Shown here: in pieces, positions 1 through 64,000 of the stretch
Position numbering within the stretch: the first letter of the stretch is position 1
Layout: each line of letters starts with the position of its first letter
NCBI GenBank assembly: GCA_035651995.1
Contig: DASRER010000006.1
Coordinates: forward strand, 62,001-126,000
Source of the DNA: Terriglobales bacterium
GTDB lineage: Bacteria; Acidobacteriota; Terriglobia; Terriglobales; Acidobacteriaceae
DNA length: 64,000 bases
Reading direction: 5' to 3'
Notes under the pieces: generated by a model
What the model was told of the DNA's origin: nothing
The model's input: the letters and a program-made list of their open reading frames with translations, nothing else
The model's database searches: none
Made by a program: the position numbers and the translations under genes

Positions 1-141
1 CAGGTTGTAGCGACGGGCGCCCTCGCCCGTCGGCACGTCAGCATTGAGCGCCGGGCGAGCAGGAAAAGCCTCCGGCACAAGCCGGAGCCTTCGCTTGTCG
101 GTCTAAGGCCCGCAGCTAGAAGCCAGCAGCCAGCAGCGGGG
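1..141. repeat. Intergenic hairpin repeats downstream of the TonB receptor gene
   Basis: No gene is visible here. Two compact GC-rich hairpins are present: 12-31 (8-bp stem, loop CCCT) and 70-87 (stem CTCCGGC/GCCGGAG, loop ACAA). A short tandem run of GCCAGCAGCCAGCAGC (family R9) sits at about 120-136, next to the stop codon of the leftward gene. The hairpins could stabilise or terminate the receptor transcript, but no T-tract follows them in the leftward direction. They resemble the short dispersed palindromes found elsewhere in the window. Confidence 0.5.
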
Positions 142-3100
142 TTACCACGTAAACCTTGCCGCCATCTGGATCTGCCGCGCCTCGTGCGCGCTCTTGATTA
201 CGCCGAAGTCCGAGTTCAGCGTGCGTCCATCCACGCTGATCTGGCTGATCGGGTTGTAGAAGTTGTCGCGGTTGAAGATGTTGTAAAACTCCGCCCGCAG
301 GCTCAGGTTGCGCTTCTCGCCGAACGGGATGAGCTTCTGGAACGCCATGTCCATCTTGGCGAACGCCGGCCCGGTGAACTGGTTGCGCCGCGAGTTGCCG
401 GTGCAGGCAGAGCCTGCGCGGCCGCCGAAGATCGGCTGCCCCTGCACGAAGCCGAAGTTCGACGCGCAAGCGGCGTTGTTGCCCGGTACGGTGAACGCGC
501 TGGCGTTCAGGTAGTTGTCCGGATTGCCGGTGATCGTGACTGGCCCAACGATGTTCGCCCGCTGCGTCAGCTCGCCGCCGATCGGCCCGGCGAAGACGGT
601 GAATGGTTGCCCCGACTGCGCCACGATGATGCCGGAAATCCTCCAGTTCCCGAGCAGCCCTTCGCGGAAGCCGCCGGTCTTCGCATACGGCACGTCCCAG
701 GTGTAATCCACCACCAGGCGGTGCTTGCTGTCGAAGTCCGAGCGGCCGTAGTCGTCAACCAGGAAGTTCGCCGGGTTCTGCGGGACGTTGTAGCGGCTCA
801 CGAACACCTGTCCCTGGCCGGTGGTGGTGAGGCCGCTGGTGAGCACGTCGGCGCCCAGCGCCGTCGGCTGCACCGAGCGCGCGTTGGCCAGCGAGCTGGT
901 GCTGAACGGACTGCCCAGCGCGTTCGACAGGAACCCGAAGATCTGGTTCTGCAGCGTAATCGGGATCAGCGGCAGATTGCCGTTCGAAGCGTTGTCCATC
1001 GACTTCGACCAGTTGTAGGCCGCGTTCACCGTCAGCCCGTGCCACTGCGCGCCGCGCACCCGCACGTTCAGCGAGTGATATGACGATTCGCCCAGGTCCA
1101 TCAGCGTGAACACCGGGTTGATGAAGTCGCAGCTGCTCAGGCAGAACCATTCGTTCTGGAAGTTGGTGTTGTTGACCACCGGCAGGCGGTTGCCCTCACT
1201 GCCCACGTAGCCGATTTCGAGCGCCAGGTTATTGCCCAGTTTCTGCTGGATGCTGGCGTTCAATTGCCGCACCCACGGTGTCTCGGCCTTCGAGCGGTCG
1301 ACGGCAGAAACGCTGAACGCGTTGCTGGCCGACTGGTAGTTCTGCGACCCGATTCCCGGCCCGAAGAAGTTGACGATGTTCGCCGGATCCAAAGTGGCAT
1401 TGCCTGCTCCGCAGGCGAAGCAAAGGATGCTCGTATTGCCCACGCTGACGATCGTGTTGAACACCTGGCCGTAAGTGGCGATCGGGTTGTTCAGATTGAG
1501 CGGCGAGGGCCGGTTGAACATCAGCTGGCCCAGGTAGCTGGCCGGCACCTGGTCGTAGTACATGCCGCCGCCGAAGCGCAGCACGGTGTTGCCGTTCCCC
1601 ATCATGTCCCAGGCAACGCCGCCACGCGGGCTGAAGTGGAATTTACCCGCAGTGGGAACATTCGGCGTGCCGGTGTTGGTGCAGCCCCAGGGGAAGAATC
1701 TCAGCGCAGCCGGAAATTCGTTGAAGTACGGCTGGAATTGCTGGCACGGTGTGCCGTAGCTGTCGGTTACGGCCGTCTGGCCAACTTGCACGATACCGTT
1801 GGCCTTCGGATCGTAGTTCCAGAGCTTGTTGTCGGCCTCGTCGGGCGCCGAGAAGTACTCCCAGCGCACGCCGGCGTTGAGCGTGAGCCGCGGACGCAGC
1901 TTCCAAGTGTCCTGCACGAACGAATCCATTGCGAACGAGTGGATGCGCGCGCGGTAGTCCGATGGCTGGCGGATGGCGTAGTCGAACGACGGCAGGGAAA
2001 ACGCCTCGAAGCAGGAAATGCACGTCTGGCTGTCGCTGGTGAACTCGCCGATGCTGGTGGAGGTCACCAGGCCTCTCGTGAAGGCGCCGTTCGAGGCGCG
2101 GTTCTGGAAGTCGCGCGCCCGCGCCCCGAACTTGATGATGTGCTTGCTGGCCGAGAAGCTGAAGTTCTGCTCCAGGAACAAAGTGGTATCGCGGCGCTGC
2201 CCGGGCGCGGTTAGCGGCGCTCCCAGCCGCGCCATGGGGAACAGCCCGTTCAGTGTGGGGAACATGTTCAGCCGGTCAATGGCGGGCAGGCCAAAAGCCA
2301 CAGGGTCGAGATAGTACGAGTCAATCCAGCCGGCGAAGGCGCCGGTCCCGTTCAGGCTCGCTCCCGAGTACTGCGGATCGAGGCCGCTGAGCGAGAAGGT
2401 CATCATGTTGCGGCTGGGCAGGCCGAGCGTGGTGGCGTCGAAGCCCGCGTCCTGCGGCGTTTCGTTCACGCGGAAGCGGGTGTAGCCCAGGCGCGTGTCC
2501 AAGACCCAGCGCGCGCCCAGCGAGTGTGTGTGCGTCAGCGTCAGGTTCTGGTTGAGCGCATTGCGCACGGCGCCGTTGCCGGGGTACGTGCTGCTGCTGG
2601 GCAGCGTGTCGTCGTGCAACTGGTCGAGCCGCTGCACCAGGTAGCTCATGCTCCAGCGCGACTGCTGGCTCTGCGTCAGGTCGGCGTGCAGCAGGCCGTT
2701 GTGCACGTTGGTGTAGTTGGGCGCTTCGCCCTTGAAGAACTCCAGCGCGTTGGGCACGCCAATCACGTTCGCCACCGGATACAGCGCCATCACCTTCTTG
2801 GCCAGCAGATAGTCGGGGCTGGTGTTGCTGAAGAAGTAGTTCGTGGAGCCGGGGACGCCCGCCGTCCGCAACGGGTTGTAGGTGCGGTCGAAGGTGGAGG
2901 GCACGCGCTCGAAGATGGGATTCGGATTGTCGATGATCGTGCCTTCGTAGCTGCCGAAGATGAAGAACTTGTCTTTCACCAGCGGCCCGCCCAGGCGTCC
3001 GCCGAACTGCCGCGAGTTGAAGGGCTGCTTGTGACTGTCGTTGGCCGCCAGGACCGCCGCGGGATTGAAGCGCGTGTTCTTGCCGAAGCCGCCGGTCACG

Positions 3101-4095
3101 CAGGCGTGTTTGTCGGCCGCCGGCGAGGGCCCGATCGAATCGGTGCACCAGCCGACTGCCTCGGCGCCGGCCACGTAGCTGTTGTAGCTGACCGGCGCGA
3201 ACGACGCCGATTTGTTCGCCGTCAGGCTGCCGGAGTATTGCTCCGCCTTGTCGAAGCCCGAGCCGTTGTAGACCGAGAGGGGCGAATCGGAATTGAGCGC
3301 GTCGCTGTTGAAATAGCCAAACACGCTGCCGTGGAACTGGTTGGTTCCGCGGTTGGTCACAATGTTCACCACGCCGCCGCCGTTGCCGCCGTACTCGGCG
3401 TTGGCGCTCGACGAGATCACGCGGAACTCCTGCACCGCGTCGTTCACCTGGAAGGGAATCGCCTGGTTGCTGCTGCGCGCCACGTTGTCGGTGCCGTCGA
3501 GCAGGAAGTTGTTCGTCGTGGGCCGGTTGCCGGCAATGGAGAAGGTCGCGCCCGCCAGCGCCGATCCGCCTTCCACGTCGTGCGTGTTGGGCGTGAGCAG
3601 GCCGAGCGCGAGGAAGTTGCGGTTGAACAGCGGCAGCGAGCGCAACTGGTCGCCCGAAATCACGCCGCTGATCTGCGTGCTCAGCGTCTCGTTGGAAATG
3701 GCGGCCGCCTTGGTTTCGGTCACTTCCTTGCTGCCGGTCGCGGTCGCGGCGGCGATCTTCTCGCGCAGCGGCGGGAACAGGTCTTTTTCTTCGCCCACCG
3801 AGACGGTCAGGCCCGAGCGCGCGTCAATCTTTTCCGTGCCGCGGAAGGCGCTCACCTTGTAGCCCTCCGCCGGAGGCACCTCGGCGATGTTGTAGATGCC
3901 GTCGTCGCCGGTTACCGCCGTGCGCTGAAAGTTCAGCGACGCGTTTTCCAGCACCACGTTGATGCCCGCCAGCGGTTTGCCGGTCGAGTCATACACCGCG
4001 CCGGAAATGACGGCGTTCTGGCTGGCGGCAAGGCTGAAAGGCGTGGCGGCAACAAGCAGCAGAACGGTTGTGAGCAGGCGCATCCCCGTGCGCAT
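142..4095 (-). CDS. TonB-dependent receptor with carboxypeptidase-regulatory-like N-terminal domain (Oar-like)
   Basis: Outer-membrane beta-barrel protein of 1317 residues, presumably importing a large substrate or acting in adhesion; the substrate is unknown. The start is set at the ATG followed by MRTGMRLL because AGGAGG lies about 7 nt upstream; a longer reading adds 18 implausible residues. A signal peptide covers about 1-24, a carboxypeptidase-regulatory-like Ig fold about 28-105 (AVISGAVYDSTGKPLAG), then a plug region with FLLDGTDN and YGGNGGGVVNIVT motifs at about 190-250, followed by the barrel. The chain ends in F-T-W, an aromatic C-terminus expected for BAM-assembled barrels. The length and domain order are typical of the acidobacterial Oar-like family. 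No TonB, ExbB or ExbD gene is nearby. It is divergent from the secreted-protein pair to the right. Confidence 0.93.
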   Translation of the reverse strand: MRTGMRLLTTVLLLVAATPFSLAASQNAVISGAVYDSTGKPLAGINVVLENASLNFQRTAVTGDDGIYNIAEVPPAEGYKVSAFRGTEKIDARSGLTVSVGEEKDLFPPLREKIAAATATGSKEVTETKAAAISNETLSTQISGVISGDQLRSLPLFNRNFLALGLLTPNTHDVEGGSALAGATFSIAGNRPTTNNFLLDGTDNVARSSNQAIPFQVNDAVQEFRVISSSANAEYGGNGGGVVNIVTNRGTNQFHGSVFGYFNSDALNSDSPLSVYNGSGFDKAEQYSGSLTANKSASFAPVSYNSYVAGAEAVGWCTDSIGPSPAADKHACVTGGFGKNTRFNPAAVLAANDSHKQPFNSRQFGGRLGGPLVKDKFFIFGSYEGTIIDNPNPIFERVPSTFDRTYNPLRTAGVPGSTNYFFSNTSPDYLLAKKVMALYPVANVIGVPNALEFFKGEAPNYTNVHNGLLHADLTQSQQSRWSMSYLVQRLDQLHDDTLPSSSTYPGNGAVRNALNQNLTLTHTHSLGARWVLDTRLGYTRFRVNETPQDAGFDATTLGLPSRNMMTFSLSGLDPQYSGASLNGTGAFAGWIDSYYLDPVAFGLPAIDRLNMFPTLNGLFPMARLGAPLTAPGQRRDTTLFLEQNFSFSASKHIIKFGARARDFQNRASNGAFTRGLVTSTSIGEFTSDSQTCISCFEAFSLPSFDYAIRQPSDYRARIHSFAMDSFVQDTWKLRPRLTLNAGVRWEYFSAPDEADNKLWNYDPKANGIVQVGQTAVTDSYGTPCQQFQPYFNEFPAALRFFPWGCTNTGTPNVPTAGKFHFSPRGGVAWDMMGNGNTVLRFGGGMYYDQVPASYLGQLMFNRPSPLNLNNPIATYGQVFNTIVSVGNTSILCFACGAGNATLDPANIVNFFGPGIGSQNYQSASNAFSVSAVDRSKAETPWVRQLNASIQQKLGNNLALEIGYVGSEGNRLPVVNNTNFQNEWFCLSSCDFINPVFTLMDLGESSYHSLNVRVRGAQWHGLTVNAAYNWSKSMDNASNGNLPLIPITLQNQIFGFLSNALGSPFSTSSLANARSVQPTALGADVLTSGLTTTGQGQVFVSRYNVPQNPANFLVDDYGRSDFDSKHRLVVDYTWDVPYAKTGGFREGLLGNWRISGIIVAQSGQPFTVFAGPIGGELTQRANIVGPVTITGNPDNYLNASAFTVPGNNAACASNFGFVQGQPIFGGRAGSACTGNSRRNQFTGPAFAKMDMAFQKLIPFGEKRNLSLRAEFYNIFNRDNFYNPISQISVDGRTLNSDFGVIKSAHEARQIQMAARFTW

Positions 4096-4423
4096 GGTGA
4101 CCTCCTGAAATTCCCTGGGGTTCGGTCTAAATCCGCAGTCCAAAGGCAAAAAAGTGCCGGATCGAGCTTCCGGTCAGAACCGGATCTCTGCGCGAAACCC
4201 GAACCTCGAAACCCGAAACTGCGGTCCTTTGGGGGAGCGCCGGACCTTAGTCCCCTAAGTTCCAGCGTGCGCAAGAGATACCACTTTCACCCTACCCTGT
4301 CCACCGTAAACTGCATGTCCGCACAGGGGATAGCAACACTTTTCACATCGGGGAAATGGCTGGAAACTGGCGGGATTAAGGGATAACATCTAGCCCGGTC
4401 TCAGAGTTTCTGGAGGTAGCGGT
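4096..4423. other. Divergent intergenic region with an R6-type repeat arm
   Basis: This 328-nt spacer separates the leftward receptor from a rightward secreted protein and must hold both promoters. I cannot pick a convincing -35/-10 pair for either. A degenerate run of the R6 family (CGAACCTCGAAACCCGAAAC) lies at about 4190-4224. The rightward gene has GGAGG at 4412-4416. Confidence 0.4.
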
Positions 4424-5767
4424 ATGTCGCGGCGCTTCGTCTGTCGGGTGGTGGTGTGCGCGGTGGTGGTGGCGTGGGGGACGGCCGTGTGGGGCATCCC
4501 CCTTTCGGTTCAGCAAGCGAACAATTTCTTCGGCATCGACAGTAATGCCGGATTCTGGAATCTCGTTCCCTCCGTCACCGTCTCAATCCAGCCTGGCAGC
4601 TATGGCATCCTGAGCATTCAGGGTCAGATTGTCTGCCCGCAGGCCGATTTATCGGGCAACAAATGCACGAGTAACAATTATTTCATGATGTACAAGGTGC
4701 AGAACGCGCCACTGAACACCACACTGAACTTCACGAACCTGCCCGGTTTCAATTTCGCCACCGTCGATAGCAGCAAGCTGGGCATCATGCAGTGCCGGTC
4801 AGACACTCTCCTGCTGATTTGCGGCGACAATGGCGGGCAAACCGGCACCATAAACGCAACCGGCAGCGGCGCCAATCTCAGCATCAATTTGCCGACCGGC
4901 GCAAACCAACCGGTCGCGTTCTACATCAGGATTGTTACCGCCGGAAATCCCACGCTGCCGCCGGTTCAGGTTCAGGTGAACCCCACGCCGATTCAGGCCC
5001 ACAAGTACATTCTGCCGCACATTCCTTCCGGAGCCGGCTACGTAACCAAAATCACCGCCAGTAATATGTCGAACACTACGGCCAGCGGTGACATCATCTT
5101 CGTGGACCAGGCAGGCAACCTGACCCTCGACGTGCCGTTCTCGATTCCCACCGGCGGCACCTTCCGCACGGCGACGGCGGAGTCGGACCGGTTCAAGCCT
5201 CTCGCGGTGAGTTGGGCGTTTATCGGCTCCGACCAGCCGATCGGAGTGAATCTCTTCTTTGAGTTCATTGCCGCGCCCGGCGCACCCCACGCGATCGTCA
5301 ATACGGTTGGCTTCAACGTCCAACGAACGGACACAATTCAGCCCCGTGTCAATTACACCGAGTCGGACTTCACGATCCCCATAGAACTCGAGCCCAAGCC
5401 AAACGACGCCCCAATCGGGCGGACCGTCGGGGTCGCTCTCGCGAATCCGACGGCCAATGCGGTCACGGTGAAGGTTAAGATAAACAACACCGCGGGCTCC
5501 ACGGTTGTCCAGACCGGCATCGCCGGGTGTCCGGCCGACATCAGCATCCCGGCCTTCGGTCAGACCGCCTTCGACACCAACGCATTCTTTGGCAGCTGCC
5601 CCGGGTTTCCTCCACCGCCGAACGTGGGCAACTCATTCGTCGGCTCCATGACGGTCGCTGCCACGTCGACCGGCGTCGCGACGCCGATTGCCGCCGTTGC
5701 GCTGGAAGACAGCTACGGCCCGTTCTCGGCCACGCCCGTCATGCCGGGCCGGGCGCCGGGCAAGTGA
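4424..5767 (+). CDS. Secreted protein of unknown function, tandem paralogue 1
   Basis: Predicted exported protein of 447 residues that I do not recognise. The ATG is preceded by GGAGG at suitable spacing. A signal peptide spans about 1-25 (RRFVCRVVVCAVVVAWGTAVWG). The mature chain is rich in Thr, Asn, Pro and Val with little predicted helix, suggesting beta-sandwich domains. It is clearly paralogous to the next gene: both share an opening NFFG-D-N-FW segment, a Q-[IV]-VCP-ADL segment, GYVTKITA, a DQAG motif, GSDQPIGVN in the middle and a C-terminal L-[ED]-[DT]-YGPF-A-PV-PG signature. A few Cys residues could form disulphides. The 51-nt gap to its paralogue suggests one transcript. Possible roles such as surface or matrix protein are guesses. 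Confidence 0.8.
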   Translation: MSRRFVCRVVVCAVVVAWGTAVWGIPLSVQQANNFFGIDSNAGFWNLVPSVTVSIQPGSYGILSIQGQIVCPQADLSGNKCTSNNYFMMYKVQNAPLNTTLNFTNLPGFNFATVDSSKLGIMQCRSDTLLLICGDNGGQTGTINATGSGANLSINLPTGANQPVAFYIRIVTAGNPTLPPVQVQVNPTPIQAHKYILPHIPSGAGYVTKITASNMSNTTASGDIIFVDQAGNLTLDVPFSIPTGGTFRTATAESDRFKPLAVSWAFIGSDQPIGVNLFFEFIAAPGAPHAIVNTVGFNVQRTDTIQPRVNYTESDFTIPIELEPKPNDAPIGRTVGVALANPTANAVTVKVKINNTAGSTVVQTGIAGCPADISIPAFGQTAFDTNAFFGSCPGFPPPPNVGNSFVGSMTVAATSTGVATPIAAVALEDSYGPFSATPVMPGRAPGK

Positions 5768-5818
5768 TTGGATGAACGAACCCTCATCCCCCGGAGGTCG
5801 CATTTTGCGAAGTAACGC

Positions 5819-7135
5819 TTGACTCGCTGTCGCATCGGCAAAATCGGGTGCCCCTTACGAGCCTGGTATTGGCTTGTGTCCGGATTCTCCTCGCTGCTGC
5901 TTTGCGCATGCCCGCTATCGGCGCAAACGCAGACCGTCCCGATTGACACCTCGCGCGTCATCGCGTCGAACTTCTTCGGCACCGATGTGAATGCTTTCTT
6001 TTGGGACCAGGAGCATTCCTCGATTGTCCCCATAGAACCCAATGGGCCGCCGGTGTTGATTAAAGGTCAGGTCGTGTGCCCGAATGCCGATCTGGCAAAT
6101 GGCAAGTGCCTGAGCGGCGTTTACTGGATGCTCTATCAGCTTGCTAGCGCGCCGCCGCGGCTGAAAGTCACGGTGAATAACCTGGTGGGGTTCAACTTCG
6201 TGGGCGCACACACGTTCGGCGTGCTCAACTGCGGCGCAGGAAACACGACCGCACTCTGCACGAATCTGCCGGCGCCGGTCATCGCCGCGTTCAACATGAC
6301 GGCCACCGGGGGACCGAACACGCTCACGTTCGACGTGCCCGCCGTCACGTTCCCCGGCTCCCCGTTTACGTTTTTCGTGCAGGTCACCAACCCGGCCTTC
6401 AGCGGCATCTCCGGGGTCACCATCAGCGCCAATCCGCTGCCGAATTTTCCGTACCTTTATTACCTGCCGCACGTGGTAATCGGCGGGGGATACGTCACCA
6501 AGATCACCGCCGCCGGGACGTCGCCACTCGGGGCCAGCGGCCAGATCAACTTCATTGACCAGGCAGGACACTTTATCCGCCAGGAATCGCTCGTACTTTC
6601 CCCGGGCGGCACCTTCCGTTATCAAACCGAAGAAGAAGACCGCTACTACCCGCTCACCGTCAGCTGGGCCGTGGTCGGCTCCGATCAGCCCATCGGGGTG
6701 AACGAAATCCTGGAGTACATGGCTCCCGGCAACAGCCAGTGGGCCATCTCCAACACCATTGGCTTCGGCGCCGCCCCGCCCATGACCGAATTCACCATTC
6801 CGGAGGAGATCGAGCCGGCTCCGCCCGGCGTCTCCATCGGAAAAACCATGGGCATCGCCATCGCCAACACAACCGCGACGGCCGCCGGCGTCACCGTGAA
6901 GCTTTACGACCGCTACGCCAACTTTCTGGCGACGACCAACCTGACCATCCCGCCCTACGGCCAGATCGCCTTCAACCCGCAGTCCAACCTGCCAGTCATC
7001 TCCGACGCGTACCCGAATGGCAACTTCATCGGCTCGCTGACCTTCAGCTCCAACCAGCCCGTCGCCGTCCTCGCCCTCCAGGACACCTACGGTCCCTTCG
7101 CAGCGGTTCCAGTGTTTCCGGGCAAGGGAAAGTAG
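5819..7135 (+). CDS. Secreted protein of unknown function, tandem paralogue 2
   Basis: Second member (438 residues) of the tandem secreted pair, with the same motif order as its upstream neighbour and the same YGPFAAVPVFPGKGK-type tail. A signal peptide ends near PLSAQ at about residue 36. The start is odd. An in-frame TAA lies 6 nt upstream, so the first usable codon is a TTG, yet the nearest GGAGG is 22 nt away. Translation may be inefficient or coupled to the preceding gene. The two copies have diverged well beyond recent duplication, so both are probably maintained by selection. The gene ends 1 nt before an R1 palindrome. Confidence 0.77.
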   Translation: MTRCRIGKIGCPLRAWYWLVSGFSSLLLCACPLSAQTQTVPIDTSRVIASNFFGTDVNAFFWDQEHSSIVPIEPNGPPVLIKGQVVCPNADLANGKCLSGVYWMLYQLASAPPRLKVTVNNLVGFNFVGAHTFGVLNCGAGNTTALCTNLPAPVIAAFNMTATGGPNTLTFDVPAVTFPGSPFTFFVQVTNPAFSGISGVTISANPLPNFPYLYYLPHVVIGGGYVTKITAAGTSPLGASGQINFIDQAGHFIRQESLVLSPGGTFRYQTEEEDRYYPLTVSWAVVGSDQPIGVNEILEYMAPGNSQWAISNTIGFGAAPPMTEFTIPEEIEPAPPGVSIGKTMGIAIANTTATAAGVTVKLYDRYANFLATTNLTIPPYGQIAFNPQSNLPVISDAYPNGNFIGSLTFSSNQPVAVLALQDTYGPFAAVPVFPGKGK

Positions 7136-7136
7136 C

Positions 7137-7253
7137 AGTCAGCACTCAGCAGTCAGCATTCAGCCCCTGAACATATTGCCAATGACAAAAGAAAAGCACT
7201 CAACAATCGCCCCCAAGGGCTGAATGCTGAGTGCTGTCTGCTGAGCGCTGCTT
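7137..7253. repeat. R1 palindromic element between convergent genes
   Basis: The left arm is a degenerate heptamer run (AGCACTC, AGCAGTC, AGCATTC, AGCCCC) starting 1 nt after the stop of the rightward gene. The right arm is the approximate reverse complement and ends 4 nt before the stop of the leftward gene. A centre of about 45 AT-richer bases separates them. The arms match at the level of the heptamer, with slips and substitutions, not as an exact inverted repeat. Confidence 0.85.
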
Positions 7254-7257
7254 TTCC

Positions 7258-8088
7258 CTACATCGCCTTCAACAGCTTCAGCCACCGATCCCACGCCTCG
7301 GCGCGCGCCTTCTTGTTGCCTGCGTACGCGGTTTTCTGCTGCTCGGTCGCGTCGGCTCCTGGCTCGGGCGCTTCGCCTGCGCGCATGAAGCCGTGTCCGG
7401 CGCCCTCGTAGGTGACCGGCTCAAAGGTTTTTCCTGCAGCCTTCATCGCTTCGGTCGTCGCGGGCAGCGTTGCGTTTACGCGCGCGTCGTTGCCGGCGTA
7501 GAACCCATACACTGGCGCCTTGATCGAAGAAACGTTCTCCGGCGCGGTGCCGTAGAAGACGAACGCCGCATTCAAGTCCGGACGGTTCGTCGCATAGCGG
7601 AAGCTCTGGCTGCCGCCCCAGCAGTAACCCGTCACCGCCAGCTTGCCGTTCGACGCCGGCAGCTTCTTGGCGTAGTCGGCCACGGCGTTCAAGTCGGCGG
7701 TGATCTGGTCGGGCGGCAGGTCGCGGATCGCCTTGCCCACCGCCTGGGGATCGGTCATGCTGCTGGTCCCGCCGCCGTTCGGCCCCATGCCGGAGAGCAA
7801 GTCGGGCGCGATGGCGATGTAACCGGCGGCGGCCAGCTGATCGGCGAGGCTCTGCACCCAATCCGTCATTCCGAAGATCTCGTGGATCACCAGCACAACC
7901 GGCGCCTTGTCCTTGCGCTCCGGATACACCACGAAGGCCTGCACCTCGCGGTTGTCGTGCTTCACCTTGACCCACTCGCGATGCCGCGGCGACTTCTCCA
8001 GCGACGCCTTGGCCCAGTCCTGCGCCCCGGCAGCCGCGGCAAAGGAAACCAGCGACAGCAGCAATACGGCGGAAAATGCGCGCTTCAT
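7258..8088 (-). CDS. Secreted dienelactone-hydrolase-family alpha/beta hydrolase
   Basis: Alpha/beta hydrolase of 276 residues with a Cys nucleophile. The start is placed at MKRAFSAVLLLSL, giving a clean signal peptide ending near AAAGAQ (about residue 23); an upstream extension of 32 residues has no signal character. The catalytic set expected for dienelactone hydrolases is present: C156 in GYCWGGS, D201 in AGNDARVN, H232 in GAGHGFMR, plus E70 in the HEIFG loop. Cytosolic members cleave dienelactones in chlorocatechol degradation. This exported form, like many DLH-family proteins outside such operons, probably has another ester or lactone substrate. It is a single-gene unit convergent with the secreted-protein pair. 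Confidence 0.9.
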   Translation of the reverse strand: MKRAFSAVLLLSLVSFAAAAGAQDWAKASLEKSPRHREWVKVKHDNREVQAFVVYPERKDKAPVVLVIHEIFGMTDWVQSLADQLAAAGYIAIAPDLLSGMGPNGGGTSSMTDPQAVGKAIRDLPPDQITADLNAVADYAKKLPASNGKLAVTGYCWGGSQSFRYATNRPDLNAAFVFYGTAPENVSSIKAPVYGFYAGNDARVNATLPATTEAMKAAGKTFEPVTYEGAGHGFMRAGEAPEPGADATEQQKTAYAGNKKARAEAWDRWLKLLKAM

Positions 8089-8244
8089 AGGCGCAACAGT
8101 GTAAATCCCACGGAGCGCGTTGTCAGCCTGCGGGAACAGCCGCCGCGCGGTGCTGCTGTGCCACCTGTCCGCCGGTGAAGCCAAGCCGCTCAGGGCTGAA
8201 TGCCGCCTGCACTGCGGACGGCTTCGCTAAGGCAAATCTCCCGA

Positions 8245-8273
8245 TTGCGGCTGCGATGTTTTTCGCTTATTGT
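8245..8273 (+). promoter_or_regulatory. Putative sigma-70 promoter of the PilZ gene
   Basis: TTGCGG at 8245-8250 and TATTGT at 8268-8273 are separated by 17 nt. This would place transcription start within about 10 nt of the ATG at 8289, favouring that start and a leaderless or very short 5' UTR. Confidence 0.4.
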
Positions 8274-8288
8274 GAGTTCTCGCCCCAG

Positions 8289-8672
8289 ATGGAAAACTCC
8301 CGCAAGCTCGCCTCGGCGGTTGCGCCGCTGGGTTCGGACCAGCAGAACTACTTCCGCGCTACCCTTAAAGTCCCGGTGCTGTTACGCAACGCGCAGGGAC
8401 TGGAGTTCCACACGGTGAGCACCAACGTGAGCTCCACCGGCATGGGCCTCGACTGCCTGCAGGACCCGTTACTTTTTCTCGGCCGCCTGGAAATCGAGTT
8501 CGAGCTCGAAGAAGGCGAGCCTCCGGTGCGCGCCCGCGGACGCATCATCTGGGCCCGCCCCGCCGGACGCGCCGGCGTCCGCTTCCTCAACTTCGACTCC
8601 GGCTCATGGTTCCGCCTGCAAGCCTGGCTCGCCGCCCGCCGCGAAGAGCAGGGCTATCCGGTCCAAACGTGA
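8289..8672 (+). CDS. PilZ-domain protein
   Basis: Small cytosolic protein of about 127 residues made almost entirely of one PilZ domain, a c-di-GMP-binding beta-barrel. The family signature is visible as an Arg-containing segment (YFRATLKVPV) followed by TNVSSTGMGL, corresponding to the (D/N)xSxxG motif. The classical RxxxR is incomplete, with one clear Arg before the strand, so c-di-GMP binding is likely but not assured. Several in-frame starts exist (8175, 8256, 8289). I prefer 8289 because of the promoter just upstream and because upstream residues look non-coding. No ribosome-binding site is evident. The gene is monocistronic, followed by two tRNAs on the other strand. Confidence 0.8.
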   Translation: MENSRKLASAVAPLGSDQQNYFRATLKVPVLLRNAQGLEFHTVSTNVSSTGMGLDCLQDPLLFLGRLEIEFELEEGEPPVRARGRIIWARPAGRAGVRFLNFDSGSWFRLQAWLAARREEQGYPVQT

Positions 8673-8760
8673 ATGTCGCGGATTTGCAGTCTTGTAGAGA
8701 CGTTGCCTGCAACGCCTGCGGCTGGCGATGCTCGCGGCTGTCAGGGCCAGGAAGGACTGG

Positions 8761-8832
8761 AGGCGCGGGTGGGAATCGAACCCACGCATAAAGGTTTTGC
8801 AGACCTCTCCCTTACCACTTGGGTACCGCGCC
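8761..8832 (-). tRNA. tRNA-Cys (GCA)
   Basis: The reverse strand folds as a complete cloverleaf of 72 nt. The acceptor stem is GGCGCGG/CCGCGCC, the anticodon loop is CTGCAAA with anticodon GCA, and the T-arm loop is TTCGATT. The discriminator base is U, as expected for tRNA-Cys. CCA is not encoded (CC then A-G follows). It is followed by tRNA-Gly in the same orientation about 110 nt upstream. Confidence 0.95.
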
Positions 8833-8939
8833 TCACTCGAAACAGCCTACCAAATCTGGCGGGCCTGGGCCCAGAAACCAGCCCATAAGCGAAACCCTCG
8901 CCGAGGCGAGGGTCCAGACCGCATCTGCGGCGAAATCTC

Positions 8940-9014
<75 letters not shown>

Positions 9015-9178
9015 TCGGCAACGTTGATTATATGCGGGCCAAAAATGGGGGTCAACGCGCACACCAGGGCCCGACCGATGCCACGCGGACTCTGGAACCG
9101 GCACTTTTTCGGGAAACTGGACGTCGATGCGGCAGCCGGCAGCGCGCGAAACTGGAAACGAAGAACGGGGAACGGCCT

Positions 9179-12100
9179 TTACGCCGCCGTGAACTGTTTC
9201 TCCGGCTCCTTCACGCCCCGCCTGCGCCACCGGCCCTGCAGCCGGTCCAGGTACACGTAGTACACCGGCGTGATGTAGAGGGTGATCAGTTGTGAGAGCA
9301 GCAGCCCGCCGACCACCGCCAGTCCCAGCCCGCGACGCGATCCCGAGCCCGCGCCCCAGCCCACCGCAATCGGCAGAATGCCCATCAGCGCCGCGAACGT
9401 CGTCATCATGATCGGCCGGAAGCGCACGATGGCGCCCTGAAAGATGGACTCCTCCGGCGTCTCGCCCTTGTTGCGCTCGTTCTCCAGCGCGAAGTCGATC
9501 ATCATGATGGCGTTCTTTTTCACGATGCCGACCAGCATGATGACGCCCACGAACGAGTACAGGTTCAGCTCCTCGCGGAACAGCAGCAGCGTGGCCAGCG
9601 CGCCCACGCCCGCCGACGGCAGGCCCGACAGGATCGTCAGCGGATGAATGAAGCTCTCATACAGAATCCCGAGCACGATGTAGATCACCAGGATCGCCGC
9701 CAGCAGCAACAGTCCCATGTTCGAGAACGACTGCTGGAAGGCCTGCGCCGTGCCCTGGAAGCTGCGCGTGATGTTGGCCGGCAGCGTCTTGTTGGCCGCG
9801 TCTTCCACCGCCCTGGCCGCCGTGCCCAGCGACGCACCCGGACGCAGGTTGAAGCTCAGCGTCACTGCCGGCAGCTGTCCCAGGTGGTTCACCGTCAGCG
9901 GCCCCACGCTCGGCCCGACCGACGCCACCGTATCCAGCGGGACCAGCCGGTTGTCGTTGGCGCGCACATACAGCATCGAGAGTGACTTGGGATCGTTCTG
10001 GTACGGCGGCGCCAGCTCCAGGATCACGTAGTACTCGTTGTTCGGCGTGTACATCGTGCTCACCTGCCGCTGCCCGTACGCGGAGTAGAGCGCGTCCGAC
10101 ACCTGTTGCGCCGTCAGCCCGAGCGCGTACGCCTTGTCGCGGTCCACCTTCACCGCCAGTTGCGGGTTGTGCAGTTGCAGGTCGCTGCTCACGTCCTGGA
10201 TCTGCGGGATTTTGCGCAGCTCGGCTTCCAGCCTGGGCGCCTGCTCGTAAAGCTGCTTCGTGTCGGGCGCTTGCAGCGTGTATTGGTACTGCGAATTGGC
10301 GATGCGTCCGCCCACGTTGATGGTCGGCGGAACCTGCAGGAACACGCGCACGTCAGGCACCGCCGCCAGCTTCCTGCGCAGCTGCTGGATCACCTGGTCG
10401 GCGCTCATGTGGTTCGGGCGGTCTTTCACCTCCTTCAAATGCATGAAGACGCGCCCCTGGTTCACCGGCGTGCCGTACGACGTCATGGTGTAGAGCACGT
10501 TCGGGTCCTGCTGCGTGATCTCGGCAATCTTTTGCAGATTGGCGCCCATGCGCTCGAACCCGATCCCCTCCGGCCCCTGAACAAACCCGAACAGCAGCCC
10601 CGCGTCTTCGTTGGGGATGAATCCCGTCTGCACGCTCTGGAACAGGAAGAACGTGAGCCCGATGACGGCGAAGCTCACCAGCAGCGTGGCCATCTTGTGG
10701 CGCAGCACCGTGCGCAGCGAGCTTTCGTAAAAGCCCAGGGCCCGGTCGAACACGCGCTCGGTGGCGTTGTAGAAACGCCCGTGCCGCTCCTCGCGCGGCG
10801 GGCGCAGGAAGCGGCTGCACAGCATCGGCGTCATCGTCAGCGAAACGAAGCCGGACACCAGGATCGCCGACGTGATCACCACCGCGAACTCGTGCAGCAG
10901 CCGCCCAATGATCCCGCTCATGAACAGGATGGGGATGAACACCGCCGCCAGCGACAGCGTCATCGAGAGGATGGTGAATCCGATCTCGCCCGCGCCGTCC
11001 AGCGACGCCTCGAGCGGTGACTTGCCCATCTCCATGTGCCGGACAATGTTTTCCAGCACCACGATGGCGTCGTCCACCACGAACCCGACTGCCAGCGTGA
11101 GCGACATCAGCGACAGGTTGTCCACCGTGTAGCCCAGCAGATACATCACCGGGAATGTCCCGATGATGGACATCGGCAGCGCGAGGCTGGGAATGATCGT
11201 GGCCGAAATGTTGCGCAGGAACAGGAAGATGACCAGCACCACCAGCGCGATCGCCAGCAGCAGCGTGAACTTCACGTCGCTCACGCTCTGCCGGATGGAA
11301 AGCGAACGGTCGTACAGCACGTTCACGCTGATGGAGCGCGGAATCGTCTGCTCCAGGCCGGGCAGGATCTTCCTGATCGCATCCACGATCTCCACCGTGT
11401 TCGTGCCCGGCTGCTTCTGGATGGCGATCACCACCGCCCGCTGCCCGTTGAAGGCGCTGCGCGAGTACTTGTCCTGCACGTCGTCATAGACCTGGCCGAG
11501 ATCGCCCAGCCGCACCGGCGATCCGTTGCGGTAGGCCACAATCAGCGGCCGGAACGCCGCCGCGTTCAGCAGTTGCCCGTTCGATTCCAGCGTGTAGCTC
11601 GCCTCCGGCGCGTAGATGCTGCCCACCGGCAGGTTCGTGTTGCCGCTCTGGATTGCCGCCGACACTTCGTCCATCCCGATCTGCCGCGACGCCAGCTGGT
11701 TCGGGTCCACCGCCACGCGCACCGCGTACTTGGCCGCGCCGAACACCTGCACCTGCGCCACGCCGGGCACCATCGAGAGGCGCTGGCCGATGGTCGTCTC
11801 GGCGGCGGCGTCGACCGCGTAGATCGGCATCGCGCTCGAGGTCAGCGCCAGATAAAGGATCGGCTGGTCCGACGGGTTGACCTTGCGGAACGTCGGCGGG
11901 GTCGGCATGTTCGGCGGCAGTTGCCCGCCGGCCGCCGCGATCGCCGATTGCACGTCCACCGCCGCGCCGTCCAAATCACGCGAGAGATCGAATTGAATCG
12001 TGATGCTGGTCGAGCCCAGCTGGCTCGTCGACGTGATCTGGCTCACGCCCGCGATGGTGGTGAACTGCCGCTCCAGCGGCGTCGCCACTGAGGCGGCCAT

Positions 12101-12268
12101 CGTCTCCGGACTCGCGCCCGGCAGCGCCGCGCTCACCTGGATGGTGGGGAAGTCAACGTTCGGCAGGTCGCTGACCGGCAGCACCCGGTAGGCGAACACA
12201 CCGAACACGATGATCGCCGCCATGACCAGCGTGGTCATGATCGGGCGCTTGATGAAGAGAGACGTCAC
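9179..12268 (-). CDS. RND efflux permease (MdtB/MdtC-like, AcrB superfamily)
   Basis: Proton-driven inner-membrane drug exporter of 1029 residues, the usual RND length. The N-terminus MTSLFIKRPIMTTLVMAAIIVFGVFAY is the first membrane helix. Pore-domain motifs LPNVDFPTIQV and LPPNMPTPP are of MdtB/C type, and the TM4 proton-relay Asp pair is present in GFVVDDAIVVLENI. The C-terminal helix block ends with a short basic cytosolic tail. Its start overlaps the stop of the membrane-fusion gene by an ATGA, so the two are translationally coupled. No outer-membrane TolC-type gene is adjacent; it must be supplied from elsewhere. Substrate is not predictable from sequence. Confidence 0.95.
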   Translation of the reverse strand: MTSLFIKRPIMTTLVMAAIIVFGVFAYRVLPVSDLPNVDFPTIQVSAALPGASPETMAASVATPLERQFTTIAGVSQITSTSQLGSTSITIQFDLSRDLDGAAVDVQSAIAAAGGQLPPNMPTPPTFRKVNPSDQPILYLALTSSAMPIYAVDAAAETTIGQRLSMVPGVAQVQVFGAAKYAVRVAVDPNQLASRQIGMDEVSAAIQSGNTNLPVGSIYAPEASYTLESNGQLLNAAAFRPLIVAYRNGSPVRLGDLGQVYDDVQDKYSRSAFNGQRAVVIAIQKQPGTNTVEIVDAIRKILPGLEQTIPRSISVNVLYDRSLSIRQSVSDVKFTLLLAIALVVLVIFLFLRNISATIIPSLALPMSIIGTFPVMYLLGYTVDNLSLMSLTLAVGFVVDDAIVVLENIVRHMEMGKSPLEASLDGAGEIGFTILSMTLSLAAVFIPILFMSGIIGRLLHEFAVVITSAILVSGFVSLTMTPMLCSRFLRPPREERHGRFYNATERVFDRALGFYESSLRTVLRHKMATLLVSFAVIGLTFFLFQSVQTGFIPNEDAGLLFGFVQGPEGIGFERMGANLQKIAEITQQDPNVLYTMTSYGTPVNQGRVFMHLKEVKDRPNHMSADQVIQQLRRKLAAVPDVRVFLQVPPTINVGGRIANSQYQYTLQAPDTKQLYEQAPRLEAELRKIPQIQDVSSDLQLHNPQLAVKVDRDKAYALGLTAQQVSDALYSAYGQRQVSTMYTPNNEYYVILELAPPYQNDPKSLSMLYVRANDNRLVPLDTVASVGPSVGPLTVNHLGQLPAVTLSFNLRPGASLGTAARAVEDAANKTLPANITRSFQGTAQAFQQSFSNMGLLLLAAILVIYIVLGILYESFIHPLTILSGLPSAGVGALATLLLFREELNLYSFVGVIMLVGIVKKNAIMMIDFALENERNKGETPEESIFQGAIVRFRPIMMTTFAALMGILPIAVGWGAGSGSRRGLGLAVVGGLLLSQLITLYITPVYYVYLDRLQGRWRRRGVKEPEKQFTAA

Positions 12269-13506
12269 TGGCTGTCCCCGGGACCCCCGCCGGCTTCAGC
12301 GCCCGGAGACGTTGCTTCCGGACCAGGTTGCAGGGGGACCGTGCGCGCCACCTGGACTTTCCCATTCGGCGCCACCTTGATCTGGCCCTCCACGATCACC
12401 GGCTCGCCCGGCTGCACTCCTTTTTCGATCACGGCCAGTTGCCGGTACGTGCGCGACGTCTGCACTGGACGCATCTGCGCCGTGCCGTCGCTCTGCACCA
12501 CGTACACGTACTTGCCCTGCGTGCCCGTCTGCACCGCGGCCGCCGGCACCACGACCGCATTGGCATCGGTCCCGAGCCTGACCTGCACCCGCGAGAACTG
12601 GCCCGGCCACAGCCGCCGGTCACGGTTCGCGAACGTCGCCATCAGCTTGATCGTGCCCGTCGCCGGGTCCACGCCGTTGTCAATGAAGGTCAGCATGCCC
12701 TCCGACGGTCTGGGATCGTTCTGCGGGAAGGCATACACCGGCACTTTGCCCACGCCGCGCGCCCGCACCGCCGCCAGCTGCGACTCGGGAATGCTGAACA
12801 GCACGTAGATGGGCCGAATCTGGTTCAGCGTGGTCAGCGCGCTGGTGTCGTTGGCTTTTACCAGGTTGCCCAGGTTCACCAGGATCGCGCCGGCGCGCGC
12901 GTCAATCGGCGCTTTGATGTCGGTGTAACCCAGGTTCACGCGCGCCTGCTCCACCGCCGCCTTGTCCGCCTGCACTGCGGCTGCGCTCGAGCGCGCGATC
13001 GCTTCCTGCTGCTGCAGCAGTTGCGGCGCAATCACTCCCGCCTGCGCCAGCGCGCGGTCGCGCTCCGCCTCGGCCTGGTTGTACGAAGCCGTCGCTTCGT
13101 CCTGCGCCAGCCTGCCCTCGGCCTGGTGCAGGGCTGCTTCAAAAGGACGCTTGTCGAGCTGGAACAGCAGCTGTCCCGCTTTTACGTCGTCACCCTGCTC
13201 GAGCAGAACCCGCACGATCTGCCCGTCCACCATGGACTTCACCTGCACGCTGCGGTACGGCTGCGCGTTGCCGATCGCTTCAATCTCAATGGGAACCGCA
13301 AGCTTTCCGGCTGGCGACACGGTTACCGAAGGCGCCTGCGCCTGAGCGTTGGGCGCGGCATTCGCCTTTTCCTGGCGGCTGCAGCCGGAACTCGTAAGCA
13401 GGAAACTACAAGCCGCTCCCGCTGCAATCAGGACGAGGAAGGTTTGCGAAAAAGGCCTGAAAAAATACCGCTTCAACAAGACGCCCATGCGTCCCGCCCC
13501 ATTCAA
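12265..13506 (-). CDS. RND membrane-fusion lipoprotein (MdtA/AcrA family)
   Basis: Periplasmic adaptor of 413 residues linking the RND permease to an outer-membrane channel. A hydrophobic signal with lipobox-like LLTSSGC near residue 42 suggests lipid anchoring. The split lipoyl/barrel-sandwich halves are visible as VKSMVDGQIVRVLLEQGDDVKAGQLLFQLD and GYTDIKAPIDARAGAILVNLGN, flanking an alpha-hairpin rich in Ala, Gln and Glu. The start is ambiguous between M1 and M7 (18 nt apart); neither has a strong ribosome-binding site. It is first in a two-gene operon with the permease. Confidence 0.93.
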   Translation of the reverse strand: MNGAGRMGVLLKRYFFRPFSQTFLVLIAAGAACSFLLTSSGCSRQEKANAAPNAQAQAPSVTVSPAGKLAVPIEIEAIGNAQPYRSVQVKSMVDGQIVRVLLEQGDDVKAGQLLFQLDKRPFEAALHQAEGRLAQDEATASYNQAEAERDRALAQAGVIAPQLLQQQEAIARSSAAAVQADKAAVEQARVNLGYTDIKAPIDARAGAILVNLGNLVKANDTSALTTLNQIRPIYVLFSIPESQLAAVRARGVGKVPVYAFPQNDPRPSEGMLTFIDNGVDPATGTIKLMATFANRDRRLWPGQFSRVQVRLGTDANAVVVPAAAVQTGTQGKYVYVVQSDGTAQMRPVQTSRTYRQLAVIEKGVQPGEPVIVEGQIKVAPNGKVQVARTVPLQPGPEATSPGAEAGGGPGDSQ

Positions 13507-14079
13507 CGGGCGCTATGAATGCGAAAAACTTCTCCGCCAGTAAAAACCCTGCTGCGCGAGAAATCACTCGCCATAGGTTCGCTCGCCGTGCTTGTCACAA
13601 AGTTCACCCTGTTTGGATGTCCGCAATGGACGATGGTTTGCAGCCGGCCGGCGTTCCCGTCAAGAGGGCAGCTTCCTGCCGGCGATTCCCGGCATTCGCC
13701 CGGCGTCGCCAGCTATGCGTGTTGCGACACATTCCCCGCCTCGCTGCCCGCCGCGCGCCCCGCAGGGCAGCTGCCCCCATCCCGGTGCGGCCTTTTAATT
13801 CATTGTCCGCCAAGCACTTGGGGCCGAAGCCCGGAGGCATCCGGAGGCATCTAATGGGAGTAGAACGGAGCGACGCCATGCAAGCGGCATTCATCCCGTC
13901 TACCCTCAAATTCACCCGACTGCGCGTCTTCCCGGACCATTAATTCCCCTTCCGGACTGAGCACCATGGGTGTTTGAAAGGATCTGAAACAGGCGACCCG
14001 CGTCGGGGCCCACGTGCCGGGTGTGTCTTGGGAGCCGTGTCGCCGCAGGACTTTGCGCAATGTAGAAGAAGAAGGCCTT
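13507..14079. other. Gene-free divergent spacer upstream of the SMR gene
   Basis: About 570 nt with no convincing gene; short open frames here have no family features or ribosome-binding sites. The 150 nt before the SMR start are GC-rich and can form several stems. I looked for guanidine riboswitch signatures, which often precede SMR exporters, and did not find their conserved loops. Confidence 0.4.
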
Positions 14080-14406
14080 ATGCCGTGGTTTTATCTGATG
14101 TTCGCCATTTCACTGGACGTGATCGGTACGGTGTTCCTCAAGCTCTCGCACGGGCTCGAGCGCCTGGTGCCGACGGTTCTGATGTTCCTGTTTTATGCGG
14201 CCAGCATGGTGCCGCTCTCGCTGGCGTGCAAGTCGCTGCCCATCAGCCTGGTCTATGCCATGTGGTCGGCGCTGGGGACGGTGCTGGTCTTCCTGATCGG
14301 AATGATATGGTTCCGCGAACCGGCCAGCCTCATGAAGATCGGCTCGCTCGTGCTGATTGTGGTGGGCCTGATCGCGCTCAACCTGAGCACCGTGCGCGCT
14401 CAGTAA
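14080..14406 (+). CDS. Small multidrug resistance (SMR) family transporter with Asp replacing the essential Glu
   Basis: Inner-membrane protein of 108 residues with four hydrophobic helices, the normal SMR size. The start is set at MPWFYLMFAISLDVIGTVFL, which aligns with the EmrE N-terminus (IYLGGAILAEVIGTTLMK); an upstream extension of 22 residues is polar and unlikely. The shared VIGT motif and the WSALG-VL-FLIG signature of TM3 identify the family. The residue aligned to the membrane-embedded Glu14 of EmrE, essential for proton/substrate exchange, is Asp13 here. TM3 and TM4 otherwise look intact. Gene order gives no substrate; it is a single gene followed by an R3 palindrome. Confidence 0.88.
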   Translation: MPWFYLMFAISLDVIGTVFLKLSHGLERLVPTVLMFLFYAASMVPLSLACKSLPISLVYAMWSALGTVLVFLIGMIWFREPASLMKIGSLVLIVVGLIALNLSTVRAQ

Positions 14407-14420
14407 GAACGAATGCGCTG

Positions 14421-14475
14421 TTGGCCCTTAGCTCTTGGCTTTTGGCTAAGAGCCAAGAGCCAATGGCCAAGAGCG
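14421..14475. repeat. R3 palindromic element between convergent genes
   Basis: Inverted arms built from GGCTCTTGGCTCTTAGC-like units fill the space between the SMR stop and the stop of the leftward dioxygenase gene. It can form a long imperfect hairpin and may serve as a bidirectional terminator. Confidence 0.75.
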
Positions 14476-14481
14476 GTTGTC

Positions 14482-15222
14482 CTACCCGTGCCCAGTCGTT
14501 TCCTTCTGCATCTGGGCATTCATCTTCGCGGTAATCTCATTGCGCACGTCCCATAGCGGCTTATAGAAGACGTGTTCCTGCCGCTGGCGCAGCACCTCCA
14601 CCGGCGTTCCCATGGTGCCAATCACGCCGCCGCCAATGATCCTTTGCGCCAGCTTCAGGTGGTGATACCGGAACAGCTGCATGCGCTCGTCGAAGTCGAG
14701 CATGCGCTCGGCCACGTCGTGCAGCGCGAAGAATTCGGCGTGCCGCCGATACAGGTCGTGCACACTCAGTCCTGCGGCGTGCAACTGCTCGAAGAAGACG
14801 TCGCCCAGCCGCGGTCCAATGTGCAGCAGGGCAGAGAAGCCCGGTGAATCGAGGCCGCTGCCGTGCCCGAGGCCGGCGCGAATGATGTGGTAGTCGTACG
14901 GGGTAATTGTCTCCAGCACGTGCAGGAGCCCGATCGGGAAGTCCAGCATCTGGTTGGCGCGCCGCAGCAGGCGCGCCGCGTTCAGCGCGTCGCCCGCGTG
15001 CAGCAGGTCGCGGGCGCGGCCGACCTCGAATGCCGCTCCCTTCAGCAGCAGCTCCGACGCCTGGTGCACCACCTGAAACGTCAGCTCGTCCGGATGCGCC
15101 AGCTGCTCCACCGTCTTCTGCAGCGCCAGCAGTTCGTCGGTGCGCAGATAGCGCTCGTAATCGGAGGCAGCCGTTCCCGGCAGAATCGGCTTGGTCACGT
15201 CCGGCTTGGTCATGTCCGTCAT
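14482..15222 (-). CDS. Tryptophan 2,3-dioxygenase-family protein
   Basis: Haem enzyme of 246 residues expected to oxidise L-Trp (or a derivative) to N-formylkynurenine. Active-site positions known from bacterial TDO are conserved: F49 and H53 in LTFQVVHQASE, R115 in YHIIRAGLG, the SGLDS loop at about 122-126, and the proximal haem ligand H188 in FRYHHLKLAQRIIG, followed by GTMGTP. Start chosen at MTDMTKPD because AGAGGG precedes it; a longer start adds 11 residues. It lies 17 nt downstream of an ABC ATPase gene on the same strand, so co-transcription is likely. No kynureninase or formamidase is nearby. Related TDO-like enzymes act in secondary metabolism, so the substrate is open. Confidence 0.88.
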   Translation of the reverse strand: MTDMTKPDVTKPILPGTAASDYERYLRTDELLALQKTVEQLAHPDELTFQVVHQASELLLKGAAFEVGRARDLLHAGDALNAARLLRRANQMLDFPIGLLHVLETITPYDYHIIRAGLGHGSGLDSPGFSALLHIGPRLGDVFFEQLHAAGLSVHDLYRRHAEFFALHDVAERMLDFDERMQLFRYHHLKLAQRIIGGGVIGTMGTPVEVLRQRQEHVFYKPLWDVRNEITAKMNAQMQKETTGHG

Positions 15223-15239
15223 TGCTTGCCCTCTCGCGC

Positions 15240-15944
15240 CTATTTCTCGGTCCACTGCGGGTCATCCTGGGGCGGGACCATATGGCCGTCGCGCATGTGG
15301 ATGATCACGTCGCCGTAGCGCGCCGCCTCAGGATTGTGGGTGATCATCAGTACGGTCTGCCCCAGCTCCTGGTTCGACTGCCGCAGCATGTTCAGCACCG
15401 CCGCCGAGTTCTCCGAATCCAGGTTGCCGGTGGGCTCGTCGGCCAGCACGATCGCCGGCTTGTTGATCAGCGCGCGCGCCAGCGCCACCCGCTGCTGCTC
15501 ACCGCCGCTCAGCTCCGATGGACGATGATTCAGCCGTGCACGTATCCCCAGCAAGTCCACGATCCGGTCGAAGTGCTTCTCGTCTGCGTCATCGGTTCCG
15601 CTGATGCTCCGCGCGATGCGGATGTTGCTGGCCGCGTCCAGCGTGGGCAGCAGGTTGAACTTCTGGAAGACGAACCCGATCTTGCGCCGTCGCAGCCGGG
15701 TGCGCTCGGCATCGCCCATCGCGGCGAAGTCGGCGCCATCCACCAGCACGTGGCCGGAATCCGCCCGCGCCAGCCCGCCGAGGACGTAGAAAAGGGTGGA
15801 CTTGCCCGAGCCACTCGGCCCCACGATGCTCACAAAGTGTCCTGCTTCCACCTCGAGCGAGATGCCGCGCAGCGCCGGCACGCCGACCTTGCCGATCCGG
15901 TACGTCTTCACCACGTCTTTGGCGATGATGATGGGCGGCGCCAT
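15240..15944 (-). CDS. ABC transporter ATPase of the LolD/MacB type
   Basis: Cytosolic ATPase of 234 residues. Walker A is GPSGSGKST (42-50), the Q-loop is FVFQKFNLLPT, the signature is LSGGEQQR (145-152), Walker B is IVLADEP (165-171) and the H-loop is ITHNPE. The LLPTLDAASNIR and GNLDSE-type segments are typical of the MacB/LolD branch that energises FtsX-like permeases in lipoprotein trafficking or mechanotransmission. Start set at MAPPIIIAKDVVKTY; a 361-residue reading runs upstream into an intergenic repeat and is not credible. No FtsX/MacB permease or fusion protein is adjacent, so this is an orphan ATPase, apparently co-transcribed with the dioxygenase downstream. Confidence 0.9.
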   Translation of the reverse strand: MAPPIIIAKDVVKTYRIGKVGVPALRGISLEVEAGHFVSIVGPSGSGKSTLFYVLGGLARADSGHVLVDGADFAAMGDAERTRLRRRKIGFVFQKFNLLPTLDAASNIRIARSISGTDDADEKHFDRIVDLLGIRARLNHRPSELSGGEQQRVALARALINKPAIVLADEPTGNLDSENSAAVLNMLRQSNQELGQTVLMITHNPEAARYGDVIIHMRDGHMVPPQDDPQWTEK

Positions 15945-15996
15945 GTCGTTGCGGCAGCGAACGCGCAAACGCTTGAGTTTACACGAAGGCAAAGGC

Positions 15997-16132
15997 TTAC
16001 CGCGGATGTACGCGGAGAACGCGGATTTGGCAAATCGCTCCTGGTCGCTGGCTCTTGGCTGAGCGCAAAAGCGAAAAGCCGAAAGCCAAGAGCGCTCTTG
16101 CAATCCGCGCCATCCGCGTTCATCCGCGGTAA
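15997..16132. repeat. Nested palindrome: R8 arms enclosing an R3 palindrome
   Basis: The outer arms at 15997-16027 and 16102-16132 are inverted copies built on CCGCGGATGTACGCGGAGAA, matching at about 26 of 31 positions. Inside them a second inverted pair of the R3 type (GGCTCTTGGCT and AGCCAAGAGCG) occupies the centre. The right arm ends 5 nt from the stop of the leftward response-regulator gene. Confidence 0.85.
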
Positions 16133-16137
16133 GGTTT

Positions 16138-16581
16138 TCAGGAAGCGGCCACCGAGACGCCGCGCACCGGCTGAACCGCCAGCGCTTCCACTGCCGGACG
16201 CACCAGCTTCTTGGGCCCGCGTTTGCGGACCAGCAGCAGCCGGATGCGCTCCAGCAGCTCAGACGGAGCGACCATGCCCTTGGGCAGGAAGACGTCGCCC
16301 GGCATATCGCTGTCGAAAGCGGCAATCTTGCCGGAGAAGAGAATTGCGGGGGTTGAGGGGGAGAGCTGTTTGATCTGTTCCACCAGCTGGCGGCCGTCCA
16401 CGTCGGGCATGATCACATCGCTCAGCACCAGGTCCACGCCGCCGCGATGAAAGTGTTCCAGCGCTTCGCGGCCGCTGGTGCACGGCACCACGCGGTAGCC
16501 GCGCGTCTCGAGCATGATTTTTCGGATGGAGAGCGACTGTTCGTTGTCGTCGACGCAGAGAATCGTCTTCTTGGGTCGCAT
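16138..16581 (-). CDS. Stand-alone response regulator receiver protein
   Basis: Single receiver domain of 147 residues. The acidic pair is CVDDNE (10-12), the phosphoacceptor is D55 in VLSDVIMPDVDG, the switch hydroxyl is S83 in ILFSGK (Ser in place of the usual Thr) and K101 is in FLPKG. No output domain follows; the last 25 residues are basic and unstructured-looking. Start placed at MRPKKTILCVDD, preceded on the mRNA by no strong Shine-Dalgarno. A cognate kinase is not adjacent. The histidine kinase at 25.3-27.0 kb has no partner beside it, so pairing is possible but unproven. Confidence 0.9.
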   Translation of the reverse strand: MRPKKTILCVDDNEQSLSIRKIMLETRGYRVVPCTSGREALEHFHRGGVDLVLSDVIMPDVDGRQLVEQIKQLSPSTPAILFSGKIAAFDSDMPGDVFLPKGMVAPSELLERIRLLLVRKRGPKKLVRPAVEALAVQPVRGVSVAAS

Positions 16582-17008
16582 GTCTGTCCCGGTCCCCGAC
16601 GCAGCTGCCGGGCGCGTTCGCCAGAGCGGGGCCACGCGCTTGCGGCTTGAACTTTGCTTTCCTGATTTTTCAGAAAAGGCGGTTCGAAAAAACGTTCGCG
16701 CATACTACGGCCCGGAACCTGAAATGTAAAGTGCCGCGCGCATTAACCCGGTGAAATTGTGTTGGATTTTTCGCGACGCAAGTTTTCGCAGACGAATCCA
16801 GCTTTTCTGGATTCGTCCATGCTGCGCGCGCGGTGCAGCTTCCACGCGCGTTCACAGCCGTTCACAGCTTTTCAACATTGCAGGCAGGTAACACAGTGAT
16901 TACGTGCCCGGAGTTGGTTCGCTGCCCTCCGCGCCGACGCGCGCTGCAACCGACCGCCGCCGTGCGCGCCTTCGCGCACAGGCGCCGCGCTCCGCGAGGG
17001 ATGGCGCG
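16582..17008. other. Intergenic region with a terminator-like hairpin
   Basis: No gene is seen in this 427-nt spacer. A perfect 11-bp inverted repeat (GACGAATCCAG/CTGGATTCGTC, loop CTTTT) lies at 16791-16817, downstream of the leftward PhzF-family gene. It is not followed by a clear T-run, so it may be a weak terminator or an RNA-stabilising hairpin. Confidence 0.5.
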
Positions 17009-17914
17009 CTAGAGCACCACTTCGCCCCGCAGGATCTCCACCACGTTTCCTCCCACGCGCACATTGGTCACCGCATCGCCCGACTTGCTGGCACGAACGT
17101 GGAGGAAGCCCGGCCGCCCGATCTCCAGTCCCTGCGCGATGAGCGCCGGTTCATCGGGCGCGGCGACGCCGTGCTTCACCATCCACGCGGCGCAGCATCC
17201 CGCCGCCGAGCCCGTCGCCGGGTCCTCGCCGTTGTAGAAGATCATCCGGGCATGGACCCTGGCTTTCGCCGCTTCGCCGTCGAACCCGCTGACGTCGAGC
17301 GTCACGAAGTAGAAGAACTTGGCATCGCTGCGCTCCAGGTACGACGCGGCGTGGGCGAAGCTGAACTTCCAGTTGCGCAGTGTTTCGCGCCGGCGGATGG
17401 GGACGATCGCAAAGACCAGGCCGGTGGAAACCGTCTGGATGGGCAAGTCAGGATCGAGATCGCCGAGTTCGAGCCCGGCAGCCCGCGCCACTTCTTCGCG
17501 CGAGTGCACCCTGCCGAACTCGGCATCGCGCTGGCGCATCTCGCCGAACAGGCGGCCGTCGCGCCGGCTGAAGGCGACCGGCACTTTGCCCACGTTCAGG
17601 CGCAGGTCAATCTGGTCTGCCGTGCCGCCGCGCTCCTGCCGCAGCAGCCACGCCGTGCCCAGGGTGGGATGCCCGGCGAACGGCAGCTCTTCCTGCACCG
17701 TGAAGATGCGCACGCGCACGCCCTGGCGCGCCTCCGCCCCGCGATCGCCGGGCAGGACAAAGGTGGTTTCGGCCAGGTTCATCTCGCGCGCGAGCTGCTG
17801 CATCTCGCGGTCGGAGAGCCCGCGCCCGTCGGTGAATACCGCCAGCGGGTTTCCCTCCAGCTTGCGCGCGGTGAAAACGTCGAGCTGCACGAACGGATAC
17901 TTGCGCTCTGCCAT
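17009..17914 (-). CDS. PhzF-family isomerase/epimerase-like protein
   Basis: Cytosolic protein of 301 residues with the duplicated diaminopimelate-epimerase-like fold. Family motifs are present: the opening FVQLDVFT..LEGNPLAVF, E49 in NLAETTFVL (the acid of PhzF), the PFAGHPTLGTAW segment at about 75-90 and the DPATGSAAGC anion-binding loop near 230. PhzF acts in phenazine synthesis, but most homologues, including this one without other phz genes, catalyse unknown isomerisations. It stands alone between a regulator and a peroxiredoxin, divergent from the latter. Confidence 0.9.
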   Translation of the reverse strand: MAERKYPFVQLDVFTARKLEGNPLAVFTDGRGLSDREMQQLAREMNLAETTFVLPGDRGAEARQGVRVRIFTVQEELPFAGHPTLGTAWLLRQERGGTADQIDLRLNVGKVPVAFSRRDGRLFGEMRQRDAEFGRVHSREEVARAAGLELGDLDPDLPIQTVSTGLVFAIVPIRRRETLRNWKFSFAHAASYLERSDAKFFYFVTLDVSGFDGEAAKARVHARMIFYNGEDPATGSAAGCCAAWMVKHGVAAPDEPALIAQGLEIGRPGFLHVRASKSGDAVTNVRVGGNVVEILRGEVVL

Positions 17915-18190
17915 TCGCTCCTCCTCCAGAGAGCAGTTTGGACGCGGGCGGCGCGCCGCGCGATTGAAACTTTTTCATGCCAGGTTGCTGCCCGCCACCG
18001 GCCGGGGCTGGCAAGAATCTTCGCAGCCGGCTGGGCTGCGCCGGCATCTGGAAACCAGCGGCCGGCAGTGTTGACCGTCCAAGCGCCGGCTGCGTATCCT
18101 AACCGGATAATCTCAGACCAGCGGCGAGCGTTGTCCATGTTGGCTCGAATCCAGCCGCGATGGTCGTGATTGGAAGAGGGAAGATTCGTC

Positions 18191-18850
18191 ATGGCATTGA
18201 AGATCAACGACACCGCACCAGACTTTGTGGCGGAAACCACTGAAGGTCCCATCCGCTTCCACGACTGGATCGGCAACGGCTGGGCCGTGCTGTTCTCGCA
18301 TCCCAAGGACTTCACGCCCGTCTGCTCCACCGAACTGGGCTACATGGCCAAGCTGAAGCCGGAGTTCGACAAGCGCAACGTCAAGATCCTCGGCCTGTCC
18401 GTGGACCCGGTGGACGACCACAAGCGCTGGGCCGACGACATCAAGGCGATCACCGGCACCGCGCCCAACTATCCGCTGATCGGCGACAAAGACCTGAAGA
18501 TCGCCAAGGCGTACGAGATGCTGCCCGCCGAAGCGGGCGACACGTGCGCCGGACGCACCCCGGCCGACAACGCCACCGTGCGCAACGTGTTCGTGGTGGG
18601 TCCGGACAAGAAGATCAAGCTGATCCTGGTCTACCCGATGACCACGGGGCGCAACTTCGACGAGATCCTGCGCGTCATCGACGCCATGCAGCTCACCGCC
18701 AAGCACCAGGTTGCCACGCCGGTGAACTGGAAGCCGGGCGATGACGTGATCATTGTTCCCGCCGTCTCCGACGAAGACGCGAAGAAGAAGTATCCCGAAG
18801 GGTGGAAGGCCGCGCGGCCCTACGCGCGCTTCGTGAAGCAGCCGAAGTAA
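18191..18850 (+). CDS. 1-Cys peroxiredoxin (Prx6 type)
   Basis: Thiol peroxidase of 219 residues reducing H2O2 and organic hydroperoxides. The peroxidatic Cys is C45 in DFTPVCSTELG, with T42 and a downstream Arg in TVRNVFVV completing the active site. The C-terminal extension (VNWKPGDDVIIVP..YARFVKQPK) is the Prx6-type dimerisation arm. A second Cys in GDTCAGRTP is not at a typical resolving position. Start placed at MALKINDTAPDF with GAAGAGGGA about 10 nt upstream. A strong terminator follows, so it is monocistronic. Confidence 0.94.
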   Translation: MALKINDTAPDFVAETTEGPIRFHDWIGNGWAVLFSHPKDFTPVCSTELGYMAKLKPEFDKRNVKILGLSVDPVDDHKRWADDIKAITGTAPNYPLIGDKDLKIAKAYEMLPAEAGDTCAGRTPADNATVRNVFVVGPDKKIKLILVYPMTTGRNFDEILRVIDAMQLTAKHQVATPVNWKPGDDVIIVPAVSDEDAKKKYPEGWKAARPYARFVKQPK

Positions 18851-18875
18851 GGCAGTACCGAGTACTGAGTTGATG

Positions 18876-18909
18876 TGGCGCCGGCCCCAGGCCCGCGCCA
18901 TTTTTTTTT
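18876..18909 (+). terminator. Rho-independent terminator of the peroxiredoxin gene
   Basis: The stem TGGCGC/GCGCCA closes a GC-rich hairpin directly followed by nine T residues at 18901-18909, 25 nt after the stop codon. This is the clearest intrinsic terminator in the window. Confidence 0.9.
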
Positions 18910-18910
18910 G

Positions 18911-19679
18911 CGCGAGGCGATTTCCACATGGCCCCCTTCCCCCTCCCCGCGATCCTGATTCTGCAATCACTTGGCGGGGGGATCCTCGCAAGATCGTGAG
19001 AGCCGGAGGTTTAAGACCGAGGTCTTAAACGCTTTGCTTTCAGCGGCGCCTGCGCAACGTGTTCAGCCGGCGAACCTTAGATTCGCGATCTTGAAAAGGC
19101 GGGAGTTAGCGGCGCAACGCGTTCGATTTTCAAAGAACAAAGGCCCAGCCGGGTCGATCGCGCCTGGCAACAGGGGGAAGCGAGCCGGCTGGGCTGCTAT
19201 TTCCAGCTTAGCAAATTGAGGAGGGCGAATGGGAAGGTGCGGCGAAAATTTAGTGCGCGGCGAATGAACGAGTTGGAGTGCTTGTTGCGTTGTTCGGGGC
19301 TTGACAAGATTCTGAGCAGCCGGCGAAGCCGGCGGCAGTTTGGTAGCCCACAGCGTGAGCTGCGGGCAGGCTGGGCATTTGGGGGAGCTCGCGAAGCGAG
19401 CGGCAGGAATGCTGCTAACCGGGTTCGTGCCGCCCGCTGCGCGGGCTCTTTTCTCGACGCCAGGAACCCACAGCATACGCTGTGGGCTACTAATGTTTCG
19501 CTAGCTTCGCCAGCTGCGCGTCGCTCTATTAATGTTTCGCTCGCTGCCGCCAAGCTCTTCGTTGCGGGGAAAAAGACAGGGCCCAGGGCGACTCCCGCAG
19601 ATGACTGTCGTCACCAGCGGGCTTACGTGTTTTTGCGAGCCGGTTTCGCCGGGCTAAAGCCCGACGCTTCCACCGAGGG
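18911..19679. other. Long gene-free region with strong hairpins and dispersed repeats
   Basis: No convincing gene in about 770 nt. It holds a perfect 10-bp inverted repeat with a 2-nt loop (GTTTAAGACC/GGTCTTAAAC, 19009-19030). A 10-bp inverted repeat with a 32-nt loop (19143-19194) is followed, on the minus strand, by TTTGTTCTTTGAAAATCG, which resembles a leftward terminator or an rRNA-leader boxA. Short hairpins are packed between 19315 and 19520, including CCCACAGC/GCTGTGGG at 19467-19486, related to the direct repeats near 38.4 kb. A structured RNA or an rRNA-leader remnant is possible. Confidence 0.45.
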
Positions 19680-20558
19680 TCACTGTCCCTGCCGCCACTG
19701 CTGCCGCCACAATTTTTCGATCTCGATGGCCAGCAGCATCGGCGGACGCCCGATCAGCATGTCGCGCCGCCCGGAAAAAACCTTGCCGTACACCACGCCG
19801 AGCGGCTCGTGGTAGAGGATGAGCACGTTGTTGTCGGCGCAGTCGTGGTTCTTGCAGGCGCCGGCGAGGATGTACTCCTTGCCCGCGACCACCACCTTGC
19901 GGTTCTGCGGACTGGGCCCATCGAGCTGGGCCAGCCACGGCACGCGGGTCAGCGGGCCGAGCGCGCGGTAGTAGGCCGCCTTCGCTTTGCGATCCTGGAG
20001 CAGACCGGGCGCGGTGAGCTGGTCGAGGGCGTACCTGGGCGCCGGACCGCGCGATGGCGCCGCGCCGGAAGCGCCAGGCGTGCTCGCAGAGTTTGCGTCC
20101 TTCGTTGCGCCGCCCAACGCAGTCGCCGATGCTCGGCATCGCCGATACTTCAGCGCCAGGTTGGCGCGTCCGACTGCCGCCTGCACGGGGCGGTCGCCGT
20201 CGAGCTTGATGTAATCGCCGGCCCGGTCAACATAAACGATGGCGATCATCTGCGCGTTGTCCGGCATGTCGCCCTGAAACGCGACTTTGTAGTTCTCCGG
20301 CGCGCTGTTGCCGAAGTACGAGTACGACGCCTGCACGTTGTTCGACGCCACGCGGTTGTTGCCGGCGATGAACACCAGCGCGCTGTCGAACACGGTGATG
20401 CGCGGCGAGCTGTTGTTGCGGCAGTCGGAGAGATACGTTCCACCGAACAGCCGCATGGTCTCGCGGTCCAGGCGCTCCTGCGCGCCGGCCGCGAGCGCGC
20501 CCATCAGCAGGCACGCCGCCGCGGCGGCCCATCGCCTCATGCTTTGACTCCGGCCCAT
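19680..20558 (-). CDS. Exported two-domain protein with C-terminal Ivy-type lysozyme inhibitor domain
   Basis: Predicted secreted protein of 292 residues. The start MGRSQSMRRWAAAAACLLMG has GGGGA just upstream and gives a signal peptide ending near GAQE (about 28). Residues about 178-290 match the Ivy family, periplasmic inhibitors of C-type lysozymes; the hallmark CKPHDC loop that plugs the lysozyme active site appears as CKNHDC at 235-240. Residues about 30-141 form a separate domain bounded by C46 and C141 that I do not recognise, joined by an Ala/Ser/Pro linker. E. coli Ivy has only the inhibitor domain, so this is roughly twice as long. Divergent from tRNA-Sec. A function in resisting lysozyme or controlling endogenous lytic enzymes is inferred. 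Confidence 0.85.
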   Translation of the reverse strand: MGRSQSMRRWAAAAACLLMGALAAGAQERLDRETMRLFGGTYLSDCRNNSSPRITVFDSALVFIAGNNRVASNNVQASYSYFGNSAPENYKVAFQGDMPDNAQMIAIVYVDRAGDYIKLDGDRPVQAAVGRANLALKYRRCRASATALGGATKDANSASTPGASGAAPSRGPAPRYALDQLTAPGLLQDRKAKAAYYRALGPLTRVPWLAQLDGPSPQNRKVVVAGKEYILAGACKNHDCADNNVLILYHEPLGVVYGKVFSGRRDMLIGRPPMLLAIEIEKLWRQQWRQGQ

Positions 20559-20660
20559 GGACTCCCCTTCTTTGGCCTTGCGAAAAAACCGAGCTGCGAG
20601 CGTCATCCTGAAAACGGGAAGAATGAAAGTGCTATAAAAATAAGGTTGCACAGCCGGCAC

Positions 20661-20759
20661 GGAAGCGCATGTGGTCCGGTGATCATCCCGGTCTTCAAAA
20701 CCGGCGCTCGGCGCCTTCGTGGTGTCGAGGGTGGGTTCGACTCCCACTCGCTTCCGCCA
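20661..20759 (+). tRNA. selC: tRNA-Sec (UCA), selC, with encoded CCA
   Basis: A roughly 96-nt tRNA plus CCA with selenocysteine-tRNA features: the acceptor begins GGAAGCG and ends CGCTTCC-G-CCA, the D stem is six base pairs (GTGGTC/GATCAT), the anticodon loop is CTTCAAA with anticodon UCA, and a 9-bp extra arm (CTCGGCGCC/GGTGTCGAG with G-U pairs, TTCGT loop) is followed by a T-arm with TTCGACT. This fits the bacterial 8/5 fold apart from an apparent C-U mismatch at the eighth acceptor pair. It implies that the organism decodes UGA as selenocysteine; selA, selB and selD are not in the window. Confidence 0.95.
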
Positions 20760-20838
20760 CAGCTGCGCCGGTCCCTCGCGATCGCTCGGGACTTGGCCTG
20801 CGGGCCCCCCGCTGCTGCGCTCACGCCCGCAAAGCGGC

Positions 20839-20867
20839 CCAGGTTCGACTACCGCTTGCTTCCGCCA
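20839..20867 (+). repeat. Partial duplicate of the tRNA-Sec 3' end
   Basis: This 29-nt segment matches the T-arm and acceptor 3' end of the tRNA-Sec, CCA included, at 23 of 29 positions, with the last ten identical. No D-arm or anticodon arm precedes it. It may be an attachment-site scar of an element that integrated at selC, or a decayed tandem tRNA copy. The 80 nt between contain an R10-like inverted repeat (20769-20791). Confidence 0.65.
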
Positions 20868-21039
20868 AGCTCCGATCCCGGCGGTGTCCCGTAGCGGGAA
20901 CCAGGGTCCCGCCCTCCCGCAACAAAATTCTGGCAAAAATCGGGCGCCCGAGGTAGATTTCTTGCCGCAAGCCGGCCCCCCAGCCCGGCCGTCGGCCCGG
21001 TAACGCTCGGCCCGTCGTCGAGATTTCCCGCAAGCAAAA

Positions 21040-22035
21040 ATGCAACGTTCACTTACGCGAGCGCTGTGCGCCGGAACGGTTGTGCTGCTGTTCGGCTGCG
21101 CCCTGGCGGCAGGACAGAGCGAGAGCCTGGGTGACGTGGCGCGCCGTGAACGTGAGCGCCGGGCGCGCGCGGCGTCGCACCCGCGGGTGCTGACCAACGA
21201 AGACCTGCAACGGGAAAAAATTCTCGACGACGACGCGCGCGCGACGTTGGCGAATGATTCCAGCGCCGCGGCGCAGAAAATGCCCTCCCCGGCCGGAAGC
21301 GCGAGTGCACCCGCGGTCGTCATCGCGCCGGCCATGCCACAACCGGCGCAGGCGGCAGCGAGCGAAGCCCAGGCGCCGTGGAGCTTCTCGCTCGGTGAGT
21401 ACGCTCGCCGTCTGCGCGAAGAGAAGGCGCGCGCACGTGAAGCGCACGCGCTCGCCGAGCGCAGCACCGGCCCGGGCGCGGCAACGCCCGCTTCGCGGGT
21501 GATGATCGCGCCGCGCACCGCGCCGCGTTCGCTGGCGGCAATCAGCGCCGGGCCGCGGAGCGCGCGGCGAAGAACGGAGCGATCGCCCCGGCGCGTTGGC
21601 GGCGCCGGCGACGAAGATCGAGTGCTGCGCGCGATGGGCACGAACTACACGCTGCGGCGCGGCGACTCGCTCTGGAAAGTTGCGCGCCTGCTTTTTCGCG
21701 ACGCGCGATTGTGGAAGGAAATCTGGCGCGCCAACCCGCAGATCACGAATCCCAATCGCGTGCGCGCGGGAAGAACCGTTCGCCTGCCCGGCGAGCAAAC
21801 TCTGGCGCGGGCCCGCGCCCGGCTCGCCGCGCCTCGCGTGGCACGCGTTTCCGGCCCGCGCAACCATCCTGCAGCCGCGGCCAGCGCATGGGGAGCGTCG
21901 CTGAAGTCCCGCCGCGGCGCAACGCCGCTTGCGGCACACGCCGCGGCCGTGGCCGGCCTGCCGGATGCCGCAGTTGCCGCGGTTTGCGACGGGCCGGCGT
22001 CCGCGTGCTCGGCGCAGCCGCCGTCGCGCAAGTAA
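21040..22035 (+). CDS. Secreted LysM-domain protein
   Basis: Exported protein of 331 residues with a signal peptide over about 1-24 (LTRALCAGTVVLLFGCALAAG). An Arg/Glu/Ala-rich low-complexity region follows. One LysM peptidoglycan-binding domain spans about 202-250 (YTLRRGDSLWKVARLLFRDARLWKEIWRAN then VRAGRTVRLP). The C-terminal 80 residues are basic and Ala-rich. No hydrolase domain is attached, so it probably anchors or organises at the cell wall. The start ATG has no strong ribosome-binding site. Position beside the Ivy-domain gene suggests a cell-envelope theme, but they are divergent. Confidence 0.82.
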   Translation: MQRSLTRALCAGTVVLLFGCALAAGQSESLGDVARRERERRARAASHPRVLTNEDLQREKILDDDARATLANDSSAAAQKMPSPAGSASAPAVVIAPAMPQPAQAAASEAQAPWSFSLGEYARRLREEKARAREAHALAERSTGPGAATPASRVMIAPRTAPRSLAAISAGPRSARRRTERSPRRVGGAGDEDRVLRAMGTNYTLRRGDSLWKVARLLFRDARLWKEIWRANPQITNPNRVRAGRTVRLPGEQTLARARARLAAPRVARVSGPRNHPAAAASAWGASLKSRRGATPLAAHAAAVAGLPDAAVAAVCDGPASACSAQPPSRK

Positions 22036-22086
22036 TTCCCCGCCGCCGGACTGGCGCGCCGCCCGCCGCGCGTGTAAAACCAGAGC

Positions 22087-22761
22087 GTGGCGGTCTCCAC
22101 CACTTCCGCTTTTTCCGATGACGGGCGCTCGCCTGCGGTGCGCGGCGTGCTGCACGCGCCGGCATCGGCGAATGGCGCGGCGATCGCGCTCACGCACGGC
22201 GCCGGCGGCAATATGAACGCGCCGGTGCTGGTGGCGATGGCCGATGCGCTGGCCGCCGCCGGCTTCACGGCGCTGCGCTACCAGCTGCCGTATCGCCAGG
22301 CGCGGCCCACGGGACCGCCGCGTGTGGGAGACGCGGAGCGCGATCGCGACGGCATCGGCAACGCGCTCGCGTCGCTGCGCGCAGCCGGCGCGGAGCGCAT
22401 CTTCGCCGGCGGGCACTCCTACGGCGGGCGCCAGACGACGATGCTGGCCGCCGACGAACCCGCACTTGCCGGAGGGCTGCTGTTGTTTACGTACCCGCTG
22501 CATCCGCCGGGACGCGCGGCGCAGTTGCGCACCGCGCACTTCCCGCAACTACGAACGCCCGCCATGTTCGTGCACGGCGAGCGCGACAACTTCGCCACCA
22601 CGGCGGAGCTGGAGGCGGCGATCAAACTCATTGCGGCGCGCACAGCGATGGTTGAAGTCGCCGGCGCAGGGCACGATCTGCGTCCGCCAAAGCGCGCGGA
22701 GTCTCTCGAGGGCCTCGCCGCGCGCGTGGCGCGCGAGTTTGCCTCTTTTGTGGGCGCCTGA
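22087..22761 (+). CDS. Alpha/beta hydrolase of the KANL3/Tex30-like family
   Basis: Cytosolic alpha/beta hydrolase of 224 residues. The oxyanion region is LTHGAGGNMN, the nucleophile elbow is GGHSYGGR, the acid is Asp in HGERDNF and the His is in GAGHDL, so the triad is complete. The start is GTG. The family is widespread in bacteria without an assigned substrate. Next gene begins 48 nt downstream on the same strand. Confidence 0.85.
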   Translation: MAVSTTSAFSDDGRSPAVRGVLHAPASANGAAIALTHGAGGNMNAPVLVAMADALAAAGFTALRYQLPYRQARPTGPPRVGDAERDRDGIGNALASLRAAGAERIFAGGHSYGGRQTTMLAADEPALAGGLLLFTYPLHPPGRAAQLRTAHFPQLRTPAMFVHGERDNFATTAELEAAIKLIAARTAMVEVAGAGHDLRPPKRAESLEGLAARVAREFASFVGA

Positions 22762-22809
22762 TCGCCGCGGACCCCCAGAGCACGATATGATTTCCGGCGG
22801 AGGCGCCGC

Positions 22810-23166
22810 ATGAAGAACACCGCTCTTGCGCGCAAGACGACAGCCCTGGCGCTGGTGGTGGCCGCCACGCTCGTGCTCGCCGCGTGTCCGCCGAGCGTGC
22901 GTATCGGCGACCTGGCGGCCGATCCGGGCCGCTACTACAACAAGGAAGTGTCGGTCTCCGGCACGGTGACGCAGTCGTACGGCGCGCTCGGCACCGGGGC
23001 CTACGAACTGGAGGACGGCAGCGGCAAGATCTGGGTCATCAGCGAGAACTACGGCACTCCGTCCAGGGGCGCGCGCGTGGGCGTGACCGGCAGCGTGATC
23101 CAGGGCGCGAGCTTTGGCGGACGCACGTTCGGCCTCGCGCTGCGCGAGACGCGGCGCCGCCACTGA
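22810..23166 (+). CDS. Small lipoprotein with an OB-fold-like domain
   Basis: Exported lipoprotein of 118 residues. GGAGG lies about 9 nt before the ATG. The signal peptide ends in the lipobox LAAC near residue 26. The mature part (VRIGDLAADPGRYYNKEVSVSGTVTQSYGALGTGAYELEDGSGKIWVIS..) has the strand pattern of a small OB-fold, similar to bacterial nucleic-acid-independent OB domains in envelope proteins. It is followed after 5 nt by a large secreted hydrolase, so the two are probably co-transcribed. Function unknown. Confidence 0.8.
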   Translation: MKNTALARKTTALALVVAATLVLAACPPSVRIGDLAADPGRYYNKEVSVSGTVTQSYGALGTGAYELEDGSGKIWVISENYGTPSRGARVGVTGSVIQGASFGGRTFGLALRETRRRH

Positions 23167-23171
23167 ACCGC

Positions 23172-25199
23172 ATGAACCAGCGCTTGGCAGCGGCTGCGTG
23201 GCACTCCGCCGCGCTGCTCGCGATCGTGTGCCTGTTCGCCGGCGAGGGGCTGGCGCGCGTGCAGCGCGTCGAGATTACCCGCCGCGAAGATGTGCTCGGC
23301 GGCAAGCCGTGGGGCAACGCCGGCGCTTACGAAAAACTCGTCGGCCGCGTCTACTTCAGCGTGAAGCCGGAGAACGCGCACAACCGGCAGATCATCGACC
23401 TGCCGCGCGCCGACCGCAACGCCGCCGGCGAAGTGGAGTTCTCCTCCGACGTTTACATCCTGCGTCCGAAAGAATCGTCACGCGGCAACGGCGCGCTGCT
23501 GCTGGAGATTTCCAATCGCGGCGGCAAGGGGATTCTCGCCATCATGAACGGCGGACGCCCCGGGCCTGACCCGACCACCGAAGAGCAGTTCGGCGACGGG
23601 TTTCTCCTGCGCAACGGTTACACGGTCGCGTGGCTCGGCTGGCAGTGGGACGTTCGTGACGATCCCAGCCTGGTGCGTTTGTATGCGCCGGTGGCGCGCG
23701 GGCCGATGGGAGCGCATTTGCGCGGGCCGGTGCGCACCGACTTCACGCTGAACGAGGCGCGCGACGAGGCGCCGCTCGCGCACCTGGTGCGCAACATTGT
23801 CGGCGGCCAGGGATATGCGGCCGCCGATGCGGACAGTCCCTACGACGTGCTCACCGTGCGCGACGCGCCACTCGCCGCGCGCCAGCCGATCGAGCGCTCA
23901 CGCTGGAAGTTCGCGCGCATGGCTGAAGGCAAGCTCACGCCCGATCGCCGCTCGATCCACCTCGACGGCGGCTTCCAGCCGGGAAAGATTTACGAACTCG
24001 TTTATTACGCCGAGGACCCGGTGGTCGCCGGACTGGGCCTGGCCGCGGTGCGCGACTTCGCCAGCTATGTGAAGAACGACAAGCAGGCGGTCGCGCCCGT
24101 CGCGCGCGCCTACACGGTTGGGATTTCGCAGAGTGGCCGCTTCCTGCGGCAATTTCTCTTCGACGATTTCAACGCCGACGAAGACGGCCGCCAGGTGTTC
24201 GACGGCATGATCTCGCACGTGGCCGGCGCGGGACGCGGCAGCTTCAACCACCGCTTCGCGCAACCTTCCCGCGACGGCCAGCCGATGAGCGCATTTTTCT
24301 TTCCCGTGGACATCCCGCCGTTCGCCACCACGGGGCCGTGCAAGGGTTGTACCGGACTGCTGGACCGCGCCGCTGGGTCGAACACGGCGCCGAAGATTTT
24401 TCTCAGCAACACGTCGTATGAGTACTGGAGCCGGGCAGCGTCGCTCATCCACACCAGCTACGACGCCAAGGGCGATCTCGCGCCCGACCCGCGGGTGCGC
24501 ATCTACATGTTCGCCGGGCTGCAGCACGCCAGCGATCCGTTTCCGCCGCAGCGCACCGAAGGCCAGCAGCGCAACAACGCCAACCCGGTGCGCTTCTTCT
24601 GGCGCGCCATGCTCACGAACCTCGACGCGTGGGTCGCGCGCGGCGTGGAGCCGCCGCCGACCACGGTCCCGCGCGTCGCGGACGGTACGCTGGTCACGCT
24701 GGACAAGCTGAAGTTCCCGAAGATTCCCGGCATCAACGTTCCGCGCAGCACGAACCTCGGGTTCCAGCTCGATTTTGGCCCGCACTTCACCGAGGGAATC
24801 ATCACGCAGGAGCCGCCGAAGGTCCTGGCGACGTTCGGCACGCTCGTGCCGCAGACCAACGCCGACGGCAACGACCTGGGCGGCGTCACACCACCGGAGC
24901 TGGCCGTCCCGTTGGCGACGTACACAGGCTGGAACCTCCGCTCGCCCCAGATCAGCGCGCCCGAGCAGCGCACCAGTTTTCTGGGATCGTATATTCCGTT
25001 CGCCAGGACTGCCGCCGAGCGCGCAGCCAACCACGATCCGCGCTTGTCGCTGGCGGAGCGCTATCCGAGTTATGACGATTACCAGCGGAAGTATCGGGCC
25101 GCGATCGAGAAGCTCATCCAGCAGCGCTTCCTGCTCAGAGAGGACTTGCCGGCGCTGATGGAGCGCGGCCAGGCCGAGTGGCAGGAAGCGATGAAGTAA
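23172..25199 (+). CDS. Large secreted alpha/beta hydrolase-domain protein
   Basis: Exported protein of 675 residues. The start MNQRLAAAAWHSAALLAIVCLFAGEGLARV gives a signal peptide; a frame extension upstream overlaps the preceding gene and is rejected. The sequence matches the family annotated as alpha/beta hydrolase-domain proteins (Abhydrolase_10 type): a nucleophile elbow YTVGISQSGRFLRQF near residue 320, then IPPFATTGPCKGCTG and FLGSYIPFARTAAER near the C-terminus. Such proteins are common in Acidobacteriota and Proteobacteria; substrates are not established. It lies 5 nt downstream of the OB-fold lipoprotein and ends in an R9/R3-like palindrome. Confidence 0.83.
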   Translation: MNQRLAAAAWHSAALLAIVCLFAGEGLARVQRVEITRREDVLGGKPWGNAGAYEKLVGRVYFSVKPENAHNRQIIDLPRADRNAAGEVEFSSDVYILRPKESSRGNGALLLEISNRGGKGILAIMNGGRPGPDPTTEEQFGDGFLLRNGYTVAWLGWQWDVRDDPSLVRLYAPVARGPMGAHLRGPVRTDFTLNEARDEAPLAHLVRNIVGGQGYAAADADSPYDVLTVRDAPLAARQPIERSRWKFARMAEGKLTPDRRSIHLDGGFQPGKIYELVYYAEDPVVAGLGLAAVRDFASYVKNDKQAVAPVARAYTVGISQSGRFLRQFLFDDFNADEDGRQVFDGMISHVAGAGRGSFNHRFAQPSRDGQPMSAFFFPVDIPPFATTGPCKGCTGLLDRAAGSNTAPKIFLSNTSYEYWSRAASLIHTSYDAKGDLAPDPRVRIYMFAGLQHASDPFPPQRTEGQQRNNANPVRFFWRAMLTNLDAWVARGVEPPPTTVPRVADGTLVTLDKLKFPKIPGINVPRSTNLGFQLDFGPHFTEGIITQEPPKVLATFGTLVPQTNADGNDLGGVTPPELAVPLATYTGWNLRSPQISAPEQRTSFLGSYIPFARTAAERAANHDPRLSLAERYPSYDDYQRKYRAAIEKLIQQRFLLREDLPALMERGQAEWQEAMK

Positions 25200-25200
25200 G

Positions 25201-25270
25201 TTGCCAGTTGGCAGCCGCCAGAAGAACGCTGCCGGCTGCTAGCTGTTCGTAGCCGGTAGCCGGCAGCGCA
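25201..25270. repeat. Palindromic element between convergent genes (R9-like)
   Basis: Inverted arms made of GCCAGTTGGCAGCCGCCAG-like and TAGCCGGTAGCCGGCAGCG-like units occupy the whole gap between the hydrolase stop and the stop of the leftward histidine kinase. Each arm starts within 1-5 nt of a stop codon. Confidence 0.65.
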
Positions 25271-25274
25271 TGGC

Positions 25275-26957
25275 TTACGCCACCGCCTGTTCCCGCGGAT
25301 TTTCCGGCAGAAAAATGGAAACGCACGTGCCGCCGTGCGCGCCTTTTGTCGCGCTGCGCACGCGGATGCGTCCGCCGTGTTTTTCCACCGCGGCGCGCAC
25401 CACCCAGATTCCCAGTCCGCTGCCGCGCTCGGTGCGCAGCGGCGAGAACGGCGCGAGCAGGCGGTTCAGGCGGTCGCGCGCGATGCCCGGCCCGGTGTCG
25501 CGCAGAACAATGCGCACTCCCTTGCGCCGCGGATCGCGCCAGTCGCGCGACCGGTAAACGTGCACCCAGATGCAGTCGCCGTGCCGGGCGGCGCCGGTGG
25601 CATTGCGCAGCAGGTTGAGCAGCGCGTGATGCAGCTCCTGCTCGAAGCAGGCGATCTCGCAGCCGGGCATGAGCTTGCGCTGCACGCGCAGGCCGGCCTG
25701 GCGCATCGCGGGCCCGTGCTCCTCCAGGGCGCCGGCCACGAGACGAGAGACGTCGACCTGTGCGAGCGCGCCGGTCGGATACAGCCCGAGGAGCTGGCGC
25801 GATATGCGGGTCATGCGGGCCGCTTCCTCGCGCGCCACGTCGAGCAGCGTTTGTGAGCGCGGGTCGAGCCCGGGCGAGCGCGCCAGCAGCGCCAGGGCAT
25901 AGGTGACGGCGGCGAGCGGATTGTTGATCTCGTGCGCCAGCGACGCCGCCAGTTTCGAGCTGGCGTCGGCGCGCTCCCGATCGCGCAGTTGCGCGCGCGA
26001 TCGCTTCAGCGAACTGGCCATGTCGGCGAACACCTGGCCGAACTCGCGGATCTCCATGGGGCCGCCGCGCGGCACGGGCGAATCGAAATCGCCCGCCTGC
26101 AAAGCCAGAGCGCGCCGCCGAAGCTGCGCGATGGGCGTGGAGAACAGGCCGGCGACCACGTAAGCCAGCGCCAGCGCCGCCAAACCCCACAGCGCCGCCA
26201 GGCCCATGGAGACGCGGCGCAGTTGCGCGGTGCCGGCCAGCGCTTCCGCCTGCTCGATCTCGGCGATCAGGCAGCCGCCGATCTCGGGGAGGTCGAGCAC
26301 GGTGCGCAGATGTCCGTCGCTGACCGGCGCGACATGGCACGAGGCGTTCGGCCGGGTGCTGTGCGGAGCAAACACCTGTCCGGTGGGGCTCACGAAGTCC
26401 ACGTGCCCGCTGCGGCCCAGCCCGTAAGTGGAAAAGATCTGCTGGAGGTCGGCGCGGTAAAAACCCGCGAGCAGGCGGGTCCGGCCCTCCGCGTCGCGGG
26501 TGCGCAGCACATAGCCCACGCGGTGCTGGCTGGCGCTCGGCACGAATTGCAGGCCGGCGTCCGAATCGGCGAGCGTGGCCAGCCAGCGGGCGCAGCCTCC
26601 CGCGCCGATGCGCAGCCGCCCCGGCGTGACCAGCAGCGCGCAAATTGCGTCGCTGTTGCGCACGTATTCGGCCAGGGACTCGCGCACGCATTGCGTGTTC
26701 AGCGCGCCGCTGGCGCCGCAGTTGCTCTCGGCGCTTTCCAGCGTGTGACGCACCTGGTCGCGCTCGCGCGTGAGACGATCGAAAAGCAACTGCCTGCGGC
26801 CCTCTGCTGCAAGCGACAACATTTGCCGGGTGTGCTCGTTGGCCGCGGCCCGCGACAGCCGATAGTCCACCATGCCGACCAGCGCGCAGGCGGATGCCGC
26901 CACCGCGACCAGCACAAGAGTCAGTTGTACCCGGATCGACGGGCTGGGTACTCGCAT
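25275..26957 (-). CDS. Membrane sensor histidine kinase
   Basis: Two-component sensor of 560 residues. TM1 spans about 9-30, a periplasmic sensor about 31-250 containing six Cys (80, 90, 106, 122, 207, 229), TM2 about 251-271, HAMP about 270-322, the HisKA motif with H342 in SLAHEINNPLAAV, and HATPase with N-box LLNLLRNATGAA, G1 DTGPGI and G2 GSGLGIWVV. The Cys-rich periplasmic domain could sense redox or bind metal, but I see no known motif. No response regulator is adjacent, so it is an orphan. The 420-nt region upstream has no gene. Confidence 0.93.
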   Translation of the reverse strand: MRVPSPSIRVQLTLVLVAVAASACALVGMVDYRLSRAAANEHTRQMLSLAAEGRRQLLFDRLTRERDQVRHTLESAESNCGASGALNTQCVRESLAEYVRNSDAICALLVTPGRLRIGAGGCARWLATLADSDAGLQFVPSASQHRVGYVLRTRDAEGRTRLLAGFYRADLQQIFSTYGLGRSGHVDFVSPTGQVFAPHSTRPNASCHVAPVSDGHLRTVLDLPEIGGCLIAEIEQAEALAGTAQLRRVSMGLAALWGLAALALAYVVAGLFSTPIAQLRRRALALQAGDFDSPVPRGGPMEIREFGQVFADMASSLKRSRAQLRDRERADASSKLAASLAHEINNPLAAVTYALALLARSPGLDPRSQTLLDVAREEAARMTRISRQLLGLYPTGALAQVDVSRLVAGALEEHGPAMRQAGLRVQRKLMPGCEIACFEQELHHALLNLLRNATGAARHGDCIWVHVYRSRDWRDPRRKGVRIVLRDTGPGIARDRLNRLLAPFSPLRTERGSGLGIWVVRAAVEKHGGRIRVRSATKGAHGGTCVSIFLPENPREQAVA

Positions 26958-27379
26958 AGCAGGCAGACGTGCGCCCTTGATCTTTCCCTGGAGGAGGCCG
27001 AAGCACTCGTCTCAATGCATGAAACCAGCCACGTCTGCGGCGCCAGAACCGCAGCACATTGAAGGAGATGCGCGCCTGTGCAAAATGTGAGCGCGCGGGA
27101 GCGGGGAAATTCCTGCTCGCAATCGGAAGGATTTGCCGTCCAGCGCGGGCGGGAGGAAGAAACCGCCCGGTTACTCCTGCTCCAGTAGTTTTCCCAGTGT
27201 CGGCTTGTGCTTTTCTTCCTTCGGACGCCGCCGCGACCGCGCCACGCGCGTGGGCCGGGGCGAGCCGATATGTTCGCGCGCGGCGGCCTTCACCGCGTCT
27301 GCTGCGCGAAATGGTTTTTGTTTTTTGCGTCGCGCCATGCCGGCATCCGCCGAGCGCGATTATGCAATAATCGAAGCGC
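26958..27379. other. Divergent spacer, no gene seen
   Basis: Contains the promoters of the leftward kinase and the rightward Cys-containing protein. Short open frames here lack ribosome-binding sites and any family features. No repeats of the R families are present. Confidence 0.4.
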
Positions 27380-27766
27380 ATGGCGCTCGAGGAAAAAGAC
27401 CTCTACGTGGAACGCGAGCAGAAGAAGCCGGCGCGGCTGGCGTGTCCGCACTGCCGCCTGGAAGACGACTACGAGCTCGCCTGGCTGGTGCGTAACAAGA
27501 AGCCGCAGCTGCCGCCGCAGGCCGACGAGCGCGACCGCGCCAGGTTTGCCAAAGCCCGCAACTACATGTTGCGCCGTGACGACGTGGTGGTGTGCAAGAA
27601 CGTGCGCTGCCGCAAGCGCTTTGAAGTTTCCGGCGTGCAGTCGGTGGTGTTCTTTGACGCAACGCCGGTCCCCACGCACATCGAAGTGCCCGAGCCGGAA
27701 CCGGAGAAACCGAAGGAAGATCCGCGCGTTGCCGCCATGCGCAACGCCTTCCGCAAGCGCTACTAG
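27380..27766 (+). CDS. Conserved hypothetical protein with a zinc-ribbon-like Cys pair arrangement
   Basis: Cytosolic protein of 128 residues that I cannot assign. Two Cys pairs, CPHC at about 22-25 and CKNVRC at about 72-77, could bind Zn in a ribbon. The chain is highly charged and the C-terminal third is Pro/Glu/Lys-rich (PEPEPEKPKEDP) and probably disordered. The start ATG follows an AT-rich AATAATCG stretch that may be part of the promoter. It is monocistronic. Confidence 0.75.
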   Translation: MALEEKDLYVEREQKKPARLACPHCRLEDDYELAWLVRNKKPQLPPQADERDRARFAKARNYMLRRDDVVVCKNVRCRKRFEVSGVQSVVFFDATPVPTHIEVPEPEPEKPKEDPRVAAMRNAFRKRY

Positions 27767-27785
27767 GGGGCTTGGCAGGCTTTTC

Positions 27786-28010
27786 CCGGCGTGAGTAGTT
27801 TCTTCCAGTAATCAAAGCGTAATCGGTGCGCCTATCCTGCTGGCCCGCAGCAACTTACACCGGCCGTCTTCTGGAACCCAAGCTGCTCTCCTTAAGCCTG
27901 CTTGCGGCGGTCGGCAACTAGCCCCCTGGCGCCGTCGCCACAAGCTTTGGCAGACAAGCCCTGGCGGATTCTCGCGGTCCGCCGGGGTTCGTAATCAAGG
28001 AGACGAACCT
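27786..28010 (+). promoter_or_regulatory. Structured 5' leader of the low-complexity secreted protein
   Basis: About 200 nt before the gene can fold into several long stems: AAGCT/AGCTT closing a branch around 27885-27947, the GC-rich pair around GGCGG..CGCCG at about 27906-27935, and GGCGGA/TCCGCC at about 27964-27982. AAGGAG sits just after the last stem. It does not match a riboswitch consensus I know. Confidence 0.3.
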
Positions 28011-28721
28011 ATGAGGAGAGCAGTACTGGGCATCGCAACAGCGGCGTTTGCCCTCGCCGCCACACTTTCCGCGGCGGCGCAGTTGGGCGTGGGCGGCACG
28101 GTTGGCGCGGCAGCGCAGGGCACCGCGCAGCGCGGCACCAGCGGTCTGGGCAGCACGCTGGGCGGCACAGTGAATTCGACCGTGGGGGCCGCAGGCGCTG
28201 AGGTTACCACCGCCACCGAAACCAGCACGCGGGCAACGCGCGGCGCGCACGATGCGACCGCCGGCGCCACGTCGGAAACTTCCGCCGAGGCAAAGAAGAC
28301 GTCGCGCCACGGCAAGAAGAGCAAGAACGGCGCCGACACCATGGCGCAGAGCACGGCACAGAGCACAATCCAGGGCGCCGCTCAGACCGCCACGCAGAGC
28401 ACGTCAGAGACTGCCAAGTCCGCCGATCAGCCGGCAAAGCCGGAAGACAAGAAGCCGGGCGGCGCTGAAGTGGGCGCCGAATCAAGCACCGGCGCGGGCG
28501 TCTCGGTGGGCAGCGGCGCGGCTGATGTGAATGCCGCCAGCGCAACTTCCACCAGCACCGACGTGAAGGCGAACGGACCGGGAGCGAGCGTCTCCTCCGG
28601 CGCTGACAGCCAGACTTCAGTGCAGGGGTCTTCTTCCCGCATGAACCACTCGCGCCAACACAAAAAGTCCGACAAGAAGCCGGAGAGCAAGCCGGCGACG
28701 GAGGACAACCCCAAGCAGTAA
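28011..28721 (+). CDS. Secreted Ala/Thr/Ser-rich low-complexity protein
   Basis: Predicted exported protein of 236 residues with AAGGAG before the ATG and a signal peptide over about 1-23 (LGIATAAFALAATLSAAAQ). The remainder is Gly/Ala/Thr/Ser-rich with repeated TAQST/ATQST-type units and a highly charged Lys/Glu C-terminus, so it is probably disordered. No known domain is recognised. It is followed by an intrinsic terminator. Confidence 0.72.
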   Translation: MRRAVLGIATAAFALAATLSAAAQLGVGGTVGAAAQGTAQRGTSGLGSTLGGTVNSTVGAAGAEVTTATETSTRATRGAHDATAGATSETSAEAKKTSRHGKKSKNGADTMAQSTAQSTIQGAAQTATQSTSETAKSADQPAKPEDKKPGGAEVGAESSTGAGVSVGSGAADVNAASATSTSTDVKANGPGASVSSGADSQTSVQGSSSRMNHSRQHKKSDKKPESKPATEDNPKQ

Positions 28722-28778
28722 TACCGATTTTGAACCCACTGCGGCGTGCGCCACCCACCCACGCTCGCGGCGCCTGAT

Positions 28779-28826
28779 GCCCAGCGCGGCCTTCAAACGG
28801 GTCCCCTCCGCGCTGGGCCTTCTTTT
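28779..28826 (+). terminator. Intrinsic terminator
   Basis: An 11-bp perfect stem GCCCAGCGCGG/CCGCGCTGGGC with an 18-nt loop is followed by TTCTTTT. It ends the transcript of the low-complexity secreted protein. Confidence 0.75.
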
Positions 28827-28967
28827 GCGTGCCTGGCGGCGCTGTCGCGCGGCCTCTTCGACGAGCACCGGCGCATCCCACCGATCAAGGTTGCGGGTCA
28901 TTTATACTGCCGGGTTGGTTTGTGACTCCGGGCCCCCGCCTGTCAGCTTCGCTTGCGAGGTTCACGA

Positions 28968-29735
28968 TTGAAGATCCTGGTGTGCATGAAGCAGGTCCCG
29001 CAGAAAGACGCTCCCCTGAAGCTCGAGTCGGGCGCGTGGGATCGCGAAAACGTGTCCTATGAAGTGAATGAGCCCGACGCCTACGCGCTCGAAGAGGCGC
29101 TGCGCCAGAAGGAGAAGCACGGCGGCGAAGTGGTGGTGATCACCGCCGGCCCGGCGCGCGCGCAGCAGGTGCTGCGCGAGGCGCTGGCCAAGGGCGCCGA
29201 CCGCGCCATTCATCTGGAGGACGTGGTTTTCGCCGGCCTCGACGCCGGCAACGCGGCGCGCGCCCTCGCGGCCGCGATCAAAGACGAAGGCTTCGACCTG
29301 ATCTTCACCGGCCTGCAATCGGACGATTACGGCTACGCGCAGACCGGCGTGATCCTGGCCGAGCTGCTGGGCTGGCCGCACGCGACGATCATCATGCACA
29401 TCGAGAAGAACGACGCCGGCATTCGCGTGAAGCGCGAGCTGGAAGCCGGCTACTTCCAGTACGTGCAGATGCCACTGCCGGCCGTGCTCACCATCCAATC
29501 GGGCATCAACAAGCTGCGCTACGCCACGCTGATCGGCATCAAGCAGGCGAAGAACAAGCCATTGCGCAAGGTGACGCTGGCGGAAGTGCAGTCCGCGATC
29601 GGACCGAACAGGCAGCAGATCGAAAAGCTCTACGTGCCGCAGAAGACGAAAAAGACCGAAGTGCTCGACGGCGCGCCCGCCGAGGTGGCGAAGAAAATAG
29701 TGGAGAAGCTGCGCAACGAAGCGCGCGTGCTGTAA
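28968..29735 (+). CDS. etfB: Electron transfer flavoprotein beta subunit
   Basis: Soluble subunit of 255 residues which with EtfA carries electrons from acyl-CoA and other dehydrogenases to the membrane quinone pool. The N-terminus LKILVCMKQVPQKDAPLKLE is the classic EtfB opening, so the start is the TTG at this position with GCGAGG six bases upstream; a second TTG 15 nt earlier is less likely. AMP-site motifs ITAGPARAQQVLREALAKGADRAIH and the signature V-x-R-E-L-E-x-G-Y-x-Q-x-V-x-x-PLPAVLTI are present. First gene of an etf locus with a small membrane protein, EtfA and the quinone oxidoreductase. Confidence 0.95.
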   Translation: MKILVCMKQVPQKDAPLKLESGAWDRENVSYEVNEPDAYALEEALRQKEKHGGEVVVITAGPARAQQVLREALAKGADRAIHLEDVVFAGLDAGNAARALAAAIKDEGFDLIFTGLQSDDYGYAQTGVILAELLGWPHATIIMHIEKNDAGIRVKRELEAGYFQYVQMPLPAVLTIQSGINKLRYATLIGIKQAKNKPLRKVTLAEVQSAIGPNRQQIEKLYVPQKTKKTEVLDGAPAEVAKKIVEKLRNEARVL

Positions 29736-29762
29736 AGGGTGACGAACCGCAGTGGGGGCAGT

Positions 29763-30038
29763 ATGGGCCTGGCAAACAGAACACCGCAGCAGGAACCGGA
29801 GCGAATTCACCTTGTCGAAGGCAGGCAACGCCGCGAACTAAGGGGCCAGCGCAACACCGTGGCCGGCTGGCTGCTGGTTGCGTTCGCCGTGCTGGCGGCC
29901 ATCTTTGTGCCGCAGGACGTCCGGTTGGGAGGCGTAGGCGTCCTGGTGGCCGCAGGAGTCCTGGGACTGATTGGCCTCGGACTAGTTGCGCTCGGCGCAA
30001 TTCAACGCGGCGACGCGATGACGCGGGACCAACAGTAA
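29763..30038 (+). CDS. Small two-helix membrane protein in the etf locus
   Basis: Protein of 91 residues; the ATG is preceded by GGGGG, and a GTG 24 nt earlier is an alternative. A basic, Arg/Gln-rich N-terminal 35 residues is followed by two hydrophobic segments (WLLVAFAVLAAIFV and GVGVLVAAGVLGLIGLGLVALGAI). It lies between etfB and etfA with gaps of 27 and 22 nt, so it is almost certainly co-transcribed. I do not recognise the family. A role tethering ETF to the membrane near the quinone oxidoreductase is speculation from position. Confidence 0.75.
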   Translation: MGLANRTPQQEPERIHLVEGRQRRELRGQRNTVAGWLLVAFAVLAAIFVPQDVRLGGVGVLVAAGVLGLIGLGLVALGAIQRGDAMTRDQQ

Positions 30039-30060
30039 GTCCAGTCACGAAAGGCAGAGC

Positions 30061-31050
30061 ATGGCAGACAACATCCTGGTGGTTGTCGAGCAGCGTGAGG
30101 GAAGACTGAACCGCGTCTCCTACGAGACGATTGCCGGCGCGCAGGCCATCGCCGCCGACACCGGCTGGACGCTGGAAGCCGCCGTGGCGGGCAGCGGCGT
30201 GGGCGCCGTCGCCGGCGAAGTGGCGGCGAAGAAAGTGGCGAAAGTGTACGACATCGAATCGCCGCGCCTGGCGCCGTACACGCCCGACGGGTTCACGCAC
30301 GCGCTGAAGCAGTTCATCGGCGAGCGCAAGCCGAGGCTGGTGCTCATGCCGCACACCTACCAGGTGCGCGACTTCGCGCCCCAGCTCGCCACGGCGCTCG
30401 GGAGCACGCTGATCAGCGACGCGACCGGCTATAAGAAGGATGGCGACCGCCTGCTCTTCGTCCGCCAGATGTTTCAGGGCAAGTTTGCCGCCGACGTCAG
30501 CTTCACCGGCGAGCCGCCATGGTTCGCCACCTTCCAGGCCGGCGCCTTCCGCGGCGACAAGGCCGAAGCGGGCGCGAACGCCGCGCCCGTCGAAACGGTG
30601 AACGTGGAAGTTCCTGAAAATGTGATCCGCACCAAGCCGGAAGCAGTCTTCAAAGAAGCCAAGCAGGCGGTGGACCTGACGCAGGCCGAGATCATTGTCG
30701 CGGTCGGACGCGGAATCAAAGAGCAGAAGAACATCGCCATGGCCGAGCAACTGGCGCAGGCGCTGGGCGGCGAGATTGCCGCGTCGCGTCCCATCTGCGA
30801 CTCGGGGTGGCTACCCATGGACCGCCAGATCGGGTCTTCCGGCCAGACGGTCGCGCCCAAGCTCTACCTGGCTTTGGGAATTTCCGGCGCGATTCAGCAC
30901 ATTGTCGGGATGAAGGGCGCGCGCACGATTATCGCCATCAATAAAGATGCCGACGCGCCGATTTTCGAGATCGCCGACTACGCCGTGGTGGGGAACCTGT
31001 TCGACATCGTGCCGCCGCTGACGGAAGAAGTGAAGAAAGCGAAAGGATAA
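30061..31050 (+). CDS. etfA: Electron transfer flavoprotein alpha subunit
   Basis: FAD-binding subunit of 329 residues, partner of EtfB. The ATG is preceded by AAGGCAGAGC. The C-terminal FAD domain shows the family signature ALGISGAIQHIVGMKGARTIIAINKDADAPIFEIADYAVVGNLFDIVP, and the N-terminal domain carries HTYQVRDFAPQLATALG. Downstream, after a repeat arm and an S23 gene remnant, comes the quinone oxidoreductase of the same electron route. Confidence 0.96.
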   Translation: MADNILVVVEQREGRLNRVSYETIAGAQAIAADTGWTLEAAVAGSGVGAVAGEVAAKKVAKVYDIESPRLAPYTPDGFTHALKQFIGERKPRLVLMPHTYQVRDFAPQLATALGSTLISDATGYKKDGDRLLFVRQMFQGKFAADVSFTGEPPWFATFQAGAFRGDKAEAGANAAPVETVNVEVPENVIRTKPEAVFKEAKQAVDLTQAEIIVAVGRGIKEQKNIAMAEQLAQALGGEIAASRPICDSGWLPMDRQIGSSGQTVAPKLYLALGISGAIQHIVGMKGARTIIAINKDADAPIFEIADYAVVGNLFDIVPPLTEEVKKAKG

Positions 31051-31215
31051 CGTTTCGAGGTTTCAAGGTTTCGGGGTTTCGATGCCCTTGTGTCGGAGGC
31101 GATTGCTTTGGGACATTCCTACAAGGACTTGCCGGTCTGGGGAAAGGGTCGCGAGTTGGGGATCGAAACGTATCGCCCTACGGCTACGTTCCCAAAGCAT
31201 GAGAAACCTGAATGA
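31051..31215 (+). pseudogene. R6 repeat arm followed by an N-terminal remnant of an S23-type four-helix-bundle protein gene
   Basis: Directly after the etfA stop come about 30 nt of R6 repeat (GGTTTCAAGGTTTCGGGG units). They run into an open frame whose translation GHSYKDLPVWGKGRELGIET followed by YRPTATFPKHEK strongly resembles the start of S23 (23S rRNA intervening-sequence, Avd-like) four-helix-bundle proteins, which typically read YKDLxVWxKxxEL..IYxLTxxFPxxE. The frame stops after 36 residues, whereas complete family members have about 115-130, so the gene is truncated. The remnant's TGA overlaps the ATG of the next gene. Helices 2-4 are missing. Confidence 0.75.
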
Positions 31216-32921
31216 TCGTTTTCCGCAAACCTCTGGCCGGAATCGAGCGCCCGCAGATGGAGGCCGACGTGGTCATCGTCGGCGGCGGGCCGGCGGGGCT
31301 GGCGTGCGCGTTGCGGCTGGCGCAGCTCATTGACGCGCACAACGCCGCGCATCCCGGCGCGCAGCTCAGCAAAGAGAACATTTACGTGCTGGAGAAGGCG
31401 CGCGAGATTGGACAGCACTGCCTGTCGGGCGCGCTGCTCGATCCGCGGTCGATGCGCGAACTGCTGCCGGGCTTCGAGAAAGAAGCGCCGCTCGACGCCG
31501 AGGTCACGAAGGAAGCTGTTTACTTCCTGACGGAGAAATCGAAGTTCAAGTTTCCCATCGCGCCGCCGCCGCTGCGCGACCACGGCAACTACGTGATCTC
31601 GCTGAGCCGGTTCACCAAGTGGCTGGGCGAAAAGGTCGAGCAGGCGGGGATCACGCTGTTCACCGGCTTTGCGGGAAGCGAGCTGCTCATCGAAGGCCAG
31701 CGCGTGGAGGGCGTGCGCACCGACGACAAGGGCGTGGACAAGCACGGCGAGAGGAAAGCCAACTTCGAGCCCGGCTACGACCTGAAGGCGAAGATCACGA
31801 TCCTGGCGGAAGGCACGCGGGGGTCGTTAAGCAAGCAACTCGTTAGCGCATTCCAGCTCGACCGCGATCGCAATCCGCAGACCTACGGCGTCGGCGTAAA
31901 AGAGTTGTGGGAGGTCCCGTCGGGGCGCATCGCCGCCGGGGAAATCATGTACACCTTGGGCTGGCCGCTGACCACGAAGGAATACGGCGGCGCGTGGATT
32001 TATGGCGCGAAAGACAACATCGTGTCGCTCGGCTTTGTCATCGGCCTCGCTTATCCCGACCCGCGGGTTGATCCGCAGCACGTTTTGCAGAATTTCAAGA
32101 CGCATCCGTTCGTGGCGAAGCTGCTCGAGGGCGGCAAGATGGTGCGCTACGGGGCCAAGTCCATGCCCTACGGCGGCTGGTACGCGGTGCCGCCGCTGGC
32201 CGGCGACGGATGGCTGATCCTGGGCGACTCGGCCGGACTGGTGAATTCGCAGCGGCTGAAGGGCATTCACCTGGCCATCAAGAGCGGCATGCTCGCGGCT
32301 GAAACGGCGTTTGAGGCGATGCTGGCGCAGAATTTTTCCGCCGGGCAGCTCGCGACGTATCAGAAGAAGGTTGAATCGAGCTGGATCAAGGATGAGCTGT
32401 GGAAGGTGCGCAACTTCCACCAGGGATTCGAGCACGGCTTCTGGCGCGGCATGCTTCACGCCGGCATCCAGCAGTTCACCGGCGGACGCGGCCTGCGCGC
32501 GCGCTATCCCGCCACCGCCGGGCACAGGCGAATGAAGAAGCTGGCTGATGTTGGTTCGGCGGCCGATCCTGAGAACGACGGCTGGGCCAAGGGCGACGGC
32601 AAGCTGACCTTCGACAAGCTCACCGACCTTTACTACTCCGGCACCAAGCACGAAGAAGACCAGCCCGCGCACCTGGTGATCCACGACACCAACATCTGCA
32701 ACACGCGCTGCGCCACCGAGTACGGCAATCCCTGCCAGTACTTCTGTCCTGCCAACGTCTACGAGATGGTCAAAGCATCGGACGCGCCCGCGGCGAAGCA
32801 GATCCACTTGAATCCCTCGAACTGCGTGCACTGCAAGACGTGCGACATCATGGACCCGTACGAGATCATCACCTGGGTGCCGCCGGAGGGCGGCGGCGGG
32901 CCGAATTACGACGGCATGTGA
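31212..32921 (+). CDS. Electron transfer flavoprotein-ubiquinone oxidoreductase
   Basis: Membrane-associated FAD and 4Fe-4S enzyme of 569 residues passing electrons from ETF to quinone. The N-terminal dinucleotide fold VVIVGGGPAGLACALRLAQL is near residue 17. Middle motifs include LLDPRSMRELLPGF and GDSAGLVNSQRLKGIHLAIKSG. The C-terminal cluster domain has Cys ligands in CPANVYEM and NCVHCKTCDIMDP, ending PPEGGGGPNYDGM as in the family. The ATG lies inside the end of the S23 remnant with no Shine-Dalgarno, so the repeat insertion may have replaced the native initiation region. Confidence 0.95.
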   Translation: MIVFRKPLAGIERPQMEADVVIVGGGPAGLACALRLAQLIDAHNAAHPGAQLSKENIYVLEKAREIGQHCLSGALLDPRSMRELLPGFEKEAPLDAEVTKEAVYFLTEKSKFKFPIAPPPLRDHGNYVISLSRFTKWLGEKVEQAGITLFTGFAGSELLIEGQRVEGVRTDDKGVDKHGERKANFEPGYDLKAKITILAEGTRGSLSKQLVSAFQLDRDRNPQTYGVGVKELWEVPSGRIAAGEIMYTLGWPLTTKEYGGAWIYGAKDNIVSLGFVIGLAYPDPRVDPQHVLQNFKTHPFVAKLLEGGKMVRYGAKSMPYGGWYAVPPLAGDGWLILGDSAGLVNSQRLKGIHLAIKSGMLAAETAFEAMLAQNFSAGQLATYQKKVESSWIKDELWKVRNFHQGFEHGFWRGMLHAGIQQFTGGRGLRARYPATAGHRRMKKLADVGSAADPENDGWAKGDGKLTFDKLTDLYYSGTKHEEDQPAHLVIHDTNICNTRCATEYGNPCQYFCPANVYEMVKASDAPAAKQIHLNPSNCVHCKTCDIMDPYEIITWVPPEGGGGPNYDGM

Positions 32922-33019
32922 GCTTCGGCATAAACAGTAGCTGTCGCTACAGCAAGCACCGCATTACGAGAGATTCGCGAATCGAGAAGGCCTGGATTCG
33001 GAATATGGTGATTACTGTT

Positions 33020-33078
33020 GACAAGCTTGCATCTGAGTGCTACTACCTCGCCTACTAGTAGTTCTTAGGAGGTTCCTG
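33020..33078 (+). promoter_or_regulatory. Putative promoter and ribosome-binding site of the frameshifted secreted gene
   Basis: TTGACA is followed about 17 nt later by TACTAC, then AGGAGG lies 7-8 nt before the ATG at 33079. The local sequence is AT-richer than the surrounding chromosome. Confidence 0.45.
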
Positions 33079-33540
33079 ATGCCGACCCCTAGAGGATTCC
33101 GAGGGTGGCAGGATTTTGTTACTAGCACTCGCTAGTATTTCGGCTACTGCTCAAAATGGAAAGTACACAAGACTGCAAAATAATGGGAAGAAGCTTTCCT
33201 CGACTCCAGTCTCGCAAAGAGTATTGCTATTTGAGTTTACGCTCCCATCTGGCAAAGCTGGTAAGTTCCTGATTGATGAGGGCGGAATGGCAAAATTCGG
33301 TGACCTCCAGACGGGGTATGCCTTTGCTCTGGTGCCATTGATCACAGACGTGTCGAAAAAGGCCGCTTCTCTAACGGTGTATCGTCTTTCGCAGGACGAG
33401 AGCGGAAATGAGTCAATTCAACCTCTCGACCATTTCGACACAACGGTGGATAATCCTGTCTTTACAAGTGGCGTCGGAAAGACTCAAATCCGGCTCATTT
33501 CTGTCGGGGAGCCGGGAGCGACCCTAGTGCCGGCACTCAC
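33079..33540 (+). pseudogene. Secreted protein gene with a frameshift in its signal peptide
   Basis: A well-formed AGGAGG and ATG open a frame (MPTPRGFRGWQD) that hits TAG after 18 codons. A +1 frame picks up at once with a hydrophobic signal core and cleavage motif (LLALASISATAQNGKYTRL), then about 120 residues of a hydrophilic mature domain (VLLFEFTLPSGKAGKFLIDE). The two halves together make a normal signal peptide, so one base has been lost or gained near 33100-33115. No family is recognised. The right boundary is approximate: the frame stays open beyond 33540, but the residues become Arg-rich and noise-like. GC is clearly lower than in neighbours, suggesting transferred DNA. Confidence 0.5.
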
Positions 33541-33784
33541 CCCTGCACAGGGGGCAAGAGCTGATCGCCGCAGTGCTGCCCGCCGGCTTATTGGGCACGA
33601 TCTGCCTCGAAAGGTATCGAATCGGGTTCGGATTGCTGCTTGGAATGCGGTCAGGAATGGGCGTGCGCAATCTGCGTCTGGATGTCGTGCGGATGCTGTT
33701 GCGACCCGCCGAGGAACTGCATGCAGCCATAGAAGTCAGGCACGTAGCGGTGAGTTCGAATCCGCGATAGTTTCCGCCATTCGT

Positions 33785-35494
33785 GTGAGTGTTCGCAAAC
33801 ATTGCCGATTCCGACGAGCATCGCTGATTTTTCTGGCGGGGCTCGGCTCCTTCTTTATTCCTATGCGAGCCGCGCCGACGCAAGTCCCGAGTCAGGCGGG
33901 CGGTGGGCACAAGCGACCACCGGAGAGCACGCGGGCTCCCAGCACTGAATTATCGAAGGACCTGCTGGCAAAGTCCGAAACCCAAGCGCGCGCCTTGCCT
34001 CCCGCGATGCGCTCTCTTGCCTTGGCGCAGATCGCCGCAGCAGAGGTGCTCTCTGAGCGCGATCATGCTGTCTCGCTTCTGCGAGAGGCGTTCCTCGCGG
34101 CGACGTCAATTCAAGATGACCCAACCGCGAAGGATTACCTGCAAGATCTCATACTACAAGCCCTTATTCCCCTAAACCAAGCGGCGGCTGATGAGCTCAC
34201 CCAGCAGGCTGAAGAGCGACCGCGGCGTGCGGCGCTCGGGCTTCTGATGGGGCAGGCAGCGCGACATCACCAATTTGATCGTGCGCTCGACATTCTTAAT
34301 CGCCTAGCGGGCGAGCCAGGCGACTTTCCTTACCAGAGGGCGACCGAGCTCATGATGGCGATCCCGGCGGAACGGAACGCCGACCGGGTATTCGTATTCG
34401 GCCAAGCCTTCAATCACTACAAAGGAGAGCCGGCGGCCACGAGCATGCACGTCACCGGTGAGACGTTCTCCCGTATGCTGGCGCGCTTCTGGAACTGGCT
34501 GCCCAAGGCCATGGTACTCGAAGCGATCGAGGAGATCCTGGCCAAGGCCAAGAAGGCCGACGGGGAAGAAGGCGTACAAGTCACGGCGGCAACAGCCGAG
34601 GGCAGTGCTTCGTTCAATTCCTATTATGAATACTGCCTCTTTGAGGTATTGCCTGTCCTGCGCAAACTCGATCCACAGCACGCGGACAGCTTGCTCCGCG
34701 ATACCGCGCAACTCCGGCCTGTGATCGAGAAGTATGCGAATGGCTTACAGTCGCTCGATCCCACAATCCGCGACACGCCGCTCGGCCCTGGAGAACACAG
34801 CAGCCTGAACGTTGGACTGCTGTTGAAGGCCAGCCACCAAGGGAGTGACGGGCTGGTCACACCTTTCAATACAGACGCCCAGGTTCGATCCCAGTACCGC
34901 GCGGAGGTTGCGCGAATTATCGAGGCAAGCAGGTCGAATCCAATGCAAGCATTGGCGCGAGCCGATTCCCTGCCGGAGGTGATAACCGGATATTGGGCAA
35001 GGGCAGCGGCCTTGCAAGGCATTGCCGGCGTAGCCTTGAAGTCAGATCCTTCCGCAGCTTCGTCCGCGGTTGGCGAACTCAGAAGACTTGCCGGGCATGT
35101 CGAAAGCCAGTACCTCCGTGCGACTTTTCTGATCTCGGTAGCTGATCTGTATCTCACGCTGGGCAACAGGGATGCTGCTCAGGAGGCGATCCAAGACGGG
35201 ACCAAGTGCGCCCTGGCGCTGTATGACAAGGACAAGAATCCCGACGATCCTAATAAGGCAATGAAAGCATTCTGGCCTTCGACGGCTGTGTGGAGATTAT
35301 TTATCGTGCTAGCCAGCCGGATTTCGCTGGAGGCTGCAAACGAAATCATCGACAGCATCCGGGACGACGACATCAGGATCAGCGAGCGGGTGGCGCTCGC
35401 CGTTGCTTTGGCAGGCGCCACCCCAAGGAGAAACGTAGTAATCGTGAAGACCAAGGGAAGCATGAGTCAGACCACGCTCGACCTTCCGGAGTAA
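33785..35494 (+). CDS. Secreted helical protein of unknown function
   Basis: A GTG start gives MSVRKHCRFRRASLIFLAGL with a signal peptide ending near MRAAP (about 32), then about 535 mostly helical residues with Ala/Leu spacing reminiscent of TPR-like repeats (for example AAADELTQQAEERPRRAALGLLMGQAARHHQFDRALDIL). The frame is open further upstream and could formally fuse with the previous gene, but the intervening 80 residues look non-coding, so I treat them as separate. Composition is less GC-rich than the genome average. No enzyme motif is seen. Confidence 0.6.
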   Translation: MSVRKHCRFRRASLIFLAGLGSFFIPMRAAPTQVPSQAGGGHKRPPESTRAPSTELSKDLLAKSETQARALPPAMRSLALAQIAAAEVLSERDHAVSLLREAFLAATSIQDDPTAKDYLQDLILQALIPLNQAAADELTQQAEERPRRAALGLLMGQAARHHQFDRALDILNRLAGEPGDFPYQRATELMMAIPAERNADRVFVFGQAFNHYKGEPAATSMHVTGETFSRMLARFWNWLPKAMVLEAIEEILAKAKKADGEEGVQVTAATAEGSASFNSYYEYCLFEVLPVLRKLDPQHADSLLRDTAQLRPVIEKYANGLQSLDPTIRDTPLGPGEHSSLNVGLLLKASHQGSDGLVTPFNTDAQVRSQYRAEVARIIEASRSNPMQALARADSLPEVITGYWARAAALQGIAGVALKSDPSAASSAVGELRRLAGHVESQYLRATFLISVADLYLTLGNRDAAQEAIQDGTKCALALYDKDKNPDDPNKAMKAFWPSTAVWRLFIVLASRISLEAANEIIDSIRDDDIRISERVALAVALAGATPRRNVVIVKTKGSMSQTTLDLPE

Positions 35495-35591
35495 TGCCTG
35501 CTGCGATCCCCAGGCGCACATCATTTTCTGTGCTCTCTAGGTGAATATTCAGGCAGGCGCATCGTGGTTAAGCGGCATCCAACACTGAACC

Positions 35592-36154
35592 ATGCTCAAA
35601 CCTGCCCAGGTTTTTGTCACAGTTTGCATAGTCTCACTTTCCGTCGCCGCCACGCGCAGGGTCACGAAATCGCGCTCACCGGCGGCGGGCTCTTCGCCTC
35701 CAACCAGAACTTCAACGTTGACGCCAGCGCCGCCATCGAAGGCAGTTACGCCGGGCGCCTGGCACACATGCCGTTGGCCTCGATTTACGGTGAGGTCCCG
35801 CTCGCCTGGGGATTCAGCAACGCCGCCACGATTGCGAACGTCCCGGCGGCGCTCACGCGCGAGTGCTCGTCTTTCTTCTTTGCGCCGGGACTCAAACTGA
35901 AGCTCGCGCCTGAGTTTCCCCTCTCACCGTACCTCACCGTCGGCGTCGGTTTGGGGCGCTTCCATCAGTCCGGTAAGTCGGACACGACCACGGTGGCGCA
36001 GTACGGGGGCGGCGTTGACATGAAAATCCTGCCGTTCGTAAGCCTGCGCGGCGAGGTGCGCGACTACAACTCCGGCGTGCCCGATTTCGGCCTGCCCGCC
36101 AGCGGACGCCAGCACAATGTGCTGGTGACGGGCGGGCTGGCGCTGCGGTTCTAA
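35592..36154 (+). pseudogene. Outer-membrane beta-barrel protein gene with a frameshift after the signal peptide
   Basis: The ATG at this start encodes a good signal peptide, MLKPAQVFVTVCIVSLSVAA, and then runs out of the coding frame. The mature part continues in another frame from about 35656 as HAQGHEIALTGGGLFASNQN to the stop. Adding a single C in the GCCGCCACGCGC run would restore ..VAAHAQGHEIAL, an ideal cleavage site. The mature chain of about 165 residues has alternating strands (FFFAPGLKLKLAPEFPLSPY, YLTVGVGLGRF) and ends in ALALRF-type C-terminal Phe, typical of small OmpA/OmpW-like barrels. It is either a real single-base lesion or a sequencing error. Confidence 0.65.
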
Positions 36155-36168
36155 CACCCGAAGACTCC

Positions 36169-36289
36169 AACGCAGAGGACGCGGAGGACGCAAAGGAAAA
36201 CCATTTCAACAAATCTGCCGATTCGAATCTGCGGGCTTGTGAATGTCTTCTTTCGGCGTCCCTCTGCGTAGCCAGCGTCCTCTGCGTTC
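36169..36289. repeat. R4 palindromic element
   Basis: The left arm 36169-36196 is built from CGCAGAGGACGCGGAGGACG units. The right arm 36255-36289 is its approximate inverse (CAGCGTCCTCTGCG), with a centre of about 58 nt. The element begins 14 nt after the beta-barrel gene stop. Confidence 0.8.
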
Positions 36290-36448
36290 AAAGGCCTTGC
36301 GCTTCTTGCATCTTCTTCTCTGGATTTGCGAGAATATAGTGTTCCTTCAGCCGATTGGAGCGGTCTGGGCGGGCCCGGAATTTCGAGTCTCGGGCGGGCC
36401 GCGGGACATCTAATTGGTTGAGATAACGCTGTCGGCTACAACAACCCC

Positions 36449-37678
36449 GTGGCTAGGGCCCGCAAGGGCGGCGTAGCCACTGAGCCGGCGGATGCTTTCA
36501 ACATCCCCGTTTCCGGGCGGCCGCGAGCCGCGCCGGGACTGAAGGCGGCAAATAAATTGGCGACCCCTGCAACAGTAGCTTCTGCTTGCCGGCTGGACAA
36601 CTACCTTGTCCTGCCCGACGAATCCATGGACGCCCGCATTCACACGGCGCGCGAGCGCCTGGGCTCCGACGCGGTCATTCTTGGCCACCACTATCAGCGC
36701 GACGAAGTCATCAAGTTCGCCGATTTCCGCGGCGACTCCTACCGTCTGTCGAAGGTGGCTTCGCAGGCCGGCGGGCGCTACATCATTTTCTGCGGCGTGC
36801 ACTTCATGGCCGAATCGGCCGACGTGCTCGCGCGTCCCGGGCAGCAGGTTGTGCTTCCCGACCTGAACGCCGGCTGTTCCATGGCCGACATGGCCGAGAT
36901 CACGCAGGTGGAAGACTGCTGGGAGCAGCTCGTCGCGGCCGGCGTGACCAACGACGCGGGCGAGGGCATTACGCCCATCACCTACATGAATTCTTCGGCG
37001 GCGATCAAGGCGTTTTGCGGCGAGCGCGGCGGCGTGGTGTGCACTTCGTCGAACGCGCCTGGCGCCATGCGCTGGGCGTTTGCCAAGACCCCAAAAGTTC
37101 TGTTTCTCCCCGACCAGCACCTGGGCCGCAACACCGCCTACCGCATGGGCATTCCGCTTACAGACATGGTGGTGTGGGACCCGTTCATGATCGGAGGCGG
37201 CGTTTCGCCCGACCGGCTGCGCGCCGCCAACGTCATTCTGTGGAAGGGACACTGCTCGGTCCACCAGCGCTTCCTGCCCGAGCACGTGGACGCGGTGCGC
37301 CAGCGCTATCCCGGCATCCGCGTGATCGTGCATCCGGAGTGCCGCTGGGAGGTCTGCGAGAAGGCCGACGGCATCGGCTCCACCGACAAGCTGAGTAAGA
37401 TGATCGCCGAAGCGCCCGCCGGAACGAGCTTCGCCGTCGGCACCGAAATCCACCTGGTGAATCGCCTGGCGAAGGAGCACGCGCGCGACGGCAAGAAGGT
37501 GATCACGCTCGACGACTCCGGCTGCCTGTGCACGACCATGTTCCGCATCTCGCCGCAGCACTTGTGCTGGGCGCTGGAGAACCTGGCCGACGGCAATGTG
37601 GTGAACCGCATCACGGTGCCGGCCAACGTGAAGCGCTGGGCGCGCGTGGCGCTGGACCGGATGCTGGAAATTCAATGA
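36449..37678 (+). CDS. nadA: Quinolinate synthase
   Basis: 4Fe-4S enzyme of about 409 residues that condenses iminoaspartate with dihydroxyacetone phosphate to quinolinate in NAD synthesis. Family motifs are AVILGHHYQRDEVIKFADFRGDS, IIFCGVHFMAESADVL, PDLNAGCSMAD, the YMNSSAAIKAFCG segment, GVVCTSSNA, LFLPDQHLGRN and HPECRWEVCEKAD; the three conserved cluster-ligand Cys lie in the FCGVH, VVCTS and SGCLCTTM segments. The GTG start has no good ribosome-binding site and the first 50 residues are not conserved, so the true start may be downstream. nadB and nadC are not adjacent, so NAD synthesis genes are dispersed. Confidence 0.94.
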   Translation: MARARKGGVATEPADAFNIPVSGRPRAAPGLKAANKLATPATVASACRLDNYLVLPDESMDARIHTARERLGSDAVILGHHYQRDEVIKFADFRGDSYRLSKVASQAGGRYIIFCGVHFMAESADVLARPGQQVVLPDLNAGCSMADMAEITQVEDCWEQLVAAGVTNDAGEGITPITYMNSSAAIKAFCGERGGVVCTSSNAPGAMRWAFAKTPKVLFLPDQHLGRNTAYRMGIPLTDMVVWDPFMIGGGVSPDRLRAANVILWKGHCSVHQRFLPEHVDAVRQRYPGIRVIVHPECRWEVCEKADGIGSTDKLSKMIAEAPAGTSFAVGTEIHLVNRLAKEHARDGKKVITLDDSGCLCTTMFRISPQHLCWALENLADGNVVNRITVPANVKRWARVALDRMLEIQ

Positions 37679-37761
37679 GCCGGCACTTAGCATTTGGCGC
37701 CTGGCATTTGGCCGCGCGAGGCCGTGCCTGGGCCAAATGCTAAGAGCCAATTGCTAAGAGC
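37679..37761. repeat. Palindromic element after nadA (R1/R3-like)
   Basis: Begins immediately after the nadA stop. The left units are CACTTAGCATTTGGCGCC and the right units GGCCAAATGCTAAGAGCC, forming an imperfect inverted repeat around a GC-rich centre. It ends within a few bases of the GTG start of the next gene and thus overlaps that gene's ribosome-binding region. Confidence 0.75.
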
Positions 37762-37766
37762 TCGTT

Positions 37767-38192
37767 GTGTCTGACGAACGCACATTTACGCTGCCGGAAG
37801 CGCAGGCGCTGCTGCCGGTGCTGGAGTCGCTGCTCAAATCGGCCATCGCCAGCAAGAAGCGCATGGAAGAAGTGCAGGCCGAGATGCAGCAGCTCTCCGG
37901 CCGCATCTTCCTGCTGGGCGGCGTCCGGGTTGACTTGCCCGCCGTCACGCGGCGCAAGGCCGAGGGCGAAAAGGCGGCGCACCGGCTGAAGGACACGCTC
38001 GACGAAATCAGTGCCACCGGCGTGCAGGTGAAAGACCTCGACGTCGGCCTGCTCGACTTCCCCTGCCGGGTAGACGGCGAGATCATCCTGCTCTGCTGGA
38101 AGCTGGGCGAATCGGCCATTGAGCACTGGCACGGCGTGAGCGAAGGCTTCGCCGGGCGCAAGCCGATTGACGACAAAATCAGGAGCGCCTAG
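37767..38192 (+). CDS. DUF2203-family protein
   Basis: Cytosolic protein of 141 residues with a GTG start. It begins with the DUF2203 pattern FTLPEAQALLPVLESLL, has a long helical middle, and carries the conserved C-terminal VGLLDFPCRVDGEIILLCWKLGE..HWH segment. The conserved Cys and His residues suggest metal binding, but no activity is known for the family. Its initiation region is formed by the end of the preceding palindrome, with no Shine-Dalgarno. Confidence 0.88.
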   Translation: MSDERTFTLPEAQALLPVLESLLKSAIASKKRMEEVQAEMQQLSGRIFLLGGVRVDLPAVTRRKAEGEKAAHRLKDTLDEISATGVQVKDLDVGLLDFPCRVDGEIILLCWKLGESAIEHWHGVSEGFAGRKPIDDKIRSA

Positions 38193-38312
38193 GCCGGCTT
38201 CCCGCTCCCCGGCAAAGCGCTTTCCGCTTCTCACTTCTCTGCCAAGTAGGGGTCACTCCGGCCCGCGAGGCGAGCGGCACGGAGCGAGGCGATTACGTGT
38301 CGCTCGCTTCGC

Positions 38313-38389
38313 GAGCTTTCCGCGTTGGATCCGCGGACCCACAGCCTACGCTGTGGGCCACTAAACTGCCGCTGGCTTCGCCAGCTGTG
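38313..38389. repeat. 77-bp dispersed repeat, copy 1
   Basis: Contains the hairpin CCCACAGC/GCTGTGGG and a second hairpin GCTGGCTTCGCCAGC. Copy 2 at 38439 is identical at 74 of 77 positions. A more diverged relative with the same two-hairpin order lies at 19461-19516. Confidence 0.9.
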
Positions 38390-38438
38390 TGCGCGGCAAA
38401 TCGGCCCGCGCAGAGAGGACCGCGGCAGTGCTCGCCTG

Positions 38439-38515
38439 GAGCTTTCCGGGTTGGATCCGCGGACCCACAGCTTACGCTGTGGGCCGCTAAACTGCCGCTG
38501 GCTTCGCCAGCTGTG
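38439..38515. repeat. 77-bp dispersed repeat, copy 2
   Basis: Direct repeat of 38313-38389 with three substitutions, two of them in or next to a hairpin. It ends about 75 nt before the Big-2 lipoprotein start; a TAAAAT that could be a -10 element follows at 38554. Confidence 0.9.
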
Positions 38516-38589
38516 GGGAGAGCGGGCAGAGGGAAGCGGCGTCACGCAAGCTGCTAAAATCATTTCGTTCTTCTCACGTGACGAACCCG

Positions 38590-39210
38590 ATGCGCTCCCC
38601 CCGCCTCACCGTCGTCCTGACGATCGCGGCCTTGCTTCTGCTGGCGGCCTGCGGCGATTTCTTCGTCTCCAATGACACCGTGACCGCGATTGCGGTCACG
38701 CCCGCCAATGGCCTGCTGAAGCCGGGGGCCACCCAGCAGTTCACCGCCACCGCCACGCTGGCCAACGGAAACACCAAGGACGTGACCAGCAGCGCGACGT
38801 GGAGTTCGTCGAACACGAGCATTGCGACCATCTCGAATTCCGGACTGGCCACGGGCGTCGCCCTGGGCTCCACCACGATTGCCGCGTCGGTCCCGGCCAA
38901 CGCCACCAGCAACAGCAAGGTCAACGGTCAGACCACCCTCACGGTGAGCAACGCCACGATTCTCACCGTCACGCTCACGCCGGCGAATCCGGTGGTGCGC
39001 GTGGGCTCCACGCAGCAGATGAGCGCCGTGGCCACGCTCTCGGACAACAGCACGCGCGACGTAACCAGCACCGGCGCCTGGTCGAGCAGCGCGCCAGCCA
39101 TCGCCACGGTGAACGCATCGGGACTGGTGACCGGAGTGGCCGCCGGCACGGCGGTCGTGAGCGTCACCGTGGGCACAATTACCGCTTCCACGCCGGTCAC
39201 GGTTCAGTGA
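38590..39210 (+). CDS. Lipoprotein with two bacterial Ig-like (Big-2) domains
   Basis: Exported lipoprotein of 206 residues from the ATG; a GTG 12 nt earlier is possible. The lipobox LLAAC ends a canonical signal peptide near residue 21. Two Big-2 repeats follow (about 30-115 and 118-205), each with V-x-V/L-TPAN, an ATATLANG/AVATLSDN segment, a W-S-S-S-x-P/T-x-IATI core and a GLATGVALGSTTI-like end. Such domains occur in adhesins and surface proteins; no catalytic domain is attached. Confidence 0.9.
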   Translation: MRSPRLTVVLTIAALLLLAACGDFFVSNDTVTAIAVTPANGLLKPGATQQFTATATLANGNTKDVTSSATWSSSNTSIATISNSGLATGVALGSTTIAASVPANATSNSKVNGQTTLTVSNATILTVTLTPANPVVRVGSTQQMSAVATLSDNSTRDVTSTGAWSSSAPAIATVNASGLVTGVAAGTAVVSVTVGTITASTPVTVQ

Positions 39211-39225
39211 CAATAGCTGCCGGAG

Positions 39226-40329
39226 ATGGCAGCCGAAGCTGACAAGATCCGCACCATCGGCATCACCACCGGCGGCGGCGACTGCCCTGGACTGAACGCG
39301 GTCATCCGCGCGGCGGTGAAGTGCGCCATTCTGAAGTACGGCTGGCGCGTGATCGGCATCCGCGACGGATTCGATGGCCTCATCTGGCCCGAGGAAAAAG
39401 CGCAGGCGCTCGAACTGAAAGACGTGAGCGGCATCCTGCCGCGCGGCGGCACCATCCTCGGCACCACCAATCGCGGCAATCCCTTCAAGTACATGGTCAA
39501 GGAAGATGGCCGCGAGGTGGTGCGCGATTATTCCGACGACGTGATCCGCAACGCGCGCGCCCTTGGGCTGGACGCCATCATCGTGATCGGTGGCGACGGC
39601 ACGCAAGCCATCGGGCTCGACCTGTTTCGCCGCGGGCTCAACATCGTCGGCGTGCCCAAGACGATCGACAACGATCTCAGCGCCACCGACGTCACCTTCG
39701 GTTTCGACACGGCGCTGCACACCGCCACCGACGCGGTGGACAAGATCCACACGACGGCGGAATCGCACCATCGCATCATGATGGTGGAGGTCATGGGCCG
39801 CGATGCCGGCTGGATCGGCATCGAGGCGGGCATCGCCGGCGGCGCACACGTGATTTTGATTCCCGAGATTCCGTTCACCATCAAAAAGGTCTGCGAGTTC
39901 GTGGAGATGCGGCAGCGCAGCGGCAAGCACTTCACCATCATCGTGGTGGCCGAGGGCATCCGCCGGCCGCCGGACCTCGACAGCGACGCGCCCGAGAATG
40001 AGCGACGCTCCAAGCCGCGCCTGAGCATGGCCAGCCTGGTCGGCGACGCCGTCGGCCGGTGCTGCCGGCGCGAGGTCCGCGTCACCGTGCTGGGACACAT
40101 TCAGCGCGGCGGCTCCCCCTCGCCCTTCGACCGCATCCTGAGCACGCGCTTCGGCGTGGCCGCCGTGGACCTGATCGCGCAGCGCAAATTCGGGCAGATG
40201 GTCTGCCTGCGCGGCGCCTCGATCGGATCAGTCGACGTGGCGGAAGCCGTGGGCCAGCTGAAGAAAGTTGATCCCAACGGCGAACTGGTGCAGGTCGCCA
40301 GGGCGATTGGCGTTTCTTTCGGAGACTAA
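39226..40329 (+). CDS. pfkA: 6-phosphofructokinase
   Basis: Glycolytic kinase of 367 residues. The nucleotide-binding start is ITTGGGDCPGLNAVIRA, the phosphate-donor loop is IGGDGTQAIG, the catalytic loop is PKTIDNDLSATD and the fructose-6-phosphate site is MMVEVMGRDAGWI, then LGHIQRGGSPSPFDR. The donor-determining positions combine Gly in GGDGT (ATP type) with Lys in PKTIDND (present in PPi enzymes and in Streptomyces-type ATP enzymes). ATP is therefore the likely donor, but PPi cannot be excluded. It follows the Big-2 lipoprotein after 15 nt. Confidence 0.93.
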   Translation: MAAEADKIRTIGITTGGGDCPGLNAVIRAAVKCAILKYGWRVIGIRDGFDGLIWPEEKAQALELKDVSGILPRGGTILGTTNRGNPFKYMVKEDGREVVRDYSDDVIRNARALGLDAIIVIGGDGTQAIGLDLFRRGLNIVGVPKTIDNDLSATDVTFGFDTALHTATDAVDKIHTTAESHHRIMMVEVMGRDAGWIGIEAGIAGGAHVILIPEIPFTIKKVCEFVEMRQRSGKHFTIIVVAEGIRRPPDLDSDAPENERRSKPRLSMASLVGDAVGRCCRREVRVTVLGHIQRGGSPSPFDRILSTRFGVAAVDLIAQRKFGQMVCLRGASIGSVDVAEAVGQLKKVDPNGELVQVARAIGVSFGD

Positions 40330-40372
40330 ACCCAGGCTTCACGTTTCCCGTTTCACGTTTCACGTCCGCTCA
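40330..40372. repeat. R6-type repeat arm
   Basis: TTCACGTTTCCCGTTTCACG-type run starting about 9 nt after the phosphofructokinase stop. I see no full opposite arm before the next gene. Confidence 0.5.
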
Positions 40373-40470
40373 CGCCCAGCGATGGCCCGAGTGTCGCTCA
40401 CACAGCCAGCAGCCCTCGCCTGAGAACCGGGAACCGGCAACTCGGGTTATAGTGACGTTGAGAGCGCGCC

Positions 40471-41646
40471 GTGACTTCCGTTCATTCAAGAAAGGCTGGC
40501 TTCGGCTCGGTCGCGGTCTGTCTGCTGGCGATCGTGCTCGTGGTCGGCTGCCGCCGCGGCCTGGAGACGCAGAAGGAGTATGCCTGGGTATCGGCGCCGC
40601 AGGTCACGCTGCGCGATCGCGTGGCGGCGGTTTACAACCGCGTCGGCATGCTGAAGAACGGCGAGCGCGTAGAGGTGCTGGAGCGCGCCAAGCGCTTCGT
40701 CCGCGTGCGCACCGAGTCGGGACAGGAAGGCTGGGTGGAGCAGCGCTACCTGGAGTCGCAGCAGGTTTATGAGGGTTTCCAGAAGCTGGCGCGCGAAGCC
40801 GCCACGGCGCCCGTCCAGGGCCACGGCGTGACCCGCTCCACGCTGAACATGCACGTTACGCCCGAGCGCGAGAGCGACCACCTGTATCAGCTCAAGGAGG
40901 GTGAGCGCGTGGAGCTCATCCGGCGCGCGACGGGCGAGCGTCCGGGAAGGCCCGGCGCGCCGGTAACGCCGGCCACGTCGCCGGGAAAGAAGAATGCGCC
41001 GCCTGTCCCGCCGCCGCCGAACCTGGAGGACTGGTGGCTCATTCGCGACTCCGAGCGCCGCGCCGGATGGGTGCTGGCGCGCATGGTGGACCTCGATGTC
41101 CCGCTCGACATCGCGCAATACGCGGAAGGCCAGCGCATCGTGGCGGCGTTTGTCCTCAATACCGTGGACGACCCCGATTACGACCCGAAGAAGGAAGAGG
41201 CGCAGCGCGCTTGGGACCGGCCGGAGCCCGGGGGAGGCGTGAGCAGCGCCGTCTCGGCAGCTGCCAAGCCGCAGGACACCGCCAGCGCCGGCCACAAAGT
41301 GCCGCAGTACCTGGTGCTGCTTACCGAGCCGCGCGATGGACAGCCATTCGACTACAACCAGGTGCGGGTCTTCACCTGGAACCTGCGCAAGCATCGCTAT
41401 GAGACCGCCTACCGCGAGCGCAACCTCTTCGGCATGCTTCCGGTGCGCACCGGCAGCGAGAATTTCGACAAGGAAGGCACGCTGCCCACCTTCACCCTGA
41501 ATGTGCAGGGCGTTGACAATCAGCCGGTGGCGCGCAAGTACAAGCTCAACGGTCCGATCGTGCGCCGCGTGCTGGCTCCCGGCGAGACCGCGAAGCCAGC
41601 ACGTCCGCTGCCCCGCGCCGCCGGCAAGCGCGGCAGCAGGTCATGA
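40471..41646 (+). CDS. Exported lipoprotein with bacterial SH3-like domains
   Basis: Envelope protein of 391 residues with a GTG start and the lipobox LVVGC near residue 27. Two SH3b-like segments follow: AWVSAPQVTLRDRVAAVYNRVGMLKNGERVEVL..FVRVRTESGQEGWVEQRYL (about 38-95) and TRSTLNMHVTPERESDHLYQLKEGERVELI interrupted by a Pro-rich insert, then WWLIRDSERRAGWVLARMVD. The C-terminal 200 residues contain FTWNLRKHRYETAYRERNLFG, possibly a further beta domain. SH3b domains usually bind peptidoglycan. A terminator follows the stop closely. Confidence 0.85.
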   Translation: MTSVHSRKAGFGSVAVCLLAIVLVVGCRRGLETQKEYAWVSAPQVTLRDRVAAVYNRVGMLKNGERVEVLERAKRFVRVRTESGQEGWVEQRYLESQQVYEGFQKLAREAATAPVQGHGVTRSTLNMHVTPERESDHLYQLKEGERVELIRRATGERPGRPGAPVTPATSPGKKNAPPVPPPPNLEDWWLIRDSERRAGWVLARMVDLDVPLDIAQYAEGQRIVAAFVLNTVDDPDYDPKKEEAQRAWDRPEPGGGVSSAVSAAAKPQDTASAGHKVPQYLVLLTEPRDGQPFDYNQVRVFTWNLRKHRYETAYRERNLFGMLPVRTGSENFDKEGTLPTFTLNVQGVDNQPVARKYKLNGPIVRRVLAPGETAKPARPLPRAAGKRGSRS

Positions 41647-41670
41647 CCGGACACTTCGATTTACTTCCAG

Positions 41671-41700
41671 GCAACGGAGCAATTCCGTTGCTAGTTTTTT
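41671..41700 (+). terminator. Intrinsic terminator of the SH3 lipoprotein gene
   Basis: Stem GCAACGGA/TCCGTTGC with loop GCAAT, followed after three bases by six T residues. It overlaps the 3' end of a small leftward gene. Confidence 0.75.
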
Positions 41701-41798
41701 CTCCAGAATCGGGGCGGCAGGAACAACGCGGCAAGGAACAACACACCGAGCACCGCCAAGACCATGAGCGCCGGATCGCTGTAGTCGCTGATGTTCAT
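41691..41798 (-). CDS. Small single-helix membrane protein (35 aa)
   Basis: The minus-strand frame MNISDYSDPALMVLAVLGVL then FLAALFLPPRFWRKN has the standard layout of a bacterial small membrane protein: a short polar N-terminus, one hydrophobic helix of about 20 residues and a basic end (RFWRKN) predicting a cytosolic C-terminus. GAGG lies 15-18 nt upstream, which is weak. It shares its stop region with the terminator of the convergent gene. No family is assigned. Confidence 0.5.
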   Translation of the reverse strand: MNISDYSDPALMVLAVLGVLFLAALFLPPRFWRKN

Positions 41799-41875
41799 TC
41801 GAGCCGGGTTGGCCTCAAATCCTCAGCGCGCCATTTCCGCCGGACCTGGTCGGGCAGGTGAAGAGGCGCACGGCG

Positions 41876-42274
41876 TTACCTTCCGGCGGACTTGCCGTGG
41901 TCTTTGCCGGCGCGCTTGGCCCTTTCAAGGGCCTGCATCGGCGCGCCCTGCATCGCGTCGACCAGGGGCGGCCACAGCAGCGCCGTGAGCTGATTCGTTG
42001 CAGTGTCGAATTCGAGCTTGAGGGTGAGTTCGCGTGGGTGCAGCGAGCGGTACAGCATCGCCCAATGAATCAGCAGTGTCGCCTCAGCGGGTGTGAGCCT
42101 TCGGCGCAATCCCAGTTGCAGGTCGCCATTGCCAGGAATGCGGCGCAGGATCTCCTGCGCGAGTTCGTGCCGGATGTGCCGCGGGACCTCCGATGCCGTC
42201 CTGAACTCGTGAAGTTCGGGCGAGCGATAAGCGAGCCCTAGGCGCTGGGCGCCGCCGCGCTTTGCAACCACCAC
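41876..42274 (-). CDS. Hypothetical cytosolic protein
   Basis: Protein of 132 residues from a GTG preceded by GAGG at good spacing. The sequence is coherent (SPELHEFRTASEVPRHIRHEL, then LRRRLTPAEATLLIHWAMLYRSLHP and a basic tail), mostly helical with one Trp-containing segment. No family is recognised. It lies 113 nt downstream of the Crp/Fnr regulator on the same strand and may be co-transcribed with it. Confidence 0.55.
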   Translation of the reverse strand: MVVAKRGGAQRLGLAYRSPELHEFRTASEVPRHIRHELAQEILRRIPGNGDLQLGLRRRLTPAEATLLIHWAMLYRSLHPRELTLKLEFDTATNQLTALLWPPLVDAMQGAPMQALERAKRAGKDHGKSAGR

Positions 42275-42387
42275 GGGTCACCTCGAAGCGGGAGCTGGAA
42301 TCGCTAATCGGCGGAAGTCTGTTCCACTTTGGTGGCCCTTGTCGTTGCCCGCGGGCAAAGCAGGCACCAGACATCGCAACCCCCGGC

Positions 42388-43158
42388 TCACAATTCCTCC
42401 CGAAGGCCCCGCTCGGAGAGCACGATCTTGCCGCGCACCTTGCTGAGCAAGCCTTGGCGCTGCCATCGGCTGAGTATCCGGCTGGCGGTGTATTGCGATA
42501 CCCCGGTGATCGCCGCCAGTTCGTGGTTGCGGATGTCAATCTCCACACCTTGCGGTTTGTGCATCCCGATGCGATGGGCAAGGTCCAGGAGGGAATACCG
42601 GATGCGGTCCTCGGCGCTGCGCGTGAGCATCAGCGTCCGGCCCAGGGTCAAATCGGCAAGGAACCCAATGGCGACCTGAAGTGAATTTTCGACCAACCTG
42701 GGAAACTCGGCCTTCATTCGCAATACGTTGGACCGCTCCCAAACGATCACCTGGCCGGGTCGGGTCATTGCCAACGTCCCCACCGCGGCCGTTTGCGGAA
42801 CTAAGGTGCGAAGCCCCGCCACTTCGCCGGATGTGAACCAGCGCAACAGGATTTCCGCGCCAGCCTCGGTCACGAGCGACAACTTCGCCATTCCGCTCAA
42901 CAGCACGAAGAGGCGCGTCACCGGGTCTCCGTGCGTGAGCAGAACTTCTCCGCGAGTTACGCGCCGGATCTCTCCGTACTCCATGATGCGGCGCACCTGG
43001 ACGTCGGTGAGTCCCTCAAACAGCGGGGAAGAGCGTGCCAGGATCCCGGTTTGTGTTGCCGCCGCCGTCACCCAGCTGACCGGGCAAAGTTTTCTTGCTT
43101 CACAGTGGCCGCCTTTGTAAGTTTCGACCCACGAAGTTACGCAAAACGACAGACCCAC
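42388..43158 (-). CDS. Crp/Fnr-family transcription regulator
   Basis: Regulator with an N-terminal cyclic-nucleotide-binding-like beta-roll (LFEGLTDVQVRRIMEYGEIRRV, GEVLLTHGDPVTRLFVLLSG) and a C-terminal helix-turn-helix (HELAAITGVSQYTASRILSRWQRQGLL). The dimer helix lies between at about 150-185. The cAMP phosphate-binding R/S pair is not conserved, so the ligand is unknown. The extreme N-terminus contains Cys in GGHCEARKLCP that might hold an Fe-S cluster, but it is uncertain whether this part is translated: a GTG at 43071 would start just before the beta-roll. The target is not evident. Confidence 0.88.
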   Translation of the reverse strand: MGLSFCVTSWVETYKGGHCEARKLCPVSWVTAAATQTGILARSSPLFEGLTDVQVRRIMEYGEIRRVTRGEVLLTHGDPVTRLFVLLSGMAKLSLVTEAGAEILLRWFTSGEVAGLRTLVPQTAAVGTLAMTRPGQVIVWERSNVLRMKAEFPRLVENSLQVAIGFLADLTLGRTLMLTRSAEDRIRYSLLDLAHRIGMHKPQGVEIDIRNHELAAITGVSQYTASRILSRWQRQGLLSKVRGKIVLSERGLREEL

Positions 43159-43393
43159 GCTTTGCGCACGAGCAAAACCCTGCCGGTACTTTGGTTACCC
43201 CGCCGAAGGCAACGTTGTTCGATGCGAGCAGGGGCTTAATCGATGCAGCGGCGCGATTTAGTTCCACTTCTTAGCTTACTCGAATGGGCGTCGTTTCATG
43301 GTTTCCGAGCGTAGCTGATTTGGGTACCTTGGTAATTTTTGCAGGCATCGGCAGGCGGCGGGCGGGAATCCAAGTGGGCTGAGGAGCCCCACG

Positions 43394-43621
43394 ATGGCGG
43401 AGAAGGTAAAGCGACTGGGCCTGGAGCGGGACTACAAGTCGTATCTTTACTTTATCGACGGCAGCGGCAACGTCGCCCGCAAGTCCAAGTCAGGCAAGGG
43501 CGCAAGCGAAGTGCTGGTGCCCAACGCCGTGGAGCGGGACAACCGCTACCTGTACTTCATCGACAAGGATGGCGACGTCTCCCGCTCGCCGCGCGCTTCT
43601 CGCACCCGCAGCGCCGCCTGA
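43394..43621 (+). CDS. Small protein with two tandem YLYFID repeats
   Basis: Protein of 75 residues with GAGGAG upstream of the ATG. Two copies of a short motif are obvious: YLYFIDGSGNVARKSK at about 16-31 and YLYFIDKDGDVSRSPR at about 52-67, separated by a linker with NAVERDN that echoes LERDY before copy 1. Each copy looks like a beta-hairpin (Y-x-YFID-x-x-G-[ND]-V-x-R). The family is unknown to me. It ends 12 nt before the next gene and may be co-transcribed. Confidence 0.68.
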   Translation: MAEKVKRLGLERDYKSYLYFIDGSGNVARKSKSGKGASEVLVPNAVERDNRYLYFIDKDGDVSRSPRASRTRSAA

Positions 43622-43633
43622 ACCCTACCCTCG

Positions 43634-45292
43634 ATGCTGGTGTATCGCGATGGCCGGCGCAGGGTCGCCGGCTGCGAACTGCTGTCCGGACTCCAGGCCG
43701 CCGTCGCTCGTCTGGACCTGGCGCCTGCTCCCCCGGATGAAGCAGCGATCCTTGACGCGCTCGTGCGCGCCGGCGAGCTGGAATGCGCGCTCGGCGATGC
43801 CGAGTCACGAGCGGCTCTGGCAATAGCGCAGCTCACCGATTCCCTGGCCGACCAACTGCTGGATCCACGCGGACTTCAATTCCGCAATTCGGCAATCCGG
43901 CAATTCGGCAATTTCCCCGTTCCCGCCACGCTCAGTGTGTCGGCGCCCGAGGGTTTCGCTTACTACGCGCTGCACCCGCGCCACTACGCGGAGTTGGCCG
44001 AGCGGGCGTTGCTTGCCGAGGCGCCCGTCGCGGTCATCGGCATTCGCAGCATAGGCACGACGCTCAGCGCCGTGGTTGTGGCCGCGGCGCGGCGTCGCAG
44101 CCTGCCCGCCGAGCGCATTACCGTGCGTCCGGCCGGACATCCCTTCGACCGCCACACGCGGTTCTCCGAAGAGCAGCGCACCTGGATCGGCACAATGGTC
44201 GCGCGCAGGGCGCGTTTTCTGGTGGTGGACGAAGGCCCGGGCCTGAGCGGGTCGTCGTTCCTGTCTGTTGCCGAGGCACTCGAGCGCGACGGCGTGCCGG
44301 CGCGCCAGATCACGCTGCTCGCCAGCCATGCGGCGCGTCCGGAGATGATGTGCGCGCCGCAGGCCGCCGAACGCTGGCCGCGCTTCCAGTGCCTCGCCGT
44401 CGAGGGCGGTCCCCAGGTTCCCGCGGAGGCGGCCGTCAGCCTCTGCGGCGGGCAGTGGCGAAGGCATTTCGGCTGGGAAGCGGCGCGATGGCCCGCCTGC
44501 TGGCCCGCGGTCGAGCGTGCGAAGTTCCTCTCGCGCGACGGCCGCATGCTGTTCAAGTTCGAAGGCTTCGGTGCCTACGGCAGCGCGCCGATCGCGCGCT
44601 CCGCCGAACTGGCCCGCGCCGGCTTCGGACCTCGCGTCGCCGACGCCGGCCAGGGTTTCGCGGCTTACGAAATCCTCGCCGGCGAGCGCCTTCCGGCCGC
44701 ACCGTTATCGGGGCCGCTCCTGCGGGAGCTGGCGCGCTACTGCGCATTTCGCCGCGAGACATTGGCGACCGACAGAATCTGCGACCCGGCGCCGCTGGCC
44801 GAGCTGCTGCAGACGAATGTGCGGGAAGAATTGGCATTCGAAGCCGGCGACCGGTTCGACGTCCATTACGAAGCCGCGCCAGCCGTCATCACCGACGGCC
44901 GCATGCAGCCGCACGAGTGGTTGCCATTGCCGGACGGCCGCTTGCAGAAGTTCGACGCCGCCAGCCACGGCGACGACCACTTCTATCCCGGCCCGACCGA
45001 CATCGCCTGGGACCTGGCCGGCGCGATCATCGAATGGGCGATGGACCAGCGTGCTGCAGAACTCTTCGTGAACGCCTATCGCAACGCGACGGCCGACGAC
45101 CCCACGCGGCGCCTTCCATTCTTCCTCGCGGCCTACGCCGCGTTTCGCGTGGGCTGGTGCCGCATGGCCGAGGGCGCCACCGGCGACCCGCAGGAAAAAC
45201 AGCGGTTGCGTCGAGCCGGCGACGGCTACCGCGCGGTCCTCGAGCGGGGCGTGCGCGCCCTCGCTCCCCGCGATGCCGCGCGTGTGGCGTAA
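43634..45292 (+). CDS. Fusion of a phosphoribosyltransferase-like domain and an aminoglycoside-phosphotransferase-like kinase domain
   Basis: Cytosolic protein of 552 residues. Residues about 100-260 look like a type-I PRTase core: VAVIGIRSIGTTLSAVVVAA and the PRPP-loop-like FLVVDEGPGLSGSSFLSVAEAL. Residues about 295-530 resemble APH-like small-molecule kinases: FKFEGFGAYGSAPIARSAEL, then ITDGRMQPHEWLPL and KFDAASHGDDHFYPGPTDIAWDLAGA in the place of the catalytic and metal loops. An R2 repeat arm lies in frame at residues about 81-94 (FRNSAIRQFGNF) in an otherwise variable linker. No operon partner reveals the substrate; nucleotide or sugar salvage is a guess. It converges on a DegT aminotransferase. 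Confidence 0.68.
   Translation: MLVYRDGRRRVAGCELLSGLQAAVARLDLAPAPPDEAAILDALVRAGELECALGDAESRAALAIAQLTDSLADQLLDPRGLQFRNSAIRQFGNFPVPATLSVSAPEGFAYYALHPRHYAELAERALLAEAPVAVIGIRSIGTTLSAVVVAAARRRSLPAERITVRPAGHPFDRHTRFSEEQRTWIGTMVARRARFLVVDEGPGLSGSSFLSVAEALERDGVPARQITLLASHAARPEMMCAPQAAERWPRFQCLAVEGGPQVPAEAAVSLCGGQWRRHFGWEAARWPACWPAVERAKFLSRDGRMLFKFEGFGAYGSAPIARSAELARAGFGPRVADAGQGFAAYEILAGERLPAAPLSGPLLRELARYCAFRRETLATDRICDPAPLAELLQTNVREELAFEAGDRFDVHYEAAPAVITDGRMQPHEWLPLPDGRLQKFDAASHGDDHFYPGPTDIAWDLAGAIIEWAMDQRAAELFVNAYRNATADDPTRRLPFFLAAYAAFRVGWCRMAEGATGDPQEKQRLRRAGDGYRAVLERGVRALAPRDAARVA
43877..43917. repeat. R2 repeat arm inside a coding sequence
   Basis: Four units of GGCAATTC-type repeat. The segment matches the right inner arm of the nested element at 47095-47135 at about 33 of 38 positions. 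It keeps the host frame open, adding about 12 residues. Confidence 0.85.
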
Positions 45293-45325
45293 CGGGAAAC
45301 GAGCAACGGGAAACGGGAAAGCGAG
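45293..45325. repeat. R6-like repeat arm between convergent genes
   Basis: ACGGGAAACGAGCAACGGGA-type run filling the space between the stop codons of the PRTase/kinase gene and the DegT gene. No obvious opposite arm is present. Confidence 0.55.
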
Positions 45326-45327
45326 GT

Positions 45328-46509
45328 TCAGTAGAACTCCGCCACCGTCTCCACCACGTACTGCTGTTCGTCAGGCGTGAGTTCGGGGAAGATGGGCAGT
45401 GCCAGCACCTCGGCCGCCGCGCGCTCGGACTGGGGGAAGTCGCCGGCGCGATATCCCAGGTAAGCGAAGCAGGGCTGCATGTGCAGCGGGACAGGATAGT
45501 AGACCTCGCTGCCGATGCCGCGCTCGGCCAGGTAGCGGCGCAACTCGTCGCGCCGCCGCGCGCGGACCACGTACTGGTGATAGATGTGCTGCGCTTCGCC
45601 GCGCGAGTGCGGCAGCACGATTGGCGAGTTGTCCAGGCCCGCGCCCGCCAGTCCGGCCGCGGTGAACAGCTGGTCGTAGCGCGTGGCATTGCGCCGCCGC
45701 CGCGTGTTCCAGTCTTCCAGATGGCGCAGCTTCACGCGCAGGACCGCCGCCTGGATGGAGTCGAGCCGGCTGTTCCATCCGATCTCGTCGTGGTGGTAGC
45801 GTTGGCGGCTGCCGTGGTTGCGCAGCACGCGCAGCTCGGCGGCCAGCGCGTCGTCGTCGGTGGTGACGCAGCCGGCGTCTCCGAACGCACTCAGGTTTTT
45901 GGTGGGATAGAAGCTGAACGCCGCCATCGAGCTGAGCGTCCCGGCGCGCTTGCCGCGCCAGGCCGCGCCGGCGGCCTGCGCCGCGTCTTCCAGCACGCGC
46001 AGCTTGTGTTCGGAGGCGAGCGACGCGAGCGCATCCATGTCGGCGCACTGGCCGTAGAGGTGCACCGGCATGACCACGCGCAGCTTGCGCGAAGGATACT
46101 GCTCGATCCGCCGCCGGAGCTGCGCGATATCAATGTTGAACGTCGCCGGATCGATGTCGACCGGCAGCGGCCGCGCGCCCGCGCGGGCAATGGCGCTGAA
46201 GGTGGCGAAGAAGGTGAACGGCGTGGTCGCCACCTCGTCGCCGGGCTCGACGCGGGCCGCCATCAGCGACAGCCAGAGCGCGTCGGTGCCGTGCCCGCAG
46301 CCCACGCAGTGCGCCACGCCCAGGTAGGCGGCAAATTCGCGCTCGAAGGCGGCGACCTCTTCGCCCAGGATGAGGTGCTGCGAGTCGTACACGCGCTCGG
46401 TCGCTTCGAGGATTTCGTCGCGGATGGCGGCATACTGCCGGCGCAGGTCGAGCAGCGGCACCTCGACGTGCTTGCGGTTGGCTGCGGTGATGCGCTGGGG
46501 CTGGGCCAT
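45328..46509 (-). CDS. DegT/DnrJ/EryC1/StrS-family sugar aminotransferase
   Basis: PLP enzyme of 393 residues that normally transaminates nucleotide-linked keto-sugars for cell-surface glycans. The substrate segment is VPLLDLRRQYAAI..ILGEEVAAFE, the PLP region GHGTDALWLSL, the Asp that binds the pyridine nitrogen lies in VLEDAAQAAGA, and the Schiff-base Lys in FYPTKNLSAFGDAG. The usual W-N-S-R-L-D-S-I-QAA motif is present. No glycan-synthesis cluster surrounds it, so the product sugar is unknown. It starts near a DUF309 gene on the same strand (104-nt gap). Confidence 0.93.
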   Translation of the reverse strand: MAQPQRITAANRKHVEVPLLDLRRQYAAIRDEILEATERVYDSQHLILGEEVAAFEREFAAYLGVAHCVGCGHGTDALWLSLMAARVEPGDEVATTPFTFFATFSAIARAGARPLPVDIDPATFNIDIAQLRRRIEQYPSRKLRVVMPVHLYGQCADMDALASLASEHKLRVLEDAAQAAGAAWRGKRAGTLSSMAAFSFYPTKNLSAFGDAGCVTTDDDALAAELRVLRNHGSRQRYHHDEIGWNSRLDSIQAAVLRVKLRHLEDWNTRRRRNATRYDQLFTAAGLAGAGLDNSPIVLPHSRGEAQHIYHQYVVRARRRDELRRYLAERGIGSEVYYPVPLHMQPCFAYLGYRAGDFPQSERAAAEVLALPIFPELTPDEQQYVVETVAEFY

Positions 46510-46613
46510 GTCGGGAAAACGGGCTGCGGGGAGTGCATGATTCTAGCACCGCCGGGCCGCGCGGCCATCCAAATCGCGCCCAATCAACAGGGGGTGCGTA
46601 GAGACGCAGCTGG

Positions 46614-46985
46614 CTACGTCCCGCTTGCTTCCGTTGTTCGCTCGATGTGCGGCCTCGGCGGCAAGGGTTCGCTTCGCTCAATGGCCGCAAGGCAAACGCT
46701 GAGACTCGCCCGCAGCGGCGCCAATCGCAGCCCCGCGCTGCCCTCAGGAAACCCGGACATGTTCGCCAGCGCGCGGGCCAGCACCGACTGCGCACCCGTC
46801 AAATTGCCCGTGGAGTGATGATGCAGCGCCACCGCCGCCTGCGTCACGCCCTGCAGCAGCAGCTTCTCGTCGCCCGAACAGCTGCGCCAGGCGTCTTCCA
46901 GCGCCTCGTGCGCGTCAAAGTAGCGCCCGGCGTTGAACAGGCGGATGCCGTGCTCGAGATGCGCGCGGGTTTCGTCGCTCAGCAT
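46614..46985 (-). CDS. DUF309-family protein
   Basis: Helical protein of 123 residues starting MLSDETRAHLEHGIRLFNAG. The DUF309 signature is clear: FDAHEALEDAWRSC, then LLLQGVTQAAVALHHHSTGN with the conserved His cluster. A metal site is plausible from the His and Glu pattern, but no activity is known. The upstream start ATG lies next to the large nested palindrome. Confidence 0.85.
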   Translation of the reverse strand: MLSDETRAHLEHGIRLFNAGRYFDAHEALEDAWRSCSGDEKLLLQGVTQAAVALHHHSTGNLTGAQSVLARALANMSGFPEGSAGLRLAPLRASLSVCLAAIERSEPLPPRPHIERTTEASGT

Positions 46986-46990
46986 GGACA

Positions 46991-47173
46991 CAAGCACTCA
47001 GCAGTCAGCACTCAGCATTCAGCCCCTGGACCGATTGCCGAACCGCCGAACTGCGGCACTGCCGAATTGGAACCCGTTATACGAACAACGGGTTTCAATT
47101 CGGCAGTTCGGCAATTCGGCCATTCGGCAATCAGCTCAGAGGCTGAATGCCAATTGCTGAGTGCTGAATGCTG
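46991..47173. repeat. Nested palindrome: R1 arms enclosing an R2 palindrome
   Basis: The outer R1 arms are at about 46993-47028 (AGCACTCAGCAGTCAGCACT) and 47144-47173 (inverse). Inner R2 arms lie at about 47035-47066 (GATTGCCGAACCGCCGAACT) and 47095-47135 (inverse). The core is the perfect 8-bp hairpin AACCCGTT/AACGGGTT at about 47067-47094. The outer right arm ends exactly at the stop codon of the leftward membrane-protein gene. Confidence 0.9.
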
Positions 47174-47908
47174 CTATCCGAAGATCACGTAATGGCTCGC
47201 CGCCGCCATGAAGAACAGCATGGGAATGGAGAGCCATGCGTTGGTGCGCGAGGCCAGGAACGCCTGCCGCGCCAGCTTGGCGGCGTCGGGCGCGGGGGTG
47301 CCGGCCAGCGCGCCGTTGATGATCTTCTTGTTATTCCGCCAGATGATGCCCCACACGTTGAACATCATCACCCAGCCGAAGCCGCCGCCGATGCCGATGC
47401 TGATCATGCGGCTCGACTCCCAGCCGTGCATGTTCATGTTGACGAAGAGGTAGGCCGCCGCGCCCAGCAGGATGGCCGCGATCACGGCAAACACCGGTCC
47501 TTTATTGATGGCGGCGATGTCCGGCGCCTTGAGCACGATGGCGTACTCAATGGCGAAGGTCACCGTCCACAGCAGCAGGAAAAGGCCGATGGCCGCGCCC
47601 GCGTTCCCGCCGCCGTTATGCGCGTCCACCGCGACAATCGTCTGCGCCCAGTACCAGAAGCCGGCGAACACCGTCACCACCGCGCCCCATCGGAACCAGA
47701 ACAGGGCCGGCAGCGTGAGGTTCTTGAAGATGTGCTGCCGCATAGGCGCTTCGGTCACGCTCTTCATGAAGGGCACGTTGATGAGGTTGAAGAAGTAGAG
47801 CAGTCCGATCCAGGTGATGCCGGCCAAAAAGTGCGCCCACCGCAGGATGATCTGCAGGTTCTCGGTGTTGGTGTGGGTCGGCATGGAGAACGCCATCAGG
47901 TTCAGCAT
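47174..47908 (-). CDS. Urate-oxidase N-terminal-domain (PuuD-like) membrane protein
   Basis: Inner-membrane protein of 244 residues with about six to seven hydrophobic helices. It matches the N-terminal membrane domain of PuuD-type urate oxidases: ILRWAHFLAGITWIGLLYFFNLINVPFM, FRWGAVVTVFAGFWYWAQ, MISIGIGGGFGWVMMFNVWGIIW and the conserved His in these helices. PuuD proteins usually carry a C-terminal cytochrome c domain; here the chain stops without one and no CXXCH occurs. AGGAGA precedes the ATG. Without the cytochrome or other purine genes nearby, urate oxidation is uncertain. Confidence 0.85.
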   Translation of the reverse strand: MLNLMAFSMPTHTNTENLQIILRWAHFLAGITWIGLLYFFNLINVPFMKSVTEAPMRQHIFKNLTLPALFWFRWGAVVTVFAGFWYWAQTIVAVDAHNGGGNAGAAIGLFLLLWTVTFAIEYAIVLKAPDIAAINKGPVFAVIAAILLGAAAYLFVNMNMHGWESSRMISIGIGGGFGWVMMFNVWGIIWRNNKKIINGALAGTPAPDAAKLARQAFLASRTNAWLSIPMLFFMAAASHYVIFG

Positions 47909-48175
47909 TTTTCCTCTCCTTACACCAGGCTTTGAGATTAACTCCGGCGACGGCCGGGGCGATGTGCACCAGAAGTGTGCAACTCACGAACTGCGCATGC
48001 TCCCATGCCGGAAAGGGCAAAGTCAACACGCCGTCCCGCGCCCTTGAATTCCCCGCATCGCCGCCGTATCGTAGGGAACCCGCCCGTGGTGGCTGGGCGA
48101 GTCTGTGCGCCGGAACTCTCATTCGGCGCGATGGCAGTCTGATCGTGGTGTGAACCTGAGAAGGAGATCGGCAAG

Positions 48176-48463
48176 ATGGACAAGCCGGCGCAGAATATCC
48201 AGGATTCTTTTTTGAACACCGCTCGCAAGGACAAGGTCAACATCACCATCTATCTCCTCAGCGGCGTGAAGCTGAGCGGACGGATTCGTTCGTTCGACAA
48301 ATACTCGGTGGTGCTGGAGACCAACAACCAGGAGCAGTTGATCTTCAAGCACGCAATCTCCACCGTGGTCATGAGCCGCAGCGCGCATGCCGCCGAGCCG
48401 CGGCCCGCGGCGTCGCACACGGCGGCGGCCCCGGCCGTAGCGCCTTCCGGAACGGAGGGCTAG
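48176..48463 (+). CDS. hfq: RNA chaperone Hfq
   Basis: Sm-like hexameric RNA-binding protein of 95 residues. It is nearly textbook: [20 protein letters not shown], then [38 protein letters not shown] with the proximal-site Q8, F42 and the KHAIS motif (normally KHAIST). A rim Arg patch and a 25-residue Ala/Pro tail follow. AAGGAG lies upstream of the ATG. It is followed by hflX after 3 nt, the order conserved in many bacteria, so the two form an operon. Confidence 0.97.
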
Positions 48464-48466
48464 TGG

Positions 48467-49915
48467 ATGCGCGGTGAGCCGCGCGGCCCCAGCACCAGCT
48501 TTCCTCCCACGCCTGCGCCCGGCCACAGAACCGGGCGTCGGCGCGAGCGCGCTTTTCTGGTGGGCATCGAGTACCGGTCCGCCTCGCGCGTGGCGGCGCC
48601 TGCCTCCGACACCGCGCATCGCGCACAGGCACGCGACGTGGCCAGGCAGCGCGACCAGGCCGAAGCGCAAGCCCGCAACGGCGACGCCGACCGCAACTCA
48701 CGCGCCTTTACCGCCGAGGAGTCGCTCGCCGAACTGCGCGAGCTGGCCACCAGCGCCGGCGCGGAGGTGGTCGGCGAGTTTCTGCAGAAGCGGGACCGCC
48801 CCGACCCGGCCACGCTCATCGGACGCGGCAAGCTGGAAGAGCTGAAGGGCGCGGCGGCTTCGGCCGAAGCCGACGTCATCCTGTTCGACCACGATCTCTC
48901 GCCTTCGCAGCAGCGCAACATCGAAGCCGAGGCCGGGGTACGAGTCATCGACCGCACCCAGCTCATCCTCGACATCTTTGCGCGCCACGCCCGCACGCGC
49001 GAAGGCCAGCTCCAGGTGGAGCTGGCGCAGCTGGAGTACCTGCTGCCGCGCCTCGCCGGACGCGGCAAAGAAATGTCGCAGCTGGGCGGCGGCATCGGCA
49101 CCCGCGGCCCGGGTGAAACGCAGCTCGAGACCGACCGCCGCAAGATCGCGCGGCGCGTGCGCCACATCACCGAGCAGGTGGAGCAGGTGCGCCGCACGCG
49201 CGCGCAGCAGCGCCAGCGGCGTGAGTCGGCGCCGGTTGCCACGGTCGCGCTGGTGGGCTACACCAACGCGGGCAAGTCAACGCTGTTCAACGCGCTCACC
49301 CAGGCGGGGGTGACAGCGTCGTCGCGCATGTTCGCGACGCTCGATCCCACCATTCGCCCGGTGACGCTGCCCTCGCGCCGCAAGGTGCTGCTGTCAGACA
49401 CGGTGGGCTTCATCCGCAACCTGCCGCACGCCCTGGTCTCGGCGTTCCGCGCCACGCTCGAAGAAGTGCAGCGCGCCGAGCTGGTCATCCACGTCTCCGA
49501 CGTGGCCAGCCCCAGCCGCGCCGAGCAGGAGCAGCAGGTAGAAAAGGTGCTCCGCGAACTGGAAGCGGAGGGCAAGCCGCGCCTGCTTGTGCTGAACAAG
49601 GTTGATCTGCTTTCGGCCGCCGACCTGGAAAGGCTGCGCGCCACGCAGCCGGCCGGCGCCGTCGAAGTCTCGGCGCTGAAGGGAAGCGGGATGGGTACGC
49701 TGCTGGAGCGAGTGGACGAGTTGCTCACCGCCGACCCGGTGAGCCGCGCCCGGCTGCGCGTGCCGCAAGCCGAGGGCAAGGCCCTGTCGCTCGTCGAGGC
49801 CAGGGCGCGCATCCTGAAGCGCGAGTACCGCGACGGCGTGGTCGAACTCGACGTGCAGGCGCCGGAGTCGCTGTTGCGGCGGCTGGAGGCTTGGCGCGTT
49901 CAATTTCAGGGTTGA
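48467..49915 (+). CDS. hflX: Ribosome-associated GTPase HflX
   Basis: GTPase of 482 residues that splits stalled ribosomes. It has the N-terminal HflX domain ([76 protein letters not shown]), a glycine-rich [19 protein letters not shown] linker and a G domain with [15 protein letters not shown] and NKVD. The first 45 residues are variable and the start may be later. It is co-transcribed with hfq; its stop codon overlaps the -35 element of the next promoter. Confidence 0.95.
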
Positions 49916-49950
49916 CTTCTGATGATACTCATCAGTATGATCATACTGAT
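49912..49950 (+). promoter_or_regulatory. Promoter with overlapping palindromic operators for the PIN-domain module
   Basis: -35 TTGACT (49912-49917) and -10 TATGAT (49936-49941) are 18 nt apart. ATCAGTATGATCATACTGAT (49931-49950) is a perfect 20-bp palindrome that covers the -10 and ends at the ATG. A second inverted repeat, CTGATGA-TAC-TCATCAG (49919-49935), fills the spacer. The predicted start of transcription is about 3 nt before the ATG, and there is no Shine-Dalgarno, so the mRNA should be leaderless. The arrangement fits autoregulation by a dimeric repressor. Confidence 0.8.
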
Positions 49951-50292
49951 ATGCAAACCAGGGTGATCATTCAAGACGAGATCCGAGGACCTCAGGAGCG
50001 CGAAGGCTGGCGCCTGGCCTTCCAAAAGGTCCGATACGTCTATGCCGACGGTGAAGTGCAGGACGGCTACCGGTTCATCTGGTATCGGCCCGATGGCTCA
50101 CTCCAGCCCGCCCGCGGCCAGGCCAGAATTCCATCGCTTGCGAAGGTTGAGTGGTTTTTAAGGCAGGCGGAGCGCAAGTGGGGAAAAGACAAAGGCGCTG
50201 TCGAGACGCAGCAGCCCGCCGGGCCCGGCTTTGCGCCGGTGGCGATTCGGGGCGAGGCGCTGTCTGAAACCATTCTGCGCGACCGGCGCTAG
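49951..50292 (+). CDS. Putative antitoxin/regulator partner of the PIN-domain protein
   Basis: Cytosolic protein of 113 residues beginning MQTRVIIQDEIRGPQEREGW, with a central mixed alpha/beta segment (RYVYADGEVQDGYRFIWYRPDGSLQP, ARGQARIPSLAKVEWFLRQAERKWG) and a disordered tail (VETQQPAGPGFAP). It does not look like classical VapB (AbrB or RHH), so I do not name the family. Position as first gene of a two-gene operon (3-nt gap) ahead of a PIN toxin, behind an autoregulatory-type palindrome, suggests an antitoxin role. A longer start overlaps the operator and is rejected. Confidence 0.6.
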   Translation: MQTRVIIQDEIRGPQEREGWRLAFQKVRYVYADGEVQDGYRFIWYRPDGSLQPARGQARIPSLAKVEWFLRQAERKWGKDKGAVETQQPAGPGFAPVAIRGEALSETILRDRR

Positions 50293-50295
50293 CCA

Positions 50296-50745
50296 ATGTC
50301 ACTCTACTACCTTGAAACCAGCGCCTTGGTGAAGCTTTACGTCCGAGAATCGGGGACCGAGGCCCTTCTGGAACTAACGGCGTCAGCCGACCATCAGTTC
50401 GCGGTGCTGACCCTCTCAGCGGTAGAGATGCGATCAGCTTTGCGCCGGCGAGAGCGTGCCGGTGATATCGATCGCAATGCATCGGACCTCATCCTGGACA
50501 GGTTCCTTCGGCACTCGCAAAATTTTTTTATCCAGCAACCAACCGGTGACGCCTTGCTGCCAGAGGCAGCGAGCCTCATTGACCGGTACGCGCTGCGGGC
50601 GCTCGATGCGCTGCAACTCGCCGGTTGCTCGCTGATGGCGCGCTCAGGGGGCGCAGCACCGGTCTTCACGTCGGCCGACAGCGAACTGTTAGATGCGGCC
50701 TCGGCAGAAGGCTTCGCAGTGCTGAATCCGAGCGTTCAAGCTTGA
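50296..50745 (+). CDS. PIN-domain ribonuclease (VapC-like toxin)
   Basis: Predicted Mg-dependent RNase of 149 residues. The PIN core has an acidic first residue in YYLETSALVKLYV (Glu where most VapC have Asp), Glu in LSAVEMRSAL, Asp in RALDALQLAG and Asp in FTSADSELLDAA, so the four-acid site is complete apart from the D-to-E change. Follows the putative antitoxin by 3 nt with overlapping regulation. Toxicity cannot be read from sequence; some PIN proteins of this branch are solitary nucleases. Confidence 0.8.
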   Translation: MSLYYLETSALVKLYVRESGTEALLELTASADHQFAVLTLSAVEMRSALRRRERAGDIDRNASDLILDRFLRHSQNFFIQQPTGDALLPEAASLIDRYALRALDALQLAGCSLMARSGGAAPVFTSADSELLDAASAEGFAVLNPSVQA

Positions 50746-50817
50746 ATCGTGATACGGACCGCGGAAGGACGGCCGGTTTCTGCTGGTTCTGCCTTCACTC
50801 CACGATTCAACTCTCCA

Positions 50818-51816
50818 CTATCCACTGCGCCAGGCGGTGACCGCCTTCACCAGTGAGTATGGCGCCGCCGTCGGGATCACTTTTTCCAGGCGGAATCCGG
50901 CCGCAGCCATGAGCTTTCCGTGCTCGTCGGGCGTGCGCTCGCGGCCGCCGGTCATCACCAGCATGTTCACGTCGAGCGCCTTGGCCAGGTGCGGGCCGGG
51001 CGTTTGCGGCAGCACCGTCTCAATCACCAGCACGGTCGTGTTGTTCGGCGCCGCCTTACGAACACTCTTCAGGATTCGGACTACGTCGGCGTCAGGCCAG
51101 TCGTGCAGCACGTCCATGAGCAGATAAGCGTCGGCCTCAGGCAGCGGGCCGGTGAAGAAGTCGCCGCCGACCGGCTTCATGCGCGGATGCGGCGGCGCGT
51201 CAGCAACCACGTGCGGCCGGTCAAACAGGATTCCGGTGCTGCCCGGCGTTTTGTCGAGGATGGCGCGCAGCAGGTGTCCGCGCCCGCCGCCCACATCGGC
51301 GATCCGTTGGTGGACGGAGAAGTCGTAGGCCTCCAGCACCGCCGGAATCTCACGGTTCGCCTTGGCCGCCATCCCGGCGTGGAAGATGGCGCCCTCATCC
51401 GGGTGCTTGCTGAGATAGTCAAATGGGCCGTTCGCGCCCAACGTATTGACCGCCGGCTCGCCGGTGCGCAGCGAGTGCTCGAGGTGTCCCCAGCTCGCCC
51501 AGATGAAGGGCAATCCCAACAGGCGAAGGAAGGCGCGCGCCGAACGCGGGTCGCTTTCGCGCAGCAGGCGAGACTCGGGTGTATGCGCCCACTTGCCGTC
51601 GCGCTGCTCGAAAATGCCGAACGACGCCAGCAGCCGCAGGGCGCGGTTCAGCGCGTCGGTATTCAGGTTGAGCTTGCGGGCCAGCTCTTGCGCCGTTTGC
51701 GGCTCATCGCCGAGGGCATCGGCCACGCCGAGCTCGGCGACCGCCTGCAGCGTGCGCGACGTCCAGAAGGCGCTGGAGAGCTGGAGGATCTTGTCGTGCA
51801 GAGATGTGCCGGCCAT
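50818..51816 (-). CDS. SAM-dependent O-methyltransferase (class with N-terminal dimerisation winged helix)
   Basis: Methyltransferase of 332 residues. The N-terminal winged-helix dimerisation domain (about 10-100: LAELGVADAL..ELARKLNLNTDALNRALRLLASFGIF) is followed by the catalytic domain with SAM motif IADVGGGRGHLLRAIL, the GDFFTGPLPEADAYLLMDVLHDW segment carrying the catalytic-type His, and RILKSVRKAAPN. This architecture is shared by plant-type and polyketide-tailoring O-methyltransferases. The substrate is unknown. No secondary-metabolite genes are adjacent. It is convergent with the PIN module. Confidence 0.9.
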   Translation of the reverse strand: MAGTSLHDKILQLSSAFWTSRTLQAVAELGVADALGDEPQTAQELARKLNLNTDALNRALRLLASFGIFEQRDGKWAHTPESRLLRESDPRSARAFLRLLGLPFIWASWGHLEHSLRTGEPAVNTLGANGPFDYLSKHPDEGAIFHAGMAAKANREIPAVLEAYDFSVHQRIADVGGGRGHLLRAILDKTPGSTGILFDRPHVVADAPPHPRMKPVGGDFFTGPLPEADAYLLMDVLHDWPDADVVRILKSVRKAAPNNTTVLVIETVLPQTPGPHLAKALDVNMLVMTGGRERTPDEHGKLMAAAGFRLEKVIPTAAPYSLVKAVTAWRSG

Positions 51817-52099
51817 CCGGGAATTCTAAGCCGGACGACGGCTGTGGGAGGACCACGACCCGGGGACTTCGCTGAAAAATGGGCCTGCGGCCAAGAAGCG
51901 GTGACGTGTCCTTGACCGTAAGCCCATTCGACCCTGAATCGGATCGGAGGTGATGATCAATATGCTACACCTCTCAGGCGGGGTGTCAAGGCAATGGGCG
52001 GCTTTATTTCCGGGCTGCTGCGCTTCCCGAAACGTTGCACAACGCCCTGTTTTCGGGGTCCGCGAGCGATACAATCGGCCGGGAAGAGGGAAGCGGGCC

Positions 52100-52207
52100 A
52101 TGCGGCGTCTCTTGATCGCGCTGGTTGTATTCGCAACGCGCGGAATTCTGCCGCGTTCAGCGTTCTCCGCCGACGTGTTCACCTGCCCCGTCACTTCCGC
52201 GCGTTGA
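52100..52207 (+). CDS. Possible small exported protein (35 aa)
   Basis: The frame MRRLLIALVVFATRGILPRS plus AFSADVFTCPVTSAR has a basic start, a hydrophobic core and an A-x-A-like AFSA site; GAGGGA precedes the ATG. The mature peptide would be only a dozen residues. It may be a remnant or chance frame. Its stop overlaps the atp promoter. Confidence 0.25.
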   Translation: MRRLLIALVVFATRGILPRSAFSADVFTCPVTSAR

Positions 52208-52233
52208 CACTCCCGCTAACAGGCTGTTAACTT
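52204..52233 (+). promoter_or_regulatory. Putative promoter of the ATP synthase operon with internal palindrome
   Basis: TTGACA (52204-52209) and TAACTT (52228-52233) are 18 nt apart. The spacer holds the inverted repeat TAACAG-G-CTGTTA (52217-52229), which overlaps the -10 and could be an operator. The first gene starts about 55 nt downstream. Confidence 0.6.
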
Positions 52234-52290
52234 GAGTAGTTTTACAGCCCATTTCACTCCAGCAAAGCAGGCCTTCGCACCCGGCAACCA

Positions 52291-52755
52291 ATGGAACAAA
52301 CGCTTCGACAACTGGGCGGATTACTGCTCGCGTCCATTCCCACCATTCTGCTTTTGGGCACTCTGTTTGTTCTCTACCGGGTGATCCTGGGACGGGCGCT
52401 CGAGCGGACCCTGGACGAACGCAAGGCTCGCACTGAGGGCGCCATGGCGCAGGCCAAGGCCGACATCGCCGCCGCCGAAGCGCGCACCGCCGAGTACGAA
52501 CAGCGCCTGCGCGAGGCGCGCGCCGCCATTTTCCATGCCCTGGAACAGCGCCGTCAGCAGGCCATGGAGGCCCGTGCCGCCGCGCTGGCCGCTGCGCGCG
52601 CGCACGCCGACCAGATGGTCCGGCAAGCGCGCACGGAAATCGAGAGCGACGCCGAAGCCGCTCGCGCCAAGCTGGGCCCGGAGAGCAAGCGCCTGGCCGA
52701 GGAGATCATTCGCGTGGTGCTCGGTTCAGCGGCATCCGCAGGAGGCGCGGCATGA
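52291..52755 (+). CDS. atpF: F-type ATP synthase subunit b (first copy, b-type)
   Basis: Peripheral-stalk subunit of 154 residues with one N-terminal membrane helix (LLLASIPTILLLGTLFVLYRVIL) and a long Ala/Glu/Arg coiled coil (AKADIAAAEARTAEYEQRLREARAA). The F0 b family is clear from this layout. It is the first gene of the operon; the stop overlaps the ATG of the next b gene (ATGA). Two unequal b subunits suggest a b/b' heterodimer as in phototrophs. Confidence 0.88.
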   Translation: MEQTLRQLGGLLLASIPTILLLGTLFVLYRVILGRALERTLDERKARTEGAMAQAKADIAAAEARTAEYEQRLREARAAIFHALEQRRQQAMEARAAALAAARAHADQMVRQARTEIESDAEAARAKLGPESKRLAEEIIRVVLGSAASAGGAA

Positions 52756-53576
52756 AGCTGCGCTCAACGGCACAGCCGACGCCCCACGCCTCCGGCTGCC
52801 TTTGGCGGAGGGCGGGAATTTCGGTTGTTGTCCTATTCGCTCTCGTGGGCGCGCGCGCCTCGTTTGCGCAGCAGCCCGCGCCGGCCGAACACAAAGCCGA
52901 GCCCGCGCCGCAGCAAGCGGAAGGGCAGAAACCGGGACCGCAGAAGCACGAAGAAGGCAGGCCCGCCGAGGCCGGCGAACACAGGCAATCCCTCGGCAAC
53001 GAGCTGGCGGAGGCGTCGAAGGAAGCCGCCGGGGAAGAGGGCGATCAGTTCAAGCAGTCGGCTTCCGTGCGCTGGTTCGCGCGCAAGACCGGCCTGGGCC
53101 CGAAGACCACGTACTGGATTTTCGTCGTGCTCAACTTCGCCATCCTGGCGGGCCTGGCCGTCTTCTTTCTGAAGTCGAAGTTGCCGGCTGCCATGCGCGC
53201 GCGCACTGCGGCCATCCGCCAGCAGATTGAGGAAGCACGCGCCGCCAGCGCCGAGGCGCGCTCCCGCCTGGCCGGCATCGAAGAGCGCCTGGCGAAGATC
53301 GACTCCGAGATCAGCTCCATGCGCTCCGCCGCCGAGGCCGAGGCGAAGAAGCAGGAAGAGCAGAGCGCCGCCGCCGCCGAGGAAGACAAGAAGCGCATCG
53401 TGGCCGCGGCGCGGCAGGAGATTGCCGGCGCCACCCGCGCCGCCCGCCAGGAGCTGAAGTCTTACGCCGCCCAGCTGGCGGTTGACCTGGCCGCGCGCAG
53501 CATCAACGTGGACGCGCACACCGACCGCGCCCTGGTGCACAACTTCGCCGAGCGCTTCGGAAAGGACGGGCAATAG
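52752..53576 (+). CDS. F-type ATP synthase subunit b (second copy, with secretory N-terminal extension)
   Basis: Unusually long b subunit of 274 residues. It begins with a signal-peptide-like segment (about 20-38, VVVLFALVGARASFAQQ), then about 80 polar residues rich in Pro, Glu, Lys and Gln predicted to be periplasmic, then the true membrane helix (TTYWIFVVLNFAILAGLAVFFL near 118-140) and the coiled coil. Other acidobacterial b subunits have similar extensions. Starts inside the previous gene and its stop overlaps the delta start. It would pair with the first b subunit in the peripheral stalk. Confidence 0.88.
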   Translation: MKLRSTAQPTPHASGCLWRRAGISVVVLFALVGARASFAQQPAPAEHKAEPAPQQAEGQKPGPQKHEEGRPAEAGEHRQSLGNELAEASKEAAGEEGDQFKQSASVRWFARKTGLGPKTTYWIFVVLNFAILAGLAVFFLKSKLPAAMRARTAAIRQQIEEARAASAEARSRLAGIEERLAKIDSEISSMRSAAEAEAKKQEEQSAAAAEEDKKRIVAAARQEIAGATRAARQELKSYAAQLAVDLAARSINVDAHTDRALVHNFAERFGKDGQ

Positions 53577-54115
53577 TGGCGGCCGTCAGCCAGCGCTACG
53601 CGCGCGCATTCGCCGACGTGGTCGGCGGCATGCGCCTCGATGGCGATTCGGTGCAGCGCGAGATCGCCGCCGTGGCCGAGCTGCTCGACCAGAGCGTGGA
53701 ACTGCGCCGCATCTGGCAGAACCCGGCGATTCCGGCGCAGCAGAAGGTTGCGCTGCTCGATGCCATTGCCTCGCGGATTACGCTATCGAAGCCGGTGCGC
53801 AACTTCGTCGCCGTGATCATCGGTCATCGCCGCATTTCACTGCTGCCCGACATCGAGCGTGAGCTGCGCGCCGAACTCGACCGCCGCTCCGGCATCACCG
53901 AGGCCGAAGTGGTCACCGCGCGCGAGCTGGGCGAAGACGAGCGCATGGTGCTGGAGCTGAACATCGCCGGCGAAACCGGCACGCGCGTGCGCGCCACCTA
54001 TCGCGTGAACGCCGACCTGCTGGGCGGCGCCGTCGTCCGCGTGGGCAGCACGATTTACGACGGCTCGGTAAGAGGGCAGTTGCAGAAGATTAAGGAGAGG
54101 CTGACAGCGGGATAA
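53576..54115 (+). CDS. atpH: F-type ATP synthase subunit delta
   Basis: Stalk subunit of 179 residues (GTG start overlapping the previous stop). Hallmarks are the YARAFADVV N-terminus, the PAIPAQQKVALLDAI segment, NFVAVIIGHRRISLLPDIE and the C-terminal GGAVVRVGSTIYDGSVRGQLQKIKERL. It links F1 alpha to the b dimer. An R1/R3 palindrome begins 5 nt after its stop. Confidence 0.93.
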   Translation: MAAVSQRYARAFADVVGGMRLDGDSVQREIAAVAELLDQSVELRRIWQNPAIPAQQKVALLDAIASRITLSKPVRNFVAVIIGHRRISLLPDIERELRAELDRRSGITEAEVVTARELGEDERMVLELNIAGETGTRVRATYRVNADLLGGAVVRVGSTIYDGSVRGQLQKIKERLTAG

Positions 54116-54120
54116 CGCGG

Positions 54121-54208
54121 CATTTAGCACTTGGCAATCAGCATTTAGCAGTCCAGTGCCGGAATGCTTCAGGGCCAAAGGCTGAGTGCTAAATGCTAAG
54201 TGCTAAGT
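54121..54208. repeat. R1/R3-like palindrome between atpH and atpA
   Basis: Left units CATTTAGCACTTGGCAATCA and right units GGCTGAGTGCTAAATGCTAA are approximate inverses. It sits inside the atp operon between the delta stop and the alpha start, so the atpA mRNA leader should contain a hairpin. Confidence 0.85.
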
Positions 54209-54230
54209 ACCCGAGCACCACGAAGGTTGA

Positions 54231-55778
<1,548 letters not shown>

Positions 55779-55789
55779 GGGCAGGTTTC

Positions 55790-55935
55790 GAAGTCGAGGT
55801 TTCACGTTTCACGAAACCGCGGCATCGGAACAGCAGAAACGTTTGAGCCCGTCAGGGCGGAATTCGAGTTGGCCCGGGGCGTAAGCCCGGGGCCGGGCCG
55901 AGACAATGAGCGAGCCCCGGAGGGGCGGGACAGAA
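55790..55935. repeat. R6 arm and a GC-rich hairpin repeat between atpA and a small gene
   Basis: A short R6-like run (AGGTTTCACGTTTCACGAAA) lies just after the atpA stop. It is followed by a GC-rich unit containing GCCCGGGGCGTAAGCCCGGG with a self-complementary stem, of a type common in Acidobacteriota intergenic DNA. The end of this block lies about 15 nt upstream of the next ATG. Confidence 0.6.
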
Positions 55936-55950
55936 GACTGGGGAGCGAAC

Positions 55951-56145
55951 ATGACCCTCGAAGAACTGGACCAGTTACAGGAAGACACCCGGCGGCTGGC
56001 GCGGGTTGACGACCGCGTTGGTCATCACATGGCCATCGCGGTGATCGAGATTGCGCGGCAACTGGTGATCATGAACGGAATGCTGGCCGGGGGCGCCCGG
56101 CCCGCGGCCAAGGCCGCCGCGGCGGGAAAAGGGAAGAAGAAATAG
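55951..56145 (+). CDS. Small protein inside the ATP synthase operon
   Basis: Protein of 64 residues starting MTLEELDQLQEDTRRLARVD with GGGGAG before the ATG. The N-terminal 45 residues form one or two helices (VGHHMAIAVIEIARQLVIMNGMLAGG) and the C-terminus is Ala/Lys-rich and disordered (AAKAAAAGKGKKK). It has no transmembrane segment of usual length. It lies between alpha and gamma, where no F1 subunit is normally encoded, with palindromes on both sides. I do not recognise the family. Confidence 0.7.
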   Translation: MTLEELDQLQEDTRRLARVDDRVGHHMAIAVIEIARQLVIMNGMLAGGARPAAKAAAAGKGKKK

Positions 56146-56148
56146 ACC

Positions 56149-56235
56149 GCTGCTGGCTCCCAGCTGCTGGCCGCCGGCCAAAGGCCGAGGCCGGCAACGA
56201 CTTGCGAGCAGCGAGCAGCCAGCAGCGAGCAGCGA
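56149..56235. repeat. R9 palindrome before atpG
   Basis: Left CTGCTGGCTCCCAGCTGCTGG and right AGCAGCGAGCAGCCAGCAGC arms, with a central GGCCAAAGGCC, between the small gene stop and atpG. The right arm ends 8 nt before the atpG ATG, so the ribosome-binding region is part of the repeat. Confidence 0.8.
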
Positions 56236-56242
56236 ATTTTCA

Positions 56243-57277
56243 ATGGCCAATGTCCTCGATATCCGTCGCCGCATCCGCAGCGTGAAGAACACGCGGCAGA
56301 TCACCAAGGCGATGAAAATGATCTCCGCCGCGCGGCTGCGCAAGGCGCAGGAGCGGGCGCTGAGCGCGCGCCCGTACGCGCAGATGCTGACCAACGTGCT
56401 CAAGTCGCTGGTCTCGCGCGCCGAGGTGTACGACCCGGAGACCGGCGAGCCGCGGCATCCGCTGCTGGCGCGCCGACCGGAGAAGGCCATCCTGCTGGTC
56501 GTCGTGACCGGCGACCGCGGCCTGGCGGGCGCATTCAACACCAACATCCTGAAAGCGGCCACGCGCTTCATCGCCTCCAAGCCCGAGCAGGCCATTGATA
56601 TCGAAGCCGTCGGCCGCAAAGCGCGCGACTTCTTCCGCCGGCGATATCCCGCCGGACAGGCGGGCCCGGAACGTGCCGCACGCATTCGTGTCACCGGCGA
56701 ACACGCAGGCATGCTCGGCAAGCTGACCTTCGCCGACGCGAATGCCCTCGCCGAAAACGTCATCGAGCGCTACACCTCCGGCCAGGTGGACTCGGTGTAC
56801 GTGCTTTACAACGAGTTCAAGTCGGTGGTCTCGCAGCGGCTGGTGGTGGACGAGATTCTTCCCATCGAGCAGATCGGCGCGGCCGACATCCGTTATGCGG
56901 AAGAGATGGGCGAAGAAGAGCGGCATCGCGCGGCGCAGGTGGCCGCCACCAGCGGCGTGAGCCCGCGCAAGGCCGATACCGCTGCCATGGACGAGCGCGC
57001 CGCCGCCTTCGGCGCTGCGCCGGTGGACTACATCTACGAGCAGCCGGCGGCGGAGATGTTCCGCGCGCTGCTGCCCAAGTACATTTCCGTGCAGATGTAC
57101 CGCGCCATGATCGAGTCGGTCGCGGCCGAGCACGCCGCGCGCATGACCGCCATGGATTCGGCCACCAACAACGCCAGCGACATGATTGACGCGCTCACGC
57201 TCACCATGAACCGCGCGCGCCAGGCGAGCATTACCAAGGAGATTATCGAGATCGTGTCGGGTGCTGCGGCTCTTTGA
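56243..57277 (+). CDS. atpG: F-type ATP synthase subunit gamma
   Basis: Rotor subunit of 344 residues, about 50 longer than most. The N-terminal coiled helix (VLDIRRRIRSVKNTRQITKAMKMISAARLRKAQ) and the C-terminal helix (MTAMDSATNNASDMIDALTLTMNRARQASITKEIIEIVSGAAAL) are conserved. The extra residues are a charged Ala/Glu insertion before the C-terminal helix (GEEERHRAAQVAATSGVSPRK..FGAAPVDYIYEQ). Such insertions are seen in some bacterial gammas and may regulate rotation. Confidence 0.95.
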   Translation: MANVLDIRRRIRSVKNTRQITKAMKMISAARLRKAQERALSARPYAQMLTNVLKSLVSRAEVYDPETGEPRHPLLARRPEKAILLVVVTGDRGLAGAFNTNILKAATRFIASKPEQAIDIEAVGRKARDFFRRRYPAGQAGPERAARIRVTGEHAGMLGKLTFADANALAENVIERYTSGQVDSVYVLYNEFKSVVSQRLVVDEILPIEQIGAADIRYAEEMGEEERHRAAQVAATSGVSPRKADTAAMDERAAAFGAAPVDYIYEQPAAEMFRALLPKYISVQMYRAMIESVAAEHAARMTAMDSATNNASDMIDALTLTMNRARQASITKEIIEIVSGAAAL

Positions 57278-57282
57278 TTTAC

Positions 57283-57374
57283 GTCCCGAGCGCAGCGAGG
57301 GATCGCGATAGGAAGTAAGTGTTTGCGGAGGGACGGCACAGGTTCGGTATGGGTCCCTCGCTTTGCTCGGGATC
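57283..57374. repeat. R10 palindrome between atpG and atpD
   Basis: The left arm GTCCCGAGCGCAGCGAGGGA starts 5 nt after the atpG stop. The right arm GGGTCCCTCGCTTTGCTCGG ends 17 nt before the atpD ATG. The arms are near-exact inverses over 18 nt with a centre of about 45 nt. Confidence 0.85.
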
Positions 57375-57385
57375 TTTCTTGTTGA

Positions 57386-58834
<1,449 letters not shown>

Positions 58835-58835
58835 A

Positions 58836-58940
58836 AGCAGCAATCAGCATTCAGCGCTCAGCATTCAGCCCCTGAGCGCTAATCGCTGACTGAGAACACC
58901 AAACCGTTCGCGGGCTGAATGCTGACTGCTGATTGCTAAT
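58836..58940. repeat. R1 palindrome overlapping the atpC initiation region
   Basis: The left arm AGCAATCAGCATTCAGCGCT starts 2 nt after the atpD stop. The right arm GCTGAATGCTGACTGCTGAT runs into the atpC start codon at 58939. The ribosome-binding region of atpC is thus the repeat, and it should be sequestered in a long imperfect hairpin. Confidence 0.9.
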
Positions 58941-59349
58941 GGCCGAAGCTCTCCAACTCGAGATCGTCACCCCCGAGCGCCAGGTGCTGGCCGACACGGC
59001 GTCCGAGATCCAGGTTCCGGGCAAGAACGGATACCTGGGCATCCTGCCGGGACACGCGCCGCTCATCACCGAACTCGCCGTGGGCGAAATCACCTACCGG
59101 CCCGCGGCCGGCGGCGACGCGCAGCACATTGCCGTGGCCTGGGGCTTCGCCGAAGTCCTGCCTGACAAGGTGACCATCCTGGCCGAGACCGCCGAGCGGG
59201 CTGCGGAGATCGACGTCGCCCGCGCGGAAAAATCCAAGCAGCGCGCCGAACAACGCCTCGCCAAGCCCACCGACGAACTGGACGTGCAACGCTCGCAGGA
59301 GTCCCTGGAGCGCGCCCAGGTCCGGCTCCAGGTGGCAAGCAAGAAGTAG
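58939..59349 (+). CDS. atpC: F-type ATP synthase subunit epsilon
   Basis: Central-stalk subunit of 136 residues starting at the ATG of MAEALQLEIVTPERQVLAD. The N-terminal beta-sandwich (QVPGKNGYLGILPGHAPLITELAVGEITYR, VAWGFAEVLPDKVTILAETAERA) is followed by the C-terminal two-helix inhibitory domain (EIDVARAEKSKQRAEQRL). There is no Shine-Dalgarno because the upstream bases belong to an R1 palindrome. Last gene of the operon. Confidence 0.95.
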   Translation: MAEALQLEIVTPERQVLADTASEIQVPGKNGYLGILPGHAPLITELAVGEITYRPAAGGDAQHIAVAWGFAEVLPDKVTILAETAERAAEIDVARAEKSKQRAEQRLAKPTDELDVQRSQESLERAQVRLQVASKK

Positions 59350-59459
59350 TTCATCACCGCCGAGTCGCGGAAGCGAGCGCTGCCGGCCGGCTACGCGCCG
59401 GCGCGGCGGGCCGCGAATCTCGATCCGGTAGAAACGTCGAGGTACGAGTAGACAAGCTT

Positions 59460-59527
59460 TACCGCAGAGACGCAGAGACCGCAGAGGCTCTTAAGCAGGT
59501 TCCCCTCCGCGGTCTCGGCGTCTTTCA
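59460..59527. repeat. R4 palindrome after atpC
   Basis: Left ACCGCAGAGACGCAGAGACC and right GCGGTCTCGGCGTCTTTC arms, approximate inverses. It lies about 110 nt after atpC and close to the stop of the leftward secreted-protein gene at 59542. Confidence 0.8.
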
Positions 59528-59541
59528 GGCGAATGGTTCTC

Positions 59542-59955
59542 TCACTGCGGTCCGGCTTCATGCAGCTGGAACCGGTTCGACGGCGTGCAGGTCGTCTCCC
59601 CGACGCGCTGCATGGCATCGCCGCCGTTCACGCGGTCATAGTAGAAGGTGTGCATGGTGTAGCAGGTGTTGTCGTTGCTGAACATGAGCTTCCACCGCCG
59701 CTTCATGAACTGACGGTAGGCCTCGGGATTGGTCCGGCGCAGCCGGTCCAGGTCGGCGGCGGCGGGCATGCGGAAGTTGGCCGCGGGCTGGGTGATCTGG
59801 AGATCGCGCTCCTGCCGCGAGTCATACTCGGGCGGCGTGCTGGGCGCGGCCACCTGCGGAGCGGCCGATGCCGTCGCCGGTTTGCCGGCCGCCACAACCG
59901 CGCCGGCGAGCACCAGCATGCAGGCGGTCAGCAGGGCGAGGTTCCTAAAGCGCAT
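59542..59955 (-). CDS. Small exported protein of unknown function
   Basis: Secreted protein of 137 residues from MRFRNLALLTACMLVLAGAV, with GGAGGAGG ideally placed; a longer reading adds 24 unlikely residues. The signal peptide ends near VVAAGKP. The mature chain has an Arg-rich helix (ADLDRLRRTNPEAYRQFMKRRWKLMF) and a Cys pair in NTCYTMHTFYYDRV and GETTCTPSNRF that could form a disulphide. It is convergent with the atp operon. Confidence 0.78.
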   Translation of the reverse strand: MRFRNLALLTACMLVLAGAVVAAGKPATASAAPQVAAPSTPPEYDSRQERDLQITQPAANFRMPAAADLDRLRRTNPEAYRQFMKRRWKLMFSNDNTCYTMHTFYYDRVNGGDAMQRVGETTCTPSNRFQLHEAGPQ

Positions 59956-60009
59956 AAAACTCCTCCTCCCGAACGCCGAAATTATAGCTCCGCTCCGGAG
60001 TGCACGGCG

Positions 60010-60099
60010 GGTTTGCCACGAAGTCATGAAGACGCAAAGACCGTCGGGACTGAACGTTGGCGCATAGGCTTCGCGTCTTCGTGCCTTCGTGGCAAATCA
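60010..60099. repeat. R5 palindrome upstream of the CHASE2-kinase gene
   Basis: The left arm at 60011-60040 (TTTGCCACGAAGTCATGAAG) and the right arm at 60068-60098 (CTTCGTGCCTTCGTGGCAAA) form a clean inverse pair of about 30 nt. The centre is about 27 nt. The R5 unit resembles CACGAAGGCACGAAG repeats common in many phyla. Confidence 0.85.
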
Positions 60100-60286
60100 G
60101 CCTTTCACATCCGCCCGTCCACGTCCCCTTTTCCCTTGCCAATCAGCAATTTCTCTCAGTAGAATCCGCCAGCTTCCCGCCCTGCCTTGGGAAACGTGCG
60201 TCGCCTCGCAACTATGTGCGGCGTATGACTTTACGGGACACCGAGGAAGCCTGCACATCGCTTCCCGGCGTTCCACGGAGAGCGTA

Positions 60287-62836
60287 ATGGCGAAGCCGAA
60301 GATTGCCTGGGCCGACGTGGCTATCGGAGTGGTGGTCAGCGCCGTCGTGCTGCTGGCTTCGGCCATGCAATGGGCCGATCCGATCGAGCTGAAACTCTAC
60401 GACCTGCGCGCCAAACTGCGCGCGCATTCGGCCGCCAACGACAACGTGATCCTGGTCGCCATCGACGATCCCAGCATTCAGGCCATCGGACGCTGGCCGT
60501 GGCCGCGCGCCTACATGGCCGAGGCCATTGACCAGCTCTCGGAGGCGGGCGCCAAGGTCATCGGGCTCGACGTCTTCTTCTCCGATCCCGAACTCAATCC
60601 CGGCCTGGCCGAGGTGCGCGCGCTGAAGCAGACCTTCGCCGCCAGGGCTGCCGATCCCAAGCTCAAGGTCACCGACCCGAAGGGCACCGCTGCCACCGCA
60701 ACTTTTGTCGCCGCGCTCGACGAAGCCGAAAAGCGCCTGGACAACGACGCGCGCCTCTCCGATTCGCTCGCGCTCTCGCAGAACGCCGTCCTGCCCATGT
60801 ACTTCAAGGAAGGGCAGGCGATCGGCAAGAACAGCAAGGCCATTCCGGAAGAAGTGCAGAAGAACTTCATCGCCAACGCCAAGGCCGAAGGCCCGGTGAC
60901 CTCGGCGGTGGACTTCGTCGCGCCCTACGAAGCCTTCGCCAAGAGCGCCAAGGCCATCGGCCAGGCCAATCTCACCCCGTCGCCTGATGGCGTGCAGCGC
61001 GCCGTGCCCCTGGTGATGGAGTACAACGGCAACCTGTTCCCGTCGTTCGGACTGCAAGTCCTGCGCGCCTACTACAACCTGGAATCGAACGACTACCGCT
61101 TCACGCCCGGGCGCGAACTCGTTCTCGGCCGCGCGCACATCCCGGTGGACGAGAAGGGCCAGATGCTGGTGAACTACATTGGCCCGCCCTTCAAGACGTT
61201 CCCCACCGTGTCGTTTTCCGACCTGCGTGGCAAGAAGGTCACCAACATGGAGGCCTTCAAGGACAAGATCGTGCTCATCGGCATGATGGCCACTGGCGGC
61301 GGCGACGCCTACGTGACTCCGGTGGGCGATCTGTTCCCCGGCGTGGAGCTGCACGCCAACGTGATTCAGAACGTGCTCGGGAATTCGTTCCTCATCCGGC
61401 CGGACTGGGCGCGCAAGGCTGAACTCGGCCTCATGCTGCTGTTCGCGCTCTTCGTTTCGCTCGCCATCCCGCACCTGAGCGCCGGTAAGAGCGCCATCAT
61501 CGCGGCCGTGCTGCTCGTCGCGACGCTCGCCGGAGGCGTGTGGCTGTTCACCGCGCACGGCTACTGGATCAAGATCTTCTATCCCGCGCTCATGCTGGTC
61601 GCCGGATACACCATTGTCGTCTCCAAGCGCTACCTGGTGACCGAAAAGCGCAAGGAAGTGCTGGAGGGCGAGTCGGTCGAAACCAACAAGATGCTCGGCC
61701 TCAGCTTCCAGGGCCAGGGCATGCTCGACATGGCCTTCGAGAAATTCCGCAAGTGCCCGGTCGACGACTCGATGAAGGAGACGCTGTACAACCTGGCGCT
61801 CGACTTCGAACGCAAGCGCCAGTTCAACAAGGCCGTTTCCGTCTTCGAGCACATCGCCACCAAGGACAAGAAGTACAAAGACATCGCCCCGCGCATGGAA
61901 AAGCTGCGCGCCGCCGGCGAAACCATGGTCTTCGGCACGGCCGGCCTGAAGAAGGGCGGCGGCGAGTCCACGGTGCTGGTGCAGGGCGGCGTGGGCGAGC
62001 TGGCCAAGCCCACGCTCGGCCGCTACGAAGTGCTGCGCGAACTCGGCAAGGGCGCCATGGGCGTGGTCTACCTGGGCAAAGACCCGAAGATCAACCGCGA
62101 GGTCGCCATCAAGACGCTGCGCTTCGAAGACGAATTCGACGCCGCCGACATGAAGGCGATGAAGGAGCGCTTCTTCCGCGAAGCCGAATCGGCCGGGCGG
62201 CTCGTGCACCCCAACATCGTGACCATCTACGACGCCGGCGACGATGGCGACATCAGCTACATCGCCATGGAGCTGCTCAGCGGCACCGACCTGAAAGACT
62301 TCACGGCGAAAGAAAAGCTGCTGCCGACGAACGAAACGCTGGACGCCATCGCGCGCGTGGCCGACGCGCTCGACTACGCCCACGGCCAGGGGGTGGTGCA
62401 TCGCGACATCAAACCGGCGAACATCATGCGGCTTAAGGACGGCACCATCAAGGTCACCGACTTCGGCATCGCGCGCATCACGTCGCAATCGAAGACCGCG
62501 ACCGGCACCGTGATGGGCACGCCGTCCTACATGGCGCCCGAGCAGTTGGCCGGCGCGAAAGTGGATGGCCGCGCCGACCTGTTCTCGCTCGGCGTAACGC
62601 TCTACGAGTTGCTCACCGGCGAGAAGCCCTTCACCGGCGAGAGCGTGGCCACGCTGATGTTCCGCATTGCCAACGAGCCGCACCAGCCGATCATGAAGAT
62701 TCGCGCCGACCTGCCCGCCGGCTGCGGCGAAGTGATCGACAAGGCGCTGAAGAAGAAGCCGGACGAGCGCTACGCCAGAGGCGCGGACATGGCGAGGGAC
62801 ATCAGGAACCTGATGGCACGCGCCGCGGGCGCATGA
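60287..62836 (+). CDS. CHASE2-domain membrane Ser/Thr protein kinase
   Basis: Bitopic receptor kinase of 849 residues starting at MAKPKIAWADVAIGVVVSAV with GGAGAG upstream; a longer frame crosses the R5 repeat and is rejected. TM1 spans about 10-30, a CHASE2 sensor about 35-375 with the typical NVILVAIDDPSIQAIGRWPWPR and KVIGLDVFFSDPE motifs, then three helices (about 379-397, 402-421, 430-446). A TPR-like linker (about 465-540) precedes the Hanks-type kinase from about 578: LGKGAMGVVYLG, VAIKTLRF, HRDIKPANI (catalytic Asp near 706), DFGIARI and GTPSYMAPEQ. It heads a kinase-phosphatase-FHA cluster. Confidence 0.95.
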   Translation: MAKPKIAWADVAIGVVVSAVVLLASAMQWADPIELKLYDLRAKLRAHSAANDNVILVAIDDPSIQAIGRWPWPRAYMAEAIDQLSEAGAKVIGLDVFFSDPELNPGLAEVRALKQTFAARAADPKLKVTDPKGTAATATFVAALDEAEKRLDNDARLSDSLALSQNAVLPMYFKEGQAIGKNSKAIPEEVQKNFIANAKAEGPVTSAVDFVAPYEAFAKSAKAIGQANLTPSPDGVQRAVPLVMEYNGNLFPSFGLQVLRAYYNLESNDYRFTPGRELVLGRAHIPVDEKGQMLVNYIGPPFKTFPTVSFSDLRGKKVTNMEAFKDKIVLIGMMATGGGDAYVTPVGDLFPGVELHANVIQNVLGNSFLIRPDWARKAELGLMLLFALFVSLAIPHLSAGKSAIIAAVLLVATLAGGVWLFTAHGYWIKIFYPALMLVAGYTIVVSKRYLVTEKRKEVLEGESVETNKMLGLSFQGQGMLDMAFEKFRKCPVDDSMKETLYNLALDFERKRQFNKAVSVFEHIATKDKKYKDIAPRMEKLRAAGETMVFGTAGLKKGGGESTVLVQGGVGELAKPTLGRYEVLRELGKGAMGVVYLGKDPKINREVAIKTLRFEDEFDAADMKAMKERFFREAESAGRLVHPNIVTIYDAGDDGDISYIAMELLSGTDLKDFTAKEKLLPTNETLDAIARVADALDYAHGQGVVHRDIKPANIMRLKDGTIKVTDFGIARITSQSKTATGTVMGTPSYMAPEQLAGAKVDGRADLFSLGVTLYELLTGEKPFTGESVATLMFRIANEPHQPIMKIRADLPAGCGEVIDKALKKKPDERYARGADMARDIRNLMARAAGA

Positions 62837-63127
62837 TTGAATATCGGGTCATCGGGCCATCGGGTCATTGGACCGGAGGGTAGGCTGGAGAGCATTCCGG
62901 AAGCACTACTGGAGGAAGCAGACGAGACGGTGTTTTGGATCGAACTCTTGATGGAATCCGGACTGTTGCCTGCCAAGCGGCTAGTCCCCTTGCTCAACGA
63001 AGCGTGCGAGCTGACCAAGATCTTCGCCGCGAGTCGCAGAACGTCGTCACGTGGCGCAACCGGCGATTGAGAGATATCGGGTAAGCTGGGCCCAATGGCC
63101 CGATAACCCGAAGGCCCGATATTCAAT
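62837..63127 (+). mobile_element. R7 palindromic element carrying a C-terminal remnant of an S23-type four-helix-bundle protein gene
   Basis: The terminal arms are at about 62838-62879 (AATATCGGGTCATCGGGCCA) and about 63070-63127 (TGGCCCGATAACCCGAAGGC), approximate inverses of about 40 nt. The left arm starts directly after the kinase stop and the right arm ends at the ATG of the phosphatase. Between them, an in-frame stretch LESIPEALLEEADETVFWIE, LLMESGLLPAKRLVPLLNEA, CELTKIFAASRRTSSRG matches helices 3-4 of S23/Avd-like proteins; the N-terminal half is missing. The frame reads in from the left arm without a start codon of its own. Confidence 0.75.
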
Positions 63128-63961
63128 ATGAGTTTCTCCGTCGAAGTCGCAGGCAAGACCGATGTTGGCTGCCATCGCACCAACAACGAGGACAACTTCG
63201 GCTACGACACGCGCTACGGCATCTTCGTCGTGTGCGACGGCATGGGCGGGCAGGCGGCCGGCGAAGTGGCCAGCAAGATGGCCGTCGAAACCGTGCTCAC
63301 CTACTTCAAGCAGTCGGCAAAAAACGGAACGTTCCCGATCATCGGCAAGGAAGTGGAAGGCGTGAGCGACCGGGCCAAGAAACTGGCCAGCGCCATCCAT
63401 CTGGCCAACGAAGCCATCCGGGCGGCCGCGCAGGAGCACGCCGCCAAGCGCGGCATGGGCTCGACCATCGTGAGCGTGTTCGTTGAAGACGGCTTTTTTT
63501 CGGTCGCGCATGTGGGCGACAGCCGCATCTACCTGGTCCGCCACGGCGAGATGCAGCAGCTCACCCAGGACCACTCGCTGGTCATGGAGCAGGTGCGCCG
63601 CGGGCTGCTCACCCGCGAAGAGGCGGAGAAGAGCGAGGCGCAGAACATCATTTTGCGGGCGCTCGGATCGGAAGAACACGAGCCCGATCTCGACGACCAG
63701 ATCGCCCAGCAGGGCGACCTGCTGCTGCTCGCCACCGACGGGCTTACCAAGCTGGTGAGCGACGACAAGATCCTGGAGATCATCAAGCTGGCGCCGTCGC
63801 TCAACGCCGCCGTGGAACAGCTCATTCAGGCCGCCAAGGACGCCGGAGGTGACGACAACGTTACCTGCATGCTGGTGCGTCTTGAGCGCCTGCCGTGGTA
63901 CAAGCAACTATTCAGAGGGTTCCGGCACGCCGGAGGACCGCAATGGCAAAACTCTTTCTGA
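63128..63961 (+). CDS. PP2C-family protein phosphatase
   Basis: Metal-dependent Ser/Thr phosphatase of 277 residues. Family motifs are TDVGCHRTNNEDNFGYD, VVCDGMGGQAAGEVAS, GSTIVSVFV, VAHVGDSRIYLVR, LLLATDGLTKLVSDD and GGDDNVTCMLV; the four metal-binding Asp residues are intact. Its start codon abuts the R7 element, so its Shine-Dalgarno is lost. It probably dephosphorylates targets of the upstream CHASE2 kinase, including the kinase itself. Confidence 0.95.
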   Translation: MSFSVEVAGKTDVGCHRTNNEDNFGYDTRYGIFVVCDGMGGQAAGEVASKMAVETVLTYFKQSAKNGTFPIIGKEVEGVSDRAKKLASAIHLANEAIRAAAQEHAAKRGMGSTIVSVFVEDGFFSVAHVGDSRIYLVRHGEMQQLTQDHSLVMEQVRRGLLTREEAEKSEAQNIILRALGSEEHEPDLDDQIAQQGDLLLLATDGLTKLVSDDKILEIIKLAPSLNAAVEQLIQAAKDAGGDDNVTCMLVRLERLPWYKQLFRGFRHAGGPQWQNSF

Positions 63962-64000
63962 AGTTCGAAGCCGCCGTCCTGAAGGAAATCCCGCTCTCCC
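63943..64000 (+). CDS. Start of a probable FHA-domain protein (cut by the window end)
   Basis: ATG with GGAGG 8 nt upstream, overlapping the end of the phosphatase gene by 19 nt. The visible residues MAKLFLKFEAAVLKEIPLS resemble the first strands of FHA domains (LxxxFxGxxLKEIPL). Kinase, PP2C and FHA genes often form such clusters, which supports the assignment; only 19 residues can be read. Confidence 0.55.
   Translation, partial: MAKLFLKFEAAVLKEIPLS

Follow-up and report, generated by a model that had tools for sequence, protein, structure and literature searches.

We analyzed a window of 64,000 nucleotides from the Terriglobales bacterium assembly GCA_035651995.1 (contig DASRER010000006.1, positions 62,001 to 126,000), and coordinates below count from the first base of this stretch. 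At 46986-47179 the window holds a composite palindrome between two minus-strand genes, a DUF309 gene at 46614-46985 (PF03745, E 1.4e-21) and a Urate_ox_N gene at 47174-47908 (ORF list; PF06181, E 2.4e-12). The palindrome occupies the whole gap between them, running from the DUF309 start codon (an ATG at 46985 picked by eye; the ORF list starts at a GTG at 46997) to the stop codon of the urate-oxidase-N-like gene at 47174-47176.

The palindrome is an inverted repeat with arms of 93 nt (46986-47078 and 47087-47179) that are 81% complementary and separated by 8 nt. The outer arms, R1, are tandem AGCANTC heptamers that TRF places, with period 7, at 46993-47023 on the plus strand (4.4 copies) and at 47142-47173 on the minus strand (4.6 copies), where the right arm adjoins the stop codon. 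The inner arms, R2, are tandem octamers of the unit TTGCCGAA, at 47034-47069 on the plus strand (TRF period 8 at 47036-47066, 3.9 copies) and at 47096-47131 on the minus strand (4.5 copies). Between the two sets of arms lie short residues that resemble part of the R1 core. The left one (47024-47033, plus strand, CCCTGGACCG) is like the start of un-nested R1 cores by eye and corresponds to the base of the R1 apical stem, and the right one (47132-47141, minus strand) has, by eye, a near-identical counterpart at the nested copy C28 (L115). The innermost stem (47070-47078, plus strand, and 47087-47095, minus strand; inverted repeat, fold, and pairing count) is continuous with the R2 arm and closes on an 8-nt terminal loop at 47079-47086 given by the inverted-repeat search.

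Treated as single-stranded DNA, the interval 46961-47200 folded at -77.8 kcal/mol, a value that none of 200 dinucleotide shuffles reached (mean -39.1, sd 3.58; z -10.81). Along the ungapped arms, pairs formed at 30/38 positions in the R1 arm, 8/12 in the R1 core residue, 29/34 in the R2 arm, and 12/13 in the innermost stem, with the ranges of these parts overlapping by two positions. The palindrome with R2 inside R1, first noticed in a sequence-only reading, was thus borne out. That reading had counted three concentric layers, and the outer R1 and inner R2 arms stand as two of them; the third, a separate 8-bp core hairpin, is unsupported because the innermost stem simply runs on from the R2 helix. 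Few of the R2 copies that stand alone have GAAACC/GGTTT-like flanks (5/29 on the left and 4/29 on the right; background windows, 2.5% and 1.35%), and the core may thus be no fixed part of R2. The AGCANTC heptamer and the TTGCCGAA octamer look unrelated by eye.

Both families are dispersed in the genome. With up to three mismatches, a three-unit R1 pattern matched the 3.66-Mb genome 252 times (reversed control, 6), and the R2 pattern 164 times (reversed control, 1). Clustering about the first 100 matches of each, plus one further listing, gave 92 places, of which 42 held R1 only, 45 R2 only, and 5 both. Among the matches listed, the two arm types therefore behave as independent families, as had been proposed, and they are not always found together within this genome. 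Un-nested R1 copies without R2 also lie in the window itself, at 7134-7250 and 58838-58941 (inverted-repeat search and TRF). R1 spans about 115 nt and begins with AGCANTC units, and R2 spans about 95 nt with no gene noticed inside. Two further arrays were observed in passing: a one-sided R2 array at 43877-43913 is seemingly read in frame as part of the open frame 43634-45292, which contains it, and G039, a genome from another family, carries R1-like arrays that alternate over 14 nt (GCACTCAGGACTCA).

The R1 copies make up one coherent element. The space between un-nested R1 arms had a median of 50 nt (IQR 46.75-52.25; 44 entries, a summary that keeps some spurious or duplicate two-armed entries such as the overlapping L116/L117 and second entries at L071 and L074). 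After trimming, and with L116 left out, 19/29 R1 cores fell in one cluster that included both orientations, and the other 10 were singletons; of 406 pairs, 20 on the same strand and 26 on opposite strands were linked at the 99.5% shuffle level, where about 2 were expected. Within the heptamer, position 5 was free (C 123, T 89, G 70, A 39 in 321 units) and agreed between paired arms at 45/130 comparisons, near chance, while the other positions were kept. Only units with at most one mismatch to AGCANTC were counted, a filter that explains part of the conservation seen at the six fixed positions and does not act on position 5. The near-chance agreement at position 5 suggests that R1 units turn over independently of pairing. 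This is what one would expect if slippage and template switching at hairpins had generated the arrays and palindromes locally, with nesting as a by-product and no mobile element involved. A common AGCANTC unit and a common core of about 50 nt at many unlinked sites require dispersal, however, and we regard an origin purely in place as very improbable; a mixed form may still apply.

Among the matches listed, R2 lay between R1 arms at all five places that held both (C2, C6, C28, C38, and C48). C6 is the composite at 46986-47179. C38 keeps the right R2 arm only and has a further repeat inside; at this locus (L127, C38:98803-100031) R1 surrounds half of R2 and a TCATCCTGAGCGAAG-type repeat, so that three families meet there. 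In a rough chance model (about 50 R2 copies and about 50 R1 cores, each 50 nt long, in an assumed 0.4 Mb of intergenic DNA, for the listed places only), about 0.31 nestings were expected, and the Poisson tail is 1.8e-5 for five events, 3.0e-4 for four, 3.9e-3 for three, and 0.039 for two. Both families are present in clear numbers in two relatives, G001 and G024, whose listed coordinates contain no R1-R2 pair less than 400 bp apart.

The number of events bears on whether R1 with an R2 core was made once and then spread as a unit, so that all five nested copies are its descendants. C6 and C28 share their junctions and residual core, and they are mutually best matches when the R1 residue is included (0.778; 0.801 for the whole composite), as such descent would predict. 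C48, too, found its best matches among the nested copies whether or not the residue was trimmed, with low values (0.721 with the residue, 0.719 trimmed). Against this, C2 untrimmed (0.768) and C6 trimmed (0.772) were nearest to single R2 copies, C38 holds a third repeat and only one R2 arm, and among the matches listed, places with R1 or R2 alone greatly outnumber nested ones. Trimmed C28 was nearest to C6 and C2, and trimmed C2 to C28 (0.758), by a small margin over single copies. The kinship of C6 and C28 thus depends on whether the R1 residue is included, and C38 (L127) was excluded from both composite comparisons. Descent of all five from one composite seems rather unlikely to us; the comparisons would fit anything from two to five independent nestings.

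What remains of R1 at these places suggests the order of events. The space between R1 arms at the nested copies was 98, 103, 115, 118, and 171 nt, versus the un-nested median of 50 nt. By eye, nested copies retain roughly 9-13 nt of R1 core on the left and 8-12 nt on the right, and the retained ends resemble the CCCCTGAAC / GTTCAGGGG base of the R1 apical stem. Since merely about 10 nt of R1 core is kept per side, R2 stands where the R1 loop was. The sequence-only reading had proposed insertion into the center of an existing palindrome, and later entry of R2 into R1 is indeed the best reading; a clean insertion does not fit, since most of the R1 core has been replaced. Judged from other R1 copies, the event would have been a replacement of the tip. 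The opposite order, in which a moving R1 captured an existing R2 as its core, would agree with the variable content of R1 cores (10/29 trimmed cores are singletons) and with the unrelated contents that arms of this class surround, among them genes for IVPs (23S rRNA intervening-sequence, or IVS, proteins). Yet the nested copies retain the standard R1 core ends on both sides by eye, as if a normal R1 came first, and we consider capture an unlikely course of events.

Concentric pairs of other families also turned up when searched for. We searched the window and sets of 92 and 20 loci automatically for ungapped inverted repeats lying one inside the other, and obtained four pairs, versus none in three shuffled windows. 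Two of these (L059 and L278) stand; L089 was discounted because both layers belong to the same family, and L116 because its outer arm was at chance level. At L278, GTTTCNC arms are enclosed by GTTGCCA arms. The ungapped search misses continuous cases such as 46986-47179 itself. A second concentric pair in the window, at 15991-16138, has ATCCGCG-type outer arms found by the inverted-repeat search and GCTCTTGGC-type inner arms seen by eye. Also by eye, L288 has GTTTCNC outside and CTTCGTG inside, and L294 has CGCGGAGA outside and GTTTCNC inside. With GTTTCNC inner at L278 and outer at L288, there is seemingly no fixed order of families.

These pairs do not amount to a general choice of hairpin tips as targets, which the nesting had been taken to imply. 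In the flanks of 49 R1 elements, and of 29 R2 elements that stand alone, no outer palindrome was significant, the observed mean being reached by 190/200 permutations for R1 and 16/200 for R2; the flank score of one single R2, L112, was 11. Direct repeats of the kind that a target-site duplication would leave did not exceed permuted flanks in length (R1 2.71 vs 2.72; R2 2.69 vs 2.72). With neither outer palindromes nor direct repeats in the flanks, hairpin tips are at most a favored site.

Orthologous sites were sought through the flanking genes. The Urate_ox_N-like protein had a match in 15/40 relatives searched, none of the same genus, and its best-ranked match in a scan of named genomes, possibly without records of the window's own genome, had 59% identity (best-segment values to 61% at lower ranks). 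No DUF309 neighbor within 420 nt was seen by eye at the seven loci with a resolved gene end (19 loci tried), and among these relatives no empty counterpart of the site was seen.

Elsewhere in the window, tandem arrays adjoin probable fragments of protein genes. A palindrome with octamer arms (ATCGGGTC / GGCCCGAT) at 62843-63120 (plus strand) encloses a probable C-terminal fragment of a four-helix-bundle protein (TIGR02436 E 7.4e-4, 19.7 bits against a cut-off of 24; PF05635 E 0.07; missed by our own HMM), and this fragment led us to examine IVP genes (PF05635) in general for arms. The ATCGGATC arms of an IVP locus in G044 (L312) resemble its ATCGGGTC arms. At 31052-31207 (plus strand), a GTTTCGAG array is followed by an N-terminal IVP fragment (own HMM E 2e-4; NF008911 E 9.4e-5, 22.9 bits against a cut-off of 137), probably a decayed IVP element; the fragment comes directly after a stop codon, and no right arm was seen. 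The one stop-free IVP gene of this genome (C42:66312) has GTTTCNC arms. This heptamer pattern matched the genome 151 times (reversed, 4), and at 6/19 places elsewhere (L277, L278, L279, L281, L282, and L288) it formed two arms with a spacer too short for an IVP gene. At L279 (C20:4500-5000), several GTTTC-type arms lie beside an R1-like array (TTAGCAG variant) within 500 bases.

For the comparisons we retrieved 132 sequence stretches. Inverted flanks above the 99% shuffle level occurred at 21/28 IVP loci from this genome and its relatives (30 of 54 matches, 2 too short), versus 1/15 control genes (18, of which 3 were too short) and 1/98 random intervals. The sole control gene above threshold was a Y1 transposase gene with a strong inverted repeat (L225 in G057, score 33). 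Adding nine genomes selected mostly as R1-rich raised the count to 41/52 IVP loci (3 of 55 too short). Seventeen further genomes, reached via named loci, seven of them with IVP matches, gave inverted flanks at 16/29 IVP loci, nine in two more Acidobacteriota genomes and the remainder in Nitrospirota, Thiobacillus, and Bdellovibrionales. Loci without detectable arms numbered 11/52 and 13/29 in these two sets. Where measurable, IVP arms had a best period of 7 in 30/34 cases, 8 in three, and 9 in one; a best period of 7 of equal strength was found in 32/20,000 segments of random DNA. Arms of unrelated sequence at different IVP loci had the period of 7 in common, and many of their units start with AG. 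The frequent location of IVP genes between inverted heptamer arrays appears to be new here, although the evidence against prior reports is a weak negative: among the matches listed, in a search by title or abstract start that covered few subscription journals, we found no paper on IVP genes with such arrays outside rRNA.

R1-type arms themselves flanked the IVP gene on either side, in inward orientation, at 4/82 IVP loci: L315 (the same as L242, G024), L298 (G042), L311 (G023), and L321 (G077). Three of the four come from genomes selected mostly for R1 richness, and the first, less selected 28 loci had none. Inverted R2-type arms were found around none of the 82 IVP genes. In view of the four loci, the best reading of R1 is that it belongs to an IVS-like class but lacks the IVP gene, and it may derive from an IVP-bearing element as an IVP-less, MITE-like form. 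R2 would be placed, solely by its architecture, in the wider class of short elements between genes in which a variable core is bounded by tandem 7- or 8-mers arrayed in inverted orientation. G041 has 169 R1 matches and no IVP match, so IVP may act only at times, may have been lost, or may have no role in movement.

Movement might instead be due to a Y1 (RAYT-like) transposase mobilizing R1 and R2 as REP- or REPIN-like elements. Such genes are available, as this genome has three Y1_Tnp matches and 49/61 genomes have at least one. In the examples examined, though, the counts were untied (G041, 169 R1 and 4 Y1; G007, 1 R1 and 16 Y1), and the arms are tandem heptamers in which no tag tetranucleotide was seen by eye. 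We found no link between R1 and a RAYT, and give this explanation a poor chance.

Taken together, it is reasonably probable that the locus is a two-element composite of a single architectural class, in which R1 is an IVP-less, MITE-like form and R2 entered the tip of R1 later and displaced its loop. We infer both the mobility of R1 and R2 and its mechanism. R1 would have been present first with its standard core of about 50 nt; its hairpin tip would then have been extruded or single-stranded, and R2 would have entered this exposed tip and displaced the R1 loop. The outcome would be like that of an IVS taking the place of a tetraloop in a 23S rRNA helix. IVSs are elements that RNase III removes from RNA; lying outside rRNA, the composite is by definition not an IVS, but it may work like one. 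A broader proposal, which we put forward tentatively and hold to be on balance doubtful, is that IVP elements with inverted heptamer ends form a widespread intergenic class of mobile DNA without a known transposase that can settle in hairpin tips, that the IVSs of 23S rRNA are copies that landed in rRNA, and that R1 and R2 are gene-less derivatives also landing in each other.

Several known systems share features with the composite. Like REPs, BIMEs, and REPINs, R1 and R2 are dispersed intergenic palindromes with many copies. REPs measure 20-40 bp (PMC3733652), whereas the elements here are 100-190 nt with tandem-array arms (R1 about 115 nt), and no GTAG-like end tag was seen in R1 by eye. IS1397, IS621, and ISKpn1 encode transposases and are IS-sized, unlike R2 with its 95 nt or so and no gene noticed. 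Their insertion into REP palindromes is a precedent for mobile DNA that chooses palindromes (PMC1525189). With MITEs of DDE transposons the composite shares terminal inverted repeats, and it differs in that end direct repeats matched those of permuted flanks and gave no target-site duplication. As to a parent transposon with matching ends, what was found inside R1-type ends was an IVP gene and no known transposase, Y1 being the sole transposase searched for. Heptamer repeats and hairpins are both features of cyanobacteria. TAACTGA heptamer repeats between genes have been described in Beggiatoaceae and cyanobacteria and are, like the arms here, short tandem heptamers in intergenic DNA; they are mainly direct (one genome has 169 sets and a single indirect one) and mostly just upstream of start codons, and the abstract of that report has no inverted-arm element (PMC4679880). 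The BrickBuilt MITE of Porphyromonas gingivalis is also intergenic and contains tandem repeats, but as described its unit is 23 nt, its array is internal, and its inverted ends are small (PMC4596501).

The closest likeness is to the IVSs of 23S rRNA with an S23p/IVP ORF, in which inverted-repeat ends form a long stem, an optional IVP gene lies in the loop, and the loop at the tip of a host hairpin is replaced (PMC4990558). The composite also has complementary ends that form a stem, and R2 occupies most of the position of the R1 core, so that, judged from other R1 copies, a host hairpin loop would have been replaced here too. It differs in lying between DUF309 and Urate_ox_N genes and not in a 23S rRNA helix, in having ends of tandem 7-8-mers and many copies per genome, mostly without an IVP gene in the copies read here, and in having no IVP ORF at 46986-47179; an IVP gene inside R1-type arms was seen only at the 4/82 loci in other genomes. 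IVS/S23p elements had been known for more than 25 years in 2016, when their function and origin were called unclear (PMC4990558). Should many copies of intergenic relatives exist that carry this gene between defined ends, experiments could address how they choose targets, how they end, and how they move. The period of 7 nt that arms of unrelated sequence have in common may reflect one shared protein or copying step, and R1-type elements able to carry a small gene otherwise known from insertions in ribosomal RNA hint at an overlooked class of mobile DNA.
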